Of a stretch of DNA of 64,000 nt, positions 1 to 64,000 are shown piece after piece. The stretch covers positions 4,156,852-4,220,851 of the forward strand of contig NZ_CP084028.1 of the NCBI RefSeq assembly GCF_020181595.1, written 5' to 3'. Made by a program: the position numbers and the translations under genes. The notes below the pieces were generated by a model, which saw only the letters and a program-made list of their open reading frames with translations, made no database searches and had not been told where the DNA came from. The stretch is from [Mycobacterium] vasticus (GTDB lineage Bacteria > Actinomycetota > Actinomycetes > Mycobacteriales > Mycobacteriaceae). Within the stretch, counting starts at the first letter, position 1. Each line of letters opens with the position of its first letter.

Positions 1-175
1 CGGTGCAGTTGGTCGCAATCACCCGGCGCGGGATCGGGAAGTCATCGGTGGCGTCGGCGGAGGCGACGGCGGGGAAGACGGCGGCGGCCATACCGGCGGC
101 TATTCCTGCTCGGAAGGCAACCGCAGCCCCTCGGCGAATCGTGCGGTGCTTACGCATGAATCCCACTTTAGCCAT
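1..175 (-). CDS. Secreted protein, N-terminal fragment (DUF5078-like)
   Basis: Only the first 58 or so codons are present; the gene runs off the left edge. Reading leftwards from ATG 175, the product begins with a basic stretch (MAKVGFMRKHR), then a hydrophobic Ala/Gly-rich segment and a likely signal-peptidase site after a VASA sequence near residue 40. The mature start (DATDDFPIPRRVI...) resembles small exported mycobacterial proteins of the DUF5078 type, which I recall but cannot check. An AAAGG-like ribosome site lies about 8 bases before the ATG. Function unknown. It is on the same strand as and downstream of mmpL, separated by about 165 bases, so co-transcription is possible. Confidence 0.6.
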   Translation of the reverse strand, partial: MAKVGFMRKHRTIRRGAAVAFRAGIAAGMAAAVFPAVASADATDDFPIPRRVIATNCT

Positions 176-341
176 TGCACCGGACCCTTTCACTCGATGT
201 CCCCGGGTCGGTCTGCTGACATCCAACCCAGCCCACTGAGCAGCAATGCTACATAACTTTAGCCGAGCTACCCAATTGGTCTGAGCTGCTGCGAGCATGG
301 AATCGCTCACAGTCGGGCGGCGATGTGGCAGACCCGGCGCC

Positions 342-3257
342 TCAGCTGCCCCGGTGGGCGAACTCCTGAGTCGCCGGTTCGGACGCGGCGGCCCGTGCCG
401 CGGCGGCCGCCTCACGATGCCGCTCGGCTTTGCCGCCGACGTGCGGCAGCACGTTGATCGGCCACCAGAACCAGCGGCCCAACAACGCGGCGATCGAGGG
501 CGTCATGAACGCCCGCACGATCAACGTGTCGAACAGCAGCCCCAGGCCGATGGTGGTGCCGATCTGCCCGATGATGCGCAGGTCGCTGACGGCCATCGAG
601 GTCATGGTCAGGGCGAACACCAGACCGGCGGCGGTCACCACTTTGCCGGTACCGCCCATCGCCCGGATGATGCCGGTGTTGAGCCCGGCGTGGATCTCCT
701 CTTTGAGCCGGGCGACCAACATCAGGTTGTAGTCCGACCCCACCGCCAGTAGCACGATCACCGACATCACCACCACCAGCCAGTGCAGCTGCATCCCGAT
801 CAGGTACTGCCACAACAACACCGACAGCCCGAAGGAGGCACCCAGCGACAGCGCGACGGTGCCGACGATCACCGCCGCGGCCACCAGCGCCCTGGTGATC
901 AGCAGCATGATGACGAAAATCAGGCACAGCGAGGAGATTCCGGCGATCAGCAGGTCGAACTGGGAGCCGTCGTGCATGTCCTTGAACAGCGCGGCGGTAC
1001 CGCCGAGGTAGATGGTGGCGTCCTCGAGCGGAGTTCCCTTGAGCGCCTCCTCCGCCGCGACCCGGATCTTGTCGATATGGGAGATCCCTTCCGCCGTAGC
1101 GGGATTGCCCCGGTGCGAGATCATCATCCGGACCGCCTTGCCGTCCGGTGAGATGAACATGTTCATCGCCCGCTTGAAGTCCGGGTTCTCGAACACCTCC
1201 GGCGGCAGGTAGAACGAGTCGTCGTTCTTGGACTCGTCGAACGCCTTGCCCATCGCCGTGGCGTTGCCGGCCATGTCGTCCATCTGCGAGAACAGTCCGG
1301 ACATCGTGCTGTGCATGGTCAGCATCATGGTCCGCATGGTCTCCATGGTGTCGATCATCGGCGGGAAGGTGGTCAGCATCTGCGGCATGAGTGCGTCCAT
1401 GTCGCCCATGTGCGCGATCATCTTGTCCATGCTCTGAGTCATCGGGTCGACGCTGTCGACCATGTCGAACGCCGAGCGCAGCGAGAAGCAGATCGGGATG
1501 TCGTAGCAGTGCGGTTCCCAGTAGAAGTAGCTGCGGATCGGTCGCCAGAAGTCCTCGAAGTCGGCCATGTGGTCGCGGATGTCGTAGATCTGGCCCTGCA
1601 GGACGTTCATGTCGGCCACCATCTCGTGGGTGGTGCCGGCCAGTTGGCCCATGTAGCCGAGCATTTGGCGCATGGTGGCGATCGTCTGTTCCATCGCCTC
1701 GGCCTGGGTGAGCATGTCGTCCATGCGCTTCTTCTGGAACTGCAGGCTCTGCATCTGGCCGGCGTTCTGCATGCTGATCTGGAACGGAATCGACGTGTGC
1801 TCCAACGGTGTTCCCTGCGGGCGGGTGATCGCCTGCACCCGGGAGATCCCGACGACCTTGAACACCGCTTTGGCCAGCTTGTCGATGACCAGGAAGTCCG
1901 ACGGATTGCGCAGGTCGTGATCGGACTCGATCATCAGCACCTCCGGCATCATCCGCGACTGCGAGAAGTGCCGGTCCGCCGCGGCGAAGCCCTCGTTGGC
2001 CGGAATGTCGGTGGGAATGTACTTGCGGTCGTCGTAGGCGGGCGCATAACCCGGCAGCGCCAGCAGTCCGACGGCCGCAATGATCAGTGAGGCAACCAGA
2101 ATCGGGCCCGGCCAGCGGACGATCGCGGTCGCCAGCTGGCGCCAGCCGCGGGTGCTCATCTTGCGCTTGGGCTCGAACAGGCCGAACCTACTGCCCACGG
2201 TGATGATCGCCGGGCCCAGGGTCAGCGCCGCGGCGACCGAGACGAGCATTCCTGCCGCACAAGGGATGCCCAGGGTGATGAAGTAGGGCATCCGGGTGAA
2301 GTGCAGGCAGAACAGCGCGCCCGCGATGGTCAGCCCGGAGCCCAGGATGACGTGCGCGACGCCGTTAAAGGCCGTGTAGTAGGCGGTTTCTCGGTCTTCT
2401 CCGTTGGAACGCGCCTCGTGATAGCGGCCGATCAGGAAGATCGCGTAGTCGGTGCCGGCGGCGATCGACAGTGAGACCAGCAGGTTGACGGCGAACGTCG
2501 TCAACCCGACCAGGTGGTGGTAGCCCAGGAACGCCACCACGCCGCGTGCGGCGTTCAGTTCCAGGTAGACCATGGTCAGCAGCAGAACCACCGTGGTGAT
2601 CGACCGGTAGACGGCCAGCAGCATGGTGAGGATGACCACAATGGTGACGGCCATCATCTTCAGCATGGACTTGTCGCCGGCGTGGTTCATGTCCTTGGCC
2701 AGCGCGGCGGTGCCGGTGACGTAGACGGTCAGCCCGGGCGGTTTCTGAATCGAGTCCACCGTTTGGCGGACGGATTCGATGGATTCGTTGGCCGCGGCCT
2801 GGCCGATGTTGCCGACCAGGTTCAGCTGCACGTAAGTCGCTCTGCCGTCGGCACTTTGAGCGCCGACCGCGGTCAGCGGGTCGCCCCAGAAGTCCTGGAC
2901 GTGTTGTACGTGAGCTGTGTCGGCCTTGAACTTGGTGACCAGCTCGGCGTAGTACTCGTGCTCGGCGTCACCGAGTTCGTGATCGGCTTCCAGCACGATC
3001 ATCGCGGTGCTGTCGGAGTCAGACTCCTTGAACACCTTGCCCATCCGGGTCATGGCCACCATGGCGGGTGCGTCGGTGGGACTGGCCGAGACGGCGTTCT
3101 CCTGGCCGATCTGCTCCAGCGTCGGCAGCAGCGTGGTCAATGCCACGATCAGCGCGAGCCACGCCAGGATGATCGGTACCGACAGCCGGCGAATGGTCCG
3201 CGCGATGAACGTCCGCTCAGGAGGCCCGCCGGCGACTTTGTGTTTGGACGGACTCAT
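342..3257 (-). CDS. mmpL: MmpL-family RND lipid/siderophore exporter
   Basis: A 971-residue inner-membrane transporter of the mycobacterial RND superfamily, which exports lipids or siderophores with proton-motive force. Two transmembrane blocks each carry the Asp-Tyr pair of the proton relay: GTDYAIF (D270/Y271) and GSDYNLM (D842/Y843). Between them lies a long Met-rich, coiled-coil periplasmic insert (about residues 500-690) with two cysteines in HCYDIPIC, as in the MmpL4/MmpL5 branch and unlike MmpL3. The start ATG overlaps the stop of mmpS by four bases, so the two are translationally coupled. A tetR gene is divergent, an arrangement like mmpS4-mmpL4/Rv0452. The substrate cannot be read from sequence; siderophore or drug efflux is the family-based guess. 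Confidence 0.93.
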
Positions 3258-3700
3258 GCCGCCTTCAGCAGGCAGAACGTGTAAGCGTTCACCTCGTTGG
3301 AGATGCGTTCGGACTTGACCTCGCCGTCCACGATGATCCGGCAGCCGATGCTGTTGCTGTCACCTTGGGCCATGATGCTGCCCACCACGGCCGGCAGGGT
3401 GGTGACGATCTCCAGCTGCCAGGGCAGGGTGGCGTTCTCCACGCGCTGCGGTTCGGAGTTGACGTCGAAGTAGCTGATGTCGGCGACGGTTCCGGGCGGG
3501 CCGAAGATCTCATACGTCATCCGCTTGGGGTTGAACGGCTTGGTCTCGTCGAACTGGCCGTCGGAGTAGGAGGGGCGCTTCTCGGCTCCGAACAGGCCGT
3601 GGATGCGTGTCACCGTGAAGCCGGCGACGCCGACCACTGCCAGTATCACGACGGGTATCCACACCCGGCTCAGCACCTTGAAAATCGGAGTCCCCTTCAC
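3254..3700 (-). CDS. mmpS: MmpS-family periplasmic partner of MmpL
   Basis: A 148-residue protein with one N-terminal membrane anchor (about residues 10-30, [16 protein letters not shown]) and a periplasmic beta-rich domain typical of MmpS4/MmpS5, including two cysteines (IGCRI and the C-terminal TFCLL). MmpS proteins work with the cognate MmpL in export. Start is GTG 3700, preceded by an AAGGTG-like ribosome site. It is the first gene of the mmpS-mmpL operon, whose promoter must lie in the 100 bases shared with the divergent tetR, where two perfect palindromes sit. Confidence 0.92.
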
Positions 3701-3733
3701 CTCGCACCTTTGGGTACCCTAACCCAAGTTCCA

Positions 3734-3749
3734 CGTGCGTAAACGCACG
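3734..3749. promoter_or_regulatory. Palindromic operator 1, mmpS/tetR intergenic
   Basis: Perfect 16-base palindrome CGTGCGTAAACGCACG (7-base arms, AA centre), 34 bases upstream of the mmpS start. It shares its half-site (GTGCGT/ACGCAC) with the second palindrome at 3775-3793, which points to one regulator, most simply the adjacent TetR protein. Confidence 0.75.
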
Positions 3750-3774
3750 CTACAGCACTCCCGACCGCGGTCGC

Positions 3775-3793
3775 AACGCACAATATGTGCGTT
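3775..3793. promoter_or_regulatory. Palindromic operator 2, overlapping the tetR -10
   Basis: Perfect inverted repeat AACGCACAATATGTGCGTT (7-base arms, 5-base centre). Its last base overlaps a TATCCT hexamer (3793-3798) lying six bases before GTG 3805. Binding here would block the tetR promoter, so autoregulation is the natural reading. Confidence 0.75.
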
Positions 3794-3804
3794 ATCCTCC
3801 ACCT

Positions 3805-4470
3805 GTGCGTCCGACCACCTTCCAGCGCGCCCGCAGCGACGAGAAGAAGCGCCAGCGGGCCGAAGCCTTGATGGAAGCGGCTCGCTCGGTGGCCCTGGAG
3901 GCCGGTGTGGCATCGGTCACGTTGACCAAAGTCGCCGGTCGGGCCGGCGTGCACTACTCGGCGGTGCGGCGCTATTTCAGCTCGCACAAGGAGGTGCTGC
4001 TGCGGCTGGCCGCGGAGAGCTGGCAGCGCTGGTCGGACACGGTCTGCGCGGCGCTGAGCGAGCCCGGGCCGATGTCACCGGAGCGGGTGGCCGCCACGCT
4101 GACCGCCGGACTGGCCGCCGATCCGCTGTTCTGCGACATGCTGGCCAACCTGCACCTGCACTTGGAGCACGAGGTGGACGCCGGCCGGGTGATCGAGGTG
4201 CGTCGCGACAGCACCGCGGCGGGACTGGCCATCGCCGACGCGGTCGAGCGGGCCCTGCCCGGACTGGGCAAAGAGGGGGCGCTGGACCTGCTGCTGGCCT
4301 CCTATTCGCTGGCCGCGCCACTGTGGCAGATCTCGCATCCCTCGCCCGACCTCACCGACGCCTATGCCATGGAGTCGCAGGTGCCGCCGGACTGGAATCT
4401 GGACTTCACCACAGCCCTGACTCGGCTGCTGACCGCCACCTGCGTCGGGCTGCTGGCGCGATCAGTCTGA
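3805..4470 (+). CDS. TetR-family transcriptional regulator
   Basis: A one-domain repressor of about 221 residues. The N-terminal helix-turn-helix reads through VALEAGVASVTLTKVAGRAG and VHYSAVRRYFSSHKEVLL, the usual TetR pattern in which the recognition helix ends in Y/F-x-x-F. The C-terminal ligand-binding half is divergent. GTG 3805 is preferred over the in-frame GTG 3787 because a TATCCT -10-like hexamer ends six bases before it, as expected for a leaderless mRNA, and because 3787 lies inside the palindrome. It is divergent from mmpS-mmpL and probably represses it. Its stop overlaps the end of the convergent Prim-PolC gene by nine bases. Confidence 0.9.
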   Translation: MRPTTFQRARSDEKKRQRAEALMEAARSVALEAGVASVTLTKVAGRAGVHYSAVRRYFSSHKEVLLRLAAESWQRWSDTVCAALSEPGPMSPERVAATLTAGLAADPLFCDMLANLHLHLEHEVDAGRVIEVRRDSTAAGLAIADAVERALPGLGKEGALDLLLASYSLAAPLWQISHPSPDLTDAYAMESQVPPDWNLDFTTALTRLLTATCVGLLARSV

Positions 4471-5490
4471 CTTCTCCCGGCTGGGCTGCACCCGCTTGGG
4501 CTCGCCGGGCATCTTCGGATAATTCGGCGGGTAGGGCATGTCCCCCAGGCCGCGGGCCTCATCGGCGGCCACCAGCTCCAACAGTGGTCGCAGCGACTGC
4601 CTGCGGTCGCCGATGGTGCGCCAGGGATCACCGCGACGGGCGATCAGGTCGGGAACGGTGCTGATGGTGAAGTCGTCGGGGCCCACCGAACCGGCCAGCT
4701 CCTCCCAGGTCAGCGGTGTCGAGACGGTCGCGATCGGGGTGGCCCGCACCGAATACGCCGACGCCATGGTGCGGTCGCGGGCGTTCTGGTTGAAGTCGAC
4801 GAAGATCCGCCGTCCCCGCTGCTCCTTCCACCACGCCGAGGTGACCGTGTCCGGTGCGCGCCGTTCGATCTCACGGGCCAGCGCGATCCCGGCCCGGCGC
4901 ACTTCGATGAAGTCCCAGTCGGTGGCGATCCGCAGGTAGATGTGCAGGCCGCGGCCACCGGAGGTTTTGACGTAGCCGAGCAGGCCGAGCTCGTCGAGCA
5001 GCGGGCGCACCACGTCGCACGCGACCGCGCGGGCCTCGTCGAAGCCGGTGCCGGGCTGCGGGTCCAGGTCGATGCGCAGCTCGTCGGGGTGGTCGGTGTC
5101 GCCGCAGCGCACCGGCCAGGGGTGAAAGGTGACGGTGCTCATCTGCACGGCCCACAGCACGTCGGCGGGCCGGACCACCTTGAGGACGTCGGCGCTGCGC
5201 CCGGACGGGAACGTCACCCGGCAGCTCTCCAGGTCGTCCGGGTGCCCCTTGGGCAGCCGCTTGGAGTAGACCTCGGTGCCTTCGATGCCGTCGGGGAAGC
5301 GCTGCAGGTGGGTGGGCCGATCCCGCAGCGCCTGCAGCAGCGGCCCGTCGGCCGGATCGGTGACGGCCAGGTAGTAGTCGGCCAGCGCCCGTTTGGTGCC
5401 GGCCGCGCCCAGCCGGGGGAAGTAGACCTTGTCGCCGCTGGTGAATCGGACGGCCGCGCCGTGGACGTCGAGTTCTTCGGGGCCGGCCAC
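4462..5490 (-). CDS. Prim-PolC, LigD-type primase-polymerase
   Basis: A 342-residue stand-alone archaeo-eukaryotic primase-superfamily polymerase, equivalent by content and position to Rv3730c. The catalytic metal ligands are visible as DLDP (D141, D143) and a third Asp in IFVDFNQN (D232). The nucleotide-binding SGGRGLHIY motif is at 177-185. In mycobacteria this enzyme fills short gaps with ribonucleotides and cooperates with LigC in excision repair. The GTG start lies three bases after the ligC stop, so both sit in one operon with the upstream hydrolase. The upstream ligC frame is broken, so the pair may no longer work together unless the break is an assembly error. Confidence 0.9.
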   Translation of the reverse strand: MAGPEELDVHGAAVRFTSGDKVYFPRLGAAGTKRALADYYLAVTDPADGPLLQALRDRPTHLQRFPDGIEGTEVYSKRLPKGHPDDLESCRVTFPSGRSADVLKVVRPADVLWAVQMSTVTFHPWPVRCGDTDHPDELRIDLDPQPGTGFDEARAVACDVVRPLLDELGLLGYVKTSGGRGLHIYLRIATDWDFIEVRRAGIALAREIERRAPDTVTSAWWKEQRGRRIFVDFNQNARDRTMASAYSVRATPIATVSTPLTWEELAGSVGPDDFTISTVPDLIARRGDPWRTIGDRRQSLRPLLELVAADEARGLGDMPYPPNYPKMPGEPKRVQPSREKSD

Positions 5491-5493
5491 TCC

Positions 5494-6532
5494 TCATGCC
5501 TCCAGCACGTCGGCGAGGTCGTAGTTCAGCGGGATGTCGAGCTGGTCGAAGGTGCAGCTGGTCGGATCACGGTCGGGACGCCAGCGCAGCAGCTTCACGG
5601 TGTGCCGGAACCGGCTGCCCTCCATCTGGTCATAGGCGACCTCCGCGACGCGCTCGGGCCGGATCGGCACCCACTGTTTGTCGGCCTTGTCGGGCCCCGT
5701 GTTCCACCGGCTCGGCTCACCCTCGCGGACGTCACCGAGGCGCAGCGGTTCCAGCTGGGCCAGCAGGGTTAGCCGGTCGGCATCGGTGAATGCCGACGAC
5801 CCGCCGACCATCACCAACTCACCGTCGGGGGTGTACAGGCCCAGCAGTAGCGAGCCGATACCGTTGCCGCTCTTGTGAATCCGGTAGCCCATCACCACGC
5901 AGTCGGCGTCACGTTGGTGTTTGACCTTGACCATGTCGCGTTTGCCGGGCAGATACGGCCCGTCGGTGCGCTTGGCGACGACGCCGTCGAGTCCGGCCCC
6001 CTCGAACGTGGTGAGCCAGCGGGTGGCCTGCTCGGGGTCGGCGGTGGCGCGGGTGACGTGGCAACTGCCGCCGCCGATGACCAGCTCGGCGAGCGCCTGC
6101 CGGCGCACCCGGAACGGCTCGTCGAGCAGCGCGGCCGAACCGGTGGCCAGTGCGTCGAATCCGATGAAGTGCGCCGGGGTCTGCTCGGCCAGCAGCGCGA
6201 CCCGGCTCGCCGCGGGATGAATCCGCTGGCTCAGCGACTCCCAGTCCAGTCGGGTCCGCCCGCCGATCTGGCGCGGCAACCACCACCTCACCGTCGAGCA
6301 CGCAGCGCGGGGCGGTCTCGGCGCGCAGTGCGGCCAGCAGCTCCGGGAAGTAGCGGCCCAGCGGTTTTCCGGTGCGCGACTGCAGCAGCACGTCGTCGCC
6401 GTCGCGGAACACGATGGCGCGAAAGCCGTCCCACTTGGGCTCATAGGACCAATCCCCGCTCGGAACCTTGGCCGCGGCCTTGGCGAGCATCGGATCCACC
6501 GGCGGGGCCACGGGCAGATCCATGGTGTCCAT
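5494..6532 (-). pseudogene. ligC: ATP-dependent DNA ligase LigC, frameshifted
   Basis: The N-terminal part starts at ATG 6532 and carries the adenylation motif KWDGFR (K33) and the DGE motif (80-82). It then goes out of frame between about 6285 and 6255. The rest continues in the next frame from GGRTRLDWESL through DGVVAKR and the MVKVK motif to a stop at 5494. Joined across the break the protein is about 345 residues, normal for a LigC with ligase and OB-fold domains. LigC seals nicks in repair alongside Prim-PolC, encoded directly downstream. The break is a net one-base indel in a GC-rich stretch with no long homopolymer. It could be a true mutation or a sequence error; all motifs on both sides are intact, which favours a recent event or an error. 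Confidence 0.85.
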
Positions 6533-6547
6533 GATGGCCGCTGCGGC

Positions 6548-7453
6548 TCAGTGGCGCAGGAACTCCAGCACGTGGCGGGCCAACTCCTCGCCGGCGTCCT
6601 CCTGCAGGAAGTGGCCGGCGTCGTGGATCACCGGGTGGGCGCGGCCGCGGGCGCCCCGCATCTCGCGCTGGAAGATCGGCGCCATGGCCCCGGTGAACGG
6701 ATCATTGTCGCTGAACGCCACCAGCATCGGGATCTCCGAGGCGCACAGTGCGGCCCACGCCGCCCGGTTGGCCGCCGCGGAGACGTCGTCGGGGGTGGTG
6801 GGGATCAGCGACGGCATGGTCCGCGGTCCGACGCAGTAGCTGTCGTCGGGGAACGGCGCGTCGTAGCCCGCGCGCACCGCATCGCTCATCGGCTGGCGGC
6901 ACGCGGCCTGCACGCCCCAGCCGATTTCGAGCGTCGGCGCAGTCTCGATCGTCTCGCGGAAACGCCACCAGACCTTCGGCATCGGGACATCACCGGTGGG
7001 CAGCCCGGTGTTGGCCACCACCACCCGGGCGAAGCGGTCGGGGTTCTCGGTCAGCATCCGCAGCCCGATCAGGCCACCCCAGTCCTGGCAGACCAGCGTC
7101 ACACCCTGCAGGTCGAGGACGTCGAACGCCAGTGCCCGCATCCACTCCACGTGCCGGGCGTAGGTGTGGTCGGCCGCGCGGGTCGGCTTGTCCGAGCGCC
7201 CGAACCCGACCAGGTCCGGGCAGATCACCCGGTAGCCGGCCTCGCCCAGGATCGGCATCATCTTGCGGTACAGAAACGACCACGAGGGCTCGCCGTGCAG
7301 CATCAGGATGGGCTCACCGTCGTCTGGACCGTCCTGTACCCAGGCCACCCGCAGCGTCCCGCCGTCGTCGTCACTCAGATCGCAATACTGCGGCGGGTAA
7401 CCGAAATCCGGGAGCGCGGTGAACCTGTCCTCGGGGGTGCGCACAGTCTGCAT
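6548..7453 (-). CDS. Haloalkane dehalogenase-like alpha/beta hydrolase
   Basis: About 301 residues of alpha/beta-hydrolase fold. The oxyanion segment HGEPSWSFLYRKM begins at residue 53 and the nucleophile lies in VCQDWGG (D124, followed by the halide-stabilising W125). The acid is in FSDNDPFTG and the catalytic His in IHDAGHFLQED. This set is that of haloalkane dehalogenases such as DhlA-type enzymes and Rv2296. The reaction would be hydrolysis of haloalkanes to alcohols, though the natural substrate is unknown. ATG 7453 is chosen over an upstream in-frame TTG because the conserved domain begins right after it. It is first in an operon with ligC and Prim-PolC and is divergent from the small protein at 7518. 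Confidence 0.88.
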   Translation of the reverse strand: MQTVRTPEDRFTALPDFGYPPQYCDLSDDDGGTLRVAWVQDGPDDGEPILMLHGEPSWSFLYRKMMPILGEAGYRVICPDLVGFGRSDKPTRAADHTYARHVEWMRALAFDVLDLQGVTLVCQDWGGLIGLRMLTENPDRFARVVVANTGLPTGDVPMPKVWWRFRETIETAPTLEIGWGVQAACRQPMSDAVRAGYDAPFPDDSYCVGPRTMPSLIPTTPDDVSAAANRAAWAALCASEIPMLVAFSDNDPFTGAMAPIFQREMRGARGRAHPVIHDAGHFLQEDAGEELARHVLEFLRH

Positions 7454-7517
7454 GCCGCGACGATACCCAGCCGGATAGGCTGGTTTCCGCGTTTGCAACA
7501 GTTGAAAGGAACCTCCG

Positions 7518-7658
7518 ATGTGCTACCCCGTGCCCTGTCGGATCTGCGGCAAGACCACCTGGGACGGCTGCGGTGACCACATCGCCGAGGTGAAGGCGTC
7601 GGTGCCGCCGGAGCAGTGGTGCCCCGGCCACCCGGAGTCGCAGCGCCGGCCGCACTAG
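7518..7658 (+). CDS. 46-residue Cys-rich small protein
   Basis: A short gene with an excellent ribosome site (GAAAGGA, seven bases before ATG 7518). The product begins MCYPVPCRICGKTTWDGCGD and continues to a WCPGHPE segment, giving a C-x2-C, C and C-x2-H spacing that looks like a small zinc ribbon. Proteins starting MCYPVxCxxCGKTTWxGCGxH are common in actinobacteria and are annotated as hypothetical; I recognise the pattern from memory. The stop overlaps the stop of the convergent acyltransferase gene (shared CTAG at 7655-7658). Function unknown. Confidence 0.8.
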   Translation: MCYPVPCRICGKTTWDGCGDHIAEVKASVPPEQWCPGHPESQRRPH

Positions 7659-9019
7659 ACGCCGACGGCGCGTTCCAACTCCTCCAGCGAGGTGTCGAGG
7701 TGGCCGAGTAGCCGCTGCAGGTGCGGCACCGAACGCCGGCAGCCCACCAGCCCGAAGTCGAGGTTGCCGGCATTGCTGACAACGGTCATGTTCAGCGCCT
7801 GCCCGTCGAGGGCGATCGACAGCGGATAGTTGCCGTCCAGGCGGGCACCGCGCCAGTACATCGGCTCGGCCGGACCGGGCACGTTGGAGATGACGATGTT
7901 GAATGGCGGGCGGGCCGCGGAGACGAACCCGGGGACGGCCGACAGGGCCAGCGGCGACATGTTGACCGCCGACAGGGCCAGCGCCTGAGCGCGCGGCAGC
8001 TCGGCGAACACCTTCTTGTTGCGGCACATCGACTCGCTGATGGTCGCCAGCCGCTGCGCGGGGTCGGCCAGGTCGGTGGCCAGGTTGCACAAGATGGTGC
8101 CGACCATGTTGCCGCCGGCGTCGGCGTCGGCCTCGGTGCGCAGGCTCACCGGGACCATCGACACCAGCGGTGTGTCCGGCAGTGCGTTCTGCTCGTCGAG
8201 GTAGGCGCGAAGCGCCCCGGAGCACATGGCGAGTACGACGTCGTTGACGGTCACCCCGGCGGCACGCTTGATCGCTACGATGCGTTCCACCGGCCAGGAC
8301 TGCGCCGCGCACCGGCGGGCCCCACCGATCTTGACGTTGAACATGGTGCGCGGCGCCTCGAACGGCAGGGTCAGCTGCTGCTCCAGCAGCGCCGAGCGTA
8401 CTAGCTTGATCGTCGACGGACCTAGCGCCGCAAGGCCTTTCACCACTCCGGTCAGCTGACTCAACGGCGACGGAGACTCGGTGGGCGGCCGTGTGCGCGC
8501 CGGCAGCGACCACGGGGCGCGCAGTTCGGCCTCGCGCGGATCAGTCGACAGCGCACGGCCCAGAAGTCGCAGCAGCGAGACGCCGTCGACCAGGGCGTGA
8601 TGGATCTTGACGTACACCGCGAACCGGCCGTCGGCCAGGCCCTCCACCAGGTGTGCCTCCCACAGCGGACGGTGCCGGTCGAGCAGGCTGCCGTGCAGCA
8701 GCGAGGTCAGCTCCAACAGGTCGCGCACCCGGCCCGGCACCGGCAGCGCCGAACGCCGCAGGTGGTACTCCATCTCGATGTCGGCTTCGTTGTCGAAGGC
8801 CCAGCCCACGTTGGCGATCCCGCCGAGCAGGGTCGCGGGACGCTTACGGAAGGCCGGCTGCAGATCCCCGGCAGTCAGCAACTCGTGGTAGATCTCGCCG
8901 ACGAACTCACGCCCGGCACCCTCGGGCGGCTCGAACAGCATCAGGCCGCCGACGTGCATGGGATGTTCCCGCGTTTCGCCCAGCAGGAAGACCGAATCGA
9001 GCAGTGAGATGAGCTCCAT
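7655..9019 (-). CDS. WS/DGAT wax ester synthase/diacylglycerol acyltransferase
   Basis: A 454-residue acyltransferase of the bifunctional wax-ester/triacylglycerol synthase family. It has the catalytic HHxxxDG motif as HHALVDG (H140-G146), the N-terminal MHVGGL segment, and the C-terminal SNVPGP-type motif (NIVISNVPGPAEP). It transfers acyl groups from acyl-CoA to diacylglycerol or alcohols to make storage lipid at the membrane face. Its position near Prim-PolC/LigC matches M. tuberculosis tgs2 (Rv3734c), so it is probably the tgs2 counterpart. ATG 9019 directly precedes the conserved start MELISLLDSVFL. It is divergent from ami1. Confidence 0.93.
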   Translation of the reverse strand: MELISLLDSVFLLGETREHPMHVGGLMLFEPPEGAGREFVGEIYHELLTAGDLQPAFRKRPATLLGGIANVGWAFDNEADIEMEYHLRRSALPVPGRVRDLLELTSLLHGSLLDRHRPLWEAHLVEGLADGRFAVYVKIHHALVDGVSLLRLLGRALSTDPREAELRAPWSLPARTRPPTESPSPLSQLTGVVKGLAALGPSTIKLVRSALLEQQLTLPFEAPRTMFNVKIGGARRCAAQSWPVERIVAIKRAAGVTVNDVVLAMCSGALRAYLDEQNALPDTPLVSMVPVSLRTEADADAGGNMVGTILCNLATDLADPAQRLATISESMCRNKKVFAELPRAQALALSAVNMSPLALSAVPGFVSAARPPFNIVISNVPGPAEPMYWRGARLDGNYPLSIALDGQALNMTVVSNAGNLDFGLVGCRRSVPHLQRLLGHLDTSLEELERAVGV

Positions 9020-9056
9020 CGGTCTATTAGACCCCGGCGGGCAAGGCCGTGGTTGC

Positions 9057-9062
9057 TAGTCT
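9057..9062 (+). promoter_or_regulatory. -10 hexamer of ami1, leaderless
   Basis: TAGTCT (TANNNT consensus) ends six bases before GTG 9069, placing the transcription start on or next to the start codon. Confidence 0.5.
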
Positions 9063-9068
9063 TTTGCA

Positions 9069-9800
9069 GTGCGTCGCCGGAACATTGCCGCCCTTGCCTC
9101 GGTTGGGTGCCTCACGGTGGCAGCACTGGGTGCCCCGCCGTCGCCTGCCGAACCTGACGCTTCCGGTAAGACGGTGTTCCTCGACGCCGGGCACAGCGGT
9201 GCCAGCGACTCATCCATCAACCGCCAAGTGCCCAATGGGCGCGGCGGCACCAAGCCGTGCCAGACCAGTGGGACCGCCTCGAACGACGGCTACCCCGAGC
9301 ACAGCCTGACCTGGGATGTGACCAACCGGATCCGCGCCGCACTGCAAGACGCGCGTGTGCACACCGAGCTCTCCCGCGTCGACGACTCCTCGGTGGGTCC
9401 GTGCATCGATGCCCGGGCGGCCGCCGCCAACGCCGCGCATCCGGACGCGATCGTGTCCATCCACGCCGACGGCGGGCCCCCCTCCGGGCGCGGGTTTCAC
9501 GTCAACTACTCCAGCCCGGCGCTCAACGACGCCCAGTCCGGCCCGGCGGTGCGGCTGGCCGGCGATATCCGAGACTCGTTGGCGGCCGGAGGTTTTCCCG
9601 AATCCAGTTACCTGGGTTCGAACGGGTTGTTCGGACGTGCGGATCTGGCCGGGCTGAACCTCGCTGAATATCCGGCCGTGCTGGTCGAATTGGGCAATAT
9701 GCGCAACGCCGAGGACGCGGCGCTGTTGGAGAGCCCTGAGGGCCGGGACCGCTACGCCGCCGCCGTCACCCGTGGGATTCTCGCTTTCCTCGGCGGGTAA
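9069..9800 (+). CDS. ami1: Zinc N-acetylmuramoyl-L-alanine amidase Ami1
   Basis: A 243-residue exported Amidase_3 enzyme that cuts the bond between muramic acid and the peptide stem and helps remodel the septum. It has a signal peptide (MRRRNIAALASVGCLTVAAL, cleavage near residue 27), zinc ligands H42 (DAGHSG), E77 (YPEHSL) and H132 (SIHADGG), and catalytic E207 (VELGNM). These sit at a constant offset of seven from the residues known for Rv3717 (H35, E70, H125, E200), and length and context also match. GTG 9069 is preceded by a leaderless-type hexamer. The next gene follows after three bases, suggesting one transcript. Confidence 0.95.
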   Translation: MRRRNIAALASVGCLTVAALGAPPSPAEPDASGKTVFLDAGHSGASDSSINRQVPNGRGGTKPCQTSGTASNDGYPEHSLTWDVTNRIRAALQDARVHTELSRVDDSSVGPCIDARAAAANAAHPDAIVSIHADGGPPSGRGFHVNYSSPALNDAQSGPAVRLAGDIRDSLAAGGFPESSYLGSNGLFGRADLAGLNLAEYPAVLVELGNMRNAEDAALLESPEGRDRYAAAVTRGILAFLGG

Positions 9801-9803
9801 CCC

Positions 9804-11246
9804 ATGGCGCGAATGGTTTTCGTTGCAGCCTGCGTCATGTTGGCTCTGGCCGGCTGCTCCAACGACATCCCCACCGTGGTGACCGGCCACGCGGTCTCGA
9901 TGCTGTACAACCCGGGCCGGGTCGGCGGACTGCCGGTGTCGGAAGGACCCAGCGGCCCGCGTGGTGAGCTCCCGGCCGTCACCGCCAGGGTGAGCGGCAG
10001 CGACGGCGGAGATATCGACCGGCTGTCGCAGCTGGCGATCGACGACATCGAGGCGTTCTGGACCCAGCACTACGCGGAGTCTTTAAGTGGCAGTTTCGCA
10101 CCGGTGTCGTCGCTGGTCTCGTATTCCTCCACCGACCCGAACGACTCCTCGGTGTGCGGCGGCGACTTCTACCGACTGCCGAACGCGATGTACTGCAAGC
10201 GGGTGGACACCATGGCCTGGGACCGGGCCAAGTTCATGCCGACAGCGCGAAAGTACTTCGGCGACATGGCGATCAACGGGACACTGGCGCATGAGTACGG
10301 GCACGCCCTGCAGAACATGGCCGGCGTGGTCAACCTGTTCACTCAAACCCTGGTGCGCGAACAGCAGGCCGACTGTTTCGCGGGGGTGTACCTGCAGTGG
10401 GTGGCCGCGGGCAGTTCGTCACGCGCGTCGTTGAGCACCGGCGACGGGCTCAACCATGTGCTGGCCGGGCTGATCGTGATCCGCGACCCGGTCTCGACGT
10501 CCGACAACCCGGTCTCGGTCTCCGATGCGCACGGCACCGCGCTGGACCGGGTCGGCGCGTTTCAGACCGGCTTCGACGGTGGCGCGGACATGTGCGCGCG
10601 CATCGACTCCGACGAGATCCGCAAACGGCGCGGCAATCTGCCACGCTCCCTTTTCGATTCGGAGACTCCGCAGAGCGATCTGCTGATCGACGAACAGGTG
10701 CTGGGCACCCTGATGGCGCAGCTGGGTCAGATCTTCGTCCCGGCCGCCCCGCCGTCGCTGTCGGTCACCGGTGACTGCGGCGGGGGTAAGCCCGATCCGG
10801 TGGCGTACTGCCCCGGATCCAACACGATCGTCGTCGACCTACCCGGGCTGCGGGCGATGAGCACGCCGTCGGATCAGTCGACACTGGCGCTGCCGCAGGG
10901 CGACAACACCGGGCTGTCGGCCGTCACCTCGCGCTATGCGCTGGCCGTTGCGCGCGAGCGCGGGGCTGGCCTGGACGGTGCCACCGCCGCGCTGCGCACC
11001 GCATGCCTGACCGGGGTGGCGCAGCGCGCGATGGCCGAGCCGATGACGTTGCCTTCCGGGCCGTCCGGTACAGGCCTGACGCTGGCCGGTGGCGATCTGG
11101 ATGAGGCCATCACCGGGCTGCTTATGAACGGCGTGGCCGCCAGCGACGTCGCCGCGCACACCGTTCCGGCCGGCTTCACCCGGATCCTGGCGTTCCGGTC
11201 CGGCCTGCACGGCGATATCGACGGCTGCTTCGGGCGGTTTCCGTGA
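9804..11246 (+). CDS. Lipoprotein neutral zinc metallopeptidase
   Basis: A 480-residue exported lipoprotein with a short signal and lipobox LALAGC (lipidated C18). It carries the zinc-binding HEYGH motif (H163, E164, H167) followed by EQQADCFAG with the likely third ligand E186, the layout of putative neutral zinc metallopeptidases (YpfJ/Rv2575-like). A further 280 residues follow with several cysteines (SVCGGDF, DCGGG, CPGS) probably disulfide-bonded outside the membrane. The start is three bases after the ami1 stop and the stop overlaps the next start, so it belongs to a cell-envelope operon. The substrate is unknown. Confidence 0.85.
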   Translation: MARMVFVAACVMLALAGCSNDIPTVVTGHAVSMLYNPGRVGGLPVSEGPSGPRGELPAVTARVSGSDGGDIDRLSQLAIDDIEAFWTQHYAESLSGSFAPVSSLVSYSSTDPNDSSVCGGDFYRLPNAMYCKRVDTMAWDRAKFMPTARKYFGDMAINGTLAHEYGHALQNMAGVVNLFTQTLVREQQADCFAGVYLQWVAAGSSSRASLSTGDGLNHVLAGLIVIRDPVSTSDNPVSVSDAHGTALDRVGAFQTGFDGGADMCARIDSDEIRKRRGNLPRSLFDSETPQSDLLIDEQVLGTLMAQLGQIFVPAAPPSLSVTGDCGGGKPDPVAYCPGSNTIVVDLPGLRAMSTPSDQSTLALPQGDNTGLSAVTSRYALAVARERGAGLDGATAALRTACLTGVAQRAMAEPMTLPSGPSGTGLTLAGGDLDEAITGLLMNGVAASDVAAHTVPAGFTRILAFRSGLHGDIDGCFGRFP

Positions 11247-11842
11247 ATCGCCGGCCGGAACCGCCCGATCAGCCGGACTGGCGTAACACCCCACCGATGC
11301 AGCCGAGGCAGGACTGGGGACGCACCCAGCCCGGGCCGCGGCGCCCGATTCCGCCGCCGCGCCCGCCCGCTCGACCACCGGCCCAGCCCTGGTACCTGGA
11401 GTTCCGGCGGCCACCGGTCCCCCCTGCTCCCCCGAGTCCACCGCCGCCACCACCACCAAGGGTCCCCCCAGCTGTTCCCCCGAAATCCGCTGCGCCGCAA
11501 CCCCAATCGAATCGGGGGCTGCTGATCGGCGCAGGCGTCAGCGTCGTACTGGTGTTTGCGGTGCTGGCGACCCTGATGCTCAGCGGCCTGATCGGCGGGT
11601 CCGGGCCGGTCGAACTCGACGTAACCCACGCCCAGGACGGGGTTCGCCAGGTGCTCACCGACCCGATCGACGGCTACGGACGCGGGAACGTCGGGGACGT
11701 CCGCTGCAACAACGGGGTCAACCCGAAGGTGCACCGGGGCCGCAGTTTCACCTGTGTGGTCGCTGTCGACGGCGTCCGGCGCCAGGTTCTGGTGGAGTTC
11801 GCTGACGACGACGGAACCTACGAGGTCGACCGTCCCCGGTGA
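11243..11842 (+). CDS. Proline-rich single-pass membrane protein with DUF4333-like domain
   Basis: A 199-residue protein whose first 90 residues are a cytoplasmic Pro/Arg-rich tract with a run of polyproline. A membrane segment follows at about 92-115 (LLIGAGVSVVLVFAVLATLML). The extracellular domain carries VRCNNGVNPKVHRG and FTCVVAVDG, the paired cysteines and order typical of DUF4333 domains in mycobacterial envelope proteins. GTG 11243 overlaps the preceding stop (GTGA). Function unknown; position suggests an envelope role together with the metallopeptidase. Confidence 0.8.
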   Translation: MNRRPEPPDQPDWRNTPPMQPRQDWGRTQPGPRRPIPPPRPPARPPAQPWYLEFRRPPVPPAPPSPPPPPPPRVPPAVPPKSAAPQPQSNRGLLIGAGVSVVLVFAVLATLMLSGLIGGSGPVELDVTHAQDGVRQVLTDPIDGYGRGNVGDVRCNNGVNPKVHRGRSFTCVVAVDGVRRQVLVEFADDDGTYEVDRPR

Positions 11843-11996
11843 CGTTTTAGCTGGTCAAACACAGATAAAAGCGCCCAAATACACTGGTGGGCAATGTCTG
11901 TGGGCTGGCTAGGAGTTAGCTGGCGAGCTTGCTTGCAGCGAGCCGCGCCGCCGTAGGGTCACACGCGCCAACTAACCGTGGTCCCTGAGGAGTTCG
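11843..11996. promoter_or_regulatory. Leader region of the FNT channel gene
   Basis: A 154-base gap in which only a Shine-Dalgarno (GAGGAG, 11986-11992 region, about six bases before ATG 11997) can be supported. It presumably carries the promoter of the channel gene. Confidence 0.4.
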
Positions 11997-12839
11997 ATGA
12001 CCTACGTCAAGCCGCCCGAGTTGATCAACGCGATGATCGACGCCGGGCAGTCCAAGATTTTCATGTCCACCCGCGACACCCTGATCCGCGCATTCATGGC
12101 CGGCGCGACGCTGGCCCTGGGGGCGGTGTTCGCGGTGGCCATGACGGTGCAGACCGGTCAGGCGCTCATCGGGGCACTGCTGTTCCCGTCCGGGTTCTGC
12201 ATCCTCTACCTGCTCGGGTACGACCTTTTGACGGGTGTGTTCGTGCTGGCGCCGCTGGCCTGGCTGGACAAGCGCCCGGGTGTCACCATCGGCGGGGTGC
12301 TGCGGAACTGGGGACTGGTGTTCGTCGGCAACTTCGCCGGTGCCTTCACCGTCGCGGTACTGATGGCGATCGTGTTCACCTACGGGTTCTCCACCGCGCC
12401 CAACGAAGTCGGTCAGATGATCGGGCACATCGGTGAGGCTCGCACGCTGGGCTATGCCGCACACGGCTTCCAGGGCATGCTGACGCTGTTCGTGCGCGGC
12501 ATGCTGTGCAATTGGATGGTGTCCACCGGGGTGGTCGGGGCCATGATGGCCACCGATGTCACCGGCAAGGTGATCGCCATGTGGCTGCCGGTGATGCTGT
12601 TCTTCGCAATGGGTTTCGAGCACTCGGTGGTCAACATGTTCCTGTTCCCCTCCGGCCTGATGCTCGGCGGGAACTTCACGATCATGGACTACCTCGAGTG
12701 GAACGAGATTCCCACCGCGCTGGGCAATCTGGTGGGCGGACTGGCGTTTACCGGCCTGGCCATGTACGCGACCCATTCGCGGACCGCGCCCAAGCGCAAC
12801 GCTGCGGTGGTGCAGAAGGAAGTGGCGGCCGGAGTCTGA
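11997..12839 (+). CDS. Formate/nitrite transporter family channel
   Basis: A 280-residue protein with six membrane segments of the FocA/NirC fold. The conserved FNT features are present: the central gating histidine in FEHSVVNM (H209) and the Asn/Phe-rich pore loops (LGAVFAVAM, FVGNFAGA). FNT proteins move small monovalent anions such as formate, nitrite or hydrosulfide as pentamers in the inner membrane. Substrate cannot be assigned. A strong GAGGAG site supports the ATG. The gene stands alone and is closed by a large hairpin. Confidence 0.9.
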   Translation: MTYVKPPELINAMIDAGQSKIFMSTRDTLIRAFMAGATLALGAVFAVAMTVQTGQALIGALLFPSGFCILYLLGYDLLTGVFVLAPLAWLDKRPGVTIGGVLRNWGLVFVGNFAGAFTVAVLMAIVFTYGFSTAPNEVGQMIGHIGEARTLGYAAHGFQGMLTLFVRGMLCNWMVSTGVVGAMMATDVTGKVIAMWLPVMLFFAMGFEHSVVNMFLFPSGLMLGGNFTIMDYLEWNEIPTALGNLVGGLAFTGLAMYATHSRTAPKRNAAVVQKEVAAGV

Positions 12840-12845
12840 CGTCGG

Positions 12846-12896
12846 GTGTGCGGTTTGATACGCCGACTCCGGTGAGTCGCGTACCAAACCGCACAC
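12846..12896. terminator. Long hairpin terminator between FNT gene and tRNA-Ser
   Basis: Arms GTGTGCGGTTTG (12846-12857) and CAAACCGCACAC (12885-12896) are exact complements. Inside them TACGC pairs with GCGTA and GACTC with GAGTC around a CGGT loop. This makes a nearly continuous 22-pair stem, without a U-tract, as is common in mycobacteria. It can serve the + strand channel gene and the - strand tRNA. Confidence 0.7.
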
Positions 12897-12913
12897 TCGG
12901 CACGGGTTTCGCT

Positions 12914-13004
12914 TGGCGGTGGCGGAGGGATTTGAACCCTCGGACGGGGGTTACCCGTCACACGCTTTCGAGGCGTGCTCCTTAGGCCGCTCGGACACGC
13001 CACC
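12914..13004 (-). tRNA. tRNA-Ser(CGA)
   Basis: A class II tRNA with a long variable arm. The acceptor arm GGTGGCG (from 13004 down) pairs with CGCCACC (12924-12918), and the anticodon loop CTCGAAA gives anticodon CGA. The T-loop GGTTCAAATCC is present, the discriminator is G, and CCA is encoded (12916-12914). Confidence 0.95.
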
Positions 13005-13033
13005 GCGGGACAGCGTACCCAACGACTGGCCCG

Positions 13034-13495
13034 TCAGCCCAATCGCTGCCGGGCGAAGAACTCCTCCAGGGGCGCGGCGCACTCATCGGCCAGCACTCCG
13101 CCGCGAACTTCGGGCCGGTGATTGATCCGCCGATCGCGCACGACGTCCCACAGTGAGCCCACCGCGCCGGTCTTGGGCTCGAACGCCCCGAACACCAGCC
13201 GCGACACCCGGGCGGCCACCAGCGCACCGGCGCACATGGTGCAGGGTTCCAGGGTGACGGCCAAGGTGGCGCCGGTCAGCCGCCAGCCGTCGCCGAGCAC
13301 GCGAGCCGCGGCCCGGATCGCCAGCAGCTCGGCGTGCGCGGTCGGGTCCCCGAGGGCTTCGCGGGCGTTGGCGGCCTGGGCCAGCACGGTGCCGTCGGGG
13401 CCCACCACCACCGCACCCACCGGCACGTCGTCGGACCCGGCCGCGGCGGCAGCGGAAAGCGCAGCGCGGATCAGGTCCTCATCGGTAGGGATCAC
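13034..13495 (-). CDS. tadA: tRNA adenosine(34) deaminase TadA
   Basis: A 153-residue cytidine-deaminase-fold enzyme that converts A34 to inosine in tRNA-Arg(ACG), whose gene is at 25091-25163. The zinc site is complete: HAE (H54, catalytic E56) and PCTMC with the two Cys ligands. Equivalent to Rv3752c. GTG 13495 overlaps the stop of the upstream gene (GTGA), as in M. tuberculosis, so the two are translationally coupled. Confidence 0.95.
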   Translation of the reverse strand: MIPTDEDLIRAALSAAAAAGSDDVPVGAVVVGPDGTVLAQAANAREALGDPTAHAELLAIRAAARVLGDGWRLTGATLAVTLEPCTMCAGALVAARVSRLVFGAFEPKTGAVGSLWDVVRDRRINHRPEVRGGVLADECAAPLEEFFARQRLG

Positions 13496-14013
13496 TTATG
13501 GCGTCGCGGCAGTGCCGCACTGAGCTGCTCGTCGAAGCCCATCTCGCCGGCGATCCGGTGCAGTTGCTCGTCGACGGCAACGTCGGACTCGTCGAGGATC
13601 ACGCCGAGCACCGCGGCGGGCAGACCGATGTCGGACAGCAGGCCCAGGTCGCCCTCCTCGAAAGGCTCGGAGTCCTCCAGCTCGTCGGCGTCGATGTCGG
13701 AATCCAGCTCCTCGAGCACCTCGTCGGCAATGTCATAGTCCAGTGCGGCCGTCGCGTCCGAGATAAGCAACCGGGTGCCCGCGGGGCCGGGGCGGACGAT
13801 CAGGAAGAACTCGTCGTCGACGTTGATCAGCCCGAAAACCGCTCCCGCACTGCGCAGTTCACGCAGTTCGGTCTCGGCGGCCTGCAGACTGGTGAGCGCC
13901 TCGTCACGCATGGGCGTGCAGCGCCACTTGCCGTCTTCGCGCACAACAGCCATCCCAAAACCGGCCGGCGTCTCCGCCGGCCGGCCCTGTGCGGACGCGC
14001 CCTGTGCTCCCAT
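13492..14013 (-). CDS. tRNA adenosine deaminase-associated protein
   Basis: A 173-residue acidic protein, equivalent to Rv3753c, always found just upstream of tadA in actinobacteria. The middle carries LINVDDEFFLIVRPGPAGTRLLISD and a strongly acidic stretch (LEELDSDIDADELEDSEPFEEGD). No catalytic motif is visible; a role as TadA partner is inferred only from conserved linkage. ATG 14013 is used because the upstream in-frame extension lies antisense to tyrA and lacks resemblance. It is divergent from tyrA. Confidence 0.85.
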   Translation of the reverse strand: MGAQGASAQGRPAETPAGFGMAVVREDGKWRCTPMRDEALTSLQAAETELRELRSAGAVFGLINVDDEFFLIVRPGPAGTRLLISDATAALDYDIADEVLEELDSDIDADELEDSEPFEEGDLGLLSDIGLPAAVLGVILDESDVAVDEQLHRIAGEMGFDEQLSAALPRRHK

Positions 14014-14070
14014 CGCCGCCAACGGTAGTCGCCGTTTACGTCGTTGACCAGCGTGTGCCAACCTGGACAG

Positions 14071-15039
14071 GTGGCGGGACACGCAGCAAAAACACCGGTT
14101 TGTGTACTGGGGCTCGGCCTGATCGGCGGTTCGGTGCTGCGCGCGGCCGCAGCGGCCGGGCGGGTGGCGTTCGGCTACAACCGCTCCGCCGACGGGGTCA
14201 ACGCCGCGATCAACGACGGATTCGACGCCACCGCCGACCTGGACACCGTGCTGCCCCGGGCCGCGGAGACCGGCGCGCTGATCGTGCTGGCCGTCCCGGT
14301 GCCGGCCCTGCCGACGCTGCTCGACCATGTCCACCGGCTGGCCCCGAACTGCCCGCTGACCGACGTGACCAGCGTCAAGAGCGCCGTGCTCGACGACGTC
14401 ACCGCCGCCGGGCTGGCCGAGAAGTTCGTGGGCGGGCACCCGATGGCCGGCACGTCGCATTCGGGCTGGCCGGCCGGTCACGCCGAGCTGTTCGTGGGCG
14501 CACCCTGGGTGATCAGCGTCGACGACCACGTGGACCCGACGGTGTTCGCGGCGGTGCTGGACCTGATCCTGGACTGCGGATCGGTGGCGGTGCCGGCCCG
14601 CTCCGAGGAACACGACGCGGCCGCCGCGGCGATCTCGCACCTTCCGCACCTTCTGGCCGAGGCGCTGGCCGTCACCGCCGCCGACGTGCCGCTGGCGTTC
14701 GCGCTGGCCGCTGGATCCTTCCGGGACGGCACCCGGGTGGCCGGGACCGCACCGGATCTGGTCCGGGCGATGTGCGAGGCCAACGCCCCGCAACTGGTGC
14801 CGACGCTGGATCGCGCGATGGAACTGCTGGCCGCGGCACGCGAGTCGCTGACCGCAGACGGATCGGTGGCCGAGCTGGTCAACACCGGCCATGCCGCCCG
14901 GACGCGCTACGACAACTTCCCGCGCAACGAGATCGTCACCGTCGTGATCGGCGAAGAGGACTGGCGCCGCGAGCTGGCCGCCGCCGGCCGGGCCGGCGGG
15001 GTGATCAGATCCGCGCTGCCAGTCCGGGATAGTCGATGA
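14071..15039 (+). CDS. tyrA: Prephenate dehydrogenase TyrA
   Basis: About 322 residues. It oxidatively decarboxylates prephenate to 4-hydroxyphenylpyruvate in tyrosine synthesis. The NAD-binding Rossmann motif GLGLIGGS is at residues 14-21 (GTG 14071 numbering). The active-site segment [12 protein letters not shown] and the C-terminal helical dimerisation half are present. Corresponds to Rv3754. In-frame TTG 14044 and GTG 14053 are alternatives; 14071 gives the length closest to the family. The last 35 bases overlap the convergent next gene. Confidence 0.92.
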
Positions 15040-15601
15040 CGAAGCCGTCGTCGTCGACCCGCAGGGTGGTGCCGGCCGGGTCGGTGCCCGGGGTGAGCAC
15101 CGTGATGCCCTCGCCGGGGCCGGCGCTGCAGTAGCTCGCTTCCGCCGCGCTCAGCTCCATCTCCGGGACCATCAGGTAGATCGTCGGCAGGGTGATCGAG
15201 GCGGCCCGCTGGTGCAGGCGGGCGCGGCGGATCGGCAGCGTGTTGAAGAACGGGCTGTAGACCATGTCAATGTCCAGGGCACCGTCGTAGCCGGTCCGGG
15301 TCTGGCCGCGGGCGTCGGTGACCAGCCACATGTTCTCTTCGTCGCGGGCCACCACCAGCTGGCGTTCCCGTTCGGCCGTCGTGATGGTCAGACCCAGCCG
15401 CTTGGTAGCCCCGGATTCGTCGGTCTGCAGGTCGTAGTAGACGCCGAACGCGGGGTGTTCCTCGGTGGCCGCGGCCACCAGCCGGCCGTTGGCCCGGATC
15501 CGGTTGCCGGACAGCTGCACCCGCACCGATTCCATCCGGGAGGCGTCGGGTGCCCGCCAAGTCAGGATCGCCGGCCACGAGCCGGAGGGGGCTGCGCTCA
15601 C
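15005..15601 (-). CDS. Putative glycolipid-binding protein (Rv3755c-like)
   Basis: A 198-residue soluble protein matching Rv3755c in length and position. The sequence [19 protein letters not shown] near the start, [16 protein letters not shown] and the closing [13 protein letters not shown] are characteristic of the PF06475 'putative glycolipid-binding' family, a beta-barrel fold related to lipoprotein carriers. No enzymatic motif is visible. GTG 15601 is chosen because conservation begins there; the longer frame continues antisense into the neighbour's promoter. It converges on tyrA with a 35-base overlap. Confidence 0.78.
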
Positions 15602-15677
15602 CGCACCACCGTAAGCGACGGGTCGGTGATCCGCAGAAAGTGCCCGGAACCCACCCGCAAACCGGCAAGATGTCCCC

Positions 15678-16001
15678 ATGAGCAGCGACCTCTCAGAACC
15701 CGTCGACCCGCCGCAGGACAAGGCCGCCGCGCCGCCACCGCCGGCAACGGCCATGCCGCTGACCCGCGCCGGCGCGCTGTGGAGTGCACTGATCGGCGGG
15801 TTCCTGGTCCTGATCGTGCTGCTGGTGTTCGTCACTCAGAACACCGCTCAGGTGGCGTTGACGTTCCTGGCCTGGCAGTGGAGCCTGCCGTTGGGGGTGG
15901 CGATCCTGCTGGCCGCGGTCGGCGGCGGGTTGATCACCGCGCTGGCCGGCACCGCCCGGATCTTCCAGCTGCGGCGTGCCGCTAAGAAGGCCTTGCGCTA
16001 A
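15678..16001 (+). CDS. LapA-domain (DUF1049) membrane protein
   Basis: A 107-residue protein with a Pro/Ala-rich N-terminus and two membrane segments (about 35-53 and 68-90) separated by the TQNTAQVALTFLAWQW motif typical of the LapA/DUF1049 family. It corresponds to Rv3760. Its stop overlaps the convergent phosphatase stop by four bases. Function in mycobacteria unknown. Confidence 0.8.
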   Translation: MSSDLSEPVDPPQDKAAAPPPPATAMPLTRAGALWSALIGGFLVLIVLLVFVTQNTAQVALTFLAWQWSLPLGVAILLAAVGGGLITALAGTARIFQLRRAAKKALR

Positions 16002-16630
16002 TCGTCTCCGGGCATCCGCTGCTGGTTGCGCGGCAACAGGTCCCAGACGTGCTCGGTGCCGTTGGTCGAGGCCACCGCACCCTGCCCTGATCGTGAGTAC
16101 AGCAGCCGGGTGACCGAGACGTAGTCGACCGGAAACGACAGCAGCCGCCGGGTGCCCAGCAGCTGGTGCAGCGCCACGTTGATCACGCCGCCGTGGCTGA
16201 ACACCGCGACCGTCTCGTCGGCGTCGGCGGCGGCCACCACGTCGGCCAGCGCGGCAGCCACCCGGGCGCAGAACGCCTCCTCGTCGACACCGGCGGGCAG
16301 CAGGCCTTGGGCCATCCGATCCCAGTCCTGCGGCCGCTCGTTGCGCAACTGCTCGACGGGCAGGTAGCCGGCCAGCTCACGGTCGTATTCGGCGAACCGT
16401 TCGTCGACCTCGACAGCCAGGGCACGCTCGGCGGCCAGCGGTCCGGCGGTCTGGACGGCACGCCGCTGCGGGCTGCTCACCAGCCGGGTGATCGGGAAGC
16501 GTTTTAGCGCGGCGGGCAGACGCTGCGCCTGCTCCAGGCCGGTCTCGGACAGTTCGGGGTCGGAGCCCTGGCCGTATTCGCTGCGCAGCGGCAGCGCATG
16601 GCGGATCAACAGCACCTGCACGGGGGTCAC
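15998..16630 (-). CDS. Histidine phosphatase (phosphoglycerate mutase-like)
   Basis: A 210-residue histidine phosphatase of branch 1. The phosphohistidine lies in LLIRHALPL near residue 10. The Arg/Gln motif is in SSPQRRAVQTA and the second His in VFSHGGVINVA. It hydrolyses an unidentified phosphate ester. GTG 16630 is chosen because the family start (VQVLLIRHA) follows at once; the upstream extension runs through an intergenic palindrome. Downstream convergent with the LapA gene. Confidence 0.85.
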   Translation of the reverse strand: MTPVQVLLIRHALPLRSEYGQGSDPELSETGLEQAQRLPAALKRFPITRLVSSPQRRAVQTAGPLAAERALAVEVDERFAEYDRELAGYLPVEQLRNERPQDWDRMAQGLLPAGVDEEAFCARVAAALADVVAAADADETVAVFSHGGVINVALHQLLGTRRLLSFPVDYVSVTRLLYSRSGQGAVASTNGTEHVWDLLPRNQQRMPGDD

Positions 16631-16663
16631 CTTACTTCTCTGCGGTTTCCCCCTGGCGCGAGC

Positions 16664-16712
16664 GTGCACAAACGTCAGGGCCCACCTGCGGGTTTGCCGA
16701 ACATTTGTGCAC
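16664..16712. terminator. Intergenic inverted repeat, possible terminator
   Basis: GTGCACAAA (16664-16672) and TTTGTGCAC (16704-16712) are exact complements around a 31-base loop. It lies just after the alkyl sulfatase stop (16731, - strand) and before the phosphatase gene, so termination of the sulfatase mRNA is the simplest role. Confidence 0.5.
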
Positions 16713-16730
16713 GGTCGGGGTTGGGGGCCG

Positions 16731-18626
16731 TCAGGGCGTGACGATGTCGAAGCCCGGGTCGGGACGGTCCAACACCCCCAGCAGTGCCTGCACGGCGCCC
16801 CGGTCACCGTCGACGTCCAAGCCCGCCGAGTCCAGATCGCCGGCGGCCGCGGCGAGCAGGCGCACCGAGTTGGCCAGCCTGATGGTGGCGTCCGCGGTCG
16901 CGGTGTCCGCCGGGGTCTTGCGCTGCACCAGCACCCCGTTGCGCAGTGTCACCCGGTAGTTGACACCCGGGTCGTCGAACGAGAAGTCCAGTGCCAGTTG
17001 CAGGTCCCAGGCCTGTGGACCGTTGACGCTGATCGCCAGCATGGTGAAGATCTGCTCGGGGGTGAGCTGGGTCAGCATGGACAGCGACGTCATCTTGTTG
17101 GCGGATCCGAAGTTGCCGTCGCGCAGTTCGGCGGCCCCGGACAGGAAGAAGTTGCGCCAGGTGGCGTTCTCGGCACCGTAGCCCAACTGTTCGAGAGTGT
17201 CGGCGTACAGCTCGCGCGCTTGCGCATGTGTACTGTCGGTGAACATCACGTGATCGAGTAGTGTTGCGGCCCAGCGGAAATCACCGTCGTCGTACGCACT
17301 TTGGGCCAGTTCGACGACGCGGCCCACGCCGCCCATCGCGGTGACATAGCGGGGCGCCAGTTCCTCGGGCGGGTGCGGCCACAACCGGGCCGGGTTGCCG
17401 TCGAACCAGCCCATGTAACGCTGGTAGACGGCCTTCACGTTGTGACTGACCGACCCGTAGTAGCCGCGGGCGTGCCAAGCCTGCTCCAATGCCGGCGGCA
17501 GCCGGAATCCTTCGGCGATCTCCGCTCCGGTATAGCCCTGGTTGAGCAGTCGCAACGTCTGGTCGTGCAGATAGGCGTACAGATCCCGTTGCAGCGAAAG
17601 GAATTCCACGATCCGCTCCCTGCCCCAGGTGGGCCAGTGGTGCGAGGCGAAGACCACCTCGGCCCGGTCGGCGAAGGTCTCGATGGCCTCGGTCAGATAA
17701 CCGGCCCACTCATGCGGGTCACGCACCAGCGCGCCGCGCAGGGTCAGCAGGTTGTGCAGGTTGTGGGTGGCGTTCTCGGCGATGCACAGCGCGCGGTGGC
17801 GCGGAAAGTAGAAGTGCATCTCGGCGGGCGCCTCGGTGCCGGGCGCCATCTGGAATTCGATCTCGACGCCGTCGATGGTGTGGGTTTCGCCGGTGCTGCG
17901 GATCGTGACGGTCGGGGTGATCATCGCGATCTCCCCGGTGGACGTGTTCTGCCCCAGTCCGCAGCCGACCTGGCCGTGCGGGCCGCGCGGCAGCAAGGTG
18001 CCGTACATGTAGCTGGCCCGCCGGGTCATCGCGGTTCCGGCGTAGATGTTCTCGGCGACAGCGTGTTCGACGAAGCCCTCCGGTGCCAGCACCTGCACGC
18101 GGCCCGCGTCGACATCGGCCTGACTGGTGACCCCGAGTACGCCGCCGAAATGGTCGCCGTGGCTGTGGGTGTAGATCACCGCGACGACGGCCCGGTCCCC
18201 GCCACGGTGTTCGCGGTACAGCGCCAGCGCGGCGGCGGCCACCTCGGTGCAGATCAGCGGGTCGATGACGATGACGCCCGTGTCGCCCTCGACGAAGGTG
18301 ATGTTGGAGATGTCGAGCCCGCGCACCTGGTAGATGCCGTCGACCACCTCATAGAGGCCCTGCTTGGCGTTCAGCTGGCATTGGCGCCACAGGCTGGGAT
18401 GCACCGAGGCCGGGGCGTCACTGTCCAAGAAGTCACCGCCCAGGAAGGCGTAGCTGTCGTTGTCCCACACCACCCGGCCGTCGGCCGCGGTGATGACGCA
18501 CGGGTCCAGGGTGGCGATCAGGCCGCGGTCGGCATCCTCGAAATCCCTTGTGTCCCCGAAGGGCAGCGTCGCGAGGTGTTGGGCGTGGGCGGCTTGGATC
18601 GCCGCGTGGACGGGCCGGGGTTCCAT
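16731..18626 (-). CDS. Alkyl sulfatase, metallo-beta-lactamase fold
   Basis: A 631-residue enzyme of the SdsA1 type, equivalent to Rv3762c. The N-terminal metallo-beta-lactamase domain has the THSHGDHFGG metal motif (H154, H156, D158, H159). An all-helical dimerisation domain follows, and the last 120 residues form an SCP2-like hydrophobic-substrate domain. It hydrolyses alkyl sulfate esters to alcohol and sulfate. ATG 18626 gives the family N-terminus; a longer in-frame extension to 18710 lacks resemblance. In M. tuberculosis the lipoprotein gene lpqH lies between this gene and tcrY, but here only about 100 non-coding bases separate them. Confidence 0.92.
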   Translation of the reverse strand: MEPRPVHAAIQAAHAQHLATLPFGDTRDFEDADRGLIATLDPCVITAADGRVVWDNDSYAFLGGDFLDSDAPASVHPSLWRQCQLNAKQGLYEVVDGIYQVRGLDISNITFVEGDTGVIVIDPLICTEVAAAALALYREHRGGDRAVVAVIYTHSHGDHFGGVLGVTSQADVDAGRVQVLAPEGFVEHAVAENIYAGTAMTRRASYMYGTLLPRGPHGQVGCGLGQNTSTGEIAMITPTVTIRSTGETHTIDGVEIEFQMAPGTEAPAEMHFYFPRHRALCIAENATHNLHNLLTLRGALVRDPHEWAGYLTEAIETFADRAEVVFASHHWPTWGRERIVEFLSLQRDLYAYLHDQTLRLLNQGYTGAEIAEGFRLPPALEQAWHARGYYGSVSHNVKAVYQRYMGWFDGNPARLWPHPPEELAPRYVTAMGGVGRVVELAQSAYDDGDFRWAATLLDHVMFTDSTHAQARELYADTLEQLGYGAENATWRNFFLSGAAELRDGNFGSANKMTSLSMLTQLTPEQIFTMLAISVNGPQAWDLQLALDFSFDDPGVNYRVTLRNGVLVQRKTPADTATADATIRLANSVRLLAAAAGDLDSAGLDVDGDRGAVQALLGVLDRPDPGFDIVTP

Positions 18627-18729
18627 GGCGTCCAGCGTGCCACTGATCTCCCCGCCGCGAGTGTGCGCAGTTGTCCCCCGCCACCGGCGTGTCGCCGTGC
18701 AAACACGCACGGTCGGCGGAAGAAAAGGC

Positions 18730-20223
18730 CTACAGCGGCAGCCGGACGGTGAACTCGGTGCGGCCGGGGACGCTGGTCACCGCGATCGTGCCGTCGTGCG
18801 CCCGGACCACCGCGGCAGCGATCGCCAGACCCAATCCGGTGCTGCCGCCCTTGCGGGACCGGGAGGTGTCGCCGCGGGCGAAACGCTGGAAGATCTCCGG
18901 CTGGAACTCCTCGGCGATCCCCGGCCCGTCGTCGGTCACGCTGAGCACGGCCACCTCACCGTCGATACCCAATCGGACCGTCACCTCGGTGCCCGGGCCG
19001 GTGTGGACGCGGGCATTGGTGAGCAGGTTGGTCAGCACCTGATGCAGCCGGGCGGCATCGCCGGGAACCGTCACCGGTTCGTCGGGCAGGTCAAGCTGCC
19101 AGCGGTGGTCGGGACCGCCGACGTGGGCGTCACTGACGGCGTCGACCGCCAGCCGCGACAGATCCACCGGTTGGTGTTCCAGCGGCCGGCCGGAGTCCAA
19201 CCGGGCCAGCAGCAGCAGGTCTTCGACCAGACTGGTCATCCGGGCGGCCTCGGACTGCACCCGCCCCAGGGCGTGCGCCACCGCCTCGGCGTCATCCGGA
19301 ACCCGTTGCGCCAGCTCGGTATACCCGCGAATCGCGGTCAGCGGCGTACGCAACTCGTGGCTGGCGTCGGCGACGAACTGGCGCACCCGGATCTCGCTGG
19401 CCTGACGCGTCGCCAGCGCGGCCGCGATGTGGTCGAGCATCCGGTTGACCGCCGCACCGAGCTGGCCGACCTCGGTACGGGGATTGGTGTCGGCTTCGGC
19501 GACCCGCACCGGCAGCGTCGCGTCGCCGCGGTCCAGCGGCAGGCCCGCCACCTCACCCGCGGTCTGGGCCACCCGGCGCAGCGGGGTCAGCGCCCGCCGG
19601 ATCACCACACTGCCGGCGCTCGCCGCGGCGGCCACCGCGACCAGGGTCACCAGGCCGAAGATCAGCAGCACCCGCACCATGGTGGCGTCCACCGCCGCCA
19701 GCGGCAGCCCGGTGACGATGGTCCCGCCACTGTGGTGGGCCGGTGTCGCGATCACCCGGTAGCGACCGACCCCCTCCAGGCGCCGGGTGACCGGAACCTG
19801 GGCGTCACCGGATTCGATCAATTCTGTTGTGGCCGAGGGACTCAGGACCTCGCGGAAGCCGGGGGTGCTCAGGTGGCCGGCCTCAACATCCGAGTCACCA
19901 GCATCGCCGATCACCACGCCGACCATGCCGGGCGGTTGCCCTGGGGCGTCGAGGAAATCCGGTCCCGGGCCGGGCCGGGGGCGGTGGCGACGGTGCCCCA
20001 TCGGCGGCGGGGGCTGGCCGTGCAGCCGCGCCGAGCGGCGCGCGGCGTCGTAGAGCTGGTGGTCGACCTGGCCGACCAGATACTGGTACAGCGCCAGCTC
20101 CGTCACCGCGCCTATGCCCAGGCAGGCCACCGTCAGCAGCGCGATCTGTCCGGCGAGCAGCCGCGCCCGCAGCGACCAGCTTCGCTCGCCGGTCAGCTTG
20201 TCACCCAGCCGGTTTGAGCACAT
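18730..20223 (-). CDS. tcrY: Sensor histidine kinase TcrY
   Basis: About 497 residues. A membrane segment near the start and a second (LIFGLVTLVAVAAAASAGSV) flank a periplasmic sensor region with a His/Pro/Arg-rich stretch. A HAMP segment and the H-box ADASHELRTPL follow, with the phosphorylated His at about residue 289 (292 counted from the longer GTG 20232 start), then N-box NLLTNA, G1 DDGPGI and G2 GGSTGLGLAI. It phosphorylates TcrX, encoded directly upstream, in response to an unknown signal (iron limitation is reported for the M. tuberculosis system). ATG 20223 or GTG 20232 both overlap the end of tcrX, so the genes are coupled. Confidence 0.92.
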   Translation of the reverse strand: MCSNRLGDKLTGERSWSLRARLLAGQIALLTVACLGIGAVTELALYQYLVGQVDHQLYDAARRSARLHGQPPPPMGHRRHRPRPGPGPDFLDAPGQPPGMVGVVIGDAGDSDVEAGHLSTPGFREVLSPSATTELIESGDAQVPVTRRLEGVGRYRVIATPAHHSGGTIVTGLPLAAVDATMVRVLLIFGLVTLVAVAAAASAGSVVIRRALTPLRRVAQTAGEVAGLPLDRGDATLPVRVAEADTNPRTEVGQLGAAVNRMLDHIAAALATRQASEIRVRQFVADASHELRTPLTAIRGYTELAQRVPDDAEAVAHALGRVQSEAARMTSLVEDLLLLARLDSGRPLEHQPVDLSRLAVDAVSDAHVGGPDHRWQLDLPDEPVTVPGDAARLHQVLTNLLTNARVHTGPGTEVTVRLGIDGEVAVLSVTDDGPGIAEEFQPEIFQRFARGDTSRSRKGGSTGLGLAIAAAVVRAHDGTIAVTSVPGRTEFTVRLPL

Positions 20224-20905
20224 ATCCGGCACCGCGCAGAGTGTGGATCATCGGCGGGCGGCCGTTGTCGATCTTCTTACGCAGATACGAGATGTAGAGC
20301 TCGACGATGTTGGCCTTTCCGCCGAAGTCGTACTCCCACACCCGATCCAGGATCTGAGCCTTGGACAGCACCCGCTTGGCATTGTGCATCAGATAGCGCA
20401 GCAGCTCGAATTCGGTGGAGGTCAACGTGATCGGGTCGCCGCCGCGGGTCACCTCGTGGGAGTCCTCGTCGAGAACCAGGTCGCCCACCACGATCTGAGC
20501 CCCGCTGTCGGCGGTGCTCACCCCCGACCGGCGCAGCAGGGCGCGCAGCCGCAGCACCACCTCCTCGATACTGAACGGCTTGGTGACGTAGTCGTCGCCG
20601 CCCGCGGTCAGCCCGGCGATGCGATCCTCCAGCGCGTCCTTGGCGGTCAGGAACAGTACCGGCAGCCGCGGGTTGGTCTCGCGCAGTCGCGGCAGCACGT
20701 CCAGGCCGCTCATGTCGGGCAGCATCACGTCGAGCACCACCACGTCGGGGCGTTCGGCTTTGGCCGCCGCGATAGCCGAGGCGCCGTCGCCGGCGGTCGC
20801 GGCACTCCAGCCCTCGTAGCGCAGCGCCATCGCCACCATCTCGGCGAGCACGGCCTCGTCATCGACCACCAGCACGGTGATCGGCTTGCCGTCGGCGCGT
20901 GCCAT
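20201..20905 (-). CDS. tcrX: OmpR-family response regulator TcrX
   Basis: A 234-residue response regulator with receiver-domain acidic residues D15/D16 (VLVVDDE), phospho-acceptor D59 (VVVLDVMLP) and the switch Lys in DDYVTKPF. The C-terminal winged helix (TSTEFELLRYLMHNAKRVLSKAQI, YISYLRKKID) binds DNA. Length equals Rv3765c when ATG 20905 is used; ATG 20941 in the same frame would add 12 residues and cannot be excluded. It is followed by tcrY with overlapping ends. Confidence 0.92.
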   Translation of the reverse strand: MARADGKPITVLVVDDEAVLAEMVAMALRYEGWSAATAGDGASAIAAAKAERPDVVVLDVMLPDMSGLDVLPRLRETNPRLPVLFLTAKDALEDRIAGLTAGGDDYVTKPFSIEEVVLRLRALLRRSGVSTADSGAQIVVGDLVLDEDSHEVTRGGDPITLTSTEFELLRYLMHNAKRVLSKAQILDRVWEYDFGGKANIVELYISYLRKKIDNGRPPMIHTLRGAGYVLKPAG

Positions 20906-21028
20906 CACCACACGTTCCACCGATCCCCGGGGCCCAGTCATCGCATTCCAGTATCTCTGCGCCGATGGGCCGGGCCTGTATCGACACTGTGCGCCCGCTT
21001 TGAACGTCCGCGCCGATATCGTCATCGC

Positions 21029-21373
21029 ATGGCACGCACCCCGCAGGAGATCTTCGACCACCACATCCGCGCCCTGCTCGCTCGCGACGTCGAGGCGCTG
21101 CTCACCGACTACACCGAGGAGTCGGTGCTGATCACCCCCGCCGGGGTGGCGGCGGGCCTGACCGGAATCCGGGCCGCGTTCGGCCAACTGGCCGACGCGC
21201 TGGCCGGCGCGGAGTTCACCATCGGCTCCCAGACCCATCACGACGACGTCCTGCTGCTGGAGTGGACGCTCGACGCGCCGGCCTTCGCGGTGCGGGGCGT
21301 GGACACCTTCCTGTTCGACGCCGATTCGATCCGGGTGCAGACCATCTCCCAGTCGGCCACTCCCAAGGGCTGA
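21029..21373 (+). CDS. SnoaL-like/NTF2-fold protein
   Basis: A 114-residue cystatin-like fold protein: an N-terminal helix (QEIFDHHIRALLARDVEALLTDYTEESVLITP) followed by alternating strands, the pattern of SnoaL-like and ketosteroid-isomerase-related proteins. Some of these are small isomerases or hydrolases, so the activity is unassigned. ATG 21029 is preceded by a TATCGT hexamer with a six-base gap, so it is probably leaderless. It is divergent from tcrX and lies three bases before the next gene, so both are likely in one operon. Confidence 0.75.
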   Translation: MARTPQEIFDHHIRALLARDVEALLTDYTEESVLITPAGVAAGLTGIRAAFGQLADALAGAEFTIGSQTHHDDVLLLEWTLDAPAFAVRGVDTFLFDADSIRVQTISQSATPKG

Positions 21374-21376
21374 CTC

Positions 21377-22396
21377 ATGGATCTGGAACCGGTAGCGCAG
21401 TGGATGTCGAGCCGAGGTTTGGGCGACGGACCACTGGAAGACGTCACCGAACTTTCCGGCGGCACCCAGAACGTCATGCTGCGATTCACCCGGTCGGGCC
21501 GCGGCTACGTGCTGCGGCGCGGCCCGCGGCACCTGCGGCCGCGCAGTAACGCGGTGATGCTGCGCGAGACCCGGGTGCTGGCCGCGCTGGCCGGCACCGA
21601 CGTACCGCACCCGCGGCTGATCGCCACCTGCGACGACCCTGAGGTGCTCGGTGACGCGGTGTTCTACCTGATGGAGCCGGTGGACGGGTTCAACGCCGGC
21701 GAGGGGCTGCCCGCCCTGCACGCCGGCGATCCCGCGGTGCGCCACGAGATGGGCCTGTCGATGGCCGAGTCGCTGGCCAAACTCGGCGCCGTCGACCATG
21801 TCGCCGTGGGGCTGGCCGACTACGGCAAGCCGGACGGGTTCCTGGAACGGCAGGTGCCGCGCTGGCTGGCCGAGCTGGACTCCTACCGACAGTTCGAGAA
21901 CTACCCCGGCCCGGATCTGCCCGGCATCGACGACGTCGCCGCCTGGCTGCAGGCCAACACCCCGTCGTCGTGGCAGCCGGGCATCCTGCACGGCGACTAT
22001 CACGCTGCCAACGTGATGTTCTCCCGCAGCGGACCGCAGCTGGCGGCGATCGTGGACTGGGAGATGTCGACCATCGGGGACCCGCTGCTGGACCTGGGCT
22101 GGCTGCTGGCCACCTGGCGCCAAGACGACGGCTCCAGCGTGTTCAGCCACACCCTGACCGGCATGGACGGGTTGGCCTCGACCGGCGAGCTGGTGGAGTG
22201 CTATGCCGCCGGCAGCTCCCGCGACCTGTCGAACATCGGCTGGTACACCGTGCTGGCCAGTTTCAAGCTGGCGATCGTGATCGAGGGGACCCTGGCCCGG
22301 GCGTCCGCCGGGATGGCGCAGCAGGAAGTGGGCGAGCAGCTGCACGACGCCGCGGTCTGGTTGTTTGAGCGCGCGCAGGGCTTGATATCGGGTTGA
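21377..22396 (+). CDS. APH-family phosphotransferase (FadE36-like)
   Basis: A 339-residue aminoglycoside-phosphotransferase-fold kinase. The catalytic loop is HGDYHAANVM (H205, D207, N212) and the metal-binding Asp is in IVDWEM (D227). The N-terminal lobe has the GGTQNVM nucleotide loop. It resembles Rv3761c, labelled FadE36 although it has the APH and not the acyl-CoA dehydrogenase fold. The substrate is unknown; related proteins accompany acyl-CoA dehydrogenases. It is in an operon with the upstream SnoaL-like gene. Confidence 0.85.
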   Translation: MDLEPVAQWMSSRGLGDGPLEDVTELSGGTQNVMLRFTRSGRGYVLRRGPRHLRPRSNAVMLRETRVLAALAGTDVPHPRLIATCDDPEVLGDAVFYLMEPVDGFNAGEGLPALHAGDPAVRHEMGLSMAESLAKLGAVDHVAVGLADYGKPDGFLERQVPRWLAELDSYRQFENYPGPDLPGIDDVAAWLQANTPSSWQPGILHGDYHAANVMFSRSGPQLAAIVDWEMSTIGDPLLDLGWLLATWRQDDGSSVFSHTLTGMDGLASTGELVECYAAGSSRDLSNIGWYTVLASFKLAIVIEGTLARASAGMAQQEVGEQLHDAAVWLFERAQGLISG

Positions 22397-22524
22397 CCGC
22401 ACAACGGGAAAGATTCGTCGAGATTCGGAATAATCTCGGATCATCAGGGGCTGCGTTGATTTTCGCGCCGCACTTATGACGAAAATGTTGTGCTGTCTAC
22501 CTAGGCGAGCTAAGGTTGATTGCT

Positions 22525-22833
22525 GTGGACGATCGTCACAAGGATCCAACCGTTGTACTGCCCTACTTGGTCGGTAGGCCACTCGGTGCCACCGAGGTCT
22601 ACGAGGCATTCGGCTATCGCAAGTCCGCCTACTACAAGGCGGCGCACGAGGGTCGGCTGATCAGTGCGGACAATCTCATTCGAGTCGCCCGGTATTTCGG
22701 CTTGAACCCGGTCGACCTGCAGGTTCGTTTCGGGCTGATCGAGCACGACGCCGTCGCGGAATACCTGCAGGATTCGTCGAGGCCGTTGCGCATCGGCGAT
22801 CTCAAGGCCGATCTGGACAAACCACCGGTCTGA
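22525..22833 (+). CDS. Small helix-turn-helix regulator of the membrane-protein triplet
   Basis: A 102-residue protein whose centre (LGATEVYEAFGYRKSAYYKA, AHEGRLISADNLIRVARYFG, then LNPVDLQVRFGLIE) reads as a helix-turn-helix in an XRE/excisionase-like arrangement. It is followed by a short acidic tail. GTG 22525 has an AAGG ribosome site; an in-frame TTG lies three codons earlier. The upstream 128 bases are notably AT-richer than the surroundings. Only 28 bases separate its stop from the first of three tandem membrane-protein genes, so it is probably co-transcribed and may control them. I do not recognise a named family. Confidence 0.65.
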   Translation: MDDRHKDPTVVLPYLVGRPLGATEVYEAFGYRKSAYYKAAHEGRLISADNLIRVARYFGLNPVDLQVRFGLIEHDAVAEYLQDSSRPLRIGDLKADLDKPPV

Positions 22834-22861
22834 CGGGGCATTCGGGAAGTACCGTCGACGC

Positions 22862-23611
22862 ATGACGTCGGCCTTCATAGGCGTCACCGTGGTGGTGGCG
22901 CTATACAGCCTGTGGGTGCGCCGCGACACGTGGTGGTCCCGCTGGGAGATCGGTGTCAGCACGGCAATCGCGCTGGAGTGCGCCGCATTGGTGCTGATGT
23001 CGCCGTGGGCGGCCGAGACCATCGGCTCGCCACTGCATCGGGCCGCCCACATCTGGAACCTGCAGCAGTTGGTCGGCCACCAGTTCCTGGTGATCGCCAT
23101 CTCGGTCAACGCCCACCACGTGCTGTTGCGCCTGGCTGACCACGAGCGGATTCGGCCGCTGTTTCGCCGGCACGTGGTGTGGCCGGTGCGAATCGGGCTG
23201 CTGGCATTGGCGGTGGTGTTCGTCGTCGCCGACGCGGGTTACCGGCCGGACGGATTCTCGACCAGCGGCGGAGTCTGGGCCAACGTCTACTGGGTGCTGT
23301 GGTGCGGCCTGCTGATCTACCTGTCCGGCTGCGCTACGCGACTGCTGCTGGCGCTGCGCGACGATCCACGCGCCAAGGAGACCGTCGAGCTCTACACCGC
23401 CTCGTCGGCATTCGCGCTGGCCGCCTTGATGGCGCAGTTGAGCATCACCTGGTCCAAAAACGACGCCAGCACGCTGGTCTGGTTTTGCGCGTGCGTGTCG
23501 GTGACCATCTTCGCCTACGGCTCGGCACGTTCGTGGCAGGCCAAAGCGGCCTGGTTCCACAGCGGCAGGCTTCCGGTCAGCGAGAACAATCCCCCGCAAT
23601 CGTTGGCGTGA
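22862..23611 (+). CDS. Tandem membrane protein paralog 1, about seven segments
   Basis: A 249-residue polytopic membrane protein of unknown function. The signature LWVRRDTWWSRWE (residues 17-29) follows the first segment. Next come a segment ending MSPWA, the WNLQQLVGH stretch, a basic loop, two more segments, the ALRDDPRAKETVELY loop and a terminal ARSWQAKAAWF tail. Proteins 2 and 3 repeat every one of these landmarks in the same order. The overall pattern distantly recalls the membrane half of actinobacterial MAB_1171c-like (DUF6545) proteins, which also sit beside small HTH genes. That is a memory-based comparison and the C-terminal half of those proteins is absent. Confidence 0.7.
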   Translation: MTSAFIGVTVVVALYSLWVRRDTWWSRWEIGVSTAIALECAALVLMSPWAAETIGSPLHRAAHIWNLQQLVGHQFLVIAISVNAHHVLLRLADHERIRPLFRRHVVWPVRIGLLALAVVFVVADAGYRPDGFSTSGGVWANVYWVLWCGLLIYLSGCATRLLLALRDDPRAKETVELYTASSAFALAALMAQLSITWSKNDASTLVWFCACVSVTIFAYGSARSWQAKAAWFHSGRLPVSENNPPQSLA

Positions 23612-23620
23612 GTGCGCCCG

Positions 23621-24343
23621 ATGACGTCGGGGTTCATCATCGCCACATTGGCGATCATCGTCTATAGCCTGTGGGTTCGCCGCGACACGTGGTGGACCCG
23701 CTGGGAGGTCACCGCCAGCTTCGCCGTCGCGATGGAAGGCTGCGCGCTGCTGTTGATGTCGCCGTGGGCCGCGCCCACCGTCGGAGTGATGCTGCACCAA
23801 GCGCTCGGGGTGTGGAACGTGCAGCAGATGCTCGGCCACCTGTGCTTGATCGCGGCGGTGTCGGGCAACATCTACCACATGTTGGTGCGCCTGGCTGACC
23901 CCGAACAGGTGAGGGTCTTGATGCGGCGTCAGCTCATGGTGCCGATCTGGCTGGGCGTCGCGGTCATGGTGCCCACCTTCGTGCTCGCCGACCAGGACTA
24001 CGTCCCCGACTTCTTCTCCGCCCCGTCCGCCAATTCCTGGATGATCGTCTACGCGGTGACGGGCAGTGCGGTGGTGCTCTACCTCAGTGCCTACGTCAGC
24101 CGGCTGATGCTGACCCTGCGCCAGGACCCGCGGGCCAAGACCACCATCGACCTCTACCTGGTGTCGATGGGGTTCGCGGCGGCCGCCACGGCGACGGTGA
24201 TCGCCTCGGCCTGGGTCGACGGCGACGACACCGGTCCGGTGATCTGGGTCTGCGTCTGCCTGTCGATCGGGGTCTTCGCCTACGGCTCGGCACGCTCCTG
24301 GCGGGCGAAGAGCGCGTGGTTCTCGCCGGCGACGGCCCGATAG
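23621..24343 (+). CDS. Tandem membrane protein paralog 2
   Basis: A 240-residue paralog of the preceding gene. It has the signature LWVRRDTWWTRWE at the same position (17-29), then MEGCALLLMSPWA, VWNVQQMLGHLC, LTLRQDPRAKTTIDLY and the closing ARSWRAKSAWF. ATG 23621 is preferred over GTG 23612 because it aligns with the MTSxFI/MSxxFI start of the other two copies. It lies ten bases after the first paralog's stop. Function unknown. Confidence 0.7.
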   Translation: MTSGFIIATLAIIVYSLWVRRDTWWTRWEVTASFAVAMEGCALLLMSPWAAPTVGVMLHQALGVWNVQQMLGHLCLIAAVSGNIYHMLVRLADPEQVRVLMRRQLMVPIWLGVAVMVPTFVLADQDYVPDFFSAPSANSWMIVYAVTGSAVVLYLSAYVSRLMLTLRQDPRAKTTIDLYLVSMGFAAAATATVIASAWVDGDDTGPVIWVCVCLSIGVFAYGSARSWRAKSAWFSPATAR

Positions 24344-24349
24344 TCGGGC

Positions 24350-25075
24350 ATGTCGGCTGTATTCATCACGGCCGCACTGGCCGTGGTCTGTTACTGCCTG
24401 TGGGTTCGCCGCGACACCTGGTGGTCGCGCTGGGAGTCCGCCGCCACGTTCGCGATCGCGATGGAGGGCTGCGCGCTGCTGCTGCTCTCGCCGTGGGCCG
24501 GCCATGAGCTCAGCCCGCTGCTGCACAGCTTCCTGGGTGTGTGGAATGTCCAGCAGCTGGTCGGCGGCCTGTGCATGATCATCGCGATCGTCGCGAACAT
24601 CAACCACATGCTGGTCCGGCTGGTGCAGCCCGACCTGGTGCGGCCGCTGATGCGCAAGCACCTGCTGGTGCCGTTGAGCCTGGGTGTTGCGGTGATGCTG
24701 GTGGCGTTCGTCGAGGCCGACTACGGCCACCAGCCGGACATGTTCGCGAGCATGACGGGCGACCGCTGGGTGAGCGCGTACGAGCTGGCGATCGCCGCCA
24801 TATCGGTGTATCTGGGCAGCTACATAGGCCGACTGATGCTGCTGCTGCGGCATGATCCGCGGGCCCGCACGACCGTGGCGCTGTACCTGGCGTCGTTCGT
24901 GTTCGCGCTGGCGGCATGCGTGCTGGTGGCCATCTCGATCTGGATCCGCAGTTATCTGGGCCCGGCGATCTGGGGCTGCATCTGCCTATCGGTGGGCATC
25001 TTCGCCTACGGGCTGGCGCGGTCCTGGCAGGCCAAGCAGGCTTGGTTCATGCCGCAGGCCGCCAAGCGCCGGTGA
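24350..25075 (+). CDS. Tandem membrane protein paralog 3
   Basis: A 241-residue third paralog with LWVRRDTWWSRWE (17-29), MEGCALLLLSPWA, VWNVQQLVGGLC, LLLRHDPRARTTVALY and ARSWQAKQAWF. By eye it is closer to paralog 2 than to paralog 1, consistent with successive tandem duplication. It starts six bases after the previous stop and ends only 16 bases before the tRNA-Arg gene on the other strand. Function unknown. Confidence 0.7.
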   Translation: MSAVFITAALAVVCYCLWVRRDTWWSRWESAATFAIAMEGCALLLLSPWAGHELSPLLHSFLGVWNVQQLVGGLCMIIAIVANINHMLVRLVQPDLVRPLMRKHLLVPLSLGVAVMLVAFVEADYGHQPDMFASMTGDRWVSAYELAIAAISVYLGSYIGRLMLLLRHDPRARTTVALYLASFVFALAACVLVAISIWIRSYLGPAIWGCICLSVGIFAYGLARSWQAKQAWFMPQAAKRR

Positions 25076-25090
25076 CGCGAGGAAATTTTG

Positions 25091-25163
25091 TGCGCCCGAA
25101 GGGATTCGAACCCCCAACCTTCTGATCCGTAGTCAGATGCTCTATCCGTTGAGCTACGGGCGC
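25091..25163 (-). tRNA. tRNA-Arg(ACG)
   Basis: A 73-base tRNA. The acceptor stem runs from G25163 (GCGCCCG pairing with CGGGCGC), the anticodon loop CTACGGA gives ACG, and the T-loop is GGTTCGAATCC. The discriminator is A and CCA is not encoded. A34 is the target of TadA, encoded at 13034-13495. Confidence 0.95.
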
Positions 25164-25204
25164 GTGTCTTCAGTTGTACTGCATCGGCCGAGCAAGCTCA
25201 GCCG

Positions 25205-25296
25205 TGGCGGAGGCGAGAGGATTTGAACCTCCGGTCCCCCGTAAAGGGGACAACTCATTAGCAGTGAGTCCCATTCGGCCGCTCTGGCACGCCTCC
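25205..25296 (-). tRNA. tRNA-Ser(GCU)
   Basis: Class II tRNA with a long GC-rich variable arm. The acceptor GGAGGCG pairs with CGCCTCC. The anticodon loop CTGCTAA gives GCU, the T-loop is GGTTCAAATCC, the discriminator is G, and CCA is encoded (25207-25205). Confidence 0.95.
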
Positions 25297-25382
25297 TCGA
25301 ACTCGTTGAGGGTACCGGATCAATGCGCCAGCTCCGAAACCGCGGGTTCGATAGGCGTCCAGGCCCACATATGCTGTGGTCC

Positions 25383-26429
25383 GTGACCCCCCGCCTGCGC
25401 CCGGAGATCGCCGCACTGCCGGCCTACGTCGAGGGCAAGACGGTGCCGGGCTCGATCAAACTGGCCAGCAACGAGACCGTCGGAGCCCCGCTGCCCAGCG
25501 TGCTCAAGGCCGTCGAACAAGCCCTCACGGGTATCAACCGCTACCCGGACAACGGTTACGCCGCACTGCGGGCCCGACTGGCCGAGCACGTCGGATTCGA
25601 GCCCCGGCACGTGGCCGCGGGCGCCGGGTCGGTGAGCCTTTGTCAGCAGCTCATCCAGATCAGCGCCGGGGCCGGCGACGAGGTGGTGTTCGGCTGGCGC
25701 AGCTTCGAGATCTACCCGCTGCAGGTCCGCACCGCCGGCGCCGTCCCGGTACAGGTCCCGCTGCGGGCGCACACCTATGACCTGGACGCCATGCTGGCCG
25801 CCATCACCGAACGCACCCGGCTGATCTTCGTGTGCAACCCGAACAATCCCACCTCCACCGTCGTGCACCCCGACGCGCTGGAGCGGTTCGTGGCCGCGGT
25901 GCCGTCGCACATCCTGGTCGCCATCGACGAGGCCTACGTGGAGTACATCCGCGACGGCATGGCGCCCGACAGCCTGGGGCTGGCGCGAAAATACCCGAAT
26001 GTGGTTGTGCTGCGGACGTTTTCCAAGGCATACGGGCTGGCCGGGCTACGGCTGGGCTACGCCGTGGGCGACCCGGAGATCATCACCGCACTGGGCAAGG
26101 TCTACGTGCCGTTCACGGTGTCCACCGCGGCGCAGGTCGCTGGGATCGCCTCGATGGACGCCGCCGACGAGCTGATGGCCCGCACCGACGCGGTGGTCGC
26201 CGAACGCGCCCGGGTCGCCGAGGCACTGGAAAAGGCCGGCTTCGAGCTGCCGGTGTCGCAGGCCAACTTCGTCTGGCTGCCGCTGGCTCAGCGCACCGCC
26301 GACTTTGTGGCTGCCGCGGCGCAGGCCCGGATCGTCGTCCGCCCGTACGGCGCCGACGGGGTCCGGGTGACCATCGGCGCGCCGGAGGAGAACGACGCGC
26401 TGTTACGGTTCGCTCAAGCCTGGATCTGA
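25383..26429 (+). CDS. hisC2: Aromatic/histidinol-phosphate aminotransferase HisC2
   Basis: A 348-residue fold-type I PLP aminotransferase, equivalent to Rv3772. The Schiff-base Lys is in RTFSKAYGLAGLRLGY (K215, GTG 25383 numbering). The PLP-binding NPNNPTS and the IDEAYVEY Asp are present. It transaminates phenylpyruvate or related aromatic keto acids, or histidinol phosphate. GTG 25383 is favoured because TATGCT lies seven bases upstream (leaderless type) and the family start VTPRLRPEI follows; ATG 25371 is an alternative. The next gene has its own strong ribosome site 11 bases on. Confidence 0.92.
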   Translation: MTPRLRPEIAALPAYVEGKTVPGSIKLASNETVGAPLPSVLKAVEQALTGINRYPDNGYAALRARLAEHVGFEPRHVAAGAGSVSLCQQLIQISAGAGDEVVFGWRSFEIYPLQVRTAGAVPVQVPLRAHTYDLDAMLAAITERTRLIFVCNPNNPTSTVVHPDALERFVAAVPSHILVAIDEAYVEYIRDGMAPDSLGLARKYPNVVVLRTFSKAYGLAGLRLGYAVGDPEIITALGKVYVPFTVSTAAQVAGIASMDAADELMARTDAVVAERARVAEALEKAGFELPVSQANFVWLPLAQRTADFVAAAAQARIVVRPYGADGVRVTIGAPEENDALLRFAQAWI

Positions 26430-26440
26430 GGAGGAACGCC

Positions 26441-26854
26441 ATGCACGCCACCGCCACCACCACCGTCGCGGCACCCGCTTCCCGGGTTTGGGAGGTGCTC
26501 TCCGACTACGAGGGCATGTCGAGCTGGGCACCCGGCCTCAAGATCACCGTCATCCAGCCCGGATCGCCGCAGCCCAACGGGGTCGGCGCGCACCGGCGCA
26601 TCCAGGCGGTGCCGGGGATGGCGCCGCTGGTCGAGGAGATCATCGCCTTCGAACCGGACCAGCGGCTGAGCTACCGGGGCGTCTCGGGCATCCCGTTCCG
26701 CAACTACATCGGCGACGTAGCCCTGCGGCCGTCGGGGACCGGCACCGAGATCAGCTACACCATCAGCGCTGACAACCGGCTGCCCGGCGTCGCCGCGGTG
26801 CTGGCGCACGGGCTGCTGTTCGGCCTCAAGCGCGCCGTCAACAAGGCCGGCTGA
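26441..26854 (+). CDS. SRPBCC (START-like) protein
   Basis: A 137-residue polyketide-cyclase/START-like fold protein. It begins MHATATTTVAAPASRVWEVL, the classic SRPBCC opening, followed by DYEGMSSWAPGL and a C-terminal helix (HGLLFGLKRAVNKA). These proteins bind hydrophobic ligands in a helix-grip cavity; the ligand is unknown. GAGGAGG lies eight bases before ATG 26441. Located between hisC2 and the DUF4334 gene, with five bases to the latter, suggesting co-expression. Confidence 0.82.
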   Translation: MHATATTTVAAPASRVWEVLSDYEGMSSWAPGLKITVIQPGSPQPNGVGAHRRIQAVPGMAPLVEEIIAFEPDQRLSYRGVSGIPFRNYIGDVALRPSGTGTEISYTISADNRLPGVAAVLAHGLLFGLKRAVNKAG

Positions 26855-26859
26855 GCCCG

Positions 26860-27327
26860 ATGAACGACGACCTGGCCCGCACGACGTTCACTGCCTTCAA
26901 GGAGCGCACCGGCACCATCGCCGACGCCGAACTCGACGAGTTCTGGGCGACGCTGCCGCCGGCCACCGTCGACGGCATGCTCGGCGACTGGCGCGGCGGG
27001 GAGTTCGTCACCGGCCACAAGATGAACGGACTGCTGTCCAAGGCCCGCTGGTTCGGTAAGAGCTTCCGCTCGGTGACCGACGTTCAGCCGCTGGTCTGTC
27101 TGGACGACGACGGCAACAAGTTCTCCAACGTCAAGCTCGGCAAGGGCGAGGCCAGCCTGTGGGCCGAGGAGTTCCGCGGCGAGGTGGTGGCCACCATGGT
27201 TTATGACGGCCAGCCCACCCACGACCACTTCAAGCGCGTCGACGACGACGCCGTCATGGGCATCATGAACGGAAAAGGGGTACTGGATCAGGGTCGGTAC
27301 TTCTACTTCTATCTGGAGCGGATCTGA
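26860..27327 (+). CDS. GXWXG/DUF4334 domain protein
   Basis: A 155-residue cytosolic protein with the GXWXG motif as LGDWRGGEF near residue 42, followed by GHKMNGLLSKARWFGK. The DUF4334 half contains ATMVYDGQPTHDHFKRVDDDAVMGIMNGKG. This pair of domains is common in actinobacteria and its function is unknown. The 3' end overlaps the convergent TerC gene by 65 bases, so the last codons of TerC are read antisense to this gene. Confidence 0.82.
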   Translation: MNDDLARTTFTAFKERTGTIADAELDEFWATLPPATVDGMLGDWRGGEFVTGHKMNGLLSKARWFGKSFRSVTDVQPLVCLDDDGNKFSNVKLGKGEASLWAEEFRGEVVATMVYDGQPTHDHFKRVDDDAVMGIMNGKGVLDQGRYFYFYLERI

Positions 27328-28261
27328 CCGAAGGGCTGCTGCGCAGCGAGGCGACGACGGTGACCGCCAGTACGCCGATGATCACCAGCAGTGAGGCCCC
27401 GGTGCCGATCTCGATGACGTGAATACCGTCTTCGTGCAGGGCGTGCAGGATCAGCTTCACCCCGATGAACCCCAGGATCAGCGACAGGCCGTGGGAGAGA
27501 TAGACCAGCCGGTCCAGCAGGCCGTCGATCAGGAAGTACAGCTGCCGCAGACCCAGCAGTGAGAACGCGGTGGCGGTGAACACGATGTAGGTGTCGCGGG
27601 TCAGGCCGAAGATCGCCGGGACCGAGTCGAGCGCGAACAGCACATCGGTGCCGGCGATGGCGGCGATCACCAGCAGCATCGGCGTCATCACCTTTCGGCC
27701 CTGCACCGTGGTGAACAGCTTGTCGCCGTCGTAGTCATCGCTGGTGTGAATGACCTTGCGCACCAGCCGGATCACCGCATTGTCGGCCTTGTCCGTCTGC
27801 TCGCCGCCCTCCGAGCGCAGCATGTTGGCGGCCGTCAGCAGCAGGATCAGCCCGAAGAAGTAGAAGACCCAGGCGAAGGTGTTGATCAGCGCGGCGCCGG
27901 CGAAGATGAAGCCGGTGCGGGCGATCAGCGCAAAGGCGATACCGAACAGCAGCACCTTCTGCTGATCGGCCGGTGGCACCCGGAAACTCGCCATGATGAC
28001 CAGGAACACGAACAGGTTGTCCACCGACAGTGCCTTCTCGGTGACATAGCCGGCGAAATACTCCGACCCGGGGCCCGAGCCGCCGAGCACGAACATGCCG
28101 ACCCCGAACAGCACGGCCACCCCGATGTAGCCCGCCGACCAGACCGCGGCTTCGCGCAGGGTCGGCACATGCGCCTTGCGGACGTGGCAGAAGTAGTCGA
28201 ACGCGACCAACCCGATCAGGCCGACGATCGTCAGCCCCCATACCCAACCGGCTACGTTCAT
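27263..28261 (-). CDS. TerC-family integral membrane protein
   Basis: A 332-residue protein with about nine membrane segments of the TerC/Alx fold, including VTEKALSVDNLFVFLVI with its conserved acidic residues and DVLFALDSVPAIFGLTRD. The family is linked to tellurite resistance and Mn2+ export. The last 35 or so residues (SSPSVRSAPDRSRSTDPDPVPLFRS) are hydrophilic, lack family resemblance and lie antisense to the convergent gene, so the tail is probably a recent read-through extension. GTG or ATG ambiguity is absent: ATG 28261 precedes the first segment. Confidence 0.9.
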   Translation of the reverse strand: MNVAGWVWGLTIVGLIGLVAFDYFCHVRKAHVPTLREAAVWSAGYIGVAVLFGVGMFVLGGSGPGSEYFAGYVTEKALSVDNLFVFLVIMASFRVPPADQQKVLLFGIAFALIARTGFIFAGAALINTFAWVFYFFGLILLLTAANMLRSEGGEQTDKADNAVIRLVRKVIHTSDDYDGDKLFTTVQGRKVMTPMLLVIAAIAGTDVLFALDSVPAIFGLTRDTYIVFTATAFSLLGLRQLYFLIDGLLDRLVYLSHGLSLILGFIGVKLILHALHEDGIHVIEIGTGASLLVIIGVLAVTVVASLRSSPSVRSAPDRSRSTDPDPVPLFRS

Positions 28262-28316
28262 GTCCCACCAGGCTAGGCGGCGGGGACGACGCCCGGCTGA
28301 AGTGCAGGTTGCGCGG

Positions 28317-28892
28317 CTATGACCGTCCGGTGAATGCGATCAGCCGGTCCAGGGCGGGCGCGGAGTCGGCGACCTCGACGGGCGGGTCGAACCCGGCTGT
28401 CGCCCGGCCCGCCGGGGTGAGGATCTGCTGTGTCCGGTCCAGCACGTACTGGGCCAGCGGTTCCGGTGCCTCCAGGGTGCGGCCCGTCGCGGTCGCGTAA
28501 TCCCAGGCGTGCACCAGGAACTCCAGCGCCAGAATGCCCACGGCCGCCTTGGCCGGCAGTTCGTTGGGGCCGAACGCGATGGTGCCGTCCAGGCCGCGGG
28601 CCTGCCAGGCGTCCAGGGCGGGCCGGGCAGCGGCCCTGACCTGGCCGGCGGGTGTGTCCGCGGTGTCACGTTCGGGAAGCTCGGCACCCGCCGCGCCACC
28701 GAGGACGGTGATGGAGTTCATCAGGTGGTCGGTCAGCTGCGCGACGTCGAACTGCGAGCACGGTGTCGGATTGGACAGGTCGTCGCCGGTGACGCCGCGT
28801 AACACCTGTTCCAACACCGCCAGGCCGGCTTCGGCGGCGGCGAGTTCGTCGGTTGGCGGGTTTTCGGAGCCGGGTCGCAGGTCGGGGGCCAT
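28317..28892 (-). CDS. DinB-fold TIGR03086 metal-binding protein (Rv3773c-like)
   Basis: A 191-residue four-helix-bundle protein of the mycothiol-dependent maleylpyruvate isomerase/DinB superfamily. Candidate metal ligands are the His in QLTDHLMNS and the His/Asp in EFLVHAWDYA, and the NPTPCSQFDV segment is typical of TIGR03086. Equivalent to Rv3773c by sequence character and position after hisC2. Probably a mycothiol-linked thiol transferase or isomerase; the substrate is unknown. It is divergent from echA21 with a 23-base gap. Confidence 0.82.
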   Translation of the reverse strand: MAPDLRPGSENPPTDELAAAEAGLAVLEQVLRGVTGDDLSNPTPCSQFDVAQLTDHLMNSITVLGGAAGAELPERDTADTPAGQVRAAARPALDAWQARGLDGTIAFGPNELPAKAAVGILALEFLVHAWDYATATGRTLEAPEPLAQYVLDRTQQILTPAGRATAGFDPPVEVADSAPALDRLIAFTGRS

Positions 28893-28915
28893 GACCCCAG
28901 GCTACGGTTTCACCT

Positions 28916-29740
28916 ATGACCGCGACCTATGAATCCGTCACCATCGAGATCAAAGACCACGTCGCCCAGGTCACCCTGATCGGGCCCGGCAAGGGCAACG
29001 CGATGGGCCCGGCGTTCTGGTCGGAGCTGCCGGAGGTGTTCGCCGCGCTGGACGCCGACCGCGACGTGCGCGCGATCGTGCTGACCGGCTCCGGCCGCAA
29101 TTTCAGCTACGGGCTGGACGTGGCCGCGATGGGCGGCACCATGGCCCCGGTGCTGGCCGAAGGCGCGCAGGCCCGACCGCGTTCGGAGTTCCACGCCGAG
29201 ATCCTGCGGATGCAGAAGGCCACCAACGCCGTCGCCGACTGCCGCACCCCCACCATCGCGGCGATTCACGGCTGGTGCATCGGCGGCGGGGTGGACCTGA
29301 TCGCGGCGGTCGACATCCGCTACGCCTCTGCCGATGCCAAGTTCAGCGTGCGTGAGGTCAAGCTGGCCATCGTCGCCGACATGGGCAGCCTGGCCCGGTT
29401 GCCGATGATCCTGTCCGACGGGCACCTGCGTGAGCTGGCGCTGACCGGCCGCGACATCGACGCCGCCCGCGCCGAGAAGATCAGCCTGGTCAACGACGTC
29501 TTCGACGACGCCGAGGCCTGCCTGGCCGCCGCGCACGCCACCGCCGCCGAGATCGCGGCCAACCCGCCGCTGACCGTCGAGGGCGTCAAGGACGTGCTGG
29601 ATCAGCAGCGCATCGATGCGGTGTCGGCCAGCCTGCGCTACGTCGCCACCTGGAACGCGGCGTTCCTGGCGTCGAAGGACCTCGGCGAGGGCATTGCGGC
29701 GATGTTCGCCAAGCGCAAGCCCGAGTTCACCGGCGAATGA
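28916..29740 (+). CDS. echA21: Enoyl-CoA hydratase/isomerase EchA21
   Basis: A 274-residue crotonase, equivalent to Rv3774. The oxyanion-hole glycines lie in GRNFSYGLDV and GWCIGGGVDL. The active-site acids are D127 (GGGVDL), E147 (VREVKLA) and D155 (VADMGSL). This trio matches the residues of delta3,5-delta2,4-dienoyl-CoA isomerases and not the two-Glu pair of hydratases, so the enzyme probably isomerises dienoyl-CoA intermediates in degradation of unsaturated lipids. A TACGGT hexamer lies seven bases before the ATG. It begins a run of four overlapping genes ending with lipE. Confidence 0.88.
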   Translation: MTATYESVTIEIKDHVAQVTLIGPGKGNAMGPAFWSELPEVFAALDADRDVRAIVLTGSGRNFSYGLDVAAMGGTMAPVLAEGAQARPRSEFHAEILRMQKATNAVADCRTPTIAAIHGWCIGGGVDLIAAVDIRYASADAKFSVREVKLAIVADMGSLARLPMILSDGHLRELALTGRDIDAARAEKISLVNDVFDDAEACLAAAHATAAEIAANPPLTVEGVKDVLDQQRIDAVSASLRYVATWNAAFLASKDLGEGIAAMFAKRKPEFTGE

Positions 29741-30069
29741 CCCTGCTGACCTGGGCTTTGCTGGCCGGGGCGATCGGCTCGGAGGTGGCGGCGACGCTGT
29801 CGCTGCGCGCCTCCGACGGGTTCGCCCGGTTGGGGTGGCTGGCTCCGATCGTGATCGGCTACGCGGTGTCGTTCGCCCTGCTGGCGTTGGTGCTCAAGCG
29901 CGGCATGCCGGTCGGGGTGGCCTACGGCGTCTGGTCGGGGGTCGGGGTGGCCCTGACCGCGGTGCTGGCCCGGTTCCTGTTCGACGATCCGTTCACGCCG
30001 ATGATGGCCGGCGGGGTGGTGCTGATCGGGGCCGGAGTGTACCTGATGGAGATCGGGGCGCACGCGTGA
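29737..30069 (+). CDS. SMR-family multidrug/cation efflux protein
   Basis: A 110-residue protein with four membrane segments and the essential membrane Glu in GAIGSEVAATLSL (E16), as in EmrE and Mmr. It works as a dual-topology dimer exchanging protons for cationic compounds. It lacks the usual Trp of helix 3 near WSGVG only in detail: YGVWSGVGVA is present. The ATG overlaps the echA21 stop (ATGA). Confidence 0.88.
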   Translation: MTLLTWALLAGAIGSEVAATLSLRASDGFARLGWLAPIVIGYAVSFALLALVLKRGMPVGVAYGVWSGVGVALTAVLARFLFDDPFTPMMAGGVVLIGAGVYLMEIGAHA

Positions 30070-30932
30070 GCGAGCCGTCTTTCCCGCAACCTACCCTGGC
30101 CGACCTGGTCGCCACCCTGGACGTCGAGCAGACCGACGAGCACCACTTCGTAGCCACCCAGCTGGACAATCCGCACCACCACATCGTCGGCGGGCACATC
30201 GCGGGCCAGGCGCTGATGGCGGCCAGCCGCACCGCCCCGGACCGGGTGCCGCACAGCATGCACGCCTACTACCTGCGGGCCGGGGACGCCAGCCGCACGG
30301 TCGATCTGCAGGTGGAGGTGGCCCGCGACGGGGGCACACTGTCGACGCGGCAGGTCACCGCCCGCCAGGACGGCCATATCCTGCTGGAGATGCTGTCGTC
30401 GTTCACCACGGCCGTCGAGGCACCCGAGCACCAGCTGCCGATGCCCGATGTGCCCGACCCGGATTCGGTGCAGCCGGTCCAAGCTCAGCTCGCTGCCTAC
30501 GCCGACGAGCTGGGCGGCTACTGGGTTCAGCCGCACCCGTTCGACCAGCGCTACATCGACCCGCCGCCGCGGGCGGCCCTGGAGCTCGGCGAGCCGTCAC
30601 CGCGAATCCGCTTGTGGTGGAAGCCCTGTGAGGCGGTTCCGGTTGACGCCGCGCTGCACAGCGCCCTGCTGACCTACCTGACCGGTACCAAGATGGTCGA
30701 GACGGCGGTGGCCATGCGGGGGGCCACGCAGGCCAGCGCGTTCAACGCGCTGATCGACCATGCGCTGTGGTTTCAGCGGCCGGTGGATCTGTCGGATTGG
30801 GTGCTGTCCGACCAGGTCTCACCCAGCGGCGTCGCCGGGCGCGGCCTGGGGAGCGCCACGATGTACAACCGGGCGGGGCAGCTGGTGTGCGTCGCCACCC
30901 AGGAACTTTATTTCGGGCGGGGACGAGGATGA
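30066..30932 (+). CDS. Acyl-CoA thioesterase II (TesB-like)
   Basis: A 288-residue double hot-dog thioesterase. The first half contains GGHIAGQALMAASRT, and the second half contains NALIDHALWFQRP with the catalytic Asp and SATMYNRAGQLVCVATQE. It hydrolyses acyl-CoA to free acid and CoA. GTG 30066 overlaps the SMR stop (GTGA) and its own stop overlaps the lipE ATG, placing it in a tightly coupled operon of lipid-breakdown genes. A longer in-frame extension upstream is only a shadow of echA21. Confidence 0.9.
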   Translation: MSEPSFPQPTLADLVATLDVEQTDEHHFVATQLDNPHHHIVGGHIAGQALMAASRTAPDRVPHSMHAYYLRAGDASRTVDLQVEVARDGGTLSTRQVTARQDGHILLEMLSSFTTAVEAPEHQLPMPDVPDPDSVQPVQAQLAAYADELGGYWVQPHPFDQRYIDPPPRAALELGEPSPRIRLWWKPCEAVPVDAALHSALLTYLTGTKMVETAVAMRGATQASAFNALIDHALWFQRPVDLSDWVLSDQVSPSGVAGRGLGSATMYNRAGQLVCVATQELYFGRGRG

Positions 30933-32182
30933 TTCCGGAGATCTTGACTCCCGACGGCCGGATTCGGCTTCCGGAAGATCTGGACGCGGTGACAACGGTC
31001 GGCCCGGAAGAAGCCGCGGAGTTCGATCCCGCTGCGGTGGAACGGATCTGGCAGGCGGTGCGGCACTGGTATTCGGCCGGCATGCACCCGGCGATCCAGT
31101 TGTGCCTGCGCCATAACGGCCGGGTGGTCCTCAACCGCGCGATCGGGCACGCCTGGGGCAACGCCCCCTCCGACACCGCCGACGCCGAGAAGATCCCCGT
31201 CACCACCGAGACTCCGTTCTGCGCGTATTCGGCGGCCAAAGCGATCAGCTCGACCGTGGTGCACCGGCTCGCCGAGCAGGGTCATTTCTCGCTGGACGAT
31301 CGGGTGACCGATTACCTTCCCGATTACGGCCGTAACGGCAAGGCGCGCACCACGATCCGTCAGGTGATCACGCACAGCGCCGGGGTGCCGTTCGCCACCG
31401 GGCCGCGCCCGGACGTGCAGCGTGTCGACGACAGCGCCTACACCCGTGAGCAGTTGGCCAACCTGCGGGCCATCTACCCGCCGGGGTGGGCGCACATGTA
31501 TCACGCGCTGACCTGGGGGCCACTGGTCCGCGAGATCGTCTCGGCGGCCACCGGCCGCAACATCCGCGACATCCTGGCCACCGAGATCCTGCAGCCGCTG
31601 GGCTTCCGGTGGACGAATTTCGGTGTGGCGCAAGATGATGTGCCACTGGTGGCGCCCAGCCACGCCACCGGGCGCCCGCTGCCCGGGCCGATAGCCGCGG
31701 TGTTCCGCAAGGCTATCGGCGGGACCATGCACCAGATCATCCCGTTCACCAACACACCGCTGTATCTGACCAGCGTCATCCCGTCGTCCAACACCGTCTC
31801 GACGGCGTTCGAGCTGTCCCGTTTCGCCGAGATCTGGCGACGCGGAGGCGAACTCGACGGCGTGCGGGTGGTCTCACCGGAGACCATGGCCGCCGCGACG
31901 GCCCAGTGCCGCAGGCTGCGCCCGGATGTGGCGACCGGGCTGGTTCCGCTGCGCTGGGGAACCGGATTCATGCTGGGCTCCAACCGATTCGGCCCGTTCG
32001 GCCGGGGCGCGCCTGACGCGTTCGGGCACATGGGCCTGGTCAACGTCGCGATCTGGGCGGACCCGGCGCGCGGACTGTCCGCCGGGCTGATCTCCAGCGG
32101 CAAGCCGGGCAGTGACCCGGAGGCCAAGCGCTACACCGCGTTGATGGACCGGATCGCGGCCGAGATCCCCACTACCCGTTGA
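30929..32182 (+). CDS. lipE: Beta-lactamase-fold esterase LipE
   Basis: A 417-residue serine esterase of the class C beta-lactamase fold, equivalent to Rv3775. The SxxK motif is SAAK (CAYSAAKAISS). The second active-site region is the Tyr-bearing HMYHALTWG, and HMGLVNVA replaces the KTG element. Such enzymes hydrolyse short-chain esters. ATG 30929 overlaps the thioesterase stop and is preceded by GACGAGG. It is the last gene of the echA21 operon, closed by a strong hairpin. Confidence 0.9.
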   Translation: MIPEILTPDGRIRLPEDLDAVTTVGPEEAAEFDPAAVERIWQAVRHWYSAGMHPAIQLCLRHNGRVVLNRAIGHAWGNAPSDTADAEKIPVTTETPFCAYSAAKAISSTVVHRLAEQGHFSLDDRVTDYLPDYGRNGKARTTIRQVITHSAGVPFATGPRPDVQRVDDSAYTREQLANLRAIYPPGWAHMYHALTWGPLVREIVSAATGRNIRDILATEILQPLGFRWTNFGVAQDDVPLVAPSHATGRPLPGPIAAVFRKAIGGTMHQIIPFTNTPLYLTSVIPSSNTVSTAFELSRFAEIWRRGGELDGVRVVSPETMAAATAQCRRLRPDVATGLVPLRWGTGFMLGSNRFGPFGRGAPDAFGHMGLVNVAIWADPARGLSAGLISSGKPGSDPEAKRYTALMDRIAAEIPTTR

Positions 32183-32224
32183 TGCGATGAAGGGGCGGGG
32201 CCTCCGCTCCTTCATCGCATCAAC
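32178..32224. terminator. Bidirectional hairpin after lipE
   Basis: Arms GTTGATGCGATGAAGG (32178-32193) and CCTTCATCGCATCAAC (32209-32224) are exact complements, with further G-C pairs inside. It overlaps the lipE stop and lies ten bases from the PGRS protein 1 stop, so it can end transcription from both sides. Confidence 0.8.
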
Positions 32225-32233
32225 GAGGTGAGG

Positions 32234-35200
32234 TCAGCCGGGCGTGCCGGGGTTGCCGCTGGCGCCGGTGTTGCCGTCAGCGCCCGGGTCACCGTCCGGA
32301 GCACCACCGGTGCCTCCGGTGCCACCACTGCCGCCTAGGCCCGCATCACCGGCCGCGCCACCAGTGCCGGCGCCGGTCGGCGTTCCGCCGTTGCCGCCGT
32401 CACCGCCCTTGCCGCCGTTCGGGCCGGCGCCGCCGGCACCCGCGGCACCTTGGGTGCCGCTGGTGCTGGTTCCGGCGATACCACCGGTGCCACCACTGCC
32501 GCTGGCGCCACCGGAGCCACCGTCGCCGCCGGCCAGCCCGTTGCCCGCCGAGTCGACGCCGCCGTTGCCGCCCGCTCCGCCGGCCCCGCCCACGCCACCG
32601 GCGCCGCCGGTGCCGCCGGCCCCGCTGGTACCTCCCCTGGATGTGCCACCGGTGCCACCGGTGCCGCCGTGACCACCGGTCCCGCCGTTGGTGCCATCGC
32701 CGCCGGCCCCGCCGGCCGGGCTGGCTCCAGCCGTTCCGGCTGTGCCGGCCCCGCCCTTGCCGCCCGCGCCGCCGGTGCCGCCGGCGCCATCGGTTCCGGC
32801 ATTGCCGGCGGTCCCGTTGGTGCCACTGGTGCTCACACCGCCGGCGCCCGCCGTGCCGTTCGCGAGACCGCCGGCCCCGCCGGCACCGCCCTTACCGCCG
32901 TCAAGGCCGTTGCCGGCCGAGTCGACACCGCCGACGCCGCCGGCGCCACCGACACCGCCGGTACCGCCATTTCCGGCGTTGCCACCGTTACCGCCGTTGC
33001 CGGAGACGGCCGTGCCGCCGGCACCACCGCTGCCACCGTTTCCGCCGACCCCGCCGTCCCAGCCGTCGCCGCCGGCGGCGGACGGGTGCGGGATTCCCTT
33101 GTGCCCAGGCGCACCGTTGCCGCCGACACCGGCATTGCCACCGCTACCGCCGTTGCCGGTACCGGTCGCCGCACCGCCGACTCCGCCGTTACCCGCGTCG
33201 CCGCCGTTCAGGCCGACACCGCCGTTGCCGCCGGTGCCGGCGTTACCACCGTTGACCGCACCGGCACCGCTGCCGCCGTTGCCGCCGTTGCCGCCGTGAC
33301 CGCCCGGTCCGGGCTCACCGCTGCCGTTGTTGGAGATCGCACTGAGGCCGCCTACACCGCCGGTGCCGCCGGTGCCCGCGTGGCTGACGCCGAACGGGTT
33401 CCCGGCGACCGAAACACCGCCGCTGTTACCACCGTTGCCGCCGTTGCCGCCGTCACCACCGGACAACAGGCCGGGTGTGCCGGAGCCACCGTTACCGCCG
33501 TTGCCGCCGGACGCGGTTCCGTTGCCGCCGTTGCCGCCGTTGCCGGCGTCCCCGGCGTGGCCACCACCACCGGTGAGCGCAGCCGGGGCCGTGCCAGCGT
33601 TCCCGCCGTTGCCGCCGTTCCCGCCGGTGCTGGCAACGTTGGCGCCGGTGGCGCCGTCGGCGCCGTCACCGGCGGCACCGCCGTTACCACTGGTACCGGA
33701 CGTGCCGCCGCCTCCGCCGCCGCCGTTGCCGCCGTTGCCGCCCCTGCTGAAGATGGTGCCGGTGCCGGACTTCCATCCGCTGCTCTGCGCACCGTCGGCG
33801 CCATTGCCGCCGTCACCGCCGACGCCGTGGTTGCCCGCGGTCACGGCGCCGCCGCCACCACCACCGCCACCGTTGCCGCCGACGTAGGTACCGGTGCCGG
33901 CCGCACCACCGTCACCGCCGGCACCGCCGACGCTGCTGGCGGTCGATCCGCCGCCACCGCCGACGCCGCCGTTGCCTCCGGTGGTTTGGACGGTGTTGTC
34001 GTCGGTGGCGGCGTTACCACCGGCACCGCCGCGGCCGCCCGCGCCGCCCGCGCCGTCGACGGCGTTGCCGCCGATACCGCCGTTGCCGCCGTTGCCGCCC
34101 TTGACCGCACCCGAGCCGCCGTCGCCGCCGTCGGTGCCGGCCCCACCGACGTTGTCGCCCGCCGAGGCGCCACCGCGTCCACCGGCCCCGCCGTTGCCGC
34201 CGGTCAAACCGTCACCGCCGTTGCCGGCAGCACCACCGGCACCGCCCGTGTCGCCGGTCCCACCGCTGCCGCCGCGGCCACCGACACCGCCGTTGCCGAG
34301 GTATTTGCCGGATTCCAGGTCCTTATAGGCGTTGCCGCCGTCGGAAGCGGCACCGCCGGTGGCGCCGTTGCCACCCTGGCCGGCCTGCCCGTAGGAGCCG
34401 TCGAACTTCGCTCCGCCCGCACCGCCGTTACCAGCGGTACCGCCGTTACCACCGGCCGCGCCGTTCAGGTGCGCTGCGACGCCGTCACTGACGCCGTTGG
34501 CTGCGGCACCGGCGTTCCCGGCGGTACCACCGCTGCCGCCGGCGCCGCCATTACCGAAGAGGTAGCCGCTTCTACCGCCGGAACCACCGGAACCACCGTT
34601 GCCGCCGTCTCCGCCTTTGCCGGTGTCACCGTCGGCGAAGGTGCCACTTGCTCCGTTGGTGCCTTTACCGCCGACCCCGCCGTTGCCGCCGTTGCCGAAG
34701 AACCAGCCGACGGCGTCGCCACCGAGACCGCCGGAACCACCGGATGCGCCGTCGCCGACTCCGTCACCGCCGGCGCCGCCACTGCCACCGATGCCCATGT
34801 ACGAGCCTCCGGAACCACCGTCACCGCCGGCGCTGCCCTCGAAGCCGTCGCCGCCGGCACCACCGTTGCCGAACCATCCGGCGGTACCGCCGTCACCACC
34901 GTCGAGGTCCGCATCATTGCTGTCCCAGCCGGCGCCGCCGTCGCCGAACCACAGTCCGGCGTCGCCGCCGTCGGGGTTGTCGGCCGTGCCGGCCACACCA
35001 TCACCGATCAGGTACATGCCGGAACTCTCGTTGATCCAGCCGTTGACCAGCTCACCGAAATCGCTGTTGATCCAGGCCTCCACCCCGAAGTGCACCGGCT
35101 GGTAGAACCACTGGTCGATGATGGTGCTCATGTCGAACAGGCCGGCTTCCGCGGCCGACGGCGCGGGGTCGAACCAGTCCCACCCGATATCCAGTCCATC

Positions 35201-35350
35201 TGCCTGCGCCGACGGCGGGGCCGCCAGGGGCGCCATCCCGAACGCCAGGAACGCACCGGCCGCTCCACCGGCTCCGATCATCCGCTGCCGGCGCGACCGG
35301 CCGGACTCCTGCTGACCGCGGCGCCGGCTGCTGCTGTGACGACGACTCAT
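32234..35350 (-). CDS. PGRS repeat protein 1 without PE domain
   Basis: A 1038-residue exported protein. A basic, Arg-rich start is followed by the hydrophobic [18 protein letters not shown] and a probable cleavage after AQA near residue 50. An acidic aromatic linker leads to the cassette [14 protein letters not shown]. The remaining 850 or so residues are GGxGGxG repeats rich in Gly, Ala and Asn, as in the PGRS domains of PE_PGRS proteins. There is no PE domain; the signal peptide replaces it. A GAAAGG ribosome site lies 10 bases before ATG 35350. The porin gene lies 60 bases upstream on the same strand, so the two may be co-expressed. A surface location is inferred; function unknown. Confidence 0.88.
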
Positions 35351-35409
35351 TGAGGAACACCTTTCAAGAAGTTAAAAGCCATGGGGTGGTAGAGGTTTGA
35401 GTGGACGAG

Positions 35410-36555
35410 TCAGCCGAACACGCCGCTCAGCAAGTCCTGGAGACCCGCCAGTGCGTCGGTTGCCTGCGCTCCCGCGCCGCCGTCATCGAGGGCGTCCGGG
35501 ATGAGGGGCAACTCGGCTCCGAGGGCGGGCGGCGTCACGACCACGGCACCCTTGCCGTCCCATCCCGAGCCGAGCAGAGCGCCGACGATCTGACCCCACG
35601 CCTCCCAGGCCGCGATCGGGCCGATCCCTTGGCCGTCCATCGCGATCTTGTTGAGCAGTGGGACACCGACCATTTCCAAGCCGATTCCGTTGAAGATCGA
35701 ACCGCCTACCGCGGGAACAGATCCCGCCACTTCGCCGCCGGTACCCAGCACCTCGTACGGGCCGATCGACACCGATCCGGGAGTGAGCAGGCCACCGAAG
35801 GCGAACTCCAAGTGGTCCAGGCTCATGCCCACCGGGAGGAATCCCGCGTCGTTGACCATCGGCAGCACGAAATCGAGGTTGAGGGTGGCGCCGTTGAGGA
35901 AACCGCCCCACATGTTGGCGAGGATCTCGTTGAAGCCGTCACCCTCGTTGATGCTGTTCATCATCGCCACCCAGGGGCTGATGCCCGGCCCCAACGAGCC
36001 CATGATGATGGCGCTCAACGGAGATGCGAGGAAGTTGACGATCGGCGTCACCTGGTCGGCGTCGATGTCGGCCGGCAGGAAGCTCGGCAGCTGGTTGAAC
36101 AGGAACGCGTGTCCGCTCAGCCCCACCCCGTCGAGGGTGTGGTTGGTTATGTGTCCGATCACGGTGTCCGGGACACCTTGCAGCGCGTAGCCGGTCTGCA
36201 CCGCCTGCAGGTGTTCCTGGATCTGGGTGTTGATCGCAGCCAAGGTGCTGCTGCTCGGGTCGTCGAGGAACTGCTGCGCGTAGCCCGTCACGTTCGCGTA
36301 CAGCTGCTGCCAGGCCACCCCGGGCGCCAGGAAGTAGTTGTTGAGCAGCGTCGTGGCGTTGGCGGACGCGGTGTTGATCACGTCTTGCCACGGGTCAGCC
36401 AGGCCGGACAGGGCCCCGCCTGCGGTGAGCGCGACGTCGATCACTGTGGGTGCCATCGGCTTTGGCGAAGGGACAGACACCGGCGTGGCGGCGATCAGGC
36501 CGGTCCCGGCGATGACGACGCCGGCCGTTGCGTAGGGGCGAAGAATGGCGTGCAA
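35410..36555 (-). CDS. GjpA-type outer-membrane porin-like protein
   Basis: About 381 residues. The signal-like start HAILRPYATAGVVIAGTGLI leads to a mature protein rich in Gly, Ala, Leu and Asn: ANVTGYAQQFLDDPSS, LASPLSAIIMGSLGPGISPW and MWGGFLNGATLNLDFVLPM. I recognise this as the mycobacterial family annotated as outer membrane porin GjpA, after a Gordonia porin. TTG 36555 is preferred because GAAGGAG lies five bases before it; an in-frame ATG at 36573 would put that site inside the gene. Transcribed towards PGRS protein 1. Pore activity is a family-level expectation only. Confidence 0.75.
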   Translation of the reverse strand: MHAILRPYATAGVVIAGTGLIAATPVSVPSPKPMAPTVIDVALTAGGALSGLADPWQDVINTASANATTLLNNYFLAPGVAWQQLYANVTGYAQQFLDDPSSSTLAAINTQIQEHLQAVQTGYALQGVPDTVIGHITNHTLDGVGLSGHAFLFNQLPSFLPADIDADQVTPIVNFLASPLSAIIMGSLGPGISPWVAMMNSINEGDGFNEILANMWGGFLNGATLNLDFVLPMVNDAGFLPVGMSLDHLEFAFGGLLTPGSVSIGPYEVLGTGGEVAGSVPAVGGSIFNGIGLEMVGVPLLNKIAMDGQGIGPIAAWEAWGQIVGALLGSGWDGKGAVVVTPPALGAELPLIPDALDDGGAGAQATDALAGLQDLLSGVFG

Positions 36556-37058
36556 GGGGACTCCTTCAGTCATGTGAGGCAGTGCGTCGAAACGTAGCTG
36601 AGGTTGAGCTGAAAAACGCCACCACTGAACGCTGAATACGTAAACGGTGAGTCCGCACGGTGGATCCGGCAATTTCACGGACCTGCGAAACGCCAGGTAG
36701 GAGGCATCGGGTTCATTTCCAGCAACTTGTTGAAGGCTTCGGTTTGGTTCAACTGGAAATTACTTGTGGGTAGTAACTGAAACATGTTCAGCGCAGCCGG
36801 TTACGCGTTGGACGGACGCGTAATCACAGCTTGACCTGCGTTGACGTTGATCAAGACCGTGCCCGCCGATCCTGATGAATAAACAGGTCTAAAGTCCTCC
36901 GCACCAAACATTCACGGTTACGCAGGCTAACTTTCGATACAACCCGTATTCGAGCACGTCAATGCGGGCGAGCCGCACTTTTCAGCGGCACCGAGCCGGG
37001 CTTTCGGGGCCGGGTTCGCGCTCTGGCGTCATCCGGAGCTGTGTTTCCTGAGAATCTG
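36556..37058. promoter_or_regulatory. 503-base non-coding region upstream of the porin gene
   Basis: No gene is visible. The stretch is AT-richer than its neighbours and must hold the promoter of the porin-PGRS operon. It includes an inverted repeat at 36801-36823 (annotated separately) with a CCGGTTA half-site at 36797-36803 that also occurs in the palindrome in front of the first MarR gene. Confidence 0.5.
36801..36823. promoter_or_regulatory. Inverted repeat TTACGCG-N9-CGCGTAA
   Basis: Exact 7-base arms (36801-36807 and 36817-36823) spaced by nine bases, about 250 bases upstream of the porin start. The size and symmetry suit a dimeric regulator. The MarR proteins encoded just downstream on the same strand are candidates. 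Confidence 0.5.
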
Positions 37059-37541
37059 TCAAGTCTGCGGCGAGGCAGCCCGGCGGCAGACATCACCCAG
37101 CGCGATCGCCTGCTGGCGCGACATCGGGTCCAAGTAGTGCGCGCGGATTGCTTGCGCGTAGGTCGCCACAGCGCGCTGGAGCTGCTCAAGGCCGTGACCG
37201 GTGATGCTGGCGAGCACGGCTCGCCGGTCCGTCGGGTGCGGACTCCGGGCGACCAGGCCTTGCCTTTCCAGTCGATCAATCAGTTGCGTCACCCGGCTCC
37301 GGGTCAACGCGAATGCCGTGGCCAGGTCACTCATACGTGCTGAGGTGTCGACCGAACGCCCCAACATCTCGAGCATCAGAACCTCGAACAACGAGAGTCC
37401 GTGTGCGCTGATCAGGCAGTCGTTCAACGCGGCGAACAGGCGCAGCGACGAATCCACGAACTCGTGCACACCGGCACTTTCGGCGGCATCGAGCGTCGGC
37501 AGACTCCATACCGGTCGCATCGCCGCCATCCGCCGCTCCAT
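37059..37541 (-). CDS. MarR-family regulator 2
   Basis: About 160 residues. The winged helix reads SARMSDLATAFALTRSRVTQ followed by LIDRLERQGLVARSPHPTDRRAVLASIT, with the DRR wing typical of MarR. The open frame continues upstream into the preceding marR gene only because that gene is frameshifted; ATG 37541, 57 bases after the true stop of gene 1, is the probable start (in-frame ATGs at 37529 and 37520 are alternatives). It is a paralog of the gene before it. Ligand and targets unknown. Confidence 0.85.
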   Translation of the reverse strand: MERRMAAMRPVWSLPTLDAAESAGVHEFVDSSLRLFAALNDCLISAHGLSLFEVLMLEMLGRSVDTSARMSDLATAFALTRSRVTQLIDRLERQGLVARSPHPTDRRAVLASITGHGLEQLQRAVATYAQAIRAHYLDPMSRQQAIALGDVCRRAASPQT

Positions 37542-37597
37542 GCTCGGCGATGGTAATGACGTACTCGCCGAACGGTGTCTGAATGCGCGTTCGCTTT

Positions 37598-38105
37598 TCA
37601 GGCCTCCGGCGACTTGGCCGCGAAGCCGAGCAACGCCCCGTTGATCCGGCGACAGTTCTCCTCCAGGGTCGAGAGCTGGCGACGTGACAGCGAGCCGATG
37701 AGGTGGGTCTTGACCCCCTTGCGCGTAGTTCAGGCTGGCCAGCCCGGCCACCCGCCGTCCTTCGTCGGTGATTCGCGCGACCACTCCGCGCCGATCAGCC
37801 GAATTCGGTTCTCTGCGTACCAGATCCCGCTCTTCGAGCCGGCGGATCCGCTTGGTCATGTGATGGGGACTGGCCGCCAGCGCGTCGGCCAGATCACCCA
37901 TCCGCACCGCGCCGTCATCAGACCGGTCCAGGATGTCGAGCACCCGTAAGTCGATCACCGAAAGCTGGTGTGCATCGGTCAGCCAACGGTCCATCGCGGT
38001 GTGGAACCGTAGCGCGGCATGCAGATAGTTCTGCCACGACCGCTGTTCGGCGATATCGAGTCCGGGCAGATCACTTGCGGTTCGGCGGCGAGACAGGCGC
38101 GGCAT
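37598..38105 (-). pseudogene. MarR-family regulator 1, frameshifted by a homopolymer insertion
   Basis: The intact part from ATG 38105 carries a MarR winged helix (VRMGDLADALAASPHHMTKR, IRRLEERDLVRREPNSADRRGV). At 37714-37718 there is a run of five G on the coding strand. With four G the frame continues as VKTHLIGSLSRRQLSTLEEN...AAKSPEA and stops at 37598, giving a normal 168-residue MarR with its C-terminal dimerisation helix. With five G it reads through into the next marR gene as one 360-residue product. This is either a real +1 mutation or a sequencing error at the homopolymer. Confidence 0.8.
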
Positions 38106-38143
38106 GCAGGGATGGTAAACATGCCGAGCCAAGCGTGACACGG

Positions 38144-38157
38144 TAACCGGCCGGTTA
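38144..38157. promoter_or_regulatory. Palindromic operator upstream of marR1
   Basis: Perfect 14-base palindrome TAACCGGCCGGTTA, 39 bases before the marR1 start. MarR repressors usually bind such palindromes in their own promoter, so autoregulation is likely. The half-site CCGGTTA recurs at 36797-36803 in front of the porin gene. Confidence 0.65.
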
Positions 38158-38188
38158 GTAAGCGTTCCCCCACTCGCTGAGTGCTTAC
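38158..38188. terminator. Hairpin at the end of the lysin gene
   Basis: CACTC (38171-38175) pairs with GAGTG (38179-38183) around GCT, flanked by GTAAGC (38158-38163) and GCTTAC (38183-38188). It overlaps the stop of the - strand lysin gene and could terminate that transcript. Confidence 0.4.
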
Positions 38189-38844
38189 AGCGGCGACGGC
38201 GGCTGAGCCGGACGCGGCCCGATGCCGCAGGCCGACGCGAACTGCTGCGGGGTCAGCCCGTCGGCGGAGTTCATGTCGCACCGCCCGAACGGCGGACAGC
38301 CCTCCGGTAGCCCGCCGCCATAACCGTTCCCGTCGGTGTACTGGTGGGCCACCTTGCCCGGATACGGCGGGTTGGACCCGTAGGCGGCAATGATCAGCCG
38401 GATGTCGTCGGGTTTGGTGGGCCACAGCCGGTTGAGATCGTAGACGTTGCCGTAACCGATTATCCGGGAACGGTTTCCGCACCACTCGGCCAGATTCCAG
38501 TACAACCGATTGATCGGATCGGATTGGTTGCCGCCCGGATTGCCGCCGGACTCGACGTCGAGCATCAATGACACCCGCGGGTGCAGGCCGCCGTTCTCGG
38601 CGAACATCGCCTGCACCGTGGCGGCATTGGACTGCCAGGTCGCCGGCCGCACGTAGGTGTAGACGATCCCGAACGTCAGCCGGCCGTCATCGAGCGCGCT
38701 GCGCATCCAGGCGTAGTTGCGGGCGAAGTTGTGGTCGCGGTAGGTGCCGTCGCTTACCCGGATCGACAGCACCCGGTAGGGGTAGGAATCATCGACCGGC
38801 ACTTGAAATTCGGAGACATCTGCGAACAGCGTGTTGGGTATCAC
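38185..38844 (-). CDS. GH25-like phage-type lysin domain protein
   Basis: A 219-residue protein. It opens FADVSEFQVPVDDSYPYRVL and later has the LMLDVESGGNPGG segment. The D-x-E pair of that second segment and the D...E of the first are the acidic signature of glycoside hydrolase 25 lysozyme-like barrels. The style (YGNVYDLNRLWP, YGSNPPYPGKVAHQYTDG) is that of mycobacteriophage lysin or tail-associated muramidase domains as I remember them. There is no signal peptide, so export would need another route. GTG 38844 overlaps the hydrolase stop (GTGA), an odd partner for a phage-type gene. Confidence 0.6.
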   Translation of the reverse strand: MIPNTLFADVSEFQVPVDDSYPYRVLSIRVSDGTYRDHNFARNYAWMRSALDDGRLTFGIVYTYVRPATWQSNAATVQAMFAENGGLHPRVSLMLDVESGGNPGGNQSDPINRLYWNLAEWCGNRSRIIGYGNVYDLNRLWPTKPDDIRLIIAAYGSNPPYPGKVAHQYTDGNGYGGGLPEGCPPFGRCDMNSADGLTPQQFASACGIGPRPAQPPSPL

Positions 38845-39683
38845 GCGGTGTGCTTCTCGAAGTGCTCGGTGAGCAGCTTGGTCAGCCGCTGCGGCGCCTC
38901 GTCCGGAATCCAGTGACTGATTCCTTCCAGCGTCTGCAACTCCCACGGACCGGTGACGAGTCGCTGGGACAGCTCGTGGCCCTTACGGCCGACGGCGGTG
39001 TCGCCGTCGCTCCACACCTGCAGGGTGGGAACCGGAACCTTGCGCCGCAGAATGGCCGGCGGCGTCAACGGCATGCCCCGATACCAGTTCAGCGCGGTTC
39101 GGGCGCTGCCGAGCCGCTGCAGATCGGCGAAATCCCTGGCGGCATTCGCCTTGCTCTGGCCGGTTCCGCGCAGGTTGGCGATGAAGCGGGATTCGTTGCC
39201 CAACAACATCTCCGGCAACCACGGCAGCTGGAAGAACAGCATGTACCAGGATTTGAGGGCCTGGCCGCTGCGGGCCATCGACTGGATGAAGGCCAGCGGA
39301 TGCGGAACCGATACCGCACTCAGAGTCTTGACCAGGTCAGGGCGCTCGGCCGCGACGCCCCACGCGACGGCGGCTCCCCAGTCGTGGCCGACAACGTGTA
39401 CCGGGCCGACGCCGGCGGCGTCGATCAGGGCGACGGCGTCGGCGACCAGCTCGGTCAGCCGGTAGTCGCGGCGCCGCGTCGGCAGCGCGCCGGGTGTGTA
39501 GCCGCGCTGATCCGGCGTCAGCGTCCGGAACCCCTGATCGTTCAGCAGTTCGGCCACGTCCACCCAGGAGGACGACGTCTGCGGAAAGCCGTGCAGCAGC
39601 ACGACCGGGACGCCGTCCTGCGGGCCGGAGTCGCGGACGGCGAAAACGAGACCCTGTCGTTCGAATGTGGTCAGTCTGGACAT
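38841..39683 (-). CDS. Epoxide hydrolase-type alpha/beta hydrolase
   Basis: A 280-residue hydrolase with the HGFPQTSSSW oxyanion segment near residue 31 and nucleophile Asp in VVGHDWGAAVAW near residue 101. The acid is probably in VWSDGDTAV and the His in EGISHWIPDEAP. An Asp nucleophile after GH is typical of epoxide hydrolases and haloacetate dehalogenases. It probably opens an epoxide to a diol. It is divergent from a LysR gene, which is a common regulatory pairing, and overlaps the following lysin-like gene. Confidence 0.88.
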   Translation of the reverse strand: MSRLTTFERQGLVFAVRDSGPQDGVPVVLLHGFPQTSSSWVDVAELLNDQGFRTLTPDQRGYTPGALPTRRRDYRLTELVADAVALIDAAGVGPVHVVGHDWGAAVAWGVAAERPDLVKTLSAVSVPHPLAFIQSMARSGQALKSWYMLFFQLPWLPEMLLGNESRFIANLRGTGQSKANAARDFADLQRLGSARTALNWYRGMPLTPPAILRRKVPVPTLQVWSDGDTAVGRKGHELSQRLVTGPWELQTLEGISHWIPDEAPQRLTKLLTEHFEKHTA

Positions 39684-39706
39684 GTAGCCATCTTCTCAGT
39701 CCTGCC

Positions 39707-39726
39707 GATCATTTCTATAGTTGATC
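39707..39726. promoter_or_regulatory. LysR-type binding site over the lysR -10
   Basis: GATCA-N10-TGATC inverted repeat. TATAGT (39716-39721) inside it is followed by six bases and ATG 39728, so the site overlaps the promoter of the regulator and sits between it and the divergent hydrolase. Confidence 0.55.
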
Positions 39727-39727
39727 G

Positions 39728-40645
39728 ATGGAGTTGCGGCACATCAAGTATCTGCTGGCAGTCGCCGACCATCAGAATTTCACTCGGGCGGCCGAGGCGC
39801 TGCACGTCTCCCAACCCACGCTCTCCCAACAGATCAAACAACTCGAACACACCATCGGGGTGGAGCTGTTCGACCGGACCGGTCGCACCGTCCGGCTCAC
39901 CGATGCCGGAGCGGCCTACGTCCACCATGTCCGACTGGCACTGCGGGACCTGCAGGCCGCCGAGCGTGCCGTGCACGATGTGCAGGATCTGTCTCGCGGC
40001 AGCCTGCGCGTGGCGACGACGCCCACGTTCACCGCGTACCTGATCGGCCCCCTGATACAGCGGTTCCGAGCCGACTATCCAGGTATCGGACTGACGATCC
40101 TGGAGACCAATCAGGATCACATCGAGGCCGATCTGCTGGCCGATCGACTCGATCTGGGCATCGGTTTCGCCGGCCACCACGCGGCCGGTATCGAGGCCCG
40201 CACACTGTTCACCGAGACGCTGGGACTGGTGGTCGGGTCCGGGCATCCGCTGGCGACTGCTTCGCACCCGGTGGCCCTCGCGGAGCTGGCCGATGTGCCG
40301 ATGGGCCTGCTCAGCTCGGACTTCGCCACTCGGTTGCACGTGAACTCCTATTTCGCGGAATACAAAGCGCCGCACTATATTGCCATCGAGTCGAACTCGA
40401 TGAGCGCGCTGTTGGAGTTGGTGCGGCGCAACGTCGTGACGACCGTGTTGCCGGACGCGATCACCAGCGAGCAGGCCGACCTGCACCCCGTGGTCTTGGA
40501 GCCGTCGCTGCCGATCCGCACCGTACAACTGCTGCAGCGTGGCGGCATCTACCAAACTGCCGCGGCACGCGCATTCAACAGCACCTTGGACACGGTGGTG
40601 GCCGAACGGCGGTGCCCCTCGGGCAAGTATTGGTCATACCAATAG
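39728..40645 (+). CDS. LysR-family transcriptional regulator (CynR-like)
   Basis: A 305-residue LysR regulator. The N-terminal winged helix is classic: MELRHIKYLLAVADHQNFTR, then AAEALHVSQPTLSQQIKQLE. The C-terminal periplasmic-binding-like effector domain begins near residue 95 (GSLRVATTPTFTAYLIGPLI) and resembles the CynR branch. The start is leaderless by the TATAGT-N6-ATG layout. It probably controls the divergent alpha/beta hydrolase and itself through the inverted repeat at 39707-39726. Confidence 0.92.
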   Translation: MELRHIKYLLAVADHQNFTRAAEALHVSQPTLSQQIKQLEHTIGVELFDRTGRTVRLTDAGAAYVHHVRLALRDLQAAERAVHDVQDLSRGSLRVATTPTFTAYLIGPLIQRFRADYPGIGLTILETNQDHIEADLLADRLDLGIGFAGHHAAGIEARTLFTETLGLVVGSGHPLATASHPVALAELADVPMGLLSSDFATRLHVNSYFAEYKAPHYIAIESNSMSALLELVRRNVVTTVLPDAITSEQADLHPVVLEPSLPIRTVQLLQRGGIYQTAAARAFNSTLDTVVAERRCPSGKYWSYQ

Positions 40646-40738
40646 CTCCCGGTGGATCTACGTATTGGACATCGTTTGCGCCGGCTCCCATGCTGAATGT
40701 CGTCTGAGTGAACACTTTTCAAACAGATGGGGGCGGCG

Positions 40739-40990
40739 GTGCAATATCTGAGGTTCAACCTGATCAACAAGCATGGGGTCTCTGACCAACGTGGCGAGGT
40801 GTTGATCGCCCCGTCCGAGATCGAGTCGGCGCGCTCCTTCATACACACCGACCACATCCTGTCCCATCACGAAATCGGCGCGATCATCACGACCAAGACC
40901 GGTGACAAGCACTACGTCTCACAACACACCAACGAGATCGCCGAGATGCTCCGCATGGCCGACGATCGCGAGAGAGGCTGGATTTCCTAA
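40739..40990 (+). CDS. Unrecognised 83-residue protein
   Basis: A small soluble protein reading VQYLRFNLINKHGVSDQRGE from GTG 40739 (ATG 40727 adds four residues). It has several His residues in the middle (FIHTDHILSHHEIGAII), followed by TTKTGDKHYVSQHTNEIAEML. The strand-rich ending recalls small FlbD-like proteins, but not strongly enough to name. It lies two bases before the next gene, so the two are almost certainly co-transcribed. Its coding usage is less GC-biased than the flanking core genes. Confidence 0.55.
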   Translation: MQYLRFNLINKHGVSDQRGEVLIAPSEIESARSFIHTDHILSHHEIGAIITTKTGDKHYVSQHTNEIAEMLRMADDRERGWIS

Positions 40991-40992
40991 CA

Positions 40993-41427
40993 ATGACGAC
41001 TGCCCTGAGTTACGAGCTCGAGATCGTCGACGCACCCGGTTTGGCCCAACTGGAGGAGCGACTGAAGCTCGGACACCGCCGCCGCATCGCGGTCATCAAT
41101 GCACCGCTGCATTCAGCGTTGCGCCAACTGCCGGTCAGTCGCGCGAATCCCTACGACTCCGACGTAGTCATCGCGTTCGCGATGCGACGAGTAGATCTGG
41201 CGTGGTTGAAGCCTGCCTATCGAGCCGCCTATGCGCGTCGGACGAGTTGGCTCGTCTACCCCGAGCCGACCCGCCCCGGAACGGACCTGCGCTGGGACTG
41301 GTTCCTGGCGGCGCTGCGCCAGTACGGCGTCCACGTCATCGAGCAGATTTCCATCGACAGAAACTGGTCGGCAGTCCAGTTGATGTCGAAGCAGATCGGC
41401 GATCAGGACGCGACCCTGGTGGGGTAA
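40993..41427 (+). CDS. 144-residue protein, DUF3052-like
   Basis: A small soluble alpha/beta protein. The core has IAVINAPLHSALRQLP, DVVIAFAMRRVDLAWLKPAY, TSWLVYPEPTRPGTDLRWDW and a final ISIDRNWSAVQLM. The order (short nucleotide-like strand, a strand ending in a Trp-Leu-hydrophobic-Tyr-Pro-x-P segment, then xxDxxWSxxxL) resembles DUF3052 proteins of actinobacteria. This is a memory-based comparison. It pairs with the upstream small gene and ends nine bases before tRNA-Ser(UGA) on the other strand. Function unknown. Confidence 0.6.
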   Translation: MTTALSYELEIVDAPGLAQLEERLKLGHRRRIAVINAPLHSALRQLPVSRANPYDSDVVIAFAMRRVDLAWLKPAYRAAYARRTSWLVYPEPTRPGTDLRWDWFLAALRQYGVHVIEQISIDRNWSAVQLMSKQIGDQDATLVG

Positions 41428-41435
41428 AAAAATTG

Positions 41436-41522
41436 CGGTGGCGGAGGGATTTGAACCCCCGGACGGTTTTAGCCGTCTCTCGCTTTCAAGGCGAGTGCAT
41501 TAGGCCGCTCTGCCACGCCACC
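41436..41522 (-). tRNA. tRNA-Ser(UGA)
   Basis: An 87-base class II tRNA. The acceptor stem GGTGGCG (from 41522 down) pairs with CGCCACC (41443-41437). The anticodon loop CTTGAAA gives UGA, a long variable arm is present, and the T-loop is GGTTCAAATCC. The discriminator is G and CCA is not encoded. Confidence 0.95.
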
Positions 41523-41652
41523 GCGGGAGATGTTACCGGGTCAGCCGGGTTGCCCGCTGCCACCTACCTGCGCGACAACGCGCATCGTCTCGATGACTGC
41601 ATGCGCGCATTGCAGGTGCACGACACGAGCAAGGCAGTGCTGTGGGATCGGT

Positions 41653-42024
41653 TCACACGCAACCGACGGGATAGTCGTGCAGTCGTACGTCTGCGGTGAG
41701 CAGGTCCAAACGCTCAGCGATGGCCTGCGCCACCAGCATTCGGTCGAACGGGTCGCGGTGGTGCCATGGCAACTCTCGTAATATCTCGGCATGCGCTGCG
41801 GTGAACGGCAATTCACGAAACCCCGCCGCGCGCACCGCCTCATCGAGCCCGCCGGGCGCCCGCAGCTTGCCGAGTGATGCCTTGATCGCCACTTCGGCGA
41901 CGGTGATCGCCGAGACGAAGAGTTCGTTGTCGGGTTCGGCGATTGCGGTCCGATGCGCAGCCGCGAGATTCTTGTCGTCGGTCAACCACCAGAGCAGGAC
42001 ATGAGTATCGAGGAGTCCCCTCAT
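41653..42024 (-). CDS. vapC: VapC toxin, PIN-domain ribonuclease
   Basis: A 123-residue PIN-domain toxin. The metal-binding acids are D6 (LLDTHVLLWW), E44 (TVAEVAIKA), D94 (RDPFDRMLVAQA) and a further Asp in LTADVRLHDY. VapC toxins cleave specific tRNAs or rRNA when freed from antitoxin. ATG 42024 overlaps the antitoxin stop (ATGA). The pair lies 130 bases from tRNA-Ser(UGA). Confidence 0.92.
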   Translation of the reverse strand: MRGLLDTHVLLWWLTDDKNLAAAHRTAIAEPDNELFVSAITVAEVAIKASLGKLRAPGGLDEAVRAAGFRELPFTAAHAEILRELPWHHRDPFDRMLVAQAIAERLDLLTADVRLHDYPVGCV

Positions 42025-42260
42025 GCCCCGTACCAGTCGCGGTCGTCGGCGTCGCCGAATTGGTCGAAGTCCGCGGCGATGGTCACCCTGCCCTTCCACA
42101 GGCCGGGCCGGCGCGGGACCCGATCCGGCTGGTAGGGAACCAGGCGCGCGATAGGCCTGCCGTTCCTGCTGATCACGATCTCGGCACCGCCCTCCACTTG
42201 GGAGAGCAAACTCGAAAGACGCGTCTTCGCGTCATAGACATTAACGCTCTCGGAGCTCAT
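42021..42260 (-). CDS. vapB: Phd/YefM-family antitoxin
   Basis: A 79-residue antitoxin starting MSSESVNVYDAKTRLSSLLS, the Phd/YefM DNA-binding fold, with ISRNGRPIARLVPY next and a C-terminal toxin-binding tail (FDQFGDADDRDWYGA). ATG 42260 lies six bases after a TACCCT hexamer (42272-42267), and a 16-base palindrome sits just upstream of that. Leaderless, autoregulated expression is therefore likely. Confidence 0.9.
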   Translation of the reverse strand: MSSESVNVYDAKTRLSSLLSQVEGGAEIVISRNGRPIARLVPYQPDRVPRRPGLWKGRVTIAADFDQFGDADDRDWYGA

Positions 42261-42279
42261 GGGATCAGGGTACCGAGCT

Positions 42280-42295
42280 TGGTCAGACCTGACCA
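42280..42295. promoter_or_regulatory. Antitoxin operator palindrome
   Basis: TGGTCAGACCTGACCA: exact 7-base arms around AC. It sits between the -10 hexamer of the toxin-antitoxin operon and its upstream promoter element and is the expected binding site of the antitoxin dimer. Confidence 0.7.
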
Positions 42296-42331
42296 GACCT
42301 ATGGGATCGGGCCGGTAGTAGCGTGTTCGGC

Positions 42332-43300
42332 ATGCATGCCATCGTCGCTGAGTCCCCTGAACATCTGGCTTGGCGGGACGTTCCCGACACCCGGCCGGAT
42401 CCGGGCGAAGTTCTGATCCAGGTCGCCGCGGCCGGGGTGAACCGGGCCGATCTGCTGCAGGCGGCCGGAATGTATCCACCGCCGCCGGGAGCCAGCGCGA
42501 TCATCGGGCTGGAGGTGTCCGGTGTGATCGCCGCGGTCGGTGACGGGGTCACGCAGTGGAGCGTCGGACAAGAGGTGTGCGCACTGTTGACCGGCGGCGG
42601 CTACGCCGAATACGTGGCGGTGCCCGCCGCGCAGGTGCTGCCGATCCCCGTCGGCGTGGACCTGGTGGACGCCGCGGCGCTGCCGGAGGTGGCGTGCACG
42701 GTGTGGTCGAACCTGGTGCAGACCGCCGGCCTGTCCGAGGGCCAACTACTTCTGGTGCACGGCGGCGCGAGCGGAGTGGGCAGCCACGCCATTCAGGTGG
42801 CCCGCCAACTCGGCGCGTGGGTGGCCGTCACCGCGGGCTCCGACACGAAGTTGCAGCTCTGCCGTGAACTGGGCGCGGAGATCACCGTCAACTACCACGA
42901 CGAGGATTTCGTCGAGCGCGTCCGCGAGGCCGGCGGCGCCGACGTGATCCTGGACATCATGGGCGCCGCCTACCTCGACCGCAATATCGACGCTCTGGCC
43001 AACGACGGCCGGCTGGTGGTGATCGGGATGCAGGGCGGGGTCAAGGGTGAGCTGAACATCGGCAAGCTGCTCGCCAAGCGCGCCGGGGTGATCGGCACGA
43101 CGTTGCGCGGCCGGCCGGTGGACGGCCCACACGGCAAGGGCGCCGTGGTCGCGGCCGTGGCCGAGAAGGTCTGGCCGATGCTCGCCGACGGCCGGATCAA
43201 ACCGGTGATCGGAGCCAGCCTGCCGATCGCCCAGGCCGCTGAGGCGCACCGGTTGTTGGCCTCCGGTGAGGTGGCCGGGAAGGTACTGCTGACCGTTTAG
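42332..43300 (+). CDS. NADPH:quinone oxidoreductase (zinc-free MDR family)
   Basis: A 322-residue medium-chain reductase, equivalent to Rv3777. The catalytic half has GVNRADLLQAAGMYPPPPGA, and the Rossmann half has VHGGASGVGSHAIQVARQLG. Zinc-binding cysteines are absent, as in quinone oxidoreductases of the PIG3/QorA type. It probably reduces quinones with NADPH. ATG 42332 is preferred over GTG 42323. It is divergent from the toxin-antitoxin operon, and in M. tuberculosis its downstream neighbour is the Csd-like gene, here separated by an inserted element. Confidence 0.9.
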   Translation: MHAIVAESPEHLAWRDVPDTRPDPGEVLIQVAAAGVNRADLLQAAGMYPPPPGASAIIGLEVSGVIAAVGDGVTQWSVGQEVCALLTGGGYAEYVAVPAAQVLPIPVGVDLVDAAALPEVACTVWSNLVQTAGLSEGQLLLVHGGASGVGSHAIQVARQLGAWVAVTAGSDTKLQLCRELGAEITVNYHDEDFVERVREAGGADVILDIMGAAYLDRNIDALANDGRLVVIGMQGGVKGELNIGKLLAKRAGVIGTTLRGRPVDGPHGKGAVVAAVAEKVWPMLADGRIKPVIGASLPIAQAAEAHRLLASGEVAGKVLLTV

Positions 43301-43349
43301 TTGTGCGCGCCGCACCAGCGGGCGTCTCACCTCCACGGATCCGGACCTA

Positions 43350-43378
43350 TGTGATCGTTGCCCGCCTATGAGCGACAA
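43350..43378. repeat. Left inverted repeat flanking the AlbA_2 gene
   Basis: This 29-base segment is the reverse complement of 45084-45112 with one mismatch (22 exact bases, one difference, six exact). The two copies enclose about 1.76 kb holding only the AlbA_2 gene. Confidence 0.8.
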
Positions 43379-43547
43379 CGGGCGGCTTTCGAACCAACTA
43401 CTCCGAGGTGCCCCCGGGTTCGCGGTCCGATTCGTACTGAAAAAGTGCTAGAAAAATTCGGTCGGCTCGGAATCAACGCCAAAGAGCCACTACCTGCGAA
43501 AACATCGGCACTCGAAAATTACTCGAAAATCTAAATCCACCCAGAAG

Positions 43548-44984
43548 CTAACCCAGCTTCGCGAGCATCCAGGCCGCACGCGGGTCCTTCTTTGACTTCC
43601 CATTCCACTCCACCAACCCCTCAGCGCGTAGCGCCTGCAACCGGTTGGTGGCCGACGGCCTGCTGATTCCGAGTGCATCCGCGACCTCACCAGTCCCCAT
43701 GGGCATAGCGGCGCCGCGAAGCAAGTCGAGCACCGCCTGGCTTCCCCTCGGCAGACGATTGGCCACTTCCGCGCTGAGTCGGGCAACTGCCTCCAGTCGC
43801 AGCTTCACACTGCCGGTCCCCTGACGATAAACAGGATCAGTCAAGCCAACCCTTCGCATCTCTTCGAAGATCCGCTTGATCCCTTCACCCAACTCCTGTC
43901 CAATGCGAAGGTCCGCACACACACGCGCGATTCTCGGATTCCGGGCGAACCGACTGATCTCCAACGGTTTCGACGGATCAATAAGTCCTGGGAACCGGCC
44001 TGGACTCTCGATCTCGATACGGTCTGGGAAGATCTCGACGCGTATGTGGTCACCAGCAAGGCTGTACGACCGGTGAATCGCCGCATTCACTAGACCCTCC
44101 CGCCACGCGTCCTTCGGCACGATGTCCGTACCGGTAAAAAGTCCGGCTTCATCTAAGGATCGCCGCTTCGGCGCCCAGCGCTCGATGAGCTCGGCGGCAT
44201 CTTGTATTGCGTACGGGATCGGCCCCTCGATCTTGACGTCGCCGTCGTCGTACAGATTCAGCTGCGCCCCAGTACCCCGCTCCGTTGCCATGTACCTCAG
44301 AACCCGGATGTACGCCTCGGGGAATTGCTGCTGCGGGTGCTTCCCGAACAGTAGGTAACCGGCATTAGTCAGCGCACCGTCCCGCGTGAGCAGACTCCGA
44401 GCATGCAAGATCCCCTTGGCCGACTCGGCCCCGGTCTTCTCGCGGTAGTTCTCAAGCAACTTCTTGTTGAGATCCGAGATGCTGTGTCCCCCCGCAACAG
44501 CCATCCCGTCGTACTGCGCTTGCCCCTTGTCGAACTCCAATTCCTGCCGCTGCGAGAAGTTGAGCTTTCGTGACTCATCACCGACCCGTAGGAAGGTGTC
44601 GCCGTTCTTCATCTCATGGACGCGTTCCCCCGGGTCTACACGAAATACTAGGAGTACATCGCTCCCACCTTCCGCGTTGACGCATTCGGTCTCCGTGCAA
44701 CCGAAACGCACGGGTGGCACGGTGTGATCTATCGACGCCTGCCGCAGCTCGTTGATGCGCTTCAAGCCCTGCCGATTCATACCTTCAACCGTCTGGCCGT
44801 GAACACCGACGACGATCGTCCCGCCTTCTGCGTTGGCAAACGCAATGAGCGCCTGTCCGAGCGCTTGCCCCTGCACCCGAGCGCTCTTCTTCTCAAACCA
44901 TTGGTCCTCGACTGCCTCCACGATGCGCGGACCACGCTCGGGCACCGGGGAGGTCAAGACCGTATCGATCCGGTTCGCCGTCAC
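43548..44984 (-). CDS. AlbA_2/Schlafen-domain ATP-binding regulator-like protein
   Basis: A 478-residue protein. The N-terminal AlbA_2 (Schlafen-type) domain reads WFEKKSARVQGQALGQALIA then FANAEGGTIVVGV. The middle ATP-binding-like domain has EGLVNAAIHRSYSLAGDHIRVEIF, IESPGRFPG and RNPRIARV. The C-terminal winged helix reads MGTGEVADALGISRPSATNR and LQALRAEGLV. Such proteins are found in defence and regulatory islands and may bind RNA or DNA. Base composition is lower in GC than the flanks, and it interrupts the Rv3777-Rv3778c order, both signs of acquisition. GTG 44984 follows a TACAGT hexamer by six bases (leaderless). Confidence 0.85.
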   Translation of the reverse strand: MTANRIDTVLTSPVPERGPRIVEAVEDQWFEKKSARVQGQALGQALIAFANAEGGTIVVGVHGQTVEGMNRQGLKRINELRQASIDHTVPPVRFGCTETECVNAEGGSDVLLVFRVDPGERVHEMKNGDTFLRVGDESRKLNFSQRQELEFDKGQAQYDGMAVAGGHSISDLNKKLLENYREKTGAESAKGILHARSLLTRDGALTNAGYLLFGKHPQQQFPEAYIRVLRYMATERGTGAQLNLYDDGDVKIEGPIPYAIQDAAELIERWAPKRRSLDEAGLFTGTDIVPKDAWREGLVNAAIHRSYSLAGDHIRVEIFPDRIEIESPGRFPGLIDPSKPLEISRFARNPRIARVCADLRIGQELGEGIKRIFEEMRRVGLTDPVYRQGTGSVKLRLEAVARLSAEVANRLPRGSQAVLDLLRGAAMPMGTGEVADALGISRPSATNRLQALRAEGLVEWNGKSKKDPRAAWMLAKLG

Positions 44985-45083
44985 AGATCTACTGTAAACA
45001 ATTTTTAGTAGAGGCGTCCGAGGTAATGCTATGCCGAGCAGTCACGCTGCCGCCCGAAGCTGGCCAGCCTGACATAACGGAGC

Positions 45084-45112
45084 TTGTCGCTCATAGGCGG
45101 GCAACCATCACA
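45084..45112. repeat. Right inverted repeat flanking the AlbA_2 gene
   Basis: Reverse-complement partner of 43350-43378, mismatch at 45106. It is immediately followed by a hairpin (45114-45137). Confidence 0.8.
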
Positions 45113-45113
45113 C

Positions 45114-45137
45114 CCCAACCGCTCAGTTACGGTTGGG
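45114..45137. terminator. Hairpin before the csd-like gene end
   Basis: CCCAACCG (45114-45121) pairs exactly with CGGTTGGG (45130-45137) around an eight-base loop, 43 bases beyond the - strand csd-like stop. Probably its terminator. Confidence 0.55.
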
Positions 45138-45179
45138 ACAGAAGGGATTTCGGGCCGGCATAAGCCACACCAGCCCGCC

Positions 45180-46376
45180 TCAGCCCAGCGACGCCAGCGC
45201 GCGAACCAATTGGTCGACCTCGGACATGGTCGAGTAGTGACTCAGCCCGATGGTGACCGCTCCCCCGATGTCGTCCACCCCGATCGCCTCAAGCACCCGC
45301 GACCCGGCGTTGGCGATCGCCAGCACGCCATTGTCGGCCAGGCGCTGCACCACCCGCTCGGCCGGCACGTTACGCACCGCGAAGCTGACCACCGGGATGC
45401 GTGCCTCGGGCTGGCCGATCATCATCACCAGGGGCAAAGACCGCAGTGAGTGCAGCAGGTAGTCGAACAGCCGGTTCAGGTACTCGGTGACCGAGCGCAT
45501 CGAGATGGCCAGCCGCTCCGGCCGGCTGCCGCGGGCCGACTCATCCAGCGACGCCAGGTATTCGACACTGGCAACGACCCCGGCCAGCAGGCCGAACTGG
45601 TGCAGCCCCACCTCCAGGCGGGCCGGGCCGGTGGCCAGCGGATCGAGCGACACCGACGCGAAGGTGTCGATCAACGCCGGGTCGCGGAACACCAGCGCAC
45701 CCACCGGCGGGCCGCCCCAACTGGCGGCGTTGACGGCCACCACGTCGGCACCGATGTCGTTGATGTCCATCAGCTGATACGGCGCGGCCGCGGAATGGTC
45801 GACCACCGCGACTCCGCCCACGTCGTGGATCAACTTGGTGACCGGCCGCAGGTCGGTGATGGTGCCCAGCACCCCCGACGCCGACGTCAGGGCCACCAGC
45901 CGGGTCGACTGGTTGATCAGGTTCGCCCACTGCCAGCTCGGCAGCTCCCCGGTCTCGATGTCCACCTCGGCCCAGCGCAGCTTGGCGCCGTAACGGTTGG
46001 CCGAACGCACCCAGGGCGCGATGTTCGCCTCGTCGTCGAGCCGGGTGACCACGGTCTCGTAGCCCAGGCTGACCCGCGACGACGCGGCATCGGCCAGCGC
46101 GCTCAGCAGCACCGCACGATCCGGGCCCAGCACCACCGCGTCGGGATCGGCCCCGAACAGGTCGGCCACCGCCTGGCGGGCCGCCACCAGCACCGCCGCA
46201 CTGCGCCGCGCCGCCGGGTGCGGACCAGCCGCCGTCGCCAGTGATCCGCGGAAGGCGGTGGACACCGTGGTCGCCACCGAATCCGGGATCAACATGCCGG
46301 TCGGAGCGTCGAAATGCACCCAGCCGTCACCCAACGTCGGGTGCAGTCCTCGCACCCGGGCGACGTCGTACGCCAT
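45180..46376 (-). CDS. csd: Csd/SufS-like aminotransferase-fold protein lacking the PLP lysine
   Basis: A 398-residue fold-type I protein equivalent to Rv3778c, annotated cysteine desulfurase. It has the usual start ([16 protein letters not shown]), the VDHSAAAPY pocket and the C-terminal half. Where true desulfurases have a Ser-x-His-Lys motif carrying the Schiff-base lysine, this protein reads [15 protein letters not shown] with no lysine. As I recall, the M. tuberculosis protein has the same feature. It may therefore not be a PLP desulfurase at all. ATG 46376 has a GAAGGTGG ribosome site. It converges on the inserted AlbA_2 region. Confidence 0.85.
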
Positions 46377-46465
46377 GGCAGCCACCTTCAAATACACAGG
46401 TACCTGAGAACGGATAGCTCCCCCGCCACGCTGAGCCGCCTCACCTAGGCAGACATACTAGTGCA

Positions 46466-48418
46466 GTGCTTGTGGGCCCCGGATTGATTGCCACCTTGGC
46501 GCTCCTTGTCGTTCCCGGAGCCCTGGTGGCAGCCGGTGCGCGACTGTCCTGGCCGCTGGCGGTGACGGTCGGGCCGGCCCTGACCTACGGCCTGGTGGGC
46601 TTGGCGATCGTGCCGTTCGGCGCGTGGGGAATCCCCTGGAACGCGGGCACCGCCGGCGCGACGCTGCTGCTGGGCGGCGCCTCGGTGGCCGGGCTTGCGC
46701 GCGGGTTGCGGTCGCTGCTGGATCGCCGCCCCGGTATTCACGTGGCCACGCCGGGATCGTCGGGCGGGCCGACGCTGCTGGTGGCCGCCGGGGCGCTGAT
46801 CGGCATGGTCCTGATCGGCTGGGCGGCGGTGCGCGGGCTGGGCCATTGGCAGTCGATCCCGAGCACCTGGGACGCGGTCTGGCACGCCAACACCGTGCGC
46901 TTCATTCTCGACACGGGCCAGGCCTCCCCCACCCACATGGGCGAGCTGCGCAACGTCGAGACCCACGCCCCGCTGTACTACCCGTCAGCGTTTCACGCGC
47001 TGACGGTGGTGCTGTGCCAGCTGACCGGTGCCGCACCCACCTCGGCCGCCACGCTGGCCGGGGTGGCCGCCTCGATATGGCTGTTCCCGATCAGCGCCGC
47101 GCTGTTGACGTGGGGCCTGCTGCAACGGGTTTCCAGCACGGCGGTGACGGCCTTGTCGGCGGCTGCGGCGGCGGCGTTGTCGGCGTCGTTCACCGCGCTG
47201 CCCTATGTCGAGTTCGGCACCGCGGCGCTGCCCAATCTGGTGGGCTACGGGGTGGTGGTGCCGACGTTCACGCTGCTGACCAGCGTGCGCACCATGCGCG
47301 ACCGGATTCCGTTGGCGGTGCTGGCACTGCTCGGGACGTTTTCGATGCATCTGACCGCCGGTGTGGTGACCGTGCTCTTGGCGGCGGCCTGGTGGCTGTG
47401 CCCCAAGGACGGCGCGCTGTGGAACCCGTTGCGCGGCAAACGACGTGACACCTTGGCGTTGGCTGCGGTGCTGGTGCTGGCCGGGTTGCTGCTGCTGCCG
47501 CAGCTGTTGAGTGTGCGACGGCAGGCCGAGATCATCGCCGGGCATTCGTTTCTGACTCATGAGGGCCGCAAGTCCGGCCTGCGCGACGCGCTGCTGCTGC
47601 ACACCCGCCACCTCAATGATTTTCCGATTCAGTACACACTGGTGGGCCTGTGCGCGGTGGGCGCGGCGGTACTGCTCTATAAGAAGGTGTACTGGCCGCT
47701 GGCGCTGTGGGCGGTGCTTGTGGTGGGAGTGGTGCAGTCCTCGGCGCCGCTCGGCGGGCCGGTGGGCCGGACGCTCGGAATGTTCACCGACCTGTTCTAC
47801 AGCGACCCGCGCCGGATCATGGCGGCGATGACACTGCTGCTGATCCCGATGGCCGGGGTCGGCCTGACGTTCCTGGCCGGGCTGGCGGCCAGGCCGTTGG
47901 GTGCTCGGCTGCGTCCGGTGCTGACCGGGGTGCTGCTGGTGGCGGTGACGGTCGGGCTGGCCTGGCACTACCTGCCGCGGCACGCGTTCCTGCTGGGCGA
48001 CAAGTACGACTCGGTGATGGTCGACGGCCGCGACCTGGAGGCCTTCGCGCATCTGGCGGCACTGCCCGGGGCGCGCGACAGCGTGATCGGCAACGCCAAC
48101 GTCGACGGCAGCTCCTGGATGTACGCCGTCGCCGGCCTGCACCCGCTGTGGACGCACTACGACTATCCGCAGCAGGAGGGCCCCGGCCCGCAGCGGTTCA
48201 TCTTCTGGGCGTATGCCGACGACGCCGACACCGATCCGCGGGTGGCGCACGCCGTGCATGACCTCAACATCCGCTATGTGCTGATCAGCAGCCCGATAGT
48301 GCGCGGGTTCACCCTGCCCGACGGACTAGTCTCACTGGATAAATCGCGGTCATGGGCCAAGATCTACGACAACGGCGGGGCCACTATCTACCAATGGCAG
48401 GGAGGCGCGGGGCATTGA
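46466..48418 (+). CDS. GT-C-type polytopic membrane protein (Rv3779-like)
   Basis: A 650-residue protein with about a dozen membrane segments and the DUF6541-type conserved pattern STWDAVWHANTVRFILDTG (D and H in the first loop), PLYYPSAFHAL, then a C-terminal globular part (NANVDGSSWMYAVAGLHPLW). It matches Rv3779, reported to act in polyprenyl-phospho-mannose supply for mannosides. It opens the cell-wall block and its stop overlaps the next start. GTG 46466 is preceded by CATACT with a six-base gap, probably a leaderless start. Confidence 0.88.
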   Translation: MLVGPGLIATLALLVVPGALVAAGARLSWPLAVTVGPALTYGLVGLAIVPFGAWGIPWNAGTAGATLLLGGASVAGLARGLRSLLDRRPGIHVATPGSSGGPTLLVAAGALIGMVLIGWAAVRGLGHWQSIPSTWDAVWHANTVRFILDTGQASPTHMGELRNVETHAPLYYPSAFHALTVVLCQLTGAAPTSAATLAGVAASIWLFPISAALLTWGLLQRVSSTAVTALSAAAAAALSASFTALPYVEFGTAALPNLVGYGVVVPTFTLLTSVRTMRDRIPLAVLALLGTFSMHLTAGVVTVLLAAAWWLCPKDGALWNPLRGKRRDTLALAAVLVLAGLLLLPQLLSVRRQAEIIAGHSFLTHEGRKSGLRDALLLHTRHLNDFPIQYTLVGLCAVGAAVLLYKKVYWPLALWAVLVVGVVQSSAPLGGPVGRTLGMFTDLFYSDPRRIMAAMTLLLIPMAGVGLTFLAGLAARPLGARLRPVLTGVLLVAVTVGLAWHYLPRHAFLLGDKYDSVMVDGRDLEAFAHLAALPGARDSVIGNANVDGSSWMYAVAGLHPLWTHYDYPQQEGPGPQRFIFWAYADDADTDPRVAHAVHDLNIRYVLISSPIVRGFTLPDGLVSLDKSRSWAKIYDNGGATIYQWQGGAGH

Positions 48419-48924
48419 GTGACAGCAGCGCAGACGACCAGGATGACCTGGACGGTCTGGACGGGGTGGAGGTCATCTCCGGCTCCGACTCCGATGGCGG
48501 CGAGCAGTCGGTGACCGACTTGATCGAGCAGCCCGCCAAGGTGATGCGGATCGGCACCATGATCAAGCAGCTGCTGGAGGAGGTGCGCTCGGCGCCGCTG
48601 GACGACGCCAGCCGGGTCCGGCTGCGTGAGGTGCACGCCGCCAGCATCCGTGAGCTCGAAGACGGCCTGGCCCCGGAACTGCGTGAGGAGCTGGAGCGCC
48701 TGACTCTGCCGCTGCGCGAGGACGCCACCCCGTCCGACGCCGAGTTGCGGATCGCCCAGGCTCAGCTGGTCGGCTGGCTGGAGGGGCTGTTCCACGGCAT
48801 CCAGACCGCCCTGTTCGCTCAGCAGATGGCGGCCCGCGCGCAGCTGGAGCAGATGCGTCACGGCGCACTGCCGCCCGGTGCCGGCCAGGGTGGGCTTCCC
48901 CACGACTCCGGTCAGTACCTGTAG
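48415..48924 (+). CDS. bpa: Bacterial proteasome activator Bpa (PafE)
   Basis: A 169-residue helical protein equivalent to Rv3780. The conserved core reads LIEQPAKVMRIGTMIKQLLE and ELEDGLAPELREELERLTLP, followed by LFHGIQTALFAQQMAARAQL. The chain ends in GQYL, the C-terminal motif that docks Bpa rings onto the 20S proteasome and opens its gate without ATP. TTG 48415 overlaps the upstream stop (TTGA) and has GGGAGG eight bases before it; ATG 48394 in frame is the alternative. Its place among galactan-export genes is conserved in mycobacteria. Confidence 0.92.
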   Translation: MSDSSADDQDDLDGLDGVEVISGSDSDGGEQSVTDLIEQPAKVMRIGTMIKQLLEEVRSAPLDDASRVRLREVHAASIRELEDGLAPELREELERLTLPLREDATPSDAELRIAQAQLVGWLEGLFHGIQTALFAQQMAARAQLEQMRHGALPPGAGQGGLPHDSGQYL

Positions 48925-48930
48925 CTGATC

Positions 48931-49734
48931 GTGGCCGGCACCGATCCGCACATCGAGACCCGCGACGCCTGGGTCGAGTTCCCCATCTTCGACGCCAAGT
49001 CCCGGTCGCTGAAGAAGGCGTTCCTGGGCAAGGCCGGCGGGGCGATCGGCCGCAACAACTCCAACGTGGTCGTGGTCGAGGCACTGCGCGACATCACCAT
49101 GTCACTCGAGCTCGGCGACCGGGTGGGCTTGGTCGGCCACAACGGCGCCGGCAAATCCACACTGCTGCGCCTACTTTCGGGCATCTACGAGCCGACGCGC
49201 GGGTCGGCGACGGTGGTGGGCCGGGTGGCGCCGGTGTTCGACCTCGGGGTGGGTATGGACCCGGAGATCTCCGGATTCGAGAACATCATCATCCGCGGGC
49301 TGTTCCTCGGGCAGACCCGCAAGCAGATGGCCGCCAAGGTCGACGAGATCGCCGAATTCACCGAACTGGGCGACTACCTGGCGATGCCGCTGCGCACCTA
49401 CTCCACCGGCATGCGGGTGCGCCTGGCGATGGGTGTGGTCACCAGCATCGACCCGGAGATCCTGCTGCTCGACGAGGGCATCGGCGCGGTGGACGCCGAG
49501 TTCTTGAAGAAGGCCCAGACCCGGTTGCAGAAACTGGTGGAGCGCTCCGGAATCCTGGTGTTCGCAAGCCATTCCAACGAATTCCTGGCGCGGCTGTGCA
49601 AGACCGCGATGTGGATCGACCACGGCACCATCAAGATGACCGGTGGGATCGAAGAGGTCGTCGGCGCCTACGAGGGCCCCGACGCCGCCAGGCATGTGCG
49701 CGAGGTGCTGGCCGAGACGCGGGATCAAGCGTGA
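48931..49734 (+). CDS. wzt: Galactan exporter ATPase Wzt
   Basis: A 267-residue ABC ATPase, equivalent to Rv3781. Walker A is GHNGAGKST (69-77), the signature is YSTGMRVRLAMG, Walker B is ILLLDEG, and the switch His is in VFASHSNEF. The N-terminal extension (IETRDAWVEFPIFDAKSRSL) with a Gly-rich gate-helix loop is typical of Wzt. With Wzm it exports the lipid-linked galactan of arabinogalactan to the periplasmic face. GTG 48931 follows bpa by six bases; the stop overlaps glfT1. Confidence 0.95.
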   Translation: MAGTDPHIETRDAWVEFPIFDAKSRSLKKAFLGKAGGAIGRNNSNVVVVEALRDITMSLELGDRVGLVGHNGAGKSTLLRLLSGIYEPTRGSATVVGRVAPVFDLGVGMDPEISGFENIIIRGLFLGQTRKQMAAKVDEIAEFTELGDYLAMPLRTYSTGMRVRLAMGVVTSIDPEILLLDEGIGAVDAEFLKKAQTRLQKLVERSGILVFASHSNEFLARLCKTAMWIDHGTIKMTGGIEEVVGAYEGPDAARHVREVLAETRDQA

Positions 49735-50636
49735 ACGAGACCGTCTACGCCGTCGTCGTCACCCACCGCCGGGTCGAACAGTTGGCCGAGTCGCTGAAGG
49801 CGGTGGTGACCCAGTCCCGGGTGCCGGATCACCTGATCGTCGTCGACAACGATGACGATGCCGCGGTTGCCGAGTTGGTGGCGTCCCAACCGGTGCCGAC
49901 GACCTATCTGAGTTCACGCCGGAACCTCGGTGGCGCAGGCGGTTTCGCGTTGGGCATGCTGCACGCCCTGGCCGCCGGCGCGGACTGGTTGTGGCTGGCC
50001 GACGACGACGGACGGCCCGCCGATTCCGCGGTGCTGGACCGGCTGCTGTACTGCGCGACCCATTACGGGCTGGCCGAGGTGTCACCGATGGTGTGCAACA
50101 TCGACGAGCCGGAGCGGTTGGCGTTCCCGCTGCGGCGTGGCCTGGTGTGGCGGCGGCGGGTCGAGGAATTGGTCCGTGACGGAGACGATCTGCTGCCCGG
50201 CATCGCGTCGTTGTTCAACGGGGCGCTGTTCGCCGCATCCACCTGCGAGGCGGTCGGCGTGCCGGATCTGCGGTTGTTCATCCGCGGCGACGAGGTGGAG
50301 ATGCACCGGCGGCTGGTGCGTTCCGGCCTGCCGTTCGGCACCTGCTTGACCGCGGCGTACCTGCACCCCAGTGGCACTGAGGAATTCAAGCCGATCCTGG
50401 GCGGGCGGATGCACACCCAATACCCCGACAACGCGGCGAAGCGGTATTACACCTACCGCAACCGCGGCTACCTGATGGCCCAGCCCGGCATGCGCAAGCT
50501 GCTGGCGCAGGAGTGGCTGCGGTTCGGCTGGTTCTTCCTGGTGTCGCGGCGCGATCCGGCGGGGCTGGCCGAGTGGATTCGGCTGCGCCGGCTGGGGCGT
50601 CGGGAACAGTTCGGCAAACCCGAGGGGCAGCAATGA
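49731..50636 (+). CDS. glfT1: Galactofuranosyltransferase GlfT1
   Basis: A 301-residue GT2 transferase, equivalent to Rv3782. It adds the first galactofuranose residues to the rhamnosyl linker lipid of arabinogalactan. The GT-A motif is WLADDDG (the metal-binding Asp triad), preceded by YAVVVTHRRVEQL at the start and followed by the acceptor-side IRGDEVEMHRR. GTG 49731 overlaps the wzt stop and the stop overlaps wzm, so initiation, export ATPase and permease are made together. Confidence 0.95.
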   Translation: MNETVYAVVVTHRRVEQLAESLKAVVTQSRVPDHLIVVDNDDDAAVAELVASQPVPTTYLSSRRNLGGAGGFALGMLHALAAGADWLWLADDDGRPADSAVLDRLLYCATHYGLAEVSPMVCNIDEPERLAFPLRRGLVWRRRVEELVRDGDDLLPGIASLFNGALFAASTCEAVGVPDLRLFIRGDEVEMHRRLVRSGLPFGTCLTAAYLHPSGTEEFKPILGGRMHTQYPDNAAKRYYTYRNRGYLMAQPGMRKLLAQEWLRFGWFFLVSRRDPAGLAEWIRLRRLGRREQFGKPEGQQ

Positions 50637-51463
50637 GTTTCACCGATGTGGCCGCGCAGTCCAAGACGTTCGCGCGGGCCCGGGCCGACCTGGCCGACGG
50701 CTTCGGCCGCCGCGAGCTGTGGCTGCACCTGGGGTGGCAGGACATCAAGCAGCGCTACCGGCGCAGTGTGCTGGGCCCGTTCTGGATCACCATCGGCACC
50801 GCCACCACCGCTGTGGCGATGGGTGGGCTGTACTCCAAGCTGTTCCACCTCGATCTGGCGGTGCACCTGCCGTACGTGACGCTCGGGCTGATCGTCTGGA
50901 ACCTGTTGAACGCGGCCATCTTGGAGGGCGCCGACGTGTTCGTCGCCAACGAGGGGCTGATCAAGCAGTTGCCGACGCCGCTTTCGGTGCATGTCTACCG
51001 GCTGGTGTGGCGGCAGATGATCCTGTTCGCCCACAACATCGTCATCTATCTGCCGATCGCACTGATCTTCCCGAAACCCTGGTCGTGGGCGGACCTTTCG
51101 GTGATCCCGGCGCTGGCGCTGATCGCTTTGAACTGTGTGTGGGTGTCGCTGTGCTTCGGGATCCTGGCTACCCGTTACCGCGACATCGCGCCGCTGCTGT
51201 TCTCGGTGGTGCAGTTGCTGTTTCTGATGACGCCGATCATCTGGAACTACGAGACGTTGAAGGCCCAGGGCGCCACTCGATGGATGAACGTCGTCGAGCT
51301 CAATCCGCTGATGCACTACCTGGAGATCGTGCGGGCACCGCTGCTGGGTGCGCACCAGCCGCTGCGGCACTGGGCGGTGGTGCTGGTGCTGACCGTCCTC
51401 GGCTGGTCGGTGGCCGCTTTGGTGCTGCGCCAGTTCCGGGCGCGGGTCGCGTACTGGGTGTAG
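50633..51463 (+). CDS. wzm: Galactan exporter permease Wzm
   Basis: A 276-residue ABC-2 type permease with six membrane segments, equivalent to Rv3783. The N-terminal amphipathic stretch FGRRELWLHLGWQDIKQRYR leads to the RSVLGPFW motif of O-antigen/galactan permeases. Forms the membrane channel with Wzt. ATG 50633 overlaps the glfT1 stop (ATGA). Last gene of the export operon. Confidence 0.95.
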   Translation: MSFTDVAAQSKTFARARADLADGFGRRELWLHLGWQDIKQRYRRSVLGPFWITIGTATTAVAMGGLYSKLFHLDLAVHLPYVTLGLIVWNLLNAAILEGADVFVANEGLIKQLPTPLSVHVYRLVWRQMILFAHNIVIYLPIALIFPKPWSWADLSVIPALALIALNCVWVSLCFGILATRYRDIAPLLFSVVQLLFLMTPIIWNYETLKAQGATRWMNVVELNPLMHYLEIVRAPLLGAHQPLRHWAVVLVLTVLGWSVAALVLRQFRARVAYWV

Positions 51464-51472
51464 CCAAGAGTG

Positions 51473-51510
51473 GCCATATTACCATTTATTATATTTATTG
51501 ATAATATGGC
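51473..51510. promoter_or_regulatory. AT-rich inverted repeat and promoter of fic
   Basis: GCCATATTA (51473-51481) and TAATATGGC (51502-51510) are exact complements around 20 AT-rich bases, in a region otherwise very GC-rich. TAATAT (51502-51507) lies six bases before GTG 51514, so the right arm overlaps the -10. A bound regulator would shut off the fic promoter. Confidence 0.7.
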
Positions 51511-51513
51511 TCG

Positions 51514-52710
51514 GTGTCGTTACCTTCGACGGCGGTCGACTACGAGACACTGACCTGGGCTCCGGCCGAGCAATATGGTCAGTCCCGCACTGCTCGCCGA
51601 AAGCAGGTCGGCGCGTACCGGGCGGCCGTCACGGCGGACATCGCCGAGCTGGAACTGGTGCTGCCGTCCAGCGTTCACGCCGAGGCCGCCGATGCCTCGC
51701 AGGAGATCGCCCGGTTCGACGCGGAGCTGGGCACCGATATCGCACCGTTCGCATCGGTGCTGTTGCGCTCGGAGTCCGCGGCTAGTTCCCGCATCGAGAA
51801 TCTGACCGCGAGTGCCCGCGCCATCGCCGAAGCCGAGCTGGGGGATCCGTCGAAGCGCAACGCGACCCTCATCGTCGCCAACACCGTGGCGATGAAAGCT
51901 GCTGTCCGACTGGCTGATCACATCGATGCCAATGCCATCCTGCAGATGCACGCCGCGTTGATGCACGGGCAGGATCGTCACCTTCCCGGAGCATGGCGCA
52001 CCGAACAGGTCTGGATCGGCGGGAGTGATCACGGCCCGATTGGAGCGTTGTTCGTGCCACCGCGCCATGAGCGGGTCGGCGCCGCGATCGATGACCTGTT
52101 GGCCTACATCGCCCGCACGGATGTTCCGGCGCTGCCGCAGATCGCCATCGCGCATGCACAGTTCGAGTCCATTCACCCGTTCACCGATGGAAACGGCCGC
52201 ACGGGCCGTGCCCTGGTGCAGGCACAGATGCGCCACACGGGACTCACCCGTGCGATCACTATCCCCGTCTCGGCGGGGTTGCTGGCGAACACCGACGCGT
52301 ACTTCGACGCATTGACCGCGTACCGCGACGGAGACGCCGCGCCGATCGTGCAACGGTTCGGCGAAGCGTCGTTTCGCGCCGTGACCAATGGCCGTCACCT
52401 GCTGGCCGATCTGCGGAGCATCCGCAGCGGGTGGGCGGATCGGATCAACACGCGCCCCGGGACGGTGGTGTACCGCCTGGCCGACCTGCTGCTCAAGCGC
52501 CCTGTGGTGGATGCCGCGCTGGTCGAAACCGAACTCGGCATCCGCAAGGCGCACGTCTACCGGAACCTCGATCCGCTCGTCGAAGCCGGGATCATCCTTG
52601 AGACCACCACCTACTCGCGCAACCGCATCTGGCGCGTGCCCGAGGTGCTGGCCGCACTTGATGCTTTCGCCGAGCGCGCGGGACGACGCGGACCGGGTGT
52701 GACCTCTTGA
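51514..52710 (+). CDS. Fic-domain protein with N-terminal inhibitory motif
   Basis: A 398-residue Fic protein. The catalytic loop HPFTDGNGRTGR (H221, N227, R229, R232) predicts AMP transfer to target hydroxyls. Ahead of it SSRIEN (91-96) fits the S/T-x-x-x-E-G/N inhibitory helix motif, with E95 expected to block ATP placement, a class II arrangement. The C-terminal part (DAALVETELGIRKAHVYRNL then DPLVEAGIIL) is a winged helix, so the protein may bind its own AT-rich promoter repeat. It is accessory, sitting directly after the galactan operon. Confidence 0.92.
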   Translation: MSLPSTAVDYETLTWAPAEQYGQSRTARRKQVGAYRAAVTADIAELELVLPSSVHAEAADASQEIARFDAELGTDIAPFASVLLRSESAASSRIENLTASARAIAEAELGDPSKRNATLIVANTVAMKAAVRLADHIDANAILQMHAALMHGQDRHLPGAWRTEQVWIGGSDHGPIGALFVPPRHERVGAAIDDLLAYIARTDVPALPQIAIAHAQFESIHPFTDGNGRTGRALVQAQMRHTGLTRAITIPVSAGLLANTDAYFDALTAYRDGDAAPIVQRFGEASFRAVTNGRHLLADLRSIRSGWADRINTRPGTVVYRLADLLLKRPVVDAALVETELGIRKAHVYRNLDPLVEAGIILETTTYSRNRIWRVPEVLAALDAFAERAGRRGPGVTS

Positions 52711-52803
52711 CGTTCACTCTGCGCCTACCAGGCTGCCTACTCGCACTTTTGCCTGGTGTGCGCAGAGTCAATGCCGGTGGCGGCAGTACAGGAGGTGACC
52801 GCC

Positions 52804-52962
52804 ATGGCTGATTCAGTTCGCGGGAAGTTCGAGTCCGAACGATCAAGTGACGGCGTTCAAGTCACCGTCGCGGATCTGCGCCGTGCCGCTGAGGCCGCCC
52901 AGGATCTGAACGATCCTGACGTCATGGAAGCCGCCTGGCGATGGCGCTCCCGCCCACTGTGA
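52804..52962 (+). CDS. 52-residue hypothetical protein
   Basis: A small acidic/Arg protein starting MADSVRGKFESERSSDGVQV and ending with AAWRWRSRPL. A very strong ribosome site (GGAGGTGACC) lies just before ATG 52804, which is the main evidence that it is real. No family recognised. It follows fic by about 90 bases on the same strand. Confidence 0.55.
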   Translation: MADSVRGKFESERSSDGVQVTVADLRRAAEAAQDLNDPDVMEAAWRWRSRPL

Positions 52963-53001
52963 ACCCAGCTTCACCCTCGCCCATCGAGGGTGAACCTGGC
53001 T

Positions 53002-53448
53002 TCACACTGGGTGGAATCCCGGAAAGCCGGCAAAGTCTGGCCGGCGAACTCGGCGAATAAGCACGACTGCGGCTATCGCGACTGCTGCGCTTTCGGCCAG
53101 CACCGAAACCACCCCGAGCGGCTCGAACCAGTTGCCGACGTCGTCGGCCAGTTCCGGGAAGGCGATCAACCGGGTGGCGATGTAGCCGATAACCGCCAGC
53201 CCGCAGGTCAACACCGCCAGTGCATAGACTGCAGCACTGTCACACACCACGCAGGCCGTCGCGATGAGCAGGCAGGCGATGATCAGGACGATGAATTCCT
53301 CGCCCATATAAGGGGCCTCGCGCAGATGTTCGCCGACCACCGGCACGTGGGCAATAGCACCGATCACCGCACAGATGACCAGCACCCACCGGGCACGGTC
53401 TTTCATTGGCGCCCACAGGAATTGAGTCACCATTGGCGGCACGCTCAC
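53002..53448 (-). CDS. Four-segment small membrane protein
   Basis: A 148-residue protein with about four membrane segments (VLVICAVIGAIAHVPVV, FIVLIIACLLIATACVV, AVLTCGLAVIGYIATRL, VVSVLAESAAVAIAAVVL). No recognised family. GTG 53448 overlaps the stop of the preceding Met-rich protein gene (GTGA), so the two are translationally coupled and probably act together. Confidence 0.65.
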   Translation of the reverse strand: MSVPPMVTQFLWAPMKDRARWVLVICAVIGAIAHVPVVGEHLREAPYMGEEFIVLIIACLLIATACVVCDSAAVYALAVLTCGLAVIGYIATRLIAFPELADDVGNWFEPLGVVSVLAESAAVAIAAVVLIRRVRRPDFAGFPGFHPV

Positions 53449-54236
53449 ATGCTTCCCATGCCTTCCATGCCTTCCATGCTCTCCATGTTCAGTGCGTAGG
53501 CGTGGGCGAGGTCGTTGTCCGGGGCGAAGAACACGTGCATCATCAATGACCCGGGAGCCTTGTCGTGATAGTGCCAGCGGGTGATCGGGCCGCCCGGGGT
53601 GGGCGGTGGTCCGGGGAATGCACCGTTGGCGACGTACATGACGCCGACCAGCATCCAGGTGTTATGGCCCTGGTAGTCGTACATCAAAACCGGCGGGTTG
53701 CTCGGGTCTAACACGGTGTTGTCGCGATGCTGGACGGCCACGTGCAGCATCGGCCTCCACGCTGGCATGGTACCCGCGTCGATCTTCTGCATCCAGTTGG
53801 GAAGTTGAGGCAGCTCCTTCTCGGCCCCGGCGAGGGCGGCCTGGATGCTCTGGTAGCCGGCCGCCTCGGCCTTGGCCGGGTCGACGTACGCGGCGGTGGC
53901 TGCCTCGGTGCGAGCCAGCAAGTCGGCGGCCGCGGCGCGCTGCTCCGGGGTGGCGGCGGCGACGTCGGGCAGGTTGGGCATCCGTGAAAAGTCTTGACCA
54001 TATTGATGCGCCCAAGCCTCCCGGGCCGCCTCGACTTCCCGGCCGTCCAGCTTGATCTGCTTGACCATCATGCGGACGCCAGGATCACCGGCCGCAGCCA
54101 CCCCCATGACGACACCCACACCCGCGGCAGCGAACACCGCTGCGGCGATGACCATCGCAGCGATGCGCAGCCGCCTACCCAAAACGACTACCCGCGCGGC
54201 TTGCGGCTCGGCATGGCGAGCACTTGTGTGGTTCAT
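53445..54236 (-). CDS. Membrane-anchored protein with Met-rich C-terminal tail
   Basis: A 263-residue protein. One membrane segment (about residues 26-48) leads to an extracytoplasmic helical domain (REAWAHQYGQDFSRMPNLPD) and a C-terminal domain with ITRWHYHDKAPGSLMMHVFF. The last residues are NMESMEGMEGMGSM, a repeated Met-Glu-Gly pattern. Met and His clusters of this kind bind Cu(I) or Ag(I) in other proteins, so metal binding is a reasonable guess but not shown. ATG 54236 precedes the conserved part. Coupled to the following membrane protein gene. No family recognised. Confidence 0.65.
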   Translation of the reverse strand: MNHTSARHAEPQAARVVVLGRRLRIAAMVIAAAVFAAAGVGVVMGVAAAGDPGVRMMVKQIKLDGREVEAAREAWAHQYGQDFSRMPNLPDVAAATPEQRAAAADLLARTEAATAAYVDPAKAEAAGYQSIQAALAGAEKELPQLPNWMQKIDAGTMPAWRPMLHVAVQHRDNTVLDPSNPPVLMYDYQGHNTWMLVGVMYVANGAFPGPPPTPGGPITRWHYHDKAPGSLMMHVFFAPDNDLAHAYALNMESMEGMEGMGSM

Positions 54237-54337
54237 GAGGCAATTGTGAATGGTGAGTCTAAGGGGATAACGGCAAGTAGACAAAGAGTCTCCGATTTTT
54301 ATTCGGAATTTTCCAGAAGTTCGGCGGATTAGCGCAC

Positions 54338-55276
54338 CTACCCTGCTTTCCACTCCCGGTACTCCTGGGGTGTCAGCTCTCGGCCGAAAACGGTTGACAG
54401 AGCCGGATTCTGGGCGAGGTAGGCGTCCTCGTTGCTTCGCCAGGCCTGCCCATACCGGTAGAACGGCAACCACGGGTGCAGGTGGTGCACCAGGTGATAG
54501 GTCTGCGACAGCATGACCGGCATCAGCAGCCATTCCATGCCGACCCGGTTTCGGGTGGCCCGGTAGCGATTCTCCTGCTGCGTCTGCTCCAAGCCGTGGT
54601 GCGGCAACCAGTCGAACCACCAGCCCAGGATCGCCATCCCGATGCGCTGCGGGATCAGCAACACGATCACGACGGTCCAGAGGTTCCCGGTGACGATCGC
54701 GGCGCCCAGACCCACCACACTCAACGAGAACATCACCACCGTTTCGGCGACCTCGGCCAGCGGGCGACGACGGCTACGCTGCAGCCGCCGCTTCAGCTGT
54801 CGGCAGTACCAGACCGCATAGAAGGCATCCATCAGCGCCCAGCGGAACGGCAGCTGCCAGGCCGGCGCGTGGCTGGCGAACAGGTCCGGATCGTTGTCGC
54901 CGTCGTTGGCGTTGCGGTGGTGCTGAAGGTGGACGTAGCTGAACGCCGGCAGCGAAAACATCGGCCCCACAAAGAGCCACGCCGCGCGACCGACCACCGA
55001 GTTCACCCAGCTCGCCGACGACAGCGAGTGGTGCAGCGCATCGTGGGCCACCATGAACATCGCGTAGACCACCACGGTGTTGACCGTGATGGTCAGCCAG
55101 ATCGGCGCGTGGCCGCCGATCGCGGCGGCCGTGGAAAGAACGAAGACCACCAAGGCCACCGCACCCAGCGTCAGGGTGGGCCAGGCAATATCGGGTATCG
55201 ACTCGCCCGGGTGCGGGTGCCGTTGGCGTACAACGGTTCTTGACGGCGCGTGATCCATCGTCTCGAGCGGCGGCAT
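54338..55276 (-). CDS. Membrane fatty-acid desaturase-type di-iron enzyme
   Basis: A 312-residue membrane di-iron protein. The three His boxes are HDALHH, HLQHHRNAN and TYHLVHHLHP, with an extra His pair in WLPHHGLEQ. Four or so membrane segments surround them. This set suits fatty-acid desaturases and carotene ketolase/hydroxylase-like enzymes; the HDALHH spacing is closer to the second group. The substrate is unassigned. GGAGGAGG five bases before ATG 55276 decides the start over a longer in-frame ATG at 55327. Confidence 0.85.
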   Translation of the reverse strand: MPPLETMDHAPSRTVVRQRHPHPGESIPDIAWPTLTLGAVALVVFVLSTAAAIGGHAPIWLTITVNTVVVYAMFMVAHDALHHSLSSASWVNSVVGRAAWLFVGPMFSLPAFSYVHLQHHRNANDGDNDPDLFASHAPAWQLPFRWALMDAFYAVWYCRQLKRRLQRSRRRPLAEVAETVVMFSLSVVGLGAAIVTGNLWTVVIVLLIPQRIGMAILGWWFDWLPHHGLEQTQQENRYRATRNRVGMEWLLMPVMLSQTYHLVHHLHPWLPFYRYGQAWRSNEDAYLAQNPALSTVFGRELTPQEYREWKAG

Positions 55277-55402
55277 GAGCCTCCTCCAATACGCGACTAC
55301 GCGAGTGCGAAATAACCTAAGCCGCATAAGAGATTATGGGATTTTCGACGAGAACTTCCCCACGCACGCTTGATGTTTGGTCAAAATGCCATCACGGTTT
55401 CG

Positions 55403-58400
55403 CTACGGAGTGACCGGGTTGTTCGCCCCGTTGGTGCCACTCGCCGTCGCGCCTTCCGACTGGGTGCCACCGGTGTTGACGATGTCGCCGTCGCCGCCAC
55501 TGCCGCCGGTGTTGCCAGTCCCGGTGCCGCTGCCGCCGCTGCCGCCGGTAGCGGTGCCGCCGGTAGCGGTCGACGGAGTTGCTGGGTCGGCGCCGTCGTT
55601 GCCGAAGGCGTCGAGTCGGCTCGACCCGCCGAGGCCACCGGCGCCACCGTCCAGGCCGTCGCCGCCGTTGCCGCCGGTCGACGTCCCGTTGGCCAGGTTG
55701 CCCGCGTCACCGCCGGTCGCGATGCTGGCCTTGCCGCCGTTGCCACCGGTGCCACCGTTGCCCGCGTCATCGGCGGTGGCGTTGCCGCCGTTACCGCCCT
55801 GCGCGGTGCCGCTGGCCGTGCCGCCGGGGCCACCGAGAGATCCGCCGTTGGTGGTCTTGGAGCTCTGGATGTCCGAGCTTCCGCCGTTGCCGCCGTGGCT
55901 GCCCGCGCCGGTGGCGTTGCCGCCGTCGCCGCCGGTCGAAGTGCCGTACGAGTCGCCGCCGGTGGAGCTGTAGCCGACCTCGCCGGATTCCAGCTCACCG
56001 AAGCCGCCCTTGCCGCCGACACCGCCGTCGGTCCCGGTGCCGCCGTTACCGCCCTGGGCCACCGCGTCGCCGCCGGCACCGACCGAGCCGTTGGATGCGT
56101 CGACCACGAGGTAGCCGGCGCCGCCGTCGCCACCGGTGCCGTTGTCGCCGAGACCACCTTTGCCGCCGGTGGCGCTACCGGTGATGTAGCTGCCGACACC
56201 GGTCGCCGAAACGGCGGCCGCGCCACCCGTTCCACCGGTGCCGGAGTTGGTACCCGCACCGCCGTCGCCGCCGGTGACGGTGGTCCCGTCGATGTACGCG
56301 CCGTCTGTGGCCGTGATGTCGGCCGTGCCGCCGGCGCCGCCGCTGCCACCGTTGGTGCCGGCACCGGCGTTGCCACCGGTTACTTGGCTGCCGGTGATGA
56401 CGCTTGCCGCACCGGTGGCGGTCAGGCTCGCCGCCCCGCCGTCGGCAGTCGCGCTGGCGTTACCGCCGGTCACCGAGCTGCTGTTGATGCTGCCGCCGTC
56501 GCCGGCGTTCACCGTCGCTCCGCCGCCGACGTGGTCGCCGACGTTGGCTCCGCTCTTGACGGTGACGTCGTTGACGGTGCCGCCGCCGTTGTTGACCAGC
56601 GTGTTGTTGGCGCCGTCTTGACCGTTGACACCGCCCGCGCCGCCGTTGGTGGCGTTACCACCGTCCACGTTGACCCCGGCGATGGTGCTGCCCTTGCCGT
56701 CGGCCTGGATACCGGCGTAGCCACCGGTGCCGCCCTGGCCGCCGACGCCCGTGATGCTGCCCGCACCGCCGTCGCCGCCGTTACCGCCGGTCGCGGCGCT
56801 GTTGGTGACGATGCCGCCATCGATCTGGCTGATGATGGCGCCACCGCCGCCACCACCGCCACCGCCACCCTGGCCGGCGGTCGTGCCGGTCGCGGCAGCA
56901 CCGCTGCCGCCGTTGCCGCCGTTGCCGCCGGTCACGGTGTTGGTGTCGTCGCCGCCGTTGATGGCGCCGCCGCTGGCGCCGGCGCCGCCGTCGCCGCCGT
57001 TGCCGGCAGTGCCGGTCCCGACCTTGCCGTCGGCGTCCACGCCGACCGTGCCGCCGCTACCGCCGGCCCCGCCGTGGCCACCGGTGAAGCTGCCGGTGCC
57101 GCCGTTACCCCCGGCGCCACCCGCGCCGGCGGTGCCGCCGACGGTCGAGCCACCGCTACCACCGGTGCCGCCGGAGCCGCCGGTGCTCAGCACCGGGTTG
57201 GTCAGGTCGGCGCCGACGGGTGCGCCCGTGCCGCCATCGCCGCCGTTACCGCCGGAGCCGGCCACGCCGTCCTGATTGGAACCGCCGATGCCGCCGTTAC
57301 CGCCGTGGCCACCGGTCAGCGTGCCGTTCTCACCGGTGTTGCCCTCACCCGTGGTGTTACCACCGACGCCACCGTCACCGCCGTTGCCTGCGGTGTTATC
57401 GCCGATCGCGCTGGCGCCCGCACCACCCCGGCCGCCGTAGCCGCCGTGGCCCGAGCCATCACCACCTGCGCCACCGACGCCGCCGTTGCCGCCGATGCCG
57501 TTGCCGCCGTCGGCCTTCGAGGTGACCCCGCCACCGAAACCGCCGTTACCGCCCGTGCCGCCATAGACGCCCTGGCCGCCGCCGCCGCCGGCACCACCGG
57601 TGCCTGCCGCGTAGCCGGATCCACCACTGCCGCCGTTGCCGCCGGAACCGCCGACCCCGGTCGCGTCGTCGTGCGCCGGGCTCAAGCCGTTGCCGACGAA
57701 GTTGCCGTTGTCATCGGTGAATGCGTCGCCGCCGAGCCCACCGGCGCCGCCGTCGCCGCCGTTGCCGATCCGGCCCAGGTTGCCGTCAGCGCCGTCGCTG
57801 TGGCCGTCGCCGCCACCGGTGCCGCCCACACCCACCGTGGCGCCGGCCGCGCCGCCGTCACCACCGTTGCCGCCGACGCCACCGGAGCCGCCGCTGCCGT
57901 TCTGGTCGGTCGGCACCAATTCCGTGATCGGTACACCGTTGGCGCCCTTGCCGCCGACACCGCCGACACCGGCATCGCCGCCGTTGCCGGTGTCGCCGCC
58001 GTTACCGCCGTTGCCGTTGGTCGCGTTACCGCCGTTGCCACCGGCGCCGCCTACGCCACCATTGCCGGCGTTGCCACCGGCTCCACCGGCCATGGACGGA
58101 TCGATGGAGTCGGCACCGGTACCGCCGGTGCCGCCCTTGCCGCCGACACCACCCGCGCCACCGTTACCGGCGTTGCCCGACACCGAGCCACCGTTGCCGC
58201 CGACACCGCCCGCGCCACCTGCACCACCGGCGAAGCCGTCGCCGCCGGCACCGGGCGTGCCATCTTCCTGCAGGACACCATTCGAGCCGTCGCCGCCCTG
58301 CGAGCCGGTGCCACCGACACCACCGTTACCGCCGTTGCCGTGGTCGCCACCGGCACCACCGTTGCCGCCGGCGCCGCCGGCCACGCCGGTGCTGTCGGGG

Positions 58401-60079
58401 TTGAGGCCGTTGCCCGTGCCACCGACGCCGCCGTTACCGCCGTTACCCGAGACGGTCGTCGGCAAAGTGCCGTCGCTGCCGGCGGCACCCGCGGTGCCCG
58501 GCGTGCCACCGAACAGCAGCCCGGTGGCGAGGCCCGCCGCGCCGCCCTTACCACCGAGACCGACCGCGCCGAGGTTGCCGCCGTTACCGCCGGCACCGCC
58601 GTTGCCACCACCGACCAGGCCCGTCGGAGCCGCGGCGGCGCCGACCAGTCCGGGACCACTGGCCGGCGCGGCCCCGCCGCCCGATCCACCGTCGCCGCCG
58701 TCGCCACCGTTGCCCGCCAGACCGGAACCACCACCGTTACCGCCGGCGCCGCCGTTACCGGCCGCACCCGCGGTGTGAATGCCGAAGAAGCCACCGGCAC
58801 CACCGTTACCGCCGGCGCCACCGATGCCACCGGCACCACCGGATCCGGCGTTACCACCGTTGCCGCCCAGACCACCGACGCCGCCGGGGCCGGTCGGGTC
58901 GGCGGCAAGTGCGGTGATGCCTTCGTTCACGGGCTGCGTGTTGTCGTTGCCGTTGCCGCCGACACCACCGTCGCCACCGTTTCCGCCGACGCCGCCGTTA
59001 CCTCCGGCGCCACCGGTACCACCGGCGCCGGACGTGCCGAACAGTCCTGCCGCGCCGCCGTTACCGCCGACGCCGCCGGCACCGCCGGCCAAGCCGTCGA
59101 CACCGGCACCGCCATTGGTGCCGGCGATGCCGGCCGCACCGTCGGCGCCGCCGGGGAAGCTCAACGCGTCCATGCCGCGGTTGCCGTTGGTCCCGGCCGC
59201 GCCGTTTCCGCCGGCGCCGCCGGCGCCACCGCTGCCGCCGTTGCCGAACAGGAAGCCGGCGACACCGCCGTTGCCGCCGGTCAGGCCGGCCAAGCCCGCC
59301 GCGGCGACACCGTCGGCGCCGAATGCGCCCGCGCCACCGTCGCCGCCGTTGCCCAGCAGGAAGCCACCGGCACCACCGTCGCCGCCGGCCATGTTGATGC
59401 CGGCACCGCTGCCGCCGGCACCACCGTCGCCGAGCATGCCACCGGCACCACCGTCGAGGTCAATCGAGCTGGCGTTCGCGAAGGAGTAGGTGCCGTCCTG
59501 AACGTCGGCCAGCGTGATCACATTGCCGTCGGCGTCGGTCAGGGCCGCGCCGCCCGCACCGATCAGGTCACCGTCGGCGTTGGCGAACGTGCCGCTACCG
59601 CCGTCACCGAACAGGAAACCGCCCGCGGTGGCGGCGTGGTACATCAGATCGCCGTCGTCGGCGAGGCTGACGTAGGCGTTGGCGCCGTTGGCGAAGACAC
59701 CGTCGACGGTGAACCCACCGCTGATCAGCGATTCACCGAGGCTGTGCAGCGGCTGGTAGATCACCGTGTTGATCGCGTTGGCGACGAAGTCATCCAGCCC
59801 CTGCAGCGGGTCGACCATCTGGTCGGCGGCCGAGCCCGGGACGTCACCACCGAACAGCGCGCTGTAGTCGACGAGCGAGGACTCCATGGACGACGAGTCG
59901 AACCACGTCGACATCTGGCTCCACAGGGCATCGAACATGTCGTCGAACCCGTCGGCCCGTGCGGGTGCCGCGCTCAGCGGCATCATCCCGAATGCGAGGA
60001 AAGCCCCGACCGCACTCGTAGCGCCGACCACGCGGCCGGCCCGACGCCTGCCCTTTCCAGCGATAGACCTCGACGACAT
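55403..60079 (-). CDS. PGRS repeat protein 2 without PE domain, 1558 residues
   Basis: An exported protein with the same N-terminal plan as PGRS protein 1: basic residues, then [20 protein letters not shown] with likely cleavage near residue 43, and an acidic aromatic linker. A non-repetitive domain (about 45-210) precedes about 900 residues of GGxGGxG repeats. From about residue 1120 the repeats change to longer Thr/Ser/Val-containing units (for example [19 protein letters not shown] with SYITGS or YIDGTT), period near 35 residues, to the end. The strong site GGAGGAGGGG precedes ATG 60079. A surface or outer-membrane role is inferred. Confidence 0.88.
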
Positions 60080-60596
60080 GATCCCCTCCTCCAGGCGATG
60101 GTGCGCGTTGACGACAACGTAAAAAACTTAAGTAACCGTAAGCTAACAGAAATACGAGTCGAACGTGATGCCTTATCCGAACTTTGCTTTCGGCACATTA
60201 CGAGCATGCGATTGCACCGGTCAAGTGGGGTTTCGACGTGAAGTTTGCCGGGTAACTTTCACAAATTCGGTCAACAGAGAGCGGCTTTGTAACCCTGATA
60301 GTCAACGGGCTGCTGCTTATGCGTACCCAGCAATTTCTTTGCTGACCCATCAGAAACAGCGGGCTGGTCGATTATCTGGGGCGTACCGGAAACCCCTGTG
60401 ACGGCACACTTCCGTCTACGCGGAGATAGCTGCCGGGGCGCGCCATAGGTGGTCGAAAAATTTACTGCGGCAGCGAACCACCAGCTCAGCGGCTCGCCAC
60501 GCAGCTGGTCACGCGGCCCTACCCCACCGCCTTGTTCGCTGAATTCCCGACAGGGTAGTTAACCTTCGGTGTTTGCAGGGTGTGGCTTTGCCGATG
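60080..60596. promoter_or_regulatory. 517-base region upstream of PGRS protein 2
   Basis: No convincing gene on either strand. The first 250 bases upstream of the PGRS start are distinctly AT-richer than average and should hold its promoter. No clear palindrome or hairpin was found by eye. Confidence 0.4.
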
Positions 60597-61712
60597 TCAG
60601 GAATCAAGATCTAAGCGGTACGCACTGATCACATTGGGATCGGGATCCAGCCCCAGGCCGGGTCCGTCCGGCACCGCGATCCGGCCGTTCACCGGCATCA
60701 GGGCTTCGCCGTAGATCGAGGTTTCCAGGTCGAACCAGCGCCACTCGACCATCGCACCGGCGCCACCCAGTGCGGCGGCGGCGTGCATCGCGGCCAGCAG
60801 ACCCGGCCCGTCATAGAAGGAGTGCGTCATCACCGCGACGTTGTGGACCGCCGCCGGCGGAAACACCTTGCACAACTCGGTGATTCCGCCCATCTTCGCT
60901 GGGCTGGGCTGCACGAAGTCCACCGCGCCGGCGGCCAGCAACCGCTCGAACTCCATGAGGGTGCCTACGTTTTCGCCCGACGACACCGGCAGACCCGTGC
61001 TGCGGCGTAGTTCGGCCAGTCCGCCGAAGTTCTCCGGCGGCCACAGCGGCTCCTCCAAAAACGTCAGCCCCAGGGCGTGCAGGTCGGTGGCGAGCGCTTG
61101 AGCCTGCGGCAGGCTCCAGGAGCAGCCGGCATCCACGATCAACGCGATACCGGACCCGGCTTGGTCGCGGGCGGCCTGCATGGCGGGCAGCGTCGATTCG
61201 TGCAGCTTGATCGCGCCGAATCCGTCGTCGACGACGCGGCGCACCGCGGCACGAATGCGATCCGGCTCGGTGTAGCAGGCCAGGCTCGCATAGCAGGGCA
61301 GGACGTGGGCCCCGGTCGTGCCGCCGAGCAGCGCCGAGACCGGGACCCCGACGCGTTTTCCGGCGATGTCCCACAGCGCGATGTCCACTGCCGACAGCGC
61401 GTAGGTGATGGCGCCGCCGCGGCCGAAGACGTGCAGTTTGCGTTGCACCTGCTCCATGAGCGCGGCGACGTCGCCTACGTCGCGGCCCAGGCACAGCGGC
61501 GCGACGAGTTCGTCGAGCGCACGGGCGGCCAGGTCGGTGCCGTACAACCCGAACGCCTCGCCCCAACCCACGGTGCCGTCGTCGGCGGTCACCTTCACCA
61601 GCAGTGAGTCCACGGCGTCGATCGGTTTGCCCCACAGCGCGGCACCCGGCAGGTCTGGTTTGAGCGGGATGCGCAGCGGAATCGCTTCGATGACAGCGAT
61701 GACGGCGGGCAT
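60597..61712 (-). CDS. Enolase-superfamily enzyme (mandelate racemase/MLE type)
   Basis: A 371-residue enzyme of the enolase superfamily. The metal ligands are visible in LIVDAGCSW, FLEEPLWPP and SSGENVGT. The first base motif is AIKLHES (KxH where many members have KxK), and the opposite base is the His of MTHSFYDGP. It would abstract an alpha-proton from a carboxylate substrate to racemise or dehydrate it; the substrate is unknown. ATG 61712 has a TACCCT hexamer seven bases upstream, and its promoter overlaps that of the divergent gtrA. Confidence 0.85.
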   Translation of the reverse strand: MPAVIAVIEAIPLRIPLKPDLPGAALWGKPIDAVDSLLVKVTADDGTVGWGEAFGLYGTDLAARALDELVAPLCLGRDVGDVAALMEQVQRKLHVFGRGGAITYALSAVDIALWDIAGKRVGVPVSALLGGTTGAHVLPCYASLACYTEPDRIRAAVRRVVDDGFGAIKLHESTLPAMQAARDQAGSGIALIVDAGCSWSLPQAQALATDLHALGLTFLEEPLWPPENFGGLAELRRSTGLPVSSGENVGTLMEFERLLAAGAVDFVQPSPAKMGGITELCKVFPPAAVHNVAVMTHSFYDGPGLLAAMHAAAALGGAGAMVEWRWFDLETSIYGEALMPVNGRIAVPDGPGLGLDPDPNVISAYRLDLDS

Positions 61713-61742
61713 GGTTTTCAGGGTAGGACTTAAGCTTCCCGG

Positions 61743-62153
61743 GTGACCGAGACGCCGCAGCATCATCAGCACCTGCCCACGCAGATGCTGCGTTTCCTGG
61801 TCACCGGGGTGCTGTCGGCGGTGGTGGACTTCGGGCTGTACTTGCTGCTGTATCTCGGTTTCGGGGTCAAGGTCGACCTGGCCAAGGCGTGCAGCTTCGT
61901 CGCCGGCACCCTGACCGCCTATGTGATCAACCGGCGCTGGACATTCCAATCCTCAGCGCACACCGGGCGCTTCGTCGCGGTGATGGCGTTGTACGCGTTG
62001 ACGTTCGGGGTGCAGGTGGGGATCAACCACCTTGTTCTGGATCTGCTGGACTACCAGCGGTGGGCGCTGCCGGTGGCGTTCGTGGCCGCGCAGGGCACCG
62101 CGACCGTCATCAACTTCGTGGTGCAGCGGACGCTGATCTTCCGGGCACGCTGA
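61743..62153 (+). CDS. GtrA-family membrane protein (Rv3789-like)
   Basis: A 136-residue protein with four membrane segments of the GtrA fold: [61 protein letters not shown] and the last segment ending [15 protein letters not shown]. Rv3789 in M. tuberculosis is proposed to handle decaprenyl-phospho-arabinose or to anchor arabinogalactan enzymes such as GlfT1. GTG 61743 follows TAAGCT by exactly six bases (leaderless). Its last 74 bases plus stop are duplicated at 62992-63068. Confidence 0.88.
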
Positions 62154-62156
62154 GCT
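62080..62156. repeat. Direct repeat copy 1 (gtrA 3' end)
   Basis: 77 bases covering the last codons and stop of gtrA. They match 62992-63068 at 76 of 77 positions (difference C62108 to G63020). The copies bracket the second VapBC pair. Confidence 0.92.
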
Positions 62157-62205
62157 CAGGCGAGCACGACCTACGGCGCCGGCGATACCAGCGCTGGTCA
62201 GCTTG

Positions 62206-62235
62206 ATATGTACGTATCCGTCAGTAATATGTACG
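62206..62235. promoter_or_regulatory. Direct-repeat operator and -10 of vapBC 2
   Basis: ATATGTACG occurs at 62206-62214 and 62227-62235, 21 bases apart (two helical turns). TAATAT at 62225-62230 lies six bases before ATG 62237 and overlaps the second copy. This suits cooperative antitoxin binding over a leaderless promoter. Confidence 0.65.
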
Positions 62236-62236
62236 C

Positions 62237-62464
62237 ATGGCGGTGAAGCGGACGACGATCGAACTCGACGAGGATCTGGTGCGCACAGCCCAGTCGGTGA
62301 CAGGCCAGACACTGCGGTCGACGGTGGAATCCGCGCTGCGCCGGCTGGTAGCCGAGGCCCAGGACGAGGCCAATGAGCGCCGGCGGCGGATCACCGAGCA
62401 TCTCGCCCGCGCCGGCACACAGGTCGACACCGCGATACTGCTGTCCGATCAGGCGTGGCAATGA
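62237..62464 (+). CDS. vapB: VapB antitoxin 2
   Basis: A 75-residue antitoxin starting MAVKRTTIELDEDLVRTAQS, a ribbon-helix-helix DNA-binding start, followed by TLRSTVESALRRLVAEA and a C-terminal toxin-binding helix. Leaderless start (TAATAT six bases before). Its stop overlaps the toxin ATG (ATGA). Confidence 0.9.
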   Translation: MAVKRTTIELDEDLVRTAQSVTGQTLRSTVESALRRLVAEAQDEANERRRRITEHLARAGTQVDTAILLSDQAWQ

Positions 62465-62868
62465 CACTGTGGCTGCTCGACAAAAGCGCGCACGTACGGC
62501 TGGTCGCCGGGGCGCCATTGCCGGACGGCATCGACCTGACCGACCTGGCCATCTGCGAGATGAGTGAACTCGAATGGCTGTACTCGGCGCGCTCAGCGGC
62601 CGACTACGACGGCCAGTCCGCGTCGCTGCATGACGCCTACCCGGTGACGGCCGCACCCACCGACATCTTCGGCCGGGTCCGCCGCCTTCAGCGGGACCTG
62701 GCACACCACCGCGGGATGTGGCATCGAACTGCGCTGCCCGAATTATTCATCGCCGAGACCGCGCTGTACCATCGGGCCGGCGTCTTACATCACGGCCGGG
62801 ACTACCGGCGAATCACCGAGGTGCGGCCGGGTTTTCAGGTCCGGGCGCTCGCGGCTGACAACGGCTAG
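62461..62868 (+). CDS. vapC: VapC toxin 2, PIN-domain ribonuclease
   Basis: A 135-residue PIN-domain toxin. The first Asp is in LWLLDKSAHVRL, the conserved Glu in CEMSELEWLY, and the last Asp in HHGRDYRRITEV. The middle (IAETALYHRAGVLHHGRDY) resembles several mycobacterial VapC proteins. Expected to be an RNase neutralised by VapB 2. ATG 62461 overlaps the antitoxin stop. Confidence 0.9.
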   Translation: MTLWLLDKSAHVRLVAGAPLPDGIDLTDLAICEMSELEWLYSARSAADYDGQSASLHDAYPVTAAPTDIFGRVRRLQRDLAHHRGMWHRTALPELFIAETALYHRAGVLHHGRDYRRITEVRPGFQVRALAADNG

Positions 62869-62873
62869 CGGGG

Positions 62874-62945
62874 TTATGGCGCCGGTGTGACGCTCCGGTC
62901 GCCTTTGGCGCCGGCGCTGCCCGGACCACCGAAGACGCCCGAGCT
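62874..62945 (-). pseudogene. Remnant of a PGRS protein C-terminus
   Basis: Read on the - strand the stretch gives VFGGPGSAGAKGDRSVTPAP and a stop at 62874, the glycine-rich style of PGRS endings, but with no open, repeat-rich frame in front of it: the upstream side is the duplicated gtrA end. It looks like a leftover fragment of a PGRS gene broken by rearrangement. Short, so uncertain. Confidence 0.35.
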
Positions 62946-62991
62946 GCGAGGATGTCGAACAGGTAGTCGAGGTCGGCGTGCGCGGCAGGTG

Positions 62992-63068
62992 TCGTGGCCG
63001 CGCAGGGCACCGCGACCGTGATCAACTTCGTGGTGCAGCGGACGCTGATCTTCCGGGCACGCTGAGCT
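62992..63068. repeat. Direct repeat copy 2 (orphan gtrA 3' end)
   Basis: A 77-base copy of the gtrA 3' end including its stop, 76 of 77 identical to 62080-62156, with no gtrA body in front. It is non-functional debris marking the right end of a duplicated or inserted segment. Confidence 0.92.
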
Positions 63069-63147
63069 GCGCTCACGTAATTCTGCGCACAGACAGATTC
63101 GGCCGGCCGCACTGGCCGGCCGAATCTGGTGCACAAGTGCGGAGGGG

Positions 63148-64000
63148 TTAGCCGGAGGCTCCCGCCAAGCCGCTCGGTCCCGGTGCGCCAGCCGCCCCGG
63201 CCGCGCCGTAGATCCCGGCTGCGCCGCCGGAACCGCCGGCACCACCGGCTGCGCCTTCACCACCGATACCACCCAGAGGGCCACCGGTTCCGCCATCACC
63301 GCCGCGACCGCCCGTACCGCCGTCGCCGCCGTTACCCATCCAGGTCGCACCGTTACCGCCGGCACCACCGGCACCGCCGGCACCGCCGGCACCGCCAGGT
63401 CCATTGCCGGTTCCGGAGACGCCCACGGCCCCGACGCCGCCGTCTCCGCCGTTGCCGCCGATTCCGAACAAGAAATTGGTCGCATTGCCGCCAGCACCGC
63501 CGGCGCCACCAGCACCGCCGGCCACGGACGCGGCGCCACCGTCACCGCCATCACCGGCTATGCCGTACTGGGAGAGACCGCCGACACCGCCGGCAGCGCC
63601 GGCACCACCGTCGCCGCCGGCACCACCGATACCGTCGTAGGACATACCCCCAGCGCCACCGGCCTGGCCGGCCACCGTGCTGTCCCAACCGTCACCGCCG
63701 TCACCGAACCAAAGCCCACCGGCGCCGCCGTCGGGATGCAGCGCGTCTCCATCGATGCCGTTGCCGATCAACATGCCCTGGCCGCCGATTGCGTGCCAGA
63801 AGCCATTCAGCGCGTCATCCCACTGAACCGTCAGGTTGCCCAGCCACGTGTCACCGGCGATCCAGTCCTGGTTCCACTGGTAGTGCGGCTCCCAGATGTT
63901 CTCCTGGTACCACTGCGTGAGGTTGAACGGGTCAGCGGGCGCAGCACCGGACAGCCACGAGTCGTCCGAGTTATTGAGGTTCCACGAACCCTGCAGCGCG
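63148..64000 (-). CDS. PGRS repeat protein 3, 5' end beyond the window
   Basis: The last 284 or so codons of an exported PGRS protein; the start lies past the right edge. The visible N-terminal part is aromatic and Asn/Asp-rich (FNLTQWYQENIWEPHYQWNQ, TWLGNLTVQWDDALNGFWHA), followed by the cassette [17 protein letters not shown] and GGxGG repeats to the end (GPSGLAGASG). The linker and cassette match the plan of PGRS protein 1. Role unknown. Confidence 0.85.
   Translation of the reverse strand, partial: ALQGSWNLNNSDDSWLSGAAPADPFNLTQWYQENIWEPHYQWNQDWIAGDTWLGNLTVQWDDALNGFWHAIGGQGMLIGNGIDGDALHPDGGAGGLWFGDGGDGWDSTVAGQAGGAGGMSYDGIGGAGGDGGAGAAGGVGGLSQYGIAGDGGDGGAASVAGGAGGAGGAGGNATNFLFGIGGNGGDGGVGAVGVSGTGNGPGGAGGAGGAGGAGGNGATWMGNGGDGGTGGRGGDGGTGGPLGGIGGEGAAGGAGGSGGAAGIYGAAGAAGAPGPSGLAGASG

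Follow-up and report, generated by a model that had tools for sequence, protein, structure and literature searches.

A small phage-type repressor and three tandem seven-helix membrane proteins in a mycobacterial operon: a putative repressor-receptor module

The 64,000-nucleotide stretch of [Mycobacterium] vasticus DNA analyzed here (the window; contig NZ_CP084028.1) carries a small helix-turn-helix (HTH) gene related to mycobacteriophage immunity repressors, followed by three tandem genes (M1 to M3) for membrane proteins related to a family encoded beside such repressors in phages. A new lead is suggested by the sequences of the repressors encoded beside M, most of which end in a common C-terminal tail. 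We propose a membrane receptor role for M, in which it would dock the tail of the repressor and control that protein, a reading whose chances we put at about even. The locus would then be a chromosomal repressor-receptor module like the immunity cassettes of temperate mycobacteriophages, in which a single promoter would drive the gene of a small phage-type repressor together with the three membrane protein genes. Each M would be a seven-helix receptor with its N terminus outside and its C terminus inside, the conserved cytoplasmic face would physically dock the repressor's DxPP[LV] tail, and M would hold or release the repressor depending on what its variable outer face meets, which may be the state of the envelope, a ligand, or a phage. 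The three M copies would give one repressor three different inputs. The original prediction had offered a membrane sensor, a heteromeric complex, or a phage-exclusion system, and the first and last of these are now the two leading readings.

The M relatives in the phages read adjoin the immunity repressor and have no known function. If M does control the repressor through the tail, this would point to a way in which such phages sense the cell surface, M would be a new repressor partner besides the metalloprotease type, and mycobacteria would have retained this device for their own use, Mycolicibacter with three or four copies, as a direct wire from cell surface to gene. The tail opens the docking idea to direct test by short peptides and small deletions. 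Only tentatively, and with more doubt than confidence, can the wider picture be drawn of a one-step signaling system traded between phages and mycobacterial chromosomes, in which the cytoplasmic face of a GPCR-like receptor would take the repressor tail, an outside signal would pass directly to transcription or to the prophage's lysogeny decision, the tail would serve as a portable tag for unrelated repressors, and three receptors would feed one repressor in Mycolicibacter.

The arrangement described in the original prediction, an HTH gene and then three tandem paralogous genes for seven-segment membrane proteins (22525-25075, all on the plus strand), was borne out (Table 1). The same is true of the short gaps, which measure 28 bp between HTH and M1, 0 bp (GTG start) or 9 bp (ATG start) between M1 and M2, and 6 bp between M2 and M3; of the two adjoining tRNA genes, which lie 3' of M3 on the minus strand; and of the motif LWVRRDTWW at residues 17 to 25, which in M2 holds with the ATG at 23621 as the start. 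The gene upstream of HTH (21377-22396) lies on the same strand and is phosphotransferase-like by reading of the open reading frame (ORF) list, in which neither a cro-like divergent gene nor an integrase was noticed by the same reading. An ungapped scan of 25071-25165 against 22391-22530 found no tRNA att repeat (best score, 8; shuffle maximum, 9).

Table 1. Features of the HTH-M operon and its surroundings in the window
Feature	Position	Strand	Remarks
Candidate promoter	22488..22516	+	TTGTGC, 17-bp spacer, TAAGGT; 8 bp 5' of GTG start
HTH regulator, 102 aa, GTG start	22525..22833	+	phrog_1746; Cluster K immunity repressor kin
HTH C-terminal tail, LRIGDLKADLDKPPV, preceded by variable linker	22786..22830	+	
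M1, 249 aa, 7-helix membrane protein	22862..23611	+	PHROG 950
M2, 243 aa (240 from ATG at 23621), M1 paralog	23612..24343	+	PHROG 950
M3, 241 aa, paralog, predicted seven-helix bundle	24350..25075	+	PHROG 950; AlphaFold2
tRNA-Arg(acg), 3' end towards M3	25090..25163	-	ARAGORN; Rfam RF00005
tRNA-Ser(gct)	25205..25296	-	ARAGORN; Rfam RF00005

The genome neighborhood survey proposed in the original prediction showed that the order HTH plus tandem M recurs in 17 further loci (L009-L025), the closest named relatives being Mycolicibacter. Sixteen of these loci are complete, with three M copies each except for four in L020 and L024, and L010 is broken off by a contig end. The promoter layout TTG[TC]G[CTG]-N17-TAAGGT-N8-GTG is present in 18/18 operon loci, the window included, and was absent from the three HTH genes of L026 and L027 in the same comparison. 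Transcription probably starts at this promoter, with HTH and M1 to M3 on one transcript, and since the promoter lies 8 bp from the GTG, a leaderless HTH mRNA is predicted. tRNA-Arg and tRNA-Ser lie 0.1 to 3 kb 3' of the operon in 13 of the 17 other loci; none was found within about 8.5 kb downstream in L012 and L016, and L010 and L015 stop too soon to judge. The two tRNA genes adjoin a hisC2-like gene in all 13 genomes examined, two of which have the operon. Across the 148 genomes of the genus surveyed, 108 M arrays were counted, of which 99 have such an HTH gene no more than 500 bp away. M is convergent with HTH in 3 of the 99, and orphan M genes without HTH are kept in six genomes.

The proposed paralogy of M1 to M3 holds. 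They are mutually 45 to 56% identical (M2 is 49% and M3 46% identical to M1), every motif quoted in the original prediction is invariant, and a search of the same genome with M3 retrieved M2 at an E value of 2.2e-86 and M1 at 1.3e-63. In a tree, M1 forms one clade over 18 loci and M2 one clade over 17 loci, and the M3 copies together with the fourth copies form another. By profile match over nearly their full length (E values of 4.7e-50, 1.5e-50, and 6.7e-49 for M1, M2, and M3), the three are assigned to PHROG 950, a phage protein family without an assigned function, from whose phage members they differ in being chromosomal, tandem, and common to the whole species group. The structure prediction suggested earlier was run on M3 with AlphaFold2 and gave seven membrane helices (pLDDT, 88.1; pTM, 0.85) in a predicted N-out/C-in bundle with a GPCR-like arrangement. 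Such an arrangement need not signify kinship or function; class C GPCRs (mGlu and GABA-B) have no sequence relation to M, the best Foldseek E value is only 0.04, and no 7tm Pfam family was listed at an E value of 1 for M1 to M3. No characterized transporter family was matched. The suggested kinship with MAB_1171c/DUF6545 was not supported: M3 reached 19.6 bits (E value, 3.9e-4) with the MAB_1171c model NF042915, whose cutoff is 100, M1 and M2 had no match to it at an E value of 1 (NCBIfam), DUF6545 (PF20182) had no match at an E value of 0.001 across the whole genome, and the proposed profile-profile comparison with hhalign gave a probability of 1.2%. M relatives in two other genomes matched the MAB_1171c model at E values of 6e-6 to 3e-4, far under the cutoff. 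The MAB_1171c system at L065 (XRE-HTH and ImmA/IrrE-like protease) likewise has an HTH gene near a membrane protein gene, but its membrane protein is larger and has a C-terminal soluble part, unlike M, and a protease gene lies between the two.

The original prediction was right about a phage link, since both HTH and M are related to lysogeny genes of temperate phages. HTH matches phrog_1746, "transcriptional repressor," at an E value of 2.4e-27, and 316 phage records match it, with identities of 43 to 51% among the 30 matches listed; it is 44 to 45% identical to Amohnition gp45 and CrimD gp43 and by these comparisons is kin to the Cluster K mycobacteriophage immunity repressors. About 300 mycobacteriophage records have an M relative (303 for M2, duplicates counted). 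M adjoins the repressor in 15/15 phage loci read (13 repressors by annotation and 2 by sequence). Of 37 viral-contig loci, 33 have a repressor relative next to M, and L123-L126 showed no known repressor. M is convergent with the repressor in 4 of the 15 phage loci, so that M remains beside the repressor despite flipped orientation in some phage and host loci. Repressor and M distances are correlated over all loci (r = 0.48, with 0/5,000 permutations as high) and weakly in phages alone (r = 0.20, with 382/5,000 as high). The repressor DNA-binding parts fall into three groups at an E value of 1e-6 and only two at 1e-3. The Cluster K cassette (Adephagia 43/42, CrimD 43/42, and K4 Chancellor 47/46) has a repressor and then a 7-TM gene on one strand, as here; the Cluster K relatives compared by sequence were CrimD, ZoeJ, Nergal, Yuna, Cheetobro, and Aminay, with Adephagia and Chancellor taken from papers. 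In Cluster K phages there is a single M, accompanied by an integrase and a divergent gene of the cro type, whereas at the host locus there are three M genes, with an adjoining tRNA-Arg gene in the window and most other loci, and no integrase was noticed among neighboring ORFs.

Selection acts differently on the two components. HTH is nearly frozen (median dN/dS, 0.033) and M changes fast (0.348, 0.328, and 0.476 for M1, M2, and M3), and the degenerate copies considered earlier are absent, no internal stops being found in HTH or M1 to M3 in the 17 loci compared (window included, L010 excluded). Positions identical among M1, M2, and M3 number 32/47 on the cytoplasmic side, 13/40 on the outer side, and 44/145 in the membrane, and higher variability of the outer loops extends across the whole M family. 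Rapid evolution in tandem copies and a place in the lysogeny cassette would also suit superinfection exclusion, in which M, made with the repressor in lysogeny, blocks the entry or growth of other phages and the cassette was taken over by the host, contact between M and the repressor being unnecessary; we consider this rather unlikely. According to published reports, Adephagia gene 42 is expressed at a low level with the repressor in the lysogen and gives small colonies when overexpressed (ratio, 0.14) (PMC11373665), the K4 genome authors suggest a possible defense role for lysogenically expressed genes, the 7-TM gene included (PMC5679791), an Adephagia lysogen is in part immune to every Cluster K phage tested, including TM4, with partial immunity recorded to TM4 and Pixie (PMC3203893), and the immunity of a K4 lysogen extends to a cluster Y phage (PMC12699233). 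Adephagia gp42 is known here from the paper, and its counterpart CrimD gp42 is the protein compared by sequence. However, with about 60 phages Adephagia lysogens were like nonlysogens (PMC11373665), the conserved face of M is cytoplasmic and not outer, PADLOC anti-phage models gave no match at an E value of 1 for HTH, M1, M2, or M3, and exclusion leaves the common repressor tail and the near-frozen host HTH unexplained.

The tail itself, ...DxPPL-COOH, was assessed in 65 nonredundant M-adjacent repressors, 45 of which end in the strict form PP[LIVM] and 58 in the loose form P.?[LIVM]. It was absent from 9/9 repressors in phage stretches without a match to the M profile, from all 17 Cro or other HTH proteins, and from non-repressor-like genes (0/247 host and 0/226 phage). 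Within one repressor DNA-binding family, the presence of the tail tracks that of M: the DNA-binding part of prophiGD102-1 gp7 is 62 to 71% identical to Che8 gp48 and TootsiePop gp42, both of which lack the tail as well as an M, and CCUG48898T-2 gp7, encoded with an M, has a different DNA-binding part and is 76% identical to GD102 gp7 over residues 98 to 126 (of 128). At the operon loci, in keeping with docking, the tail is conserved although the linker before it varies, with invariant positions in 11 rows of 12/15 in the tail, 1/7 in the linker, and 77/80 in the DNA-binding part. When L026 and L027 are added (14 rows), these become 4/15, 0/7, and 57/80, so that among host HTHs at greater distance the DNA-binding part is better conserved than the tail, which counts against docking. 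Most host tails may share descent, and independent cases are therefore few. Nor is the tail universal, even the loose form being absent from Yuna, ZoeJ, L142, and 17 of 33 viral-contig repressors. These 17 are close relatives of one another and end in ...PAP or ...DAP.

Orphan HTHs without a neighboring M also bear the tail in its strict form, at 10 of the 13 loci read and at L051, which again counts against docking, although the genomes of these tail-bearing orphans have M elsewhere. Such orphans would be expected if the PPL tail were a C-terminal degron or stability signal for a cellular protease and M merely an unrelated neighbor, and integration-dependent phage repressors do bear C-terminal degradation tags, as reported in PMC8092301; the tail-less repressors of M-less stretches and the tracking of M by the tail inside one DNA-binding family make this improbable. 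A toxin-antitoxin-like or membrane-stress pair, in which free M harms the cell and HTH, the first gene of the operon, represses M expression, is more improbable still, for although growth is inhibited by overexpression of Adephagia gp42 and also of the repressor gp43 (with a 3-log loss), the lysogen expresses its 7-TM gene and does not keep it silent (both from PMC11373665), complete loci keep three stop-free M copies, and orphan M persists without HTH.

A repressor with an adjacent partner and a common tail of its own (...GIETPP...SQDPDDH...) is also found in the Gordonia phages Posh (46/45) and Phistory (54/53), whose tail differs from that of the M-adjacent repressors and whose partner is not a membrane protein but an HExxH protein annotated as a metalloprotease or metallopeptidase. 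We take these pairs to be ImmR/ImmA-type repressor plus metalloprotease cassettes.

The first gene of the operon encodes a 102-residue regulator (HTH) akin to the immunity repressors of Cluster K mycobacteriophages, and the next three encode seven-helix membrane proteins (M1, M2, and M3) that, with mutual identities of 45 to 56%, are paralogs by sequence comparison. Against PHROGs, HTH matched phrog_1746, "transcriptional repressor" (E 2.4e-27), and M1, M2, and M3 matched phrog_950, function unknown (E 4.7e-50, 1.5e-50, and 6.7e-49, respectively); none of them had a match above the Pfam cut-offs or in PADLOC. By tblastn, relatives of M3 occur in 241 phage records (E 1e-3) and those of M2 in 303 (E 1e-2), all from Mycobacterium phages, and relatives of HTH in 316 (313 Mycobacterium and 3 Gordonia), with 29 of the 30 listed rows of HTH phage matches annotated as immunity or transcriptional repressors. 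The same predicted promoter, eight bases 5' of the GTG start, is kept in 18 of 18 operon loci, which suggests a leaderless HTH message.

Features of the operon and its 3' flank in the window
Feature	Coordinates	Strand	Remark
HTH gene	22525-22833	+	First gene, then three membrane-protein genes
M1	22862-23611	Same as HTH	Membrane protein
M2	23612-24343	Same as HTH	Membrane protein
M3	24350-25075	Same as HTH	Membrane protein
tRNA-Arg, then tRNA-Ser		Opposite	3' of M3

Fifteen phage loci were picked to sample diversity: 13 of the 40 listed M2 matches, plus Eureka and CrimD. The neighbor of M, as any relative of these membrane proteins is called here, carries an annotation as repressor, immunity protein, or regulator in 13 of the 15, that in MalagasyRose being given by a note only. 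The "hypothetical" neighbors Baka 98 and Phrappuccino 40 cluster with repressors by sequence, the former having no Pfam match and the latter a subthreshold HTH match only. The repressor precedes M on the same strand in 11 loci; in the other 4 (MalagasyRose, prophiGD102-1, prophiGD17-2, and Phrappuccino) the two genes converge. An annotated integrase (product or note) is present in all stretches except those of Gaia and Baka (13/15). CrimD gp42 was not detected by a three-sequence profile and matched a broad one at E 8e-30. A search with an alignment of phage M proteins and those of the lipL locus, the commonest host site of a single-copy HTH-M pair, gave 37 viral-contig loci, many on near-identical contigs; 33 have a relative of the repressor queries within 400 bp of M, and 27 have an integrase within the contig stretch. 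In viral contigs L123 to L126, M adjoins a convergent ORF that matches no repressor query and lacks the PPL end, possibly a third partner type. A gene annotated as an acetyltransferase, or alternatively as a membrane protein with an acetyltransferase domain, adjoins M in Mycobacterium abscessus prophages (L054, 2261-3283; L063, 2269-3390; L133, 3496-4566).

By sequence, the M-adjacent repressors form three groups at E 1e-6 and two at 1e-3; nonetheless, their ends are alike (...LDKPPV in the window, ...SDAPPL at the lipL locus, ...EDAPPL in Eureka, ...RNPPL in MalagasyRose, ...QDAPPI in Baka, and ...KGPPL in prophiGD17-2). Among 65 nonredundant M-adjacent repressors (37 host, 16 phage, and 12 viral contig), drawn from the fetched loci and not from all 99 survey arrays, 45 have a strict PP[LIVM] end (32, 8, and 5, respectively) and 58 a loose P.?[LIVM] end, with one extra G or H allowed (36, 14, and 8). 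Before redundancy removal, the strict end was counted in 59/64 host, 8/16 phage, and 12/33 viral-contig repressors and the loose end in 63/64, 14/16, and 16/33; the 17 viral-contig repressors without even the loose end terminate in ...PAP (16) or ...DAP (1). The tail is absent from all nine repressors of phage stretches where the M profile matches nothing (three of which, Giles 47, Tweety 45, and Brujita 34, we take to be repressors on grounds other than annotation), from 17 HTH proteins of the Cro or other types, identified in part by position, and from 247 host and 226 phage non-repressor-like genes called by a simple ORF rule. Fisher's p for 45/65 versus 0/9 is 9e-5, which is only a guide because the rows are related.

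The best single test is a natural one, provided by the prophiGD102-1 repressor. Its DNA-binding part is 62 to 72% identical to phage repressors among the matches listed, and the two relatives examined, Che8 gp48 and TootsiePop gp42 (Cluster F1), end in ...RARQRRKD, with no M in the stretch around either repressor. CCUG48898T-2 gp7 has a DNA-binding part different from that of GD102 gp7 (128 residues), matches only residues 98 to 126 of it (76% identity), and is convergent with an M (profile E 1.4e-81). The repressors of the Gordonia phages Posh and Phistory, whose DNA-binding part is related (53% and 42% in the region matched), have a common tail of another kind and adjoin an HExxH-motif protein annotated as a metalloprotease or metallopeptidase; this may be a second instance of a tail going with a partner gene. 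In these cases, then, the tail tracks the partner and not the DNA-binding domain. The tail common to Posh (L134, 3447-3863) and Phistory (L135, 3303-3719) reads GGxKGIETPP...SQDPDDH.

Across 148 genomes of the genus, as defined by the tool, M (E ≤ 1e-8) and HTH (E ≤ 1e-5) were each found in 93. HTH lies upstream on the same strand in 96 of 108 M arrays, is convergent on the 3' side in 3, and was not found within 500 bp in 9; M was not found within 500 bp at 15 of 114 HTH places. The ten fetched single-copy loci of the commonest type (L032 to L035, L037, L040, L041, L044, L046, and L048) are flanked by an ileS-family gene in eight cases, by a lipL-family gene on the opposite side in seven, and by both in five, the gene names being taken from one locus. 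The M proteins of the fetched single-copy loci form one clade, and the lipL-locus pairs were thus likely inherited vertically at one site. The pair at L048 (G002) is decaying, with stop codons in HTH and an internal deletion in M, and only because of this deletion was G002 scored as having two copies. Nine arrays have three or four M copies and are taken for Mycolicibacter because their HTHs are 91 to 99% identical to that of the window. In Mycolicibacter acidiphilus, one locus (L026, 1255-5467) contains two HTH genes, as HTH-M and then HTH-M-M, a possible intermediate toward HTH-M-M-M. A hisC2-like gene has tRNA-Arg and tRNA-Ser next to it in 13 of 13 genomes examined, and 11 of these sites lack the operon as far as the stretches and the M survey show.

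A tree of 95 M proteins, built by a quick search with two fragmentary rows omitted and with several long branches meeting, places M1 in one clade, M2 in another, and M3 plus the fourth copies in a third; the copies therefore arose before these Mycolicibacter species diverged. Those of the lipL locus group in a single clade (support, 89), next to phage Gaia. Median dN/dS values (Nei-Gojobori, 17 loci) are 0.033 for HTH, 0.348 for M1, 0.328 for M2, and 0.476 for M3, and those of five neighboring genes (11 to 17 loci each) are 0.148, 0.185, 0.205, 0.239, and 0.310; HTH and M1 to M3 have no internal stops in the 17 loci compared.

The source genome of the window is complete (4.55 Mb), and its closest named relatives are Mycolicibacter, with the nearest M1 relative in Mycolicibacter sp. 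MYC123 (94% identity). It has one extra M (37% identity) and one extra HTH (80% identity over 83 residues), which lie apart; the neighbor of the extra M, read as a glycine-tRNA ligase gene, belongs to a set of flanking genes that recurs in L049. An orphan M and a separate orphan HTH ending in PPL, each without a partner nearby, occur in several Mycolicibacter-type genomes (L028 to L031, L049, and L050; L051 and L143 to L149), and all six surveyed genomes having this orphan M have an orphan HTH as well. Among 14 fetched HTH places without M nearby (L137 to L150), a broader profile detected M in L142, and 10 of the remaining 13 retain the PP[LIVM] end; the other three are L137 (G134) and L138 (G017), both with a DKPSV end, and L150, a truncated or shifted copy. 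The source genomes of those 10 HTHs, plus G000 (L051), have M elsewhere at the survey threshold (E ≤ 1e-8), at which G134 has none. This pattern fits action in trans, with one case behind it.

Our proposal is that M acts in the membrane as a receptor for the repressor tail, which usually has an acidic residue and a hydrophobic C terminus. Such a ligand would suit the conserved, arginine-rich cytoplasmic face of M (R20, R21, R90, R167, and R171), and M may anchor, inactivate, or protect the repressor. The frozen HTH and fast-changing M are in keeping with a single regulator that answers to several receptors whose outer faces change. Superinfection exclusion, which we consider rather unlikely, is the main rival because the Adephagia genes are reported to be expressed in lysogeny (PMC11373665), the authors of K4 genomes suggest a possible defense role (PMC5679791), and some lysogens are reported to be immune beyond their own kind (PMC3203893, PMC12699233); against it, about 60 phages plated equally with and without the Adephagia prophage (PMC11373665).

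The phage pair, a repressor and a 7-TM protein of unknown function, has been published (PMC11373665, PMC5679791), whereas a literature search turned up neither the chromosomal three-copy form nor the common tail. In the MabR prophage McProf, as described, a gene of unknown function lies in the same place, between the integrase and a convergent repressor, and is moderately expressed in lysogeny (PMC9434293, PMC8191103); its likeness to M lies in the described position. In L065 (G026; 314-2676), a MAB_1171c-type membrane protein comes after two genes, one for an XRE-type HTH protein and one for an ImmA/IrrE-like protease, and other MAB_1171c-like matches (L068 to L071) adjoin an EspR-like HTH gene, EspR and ImmA/IrrE being names from our own reading of the sequences.
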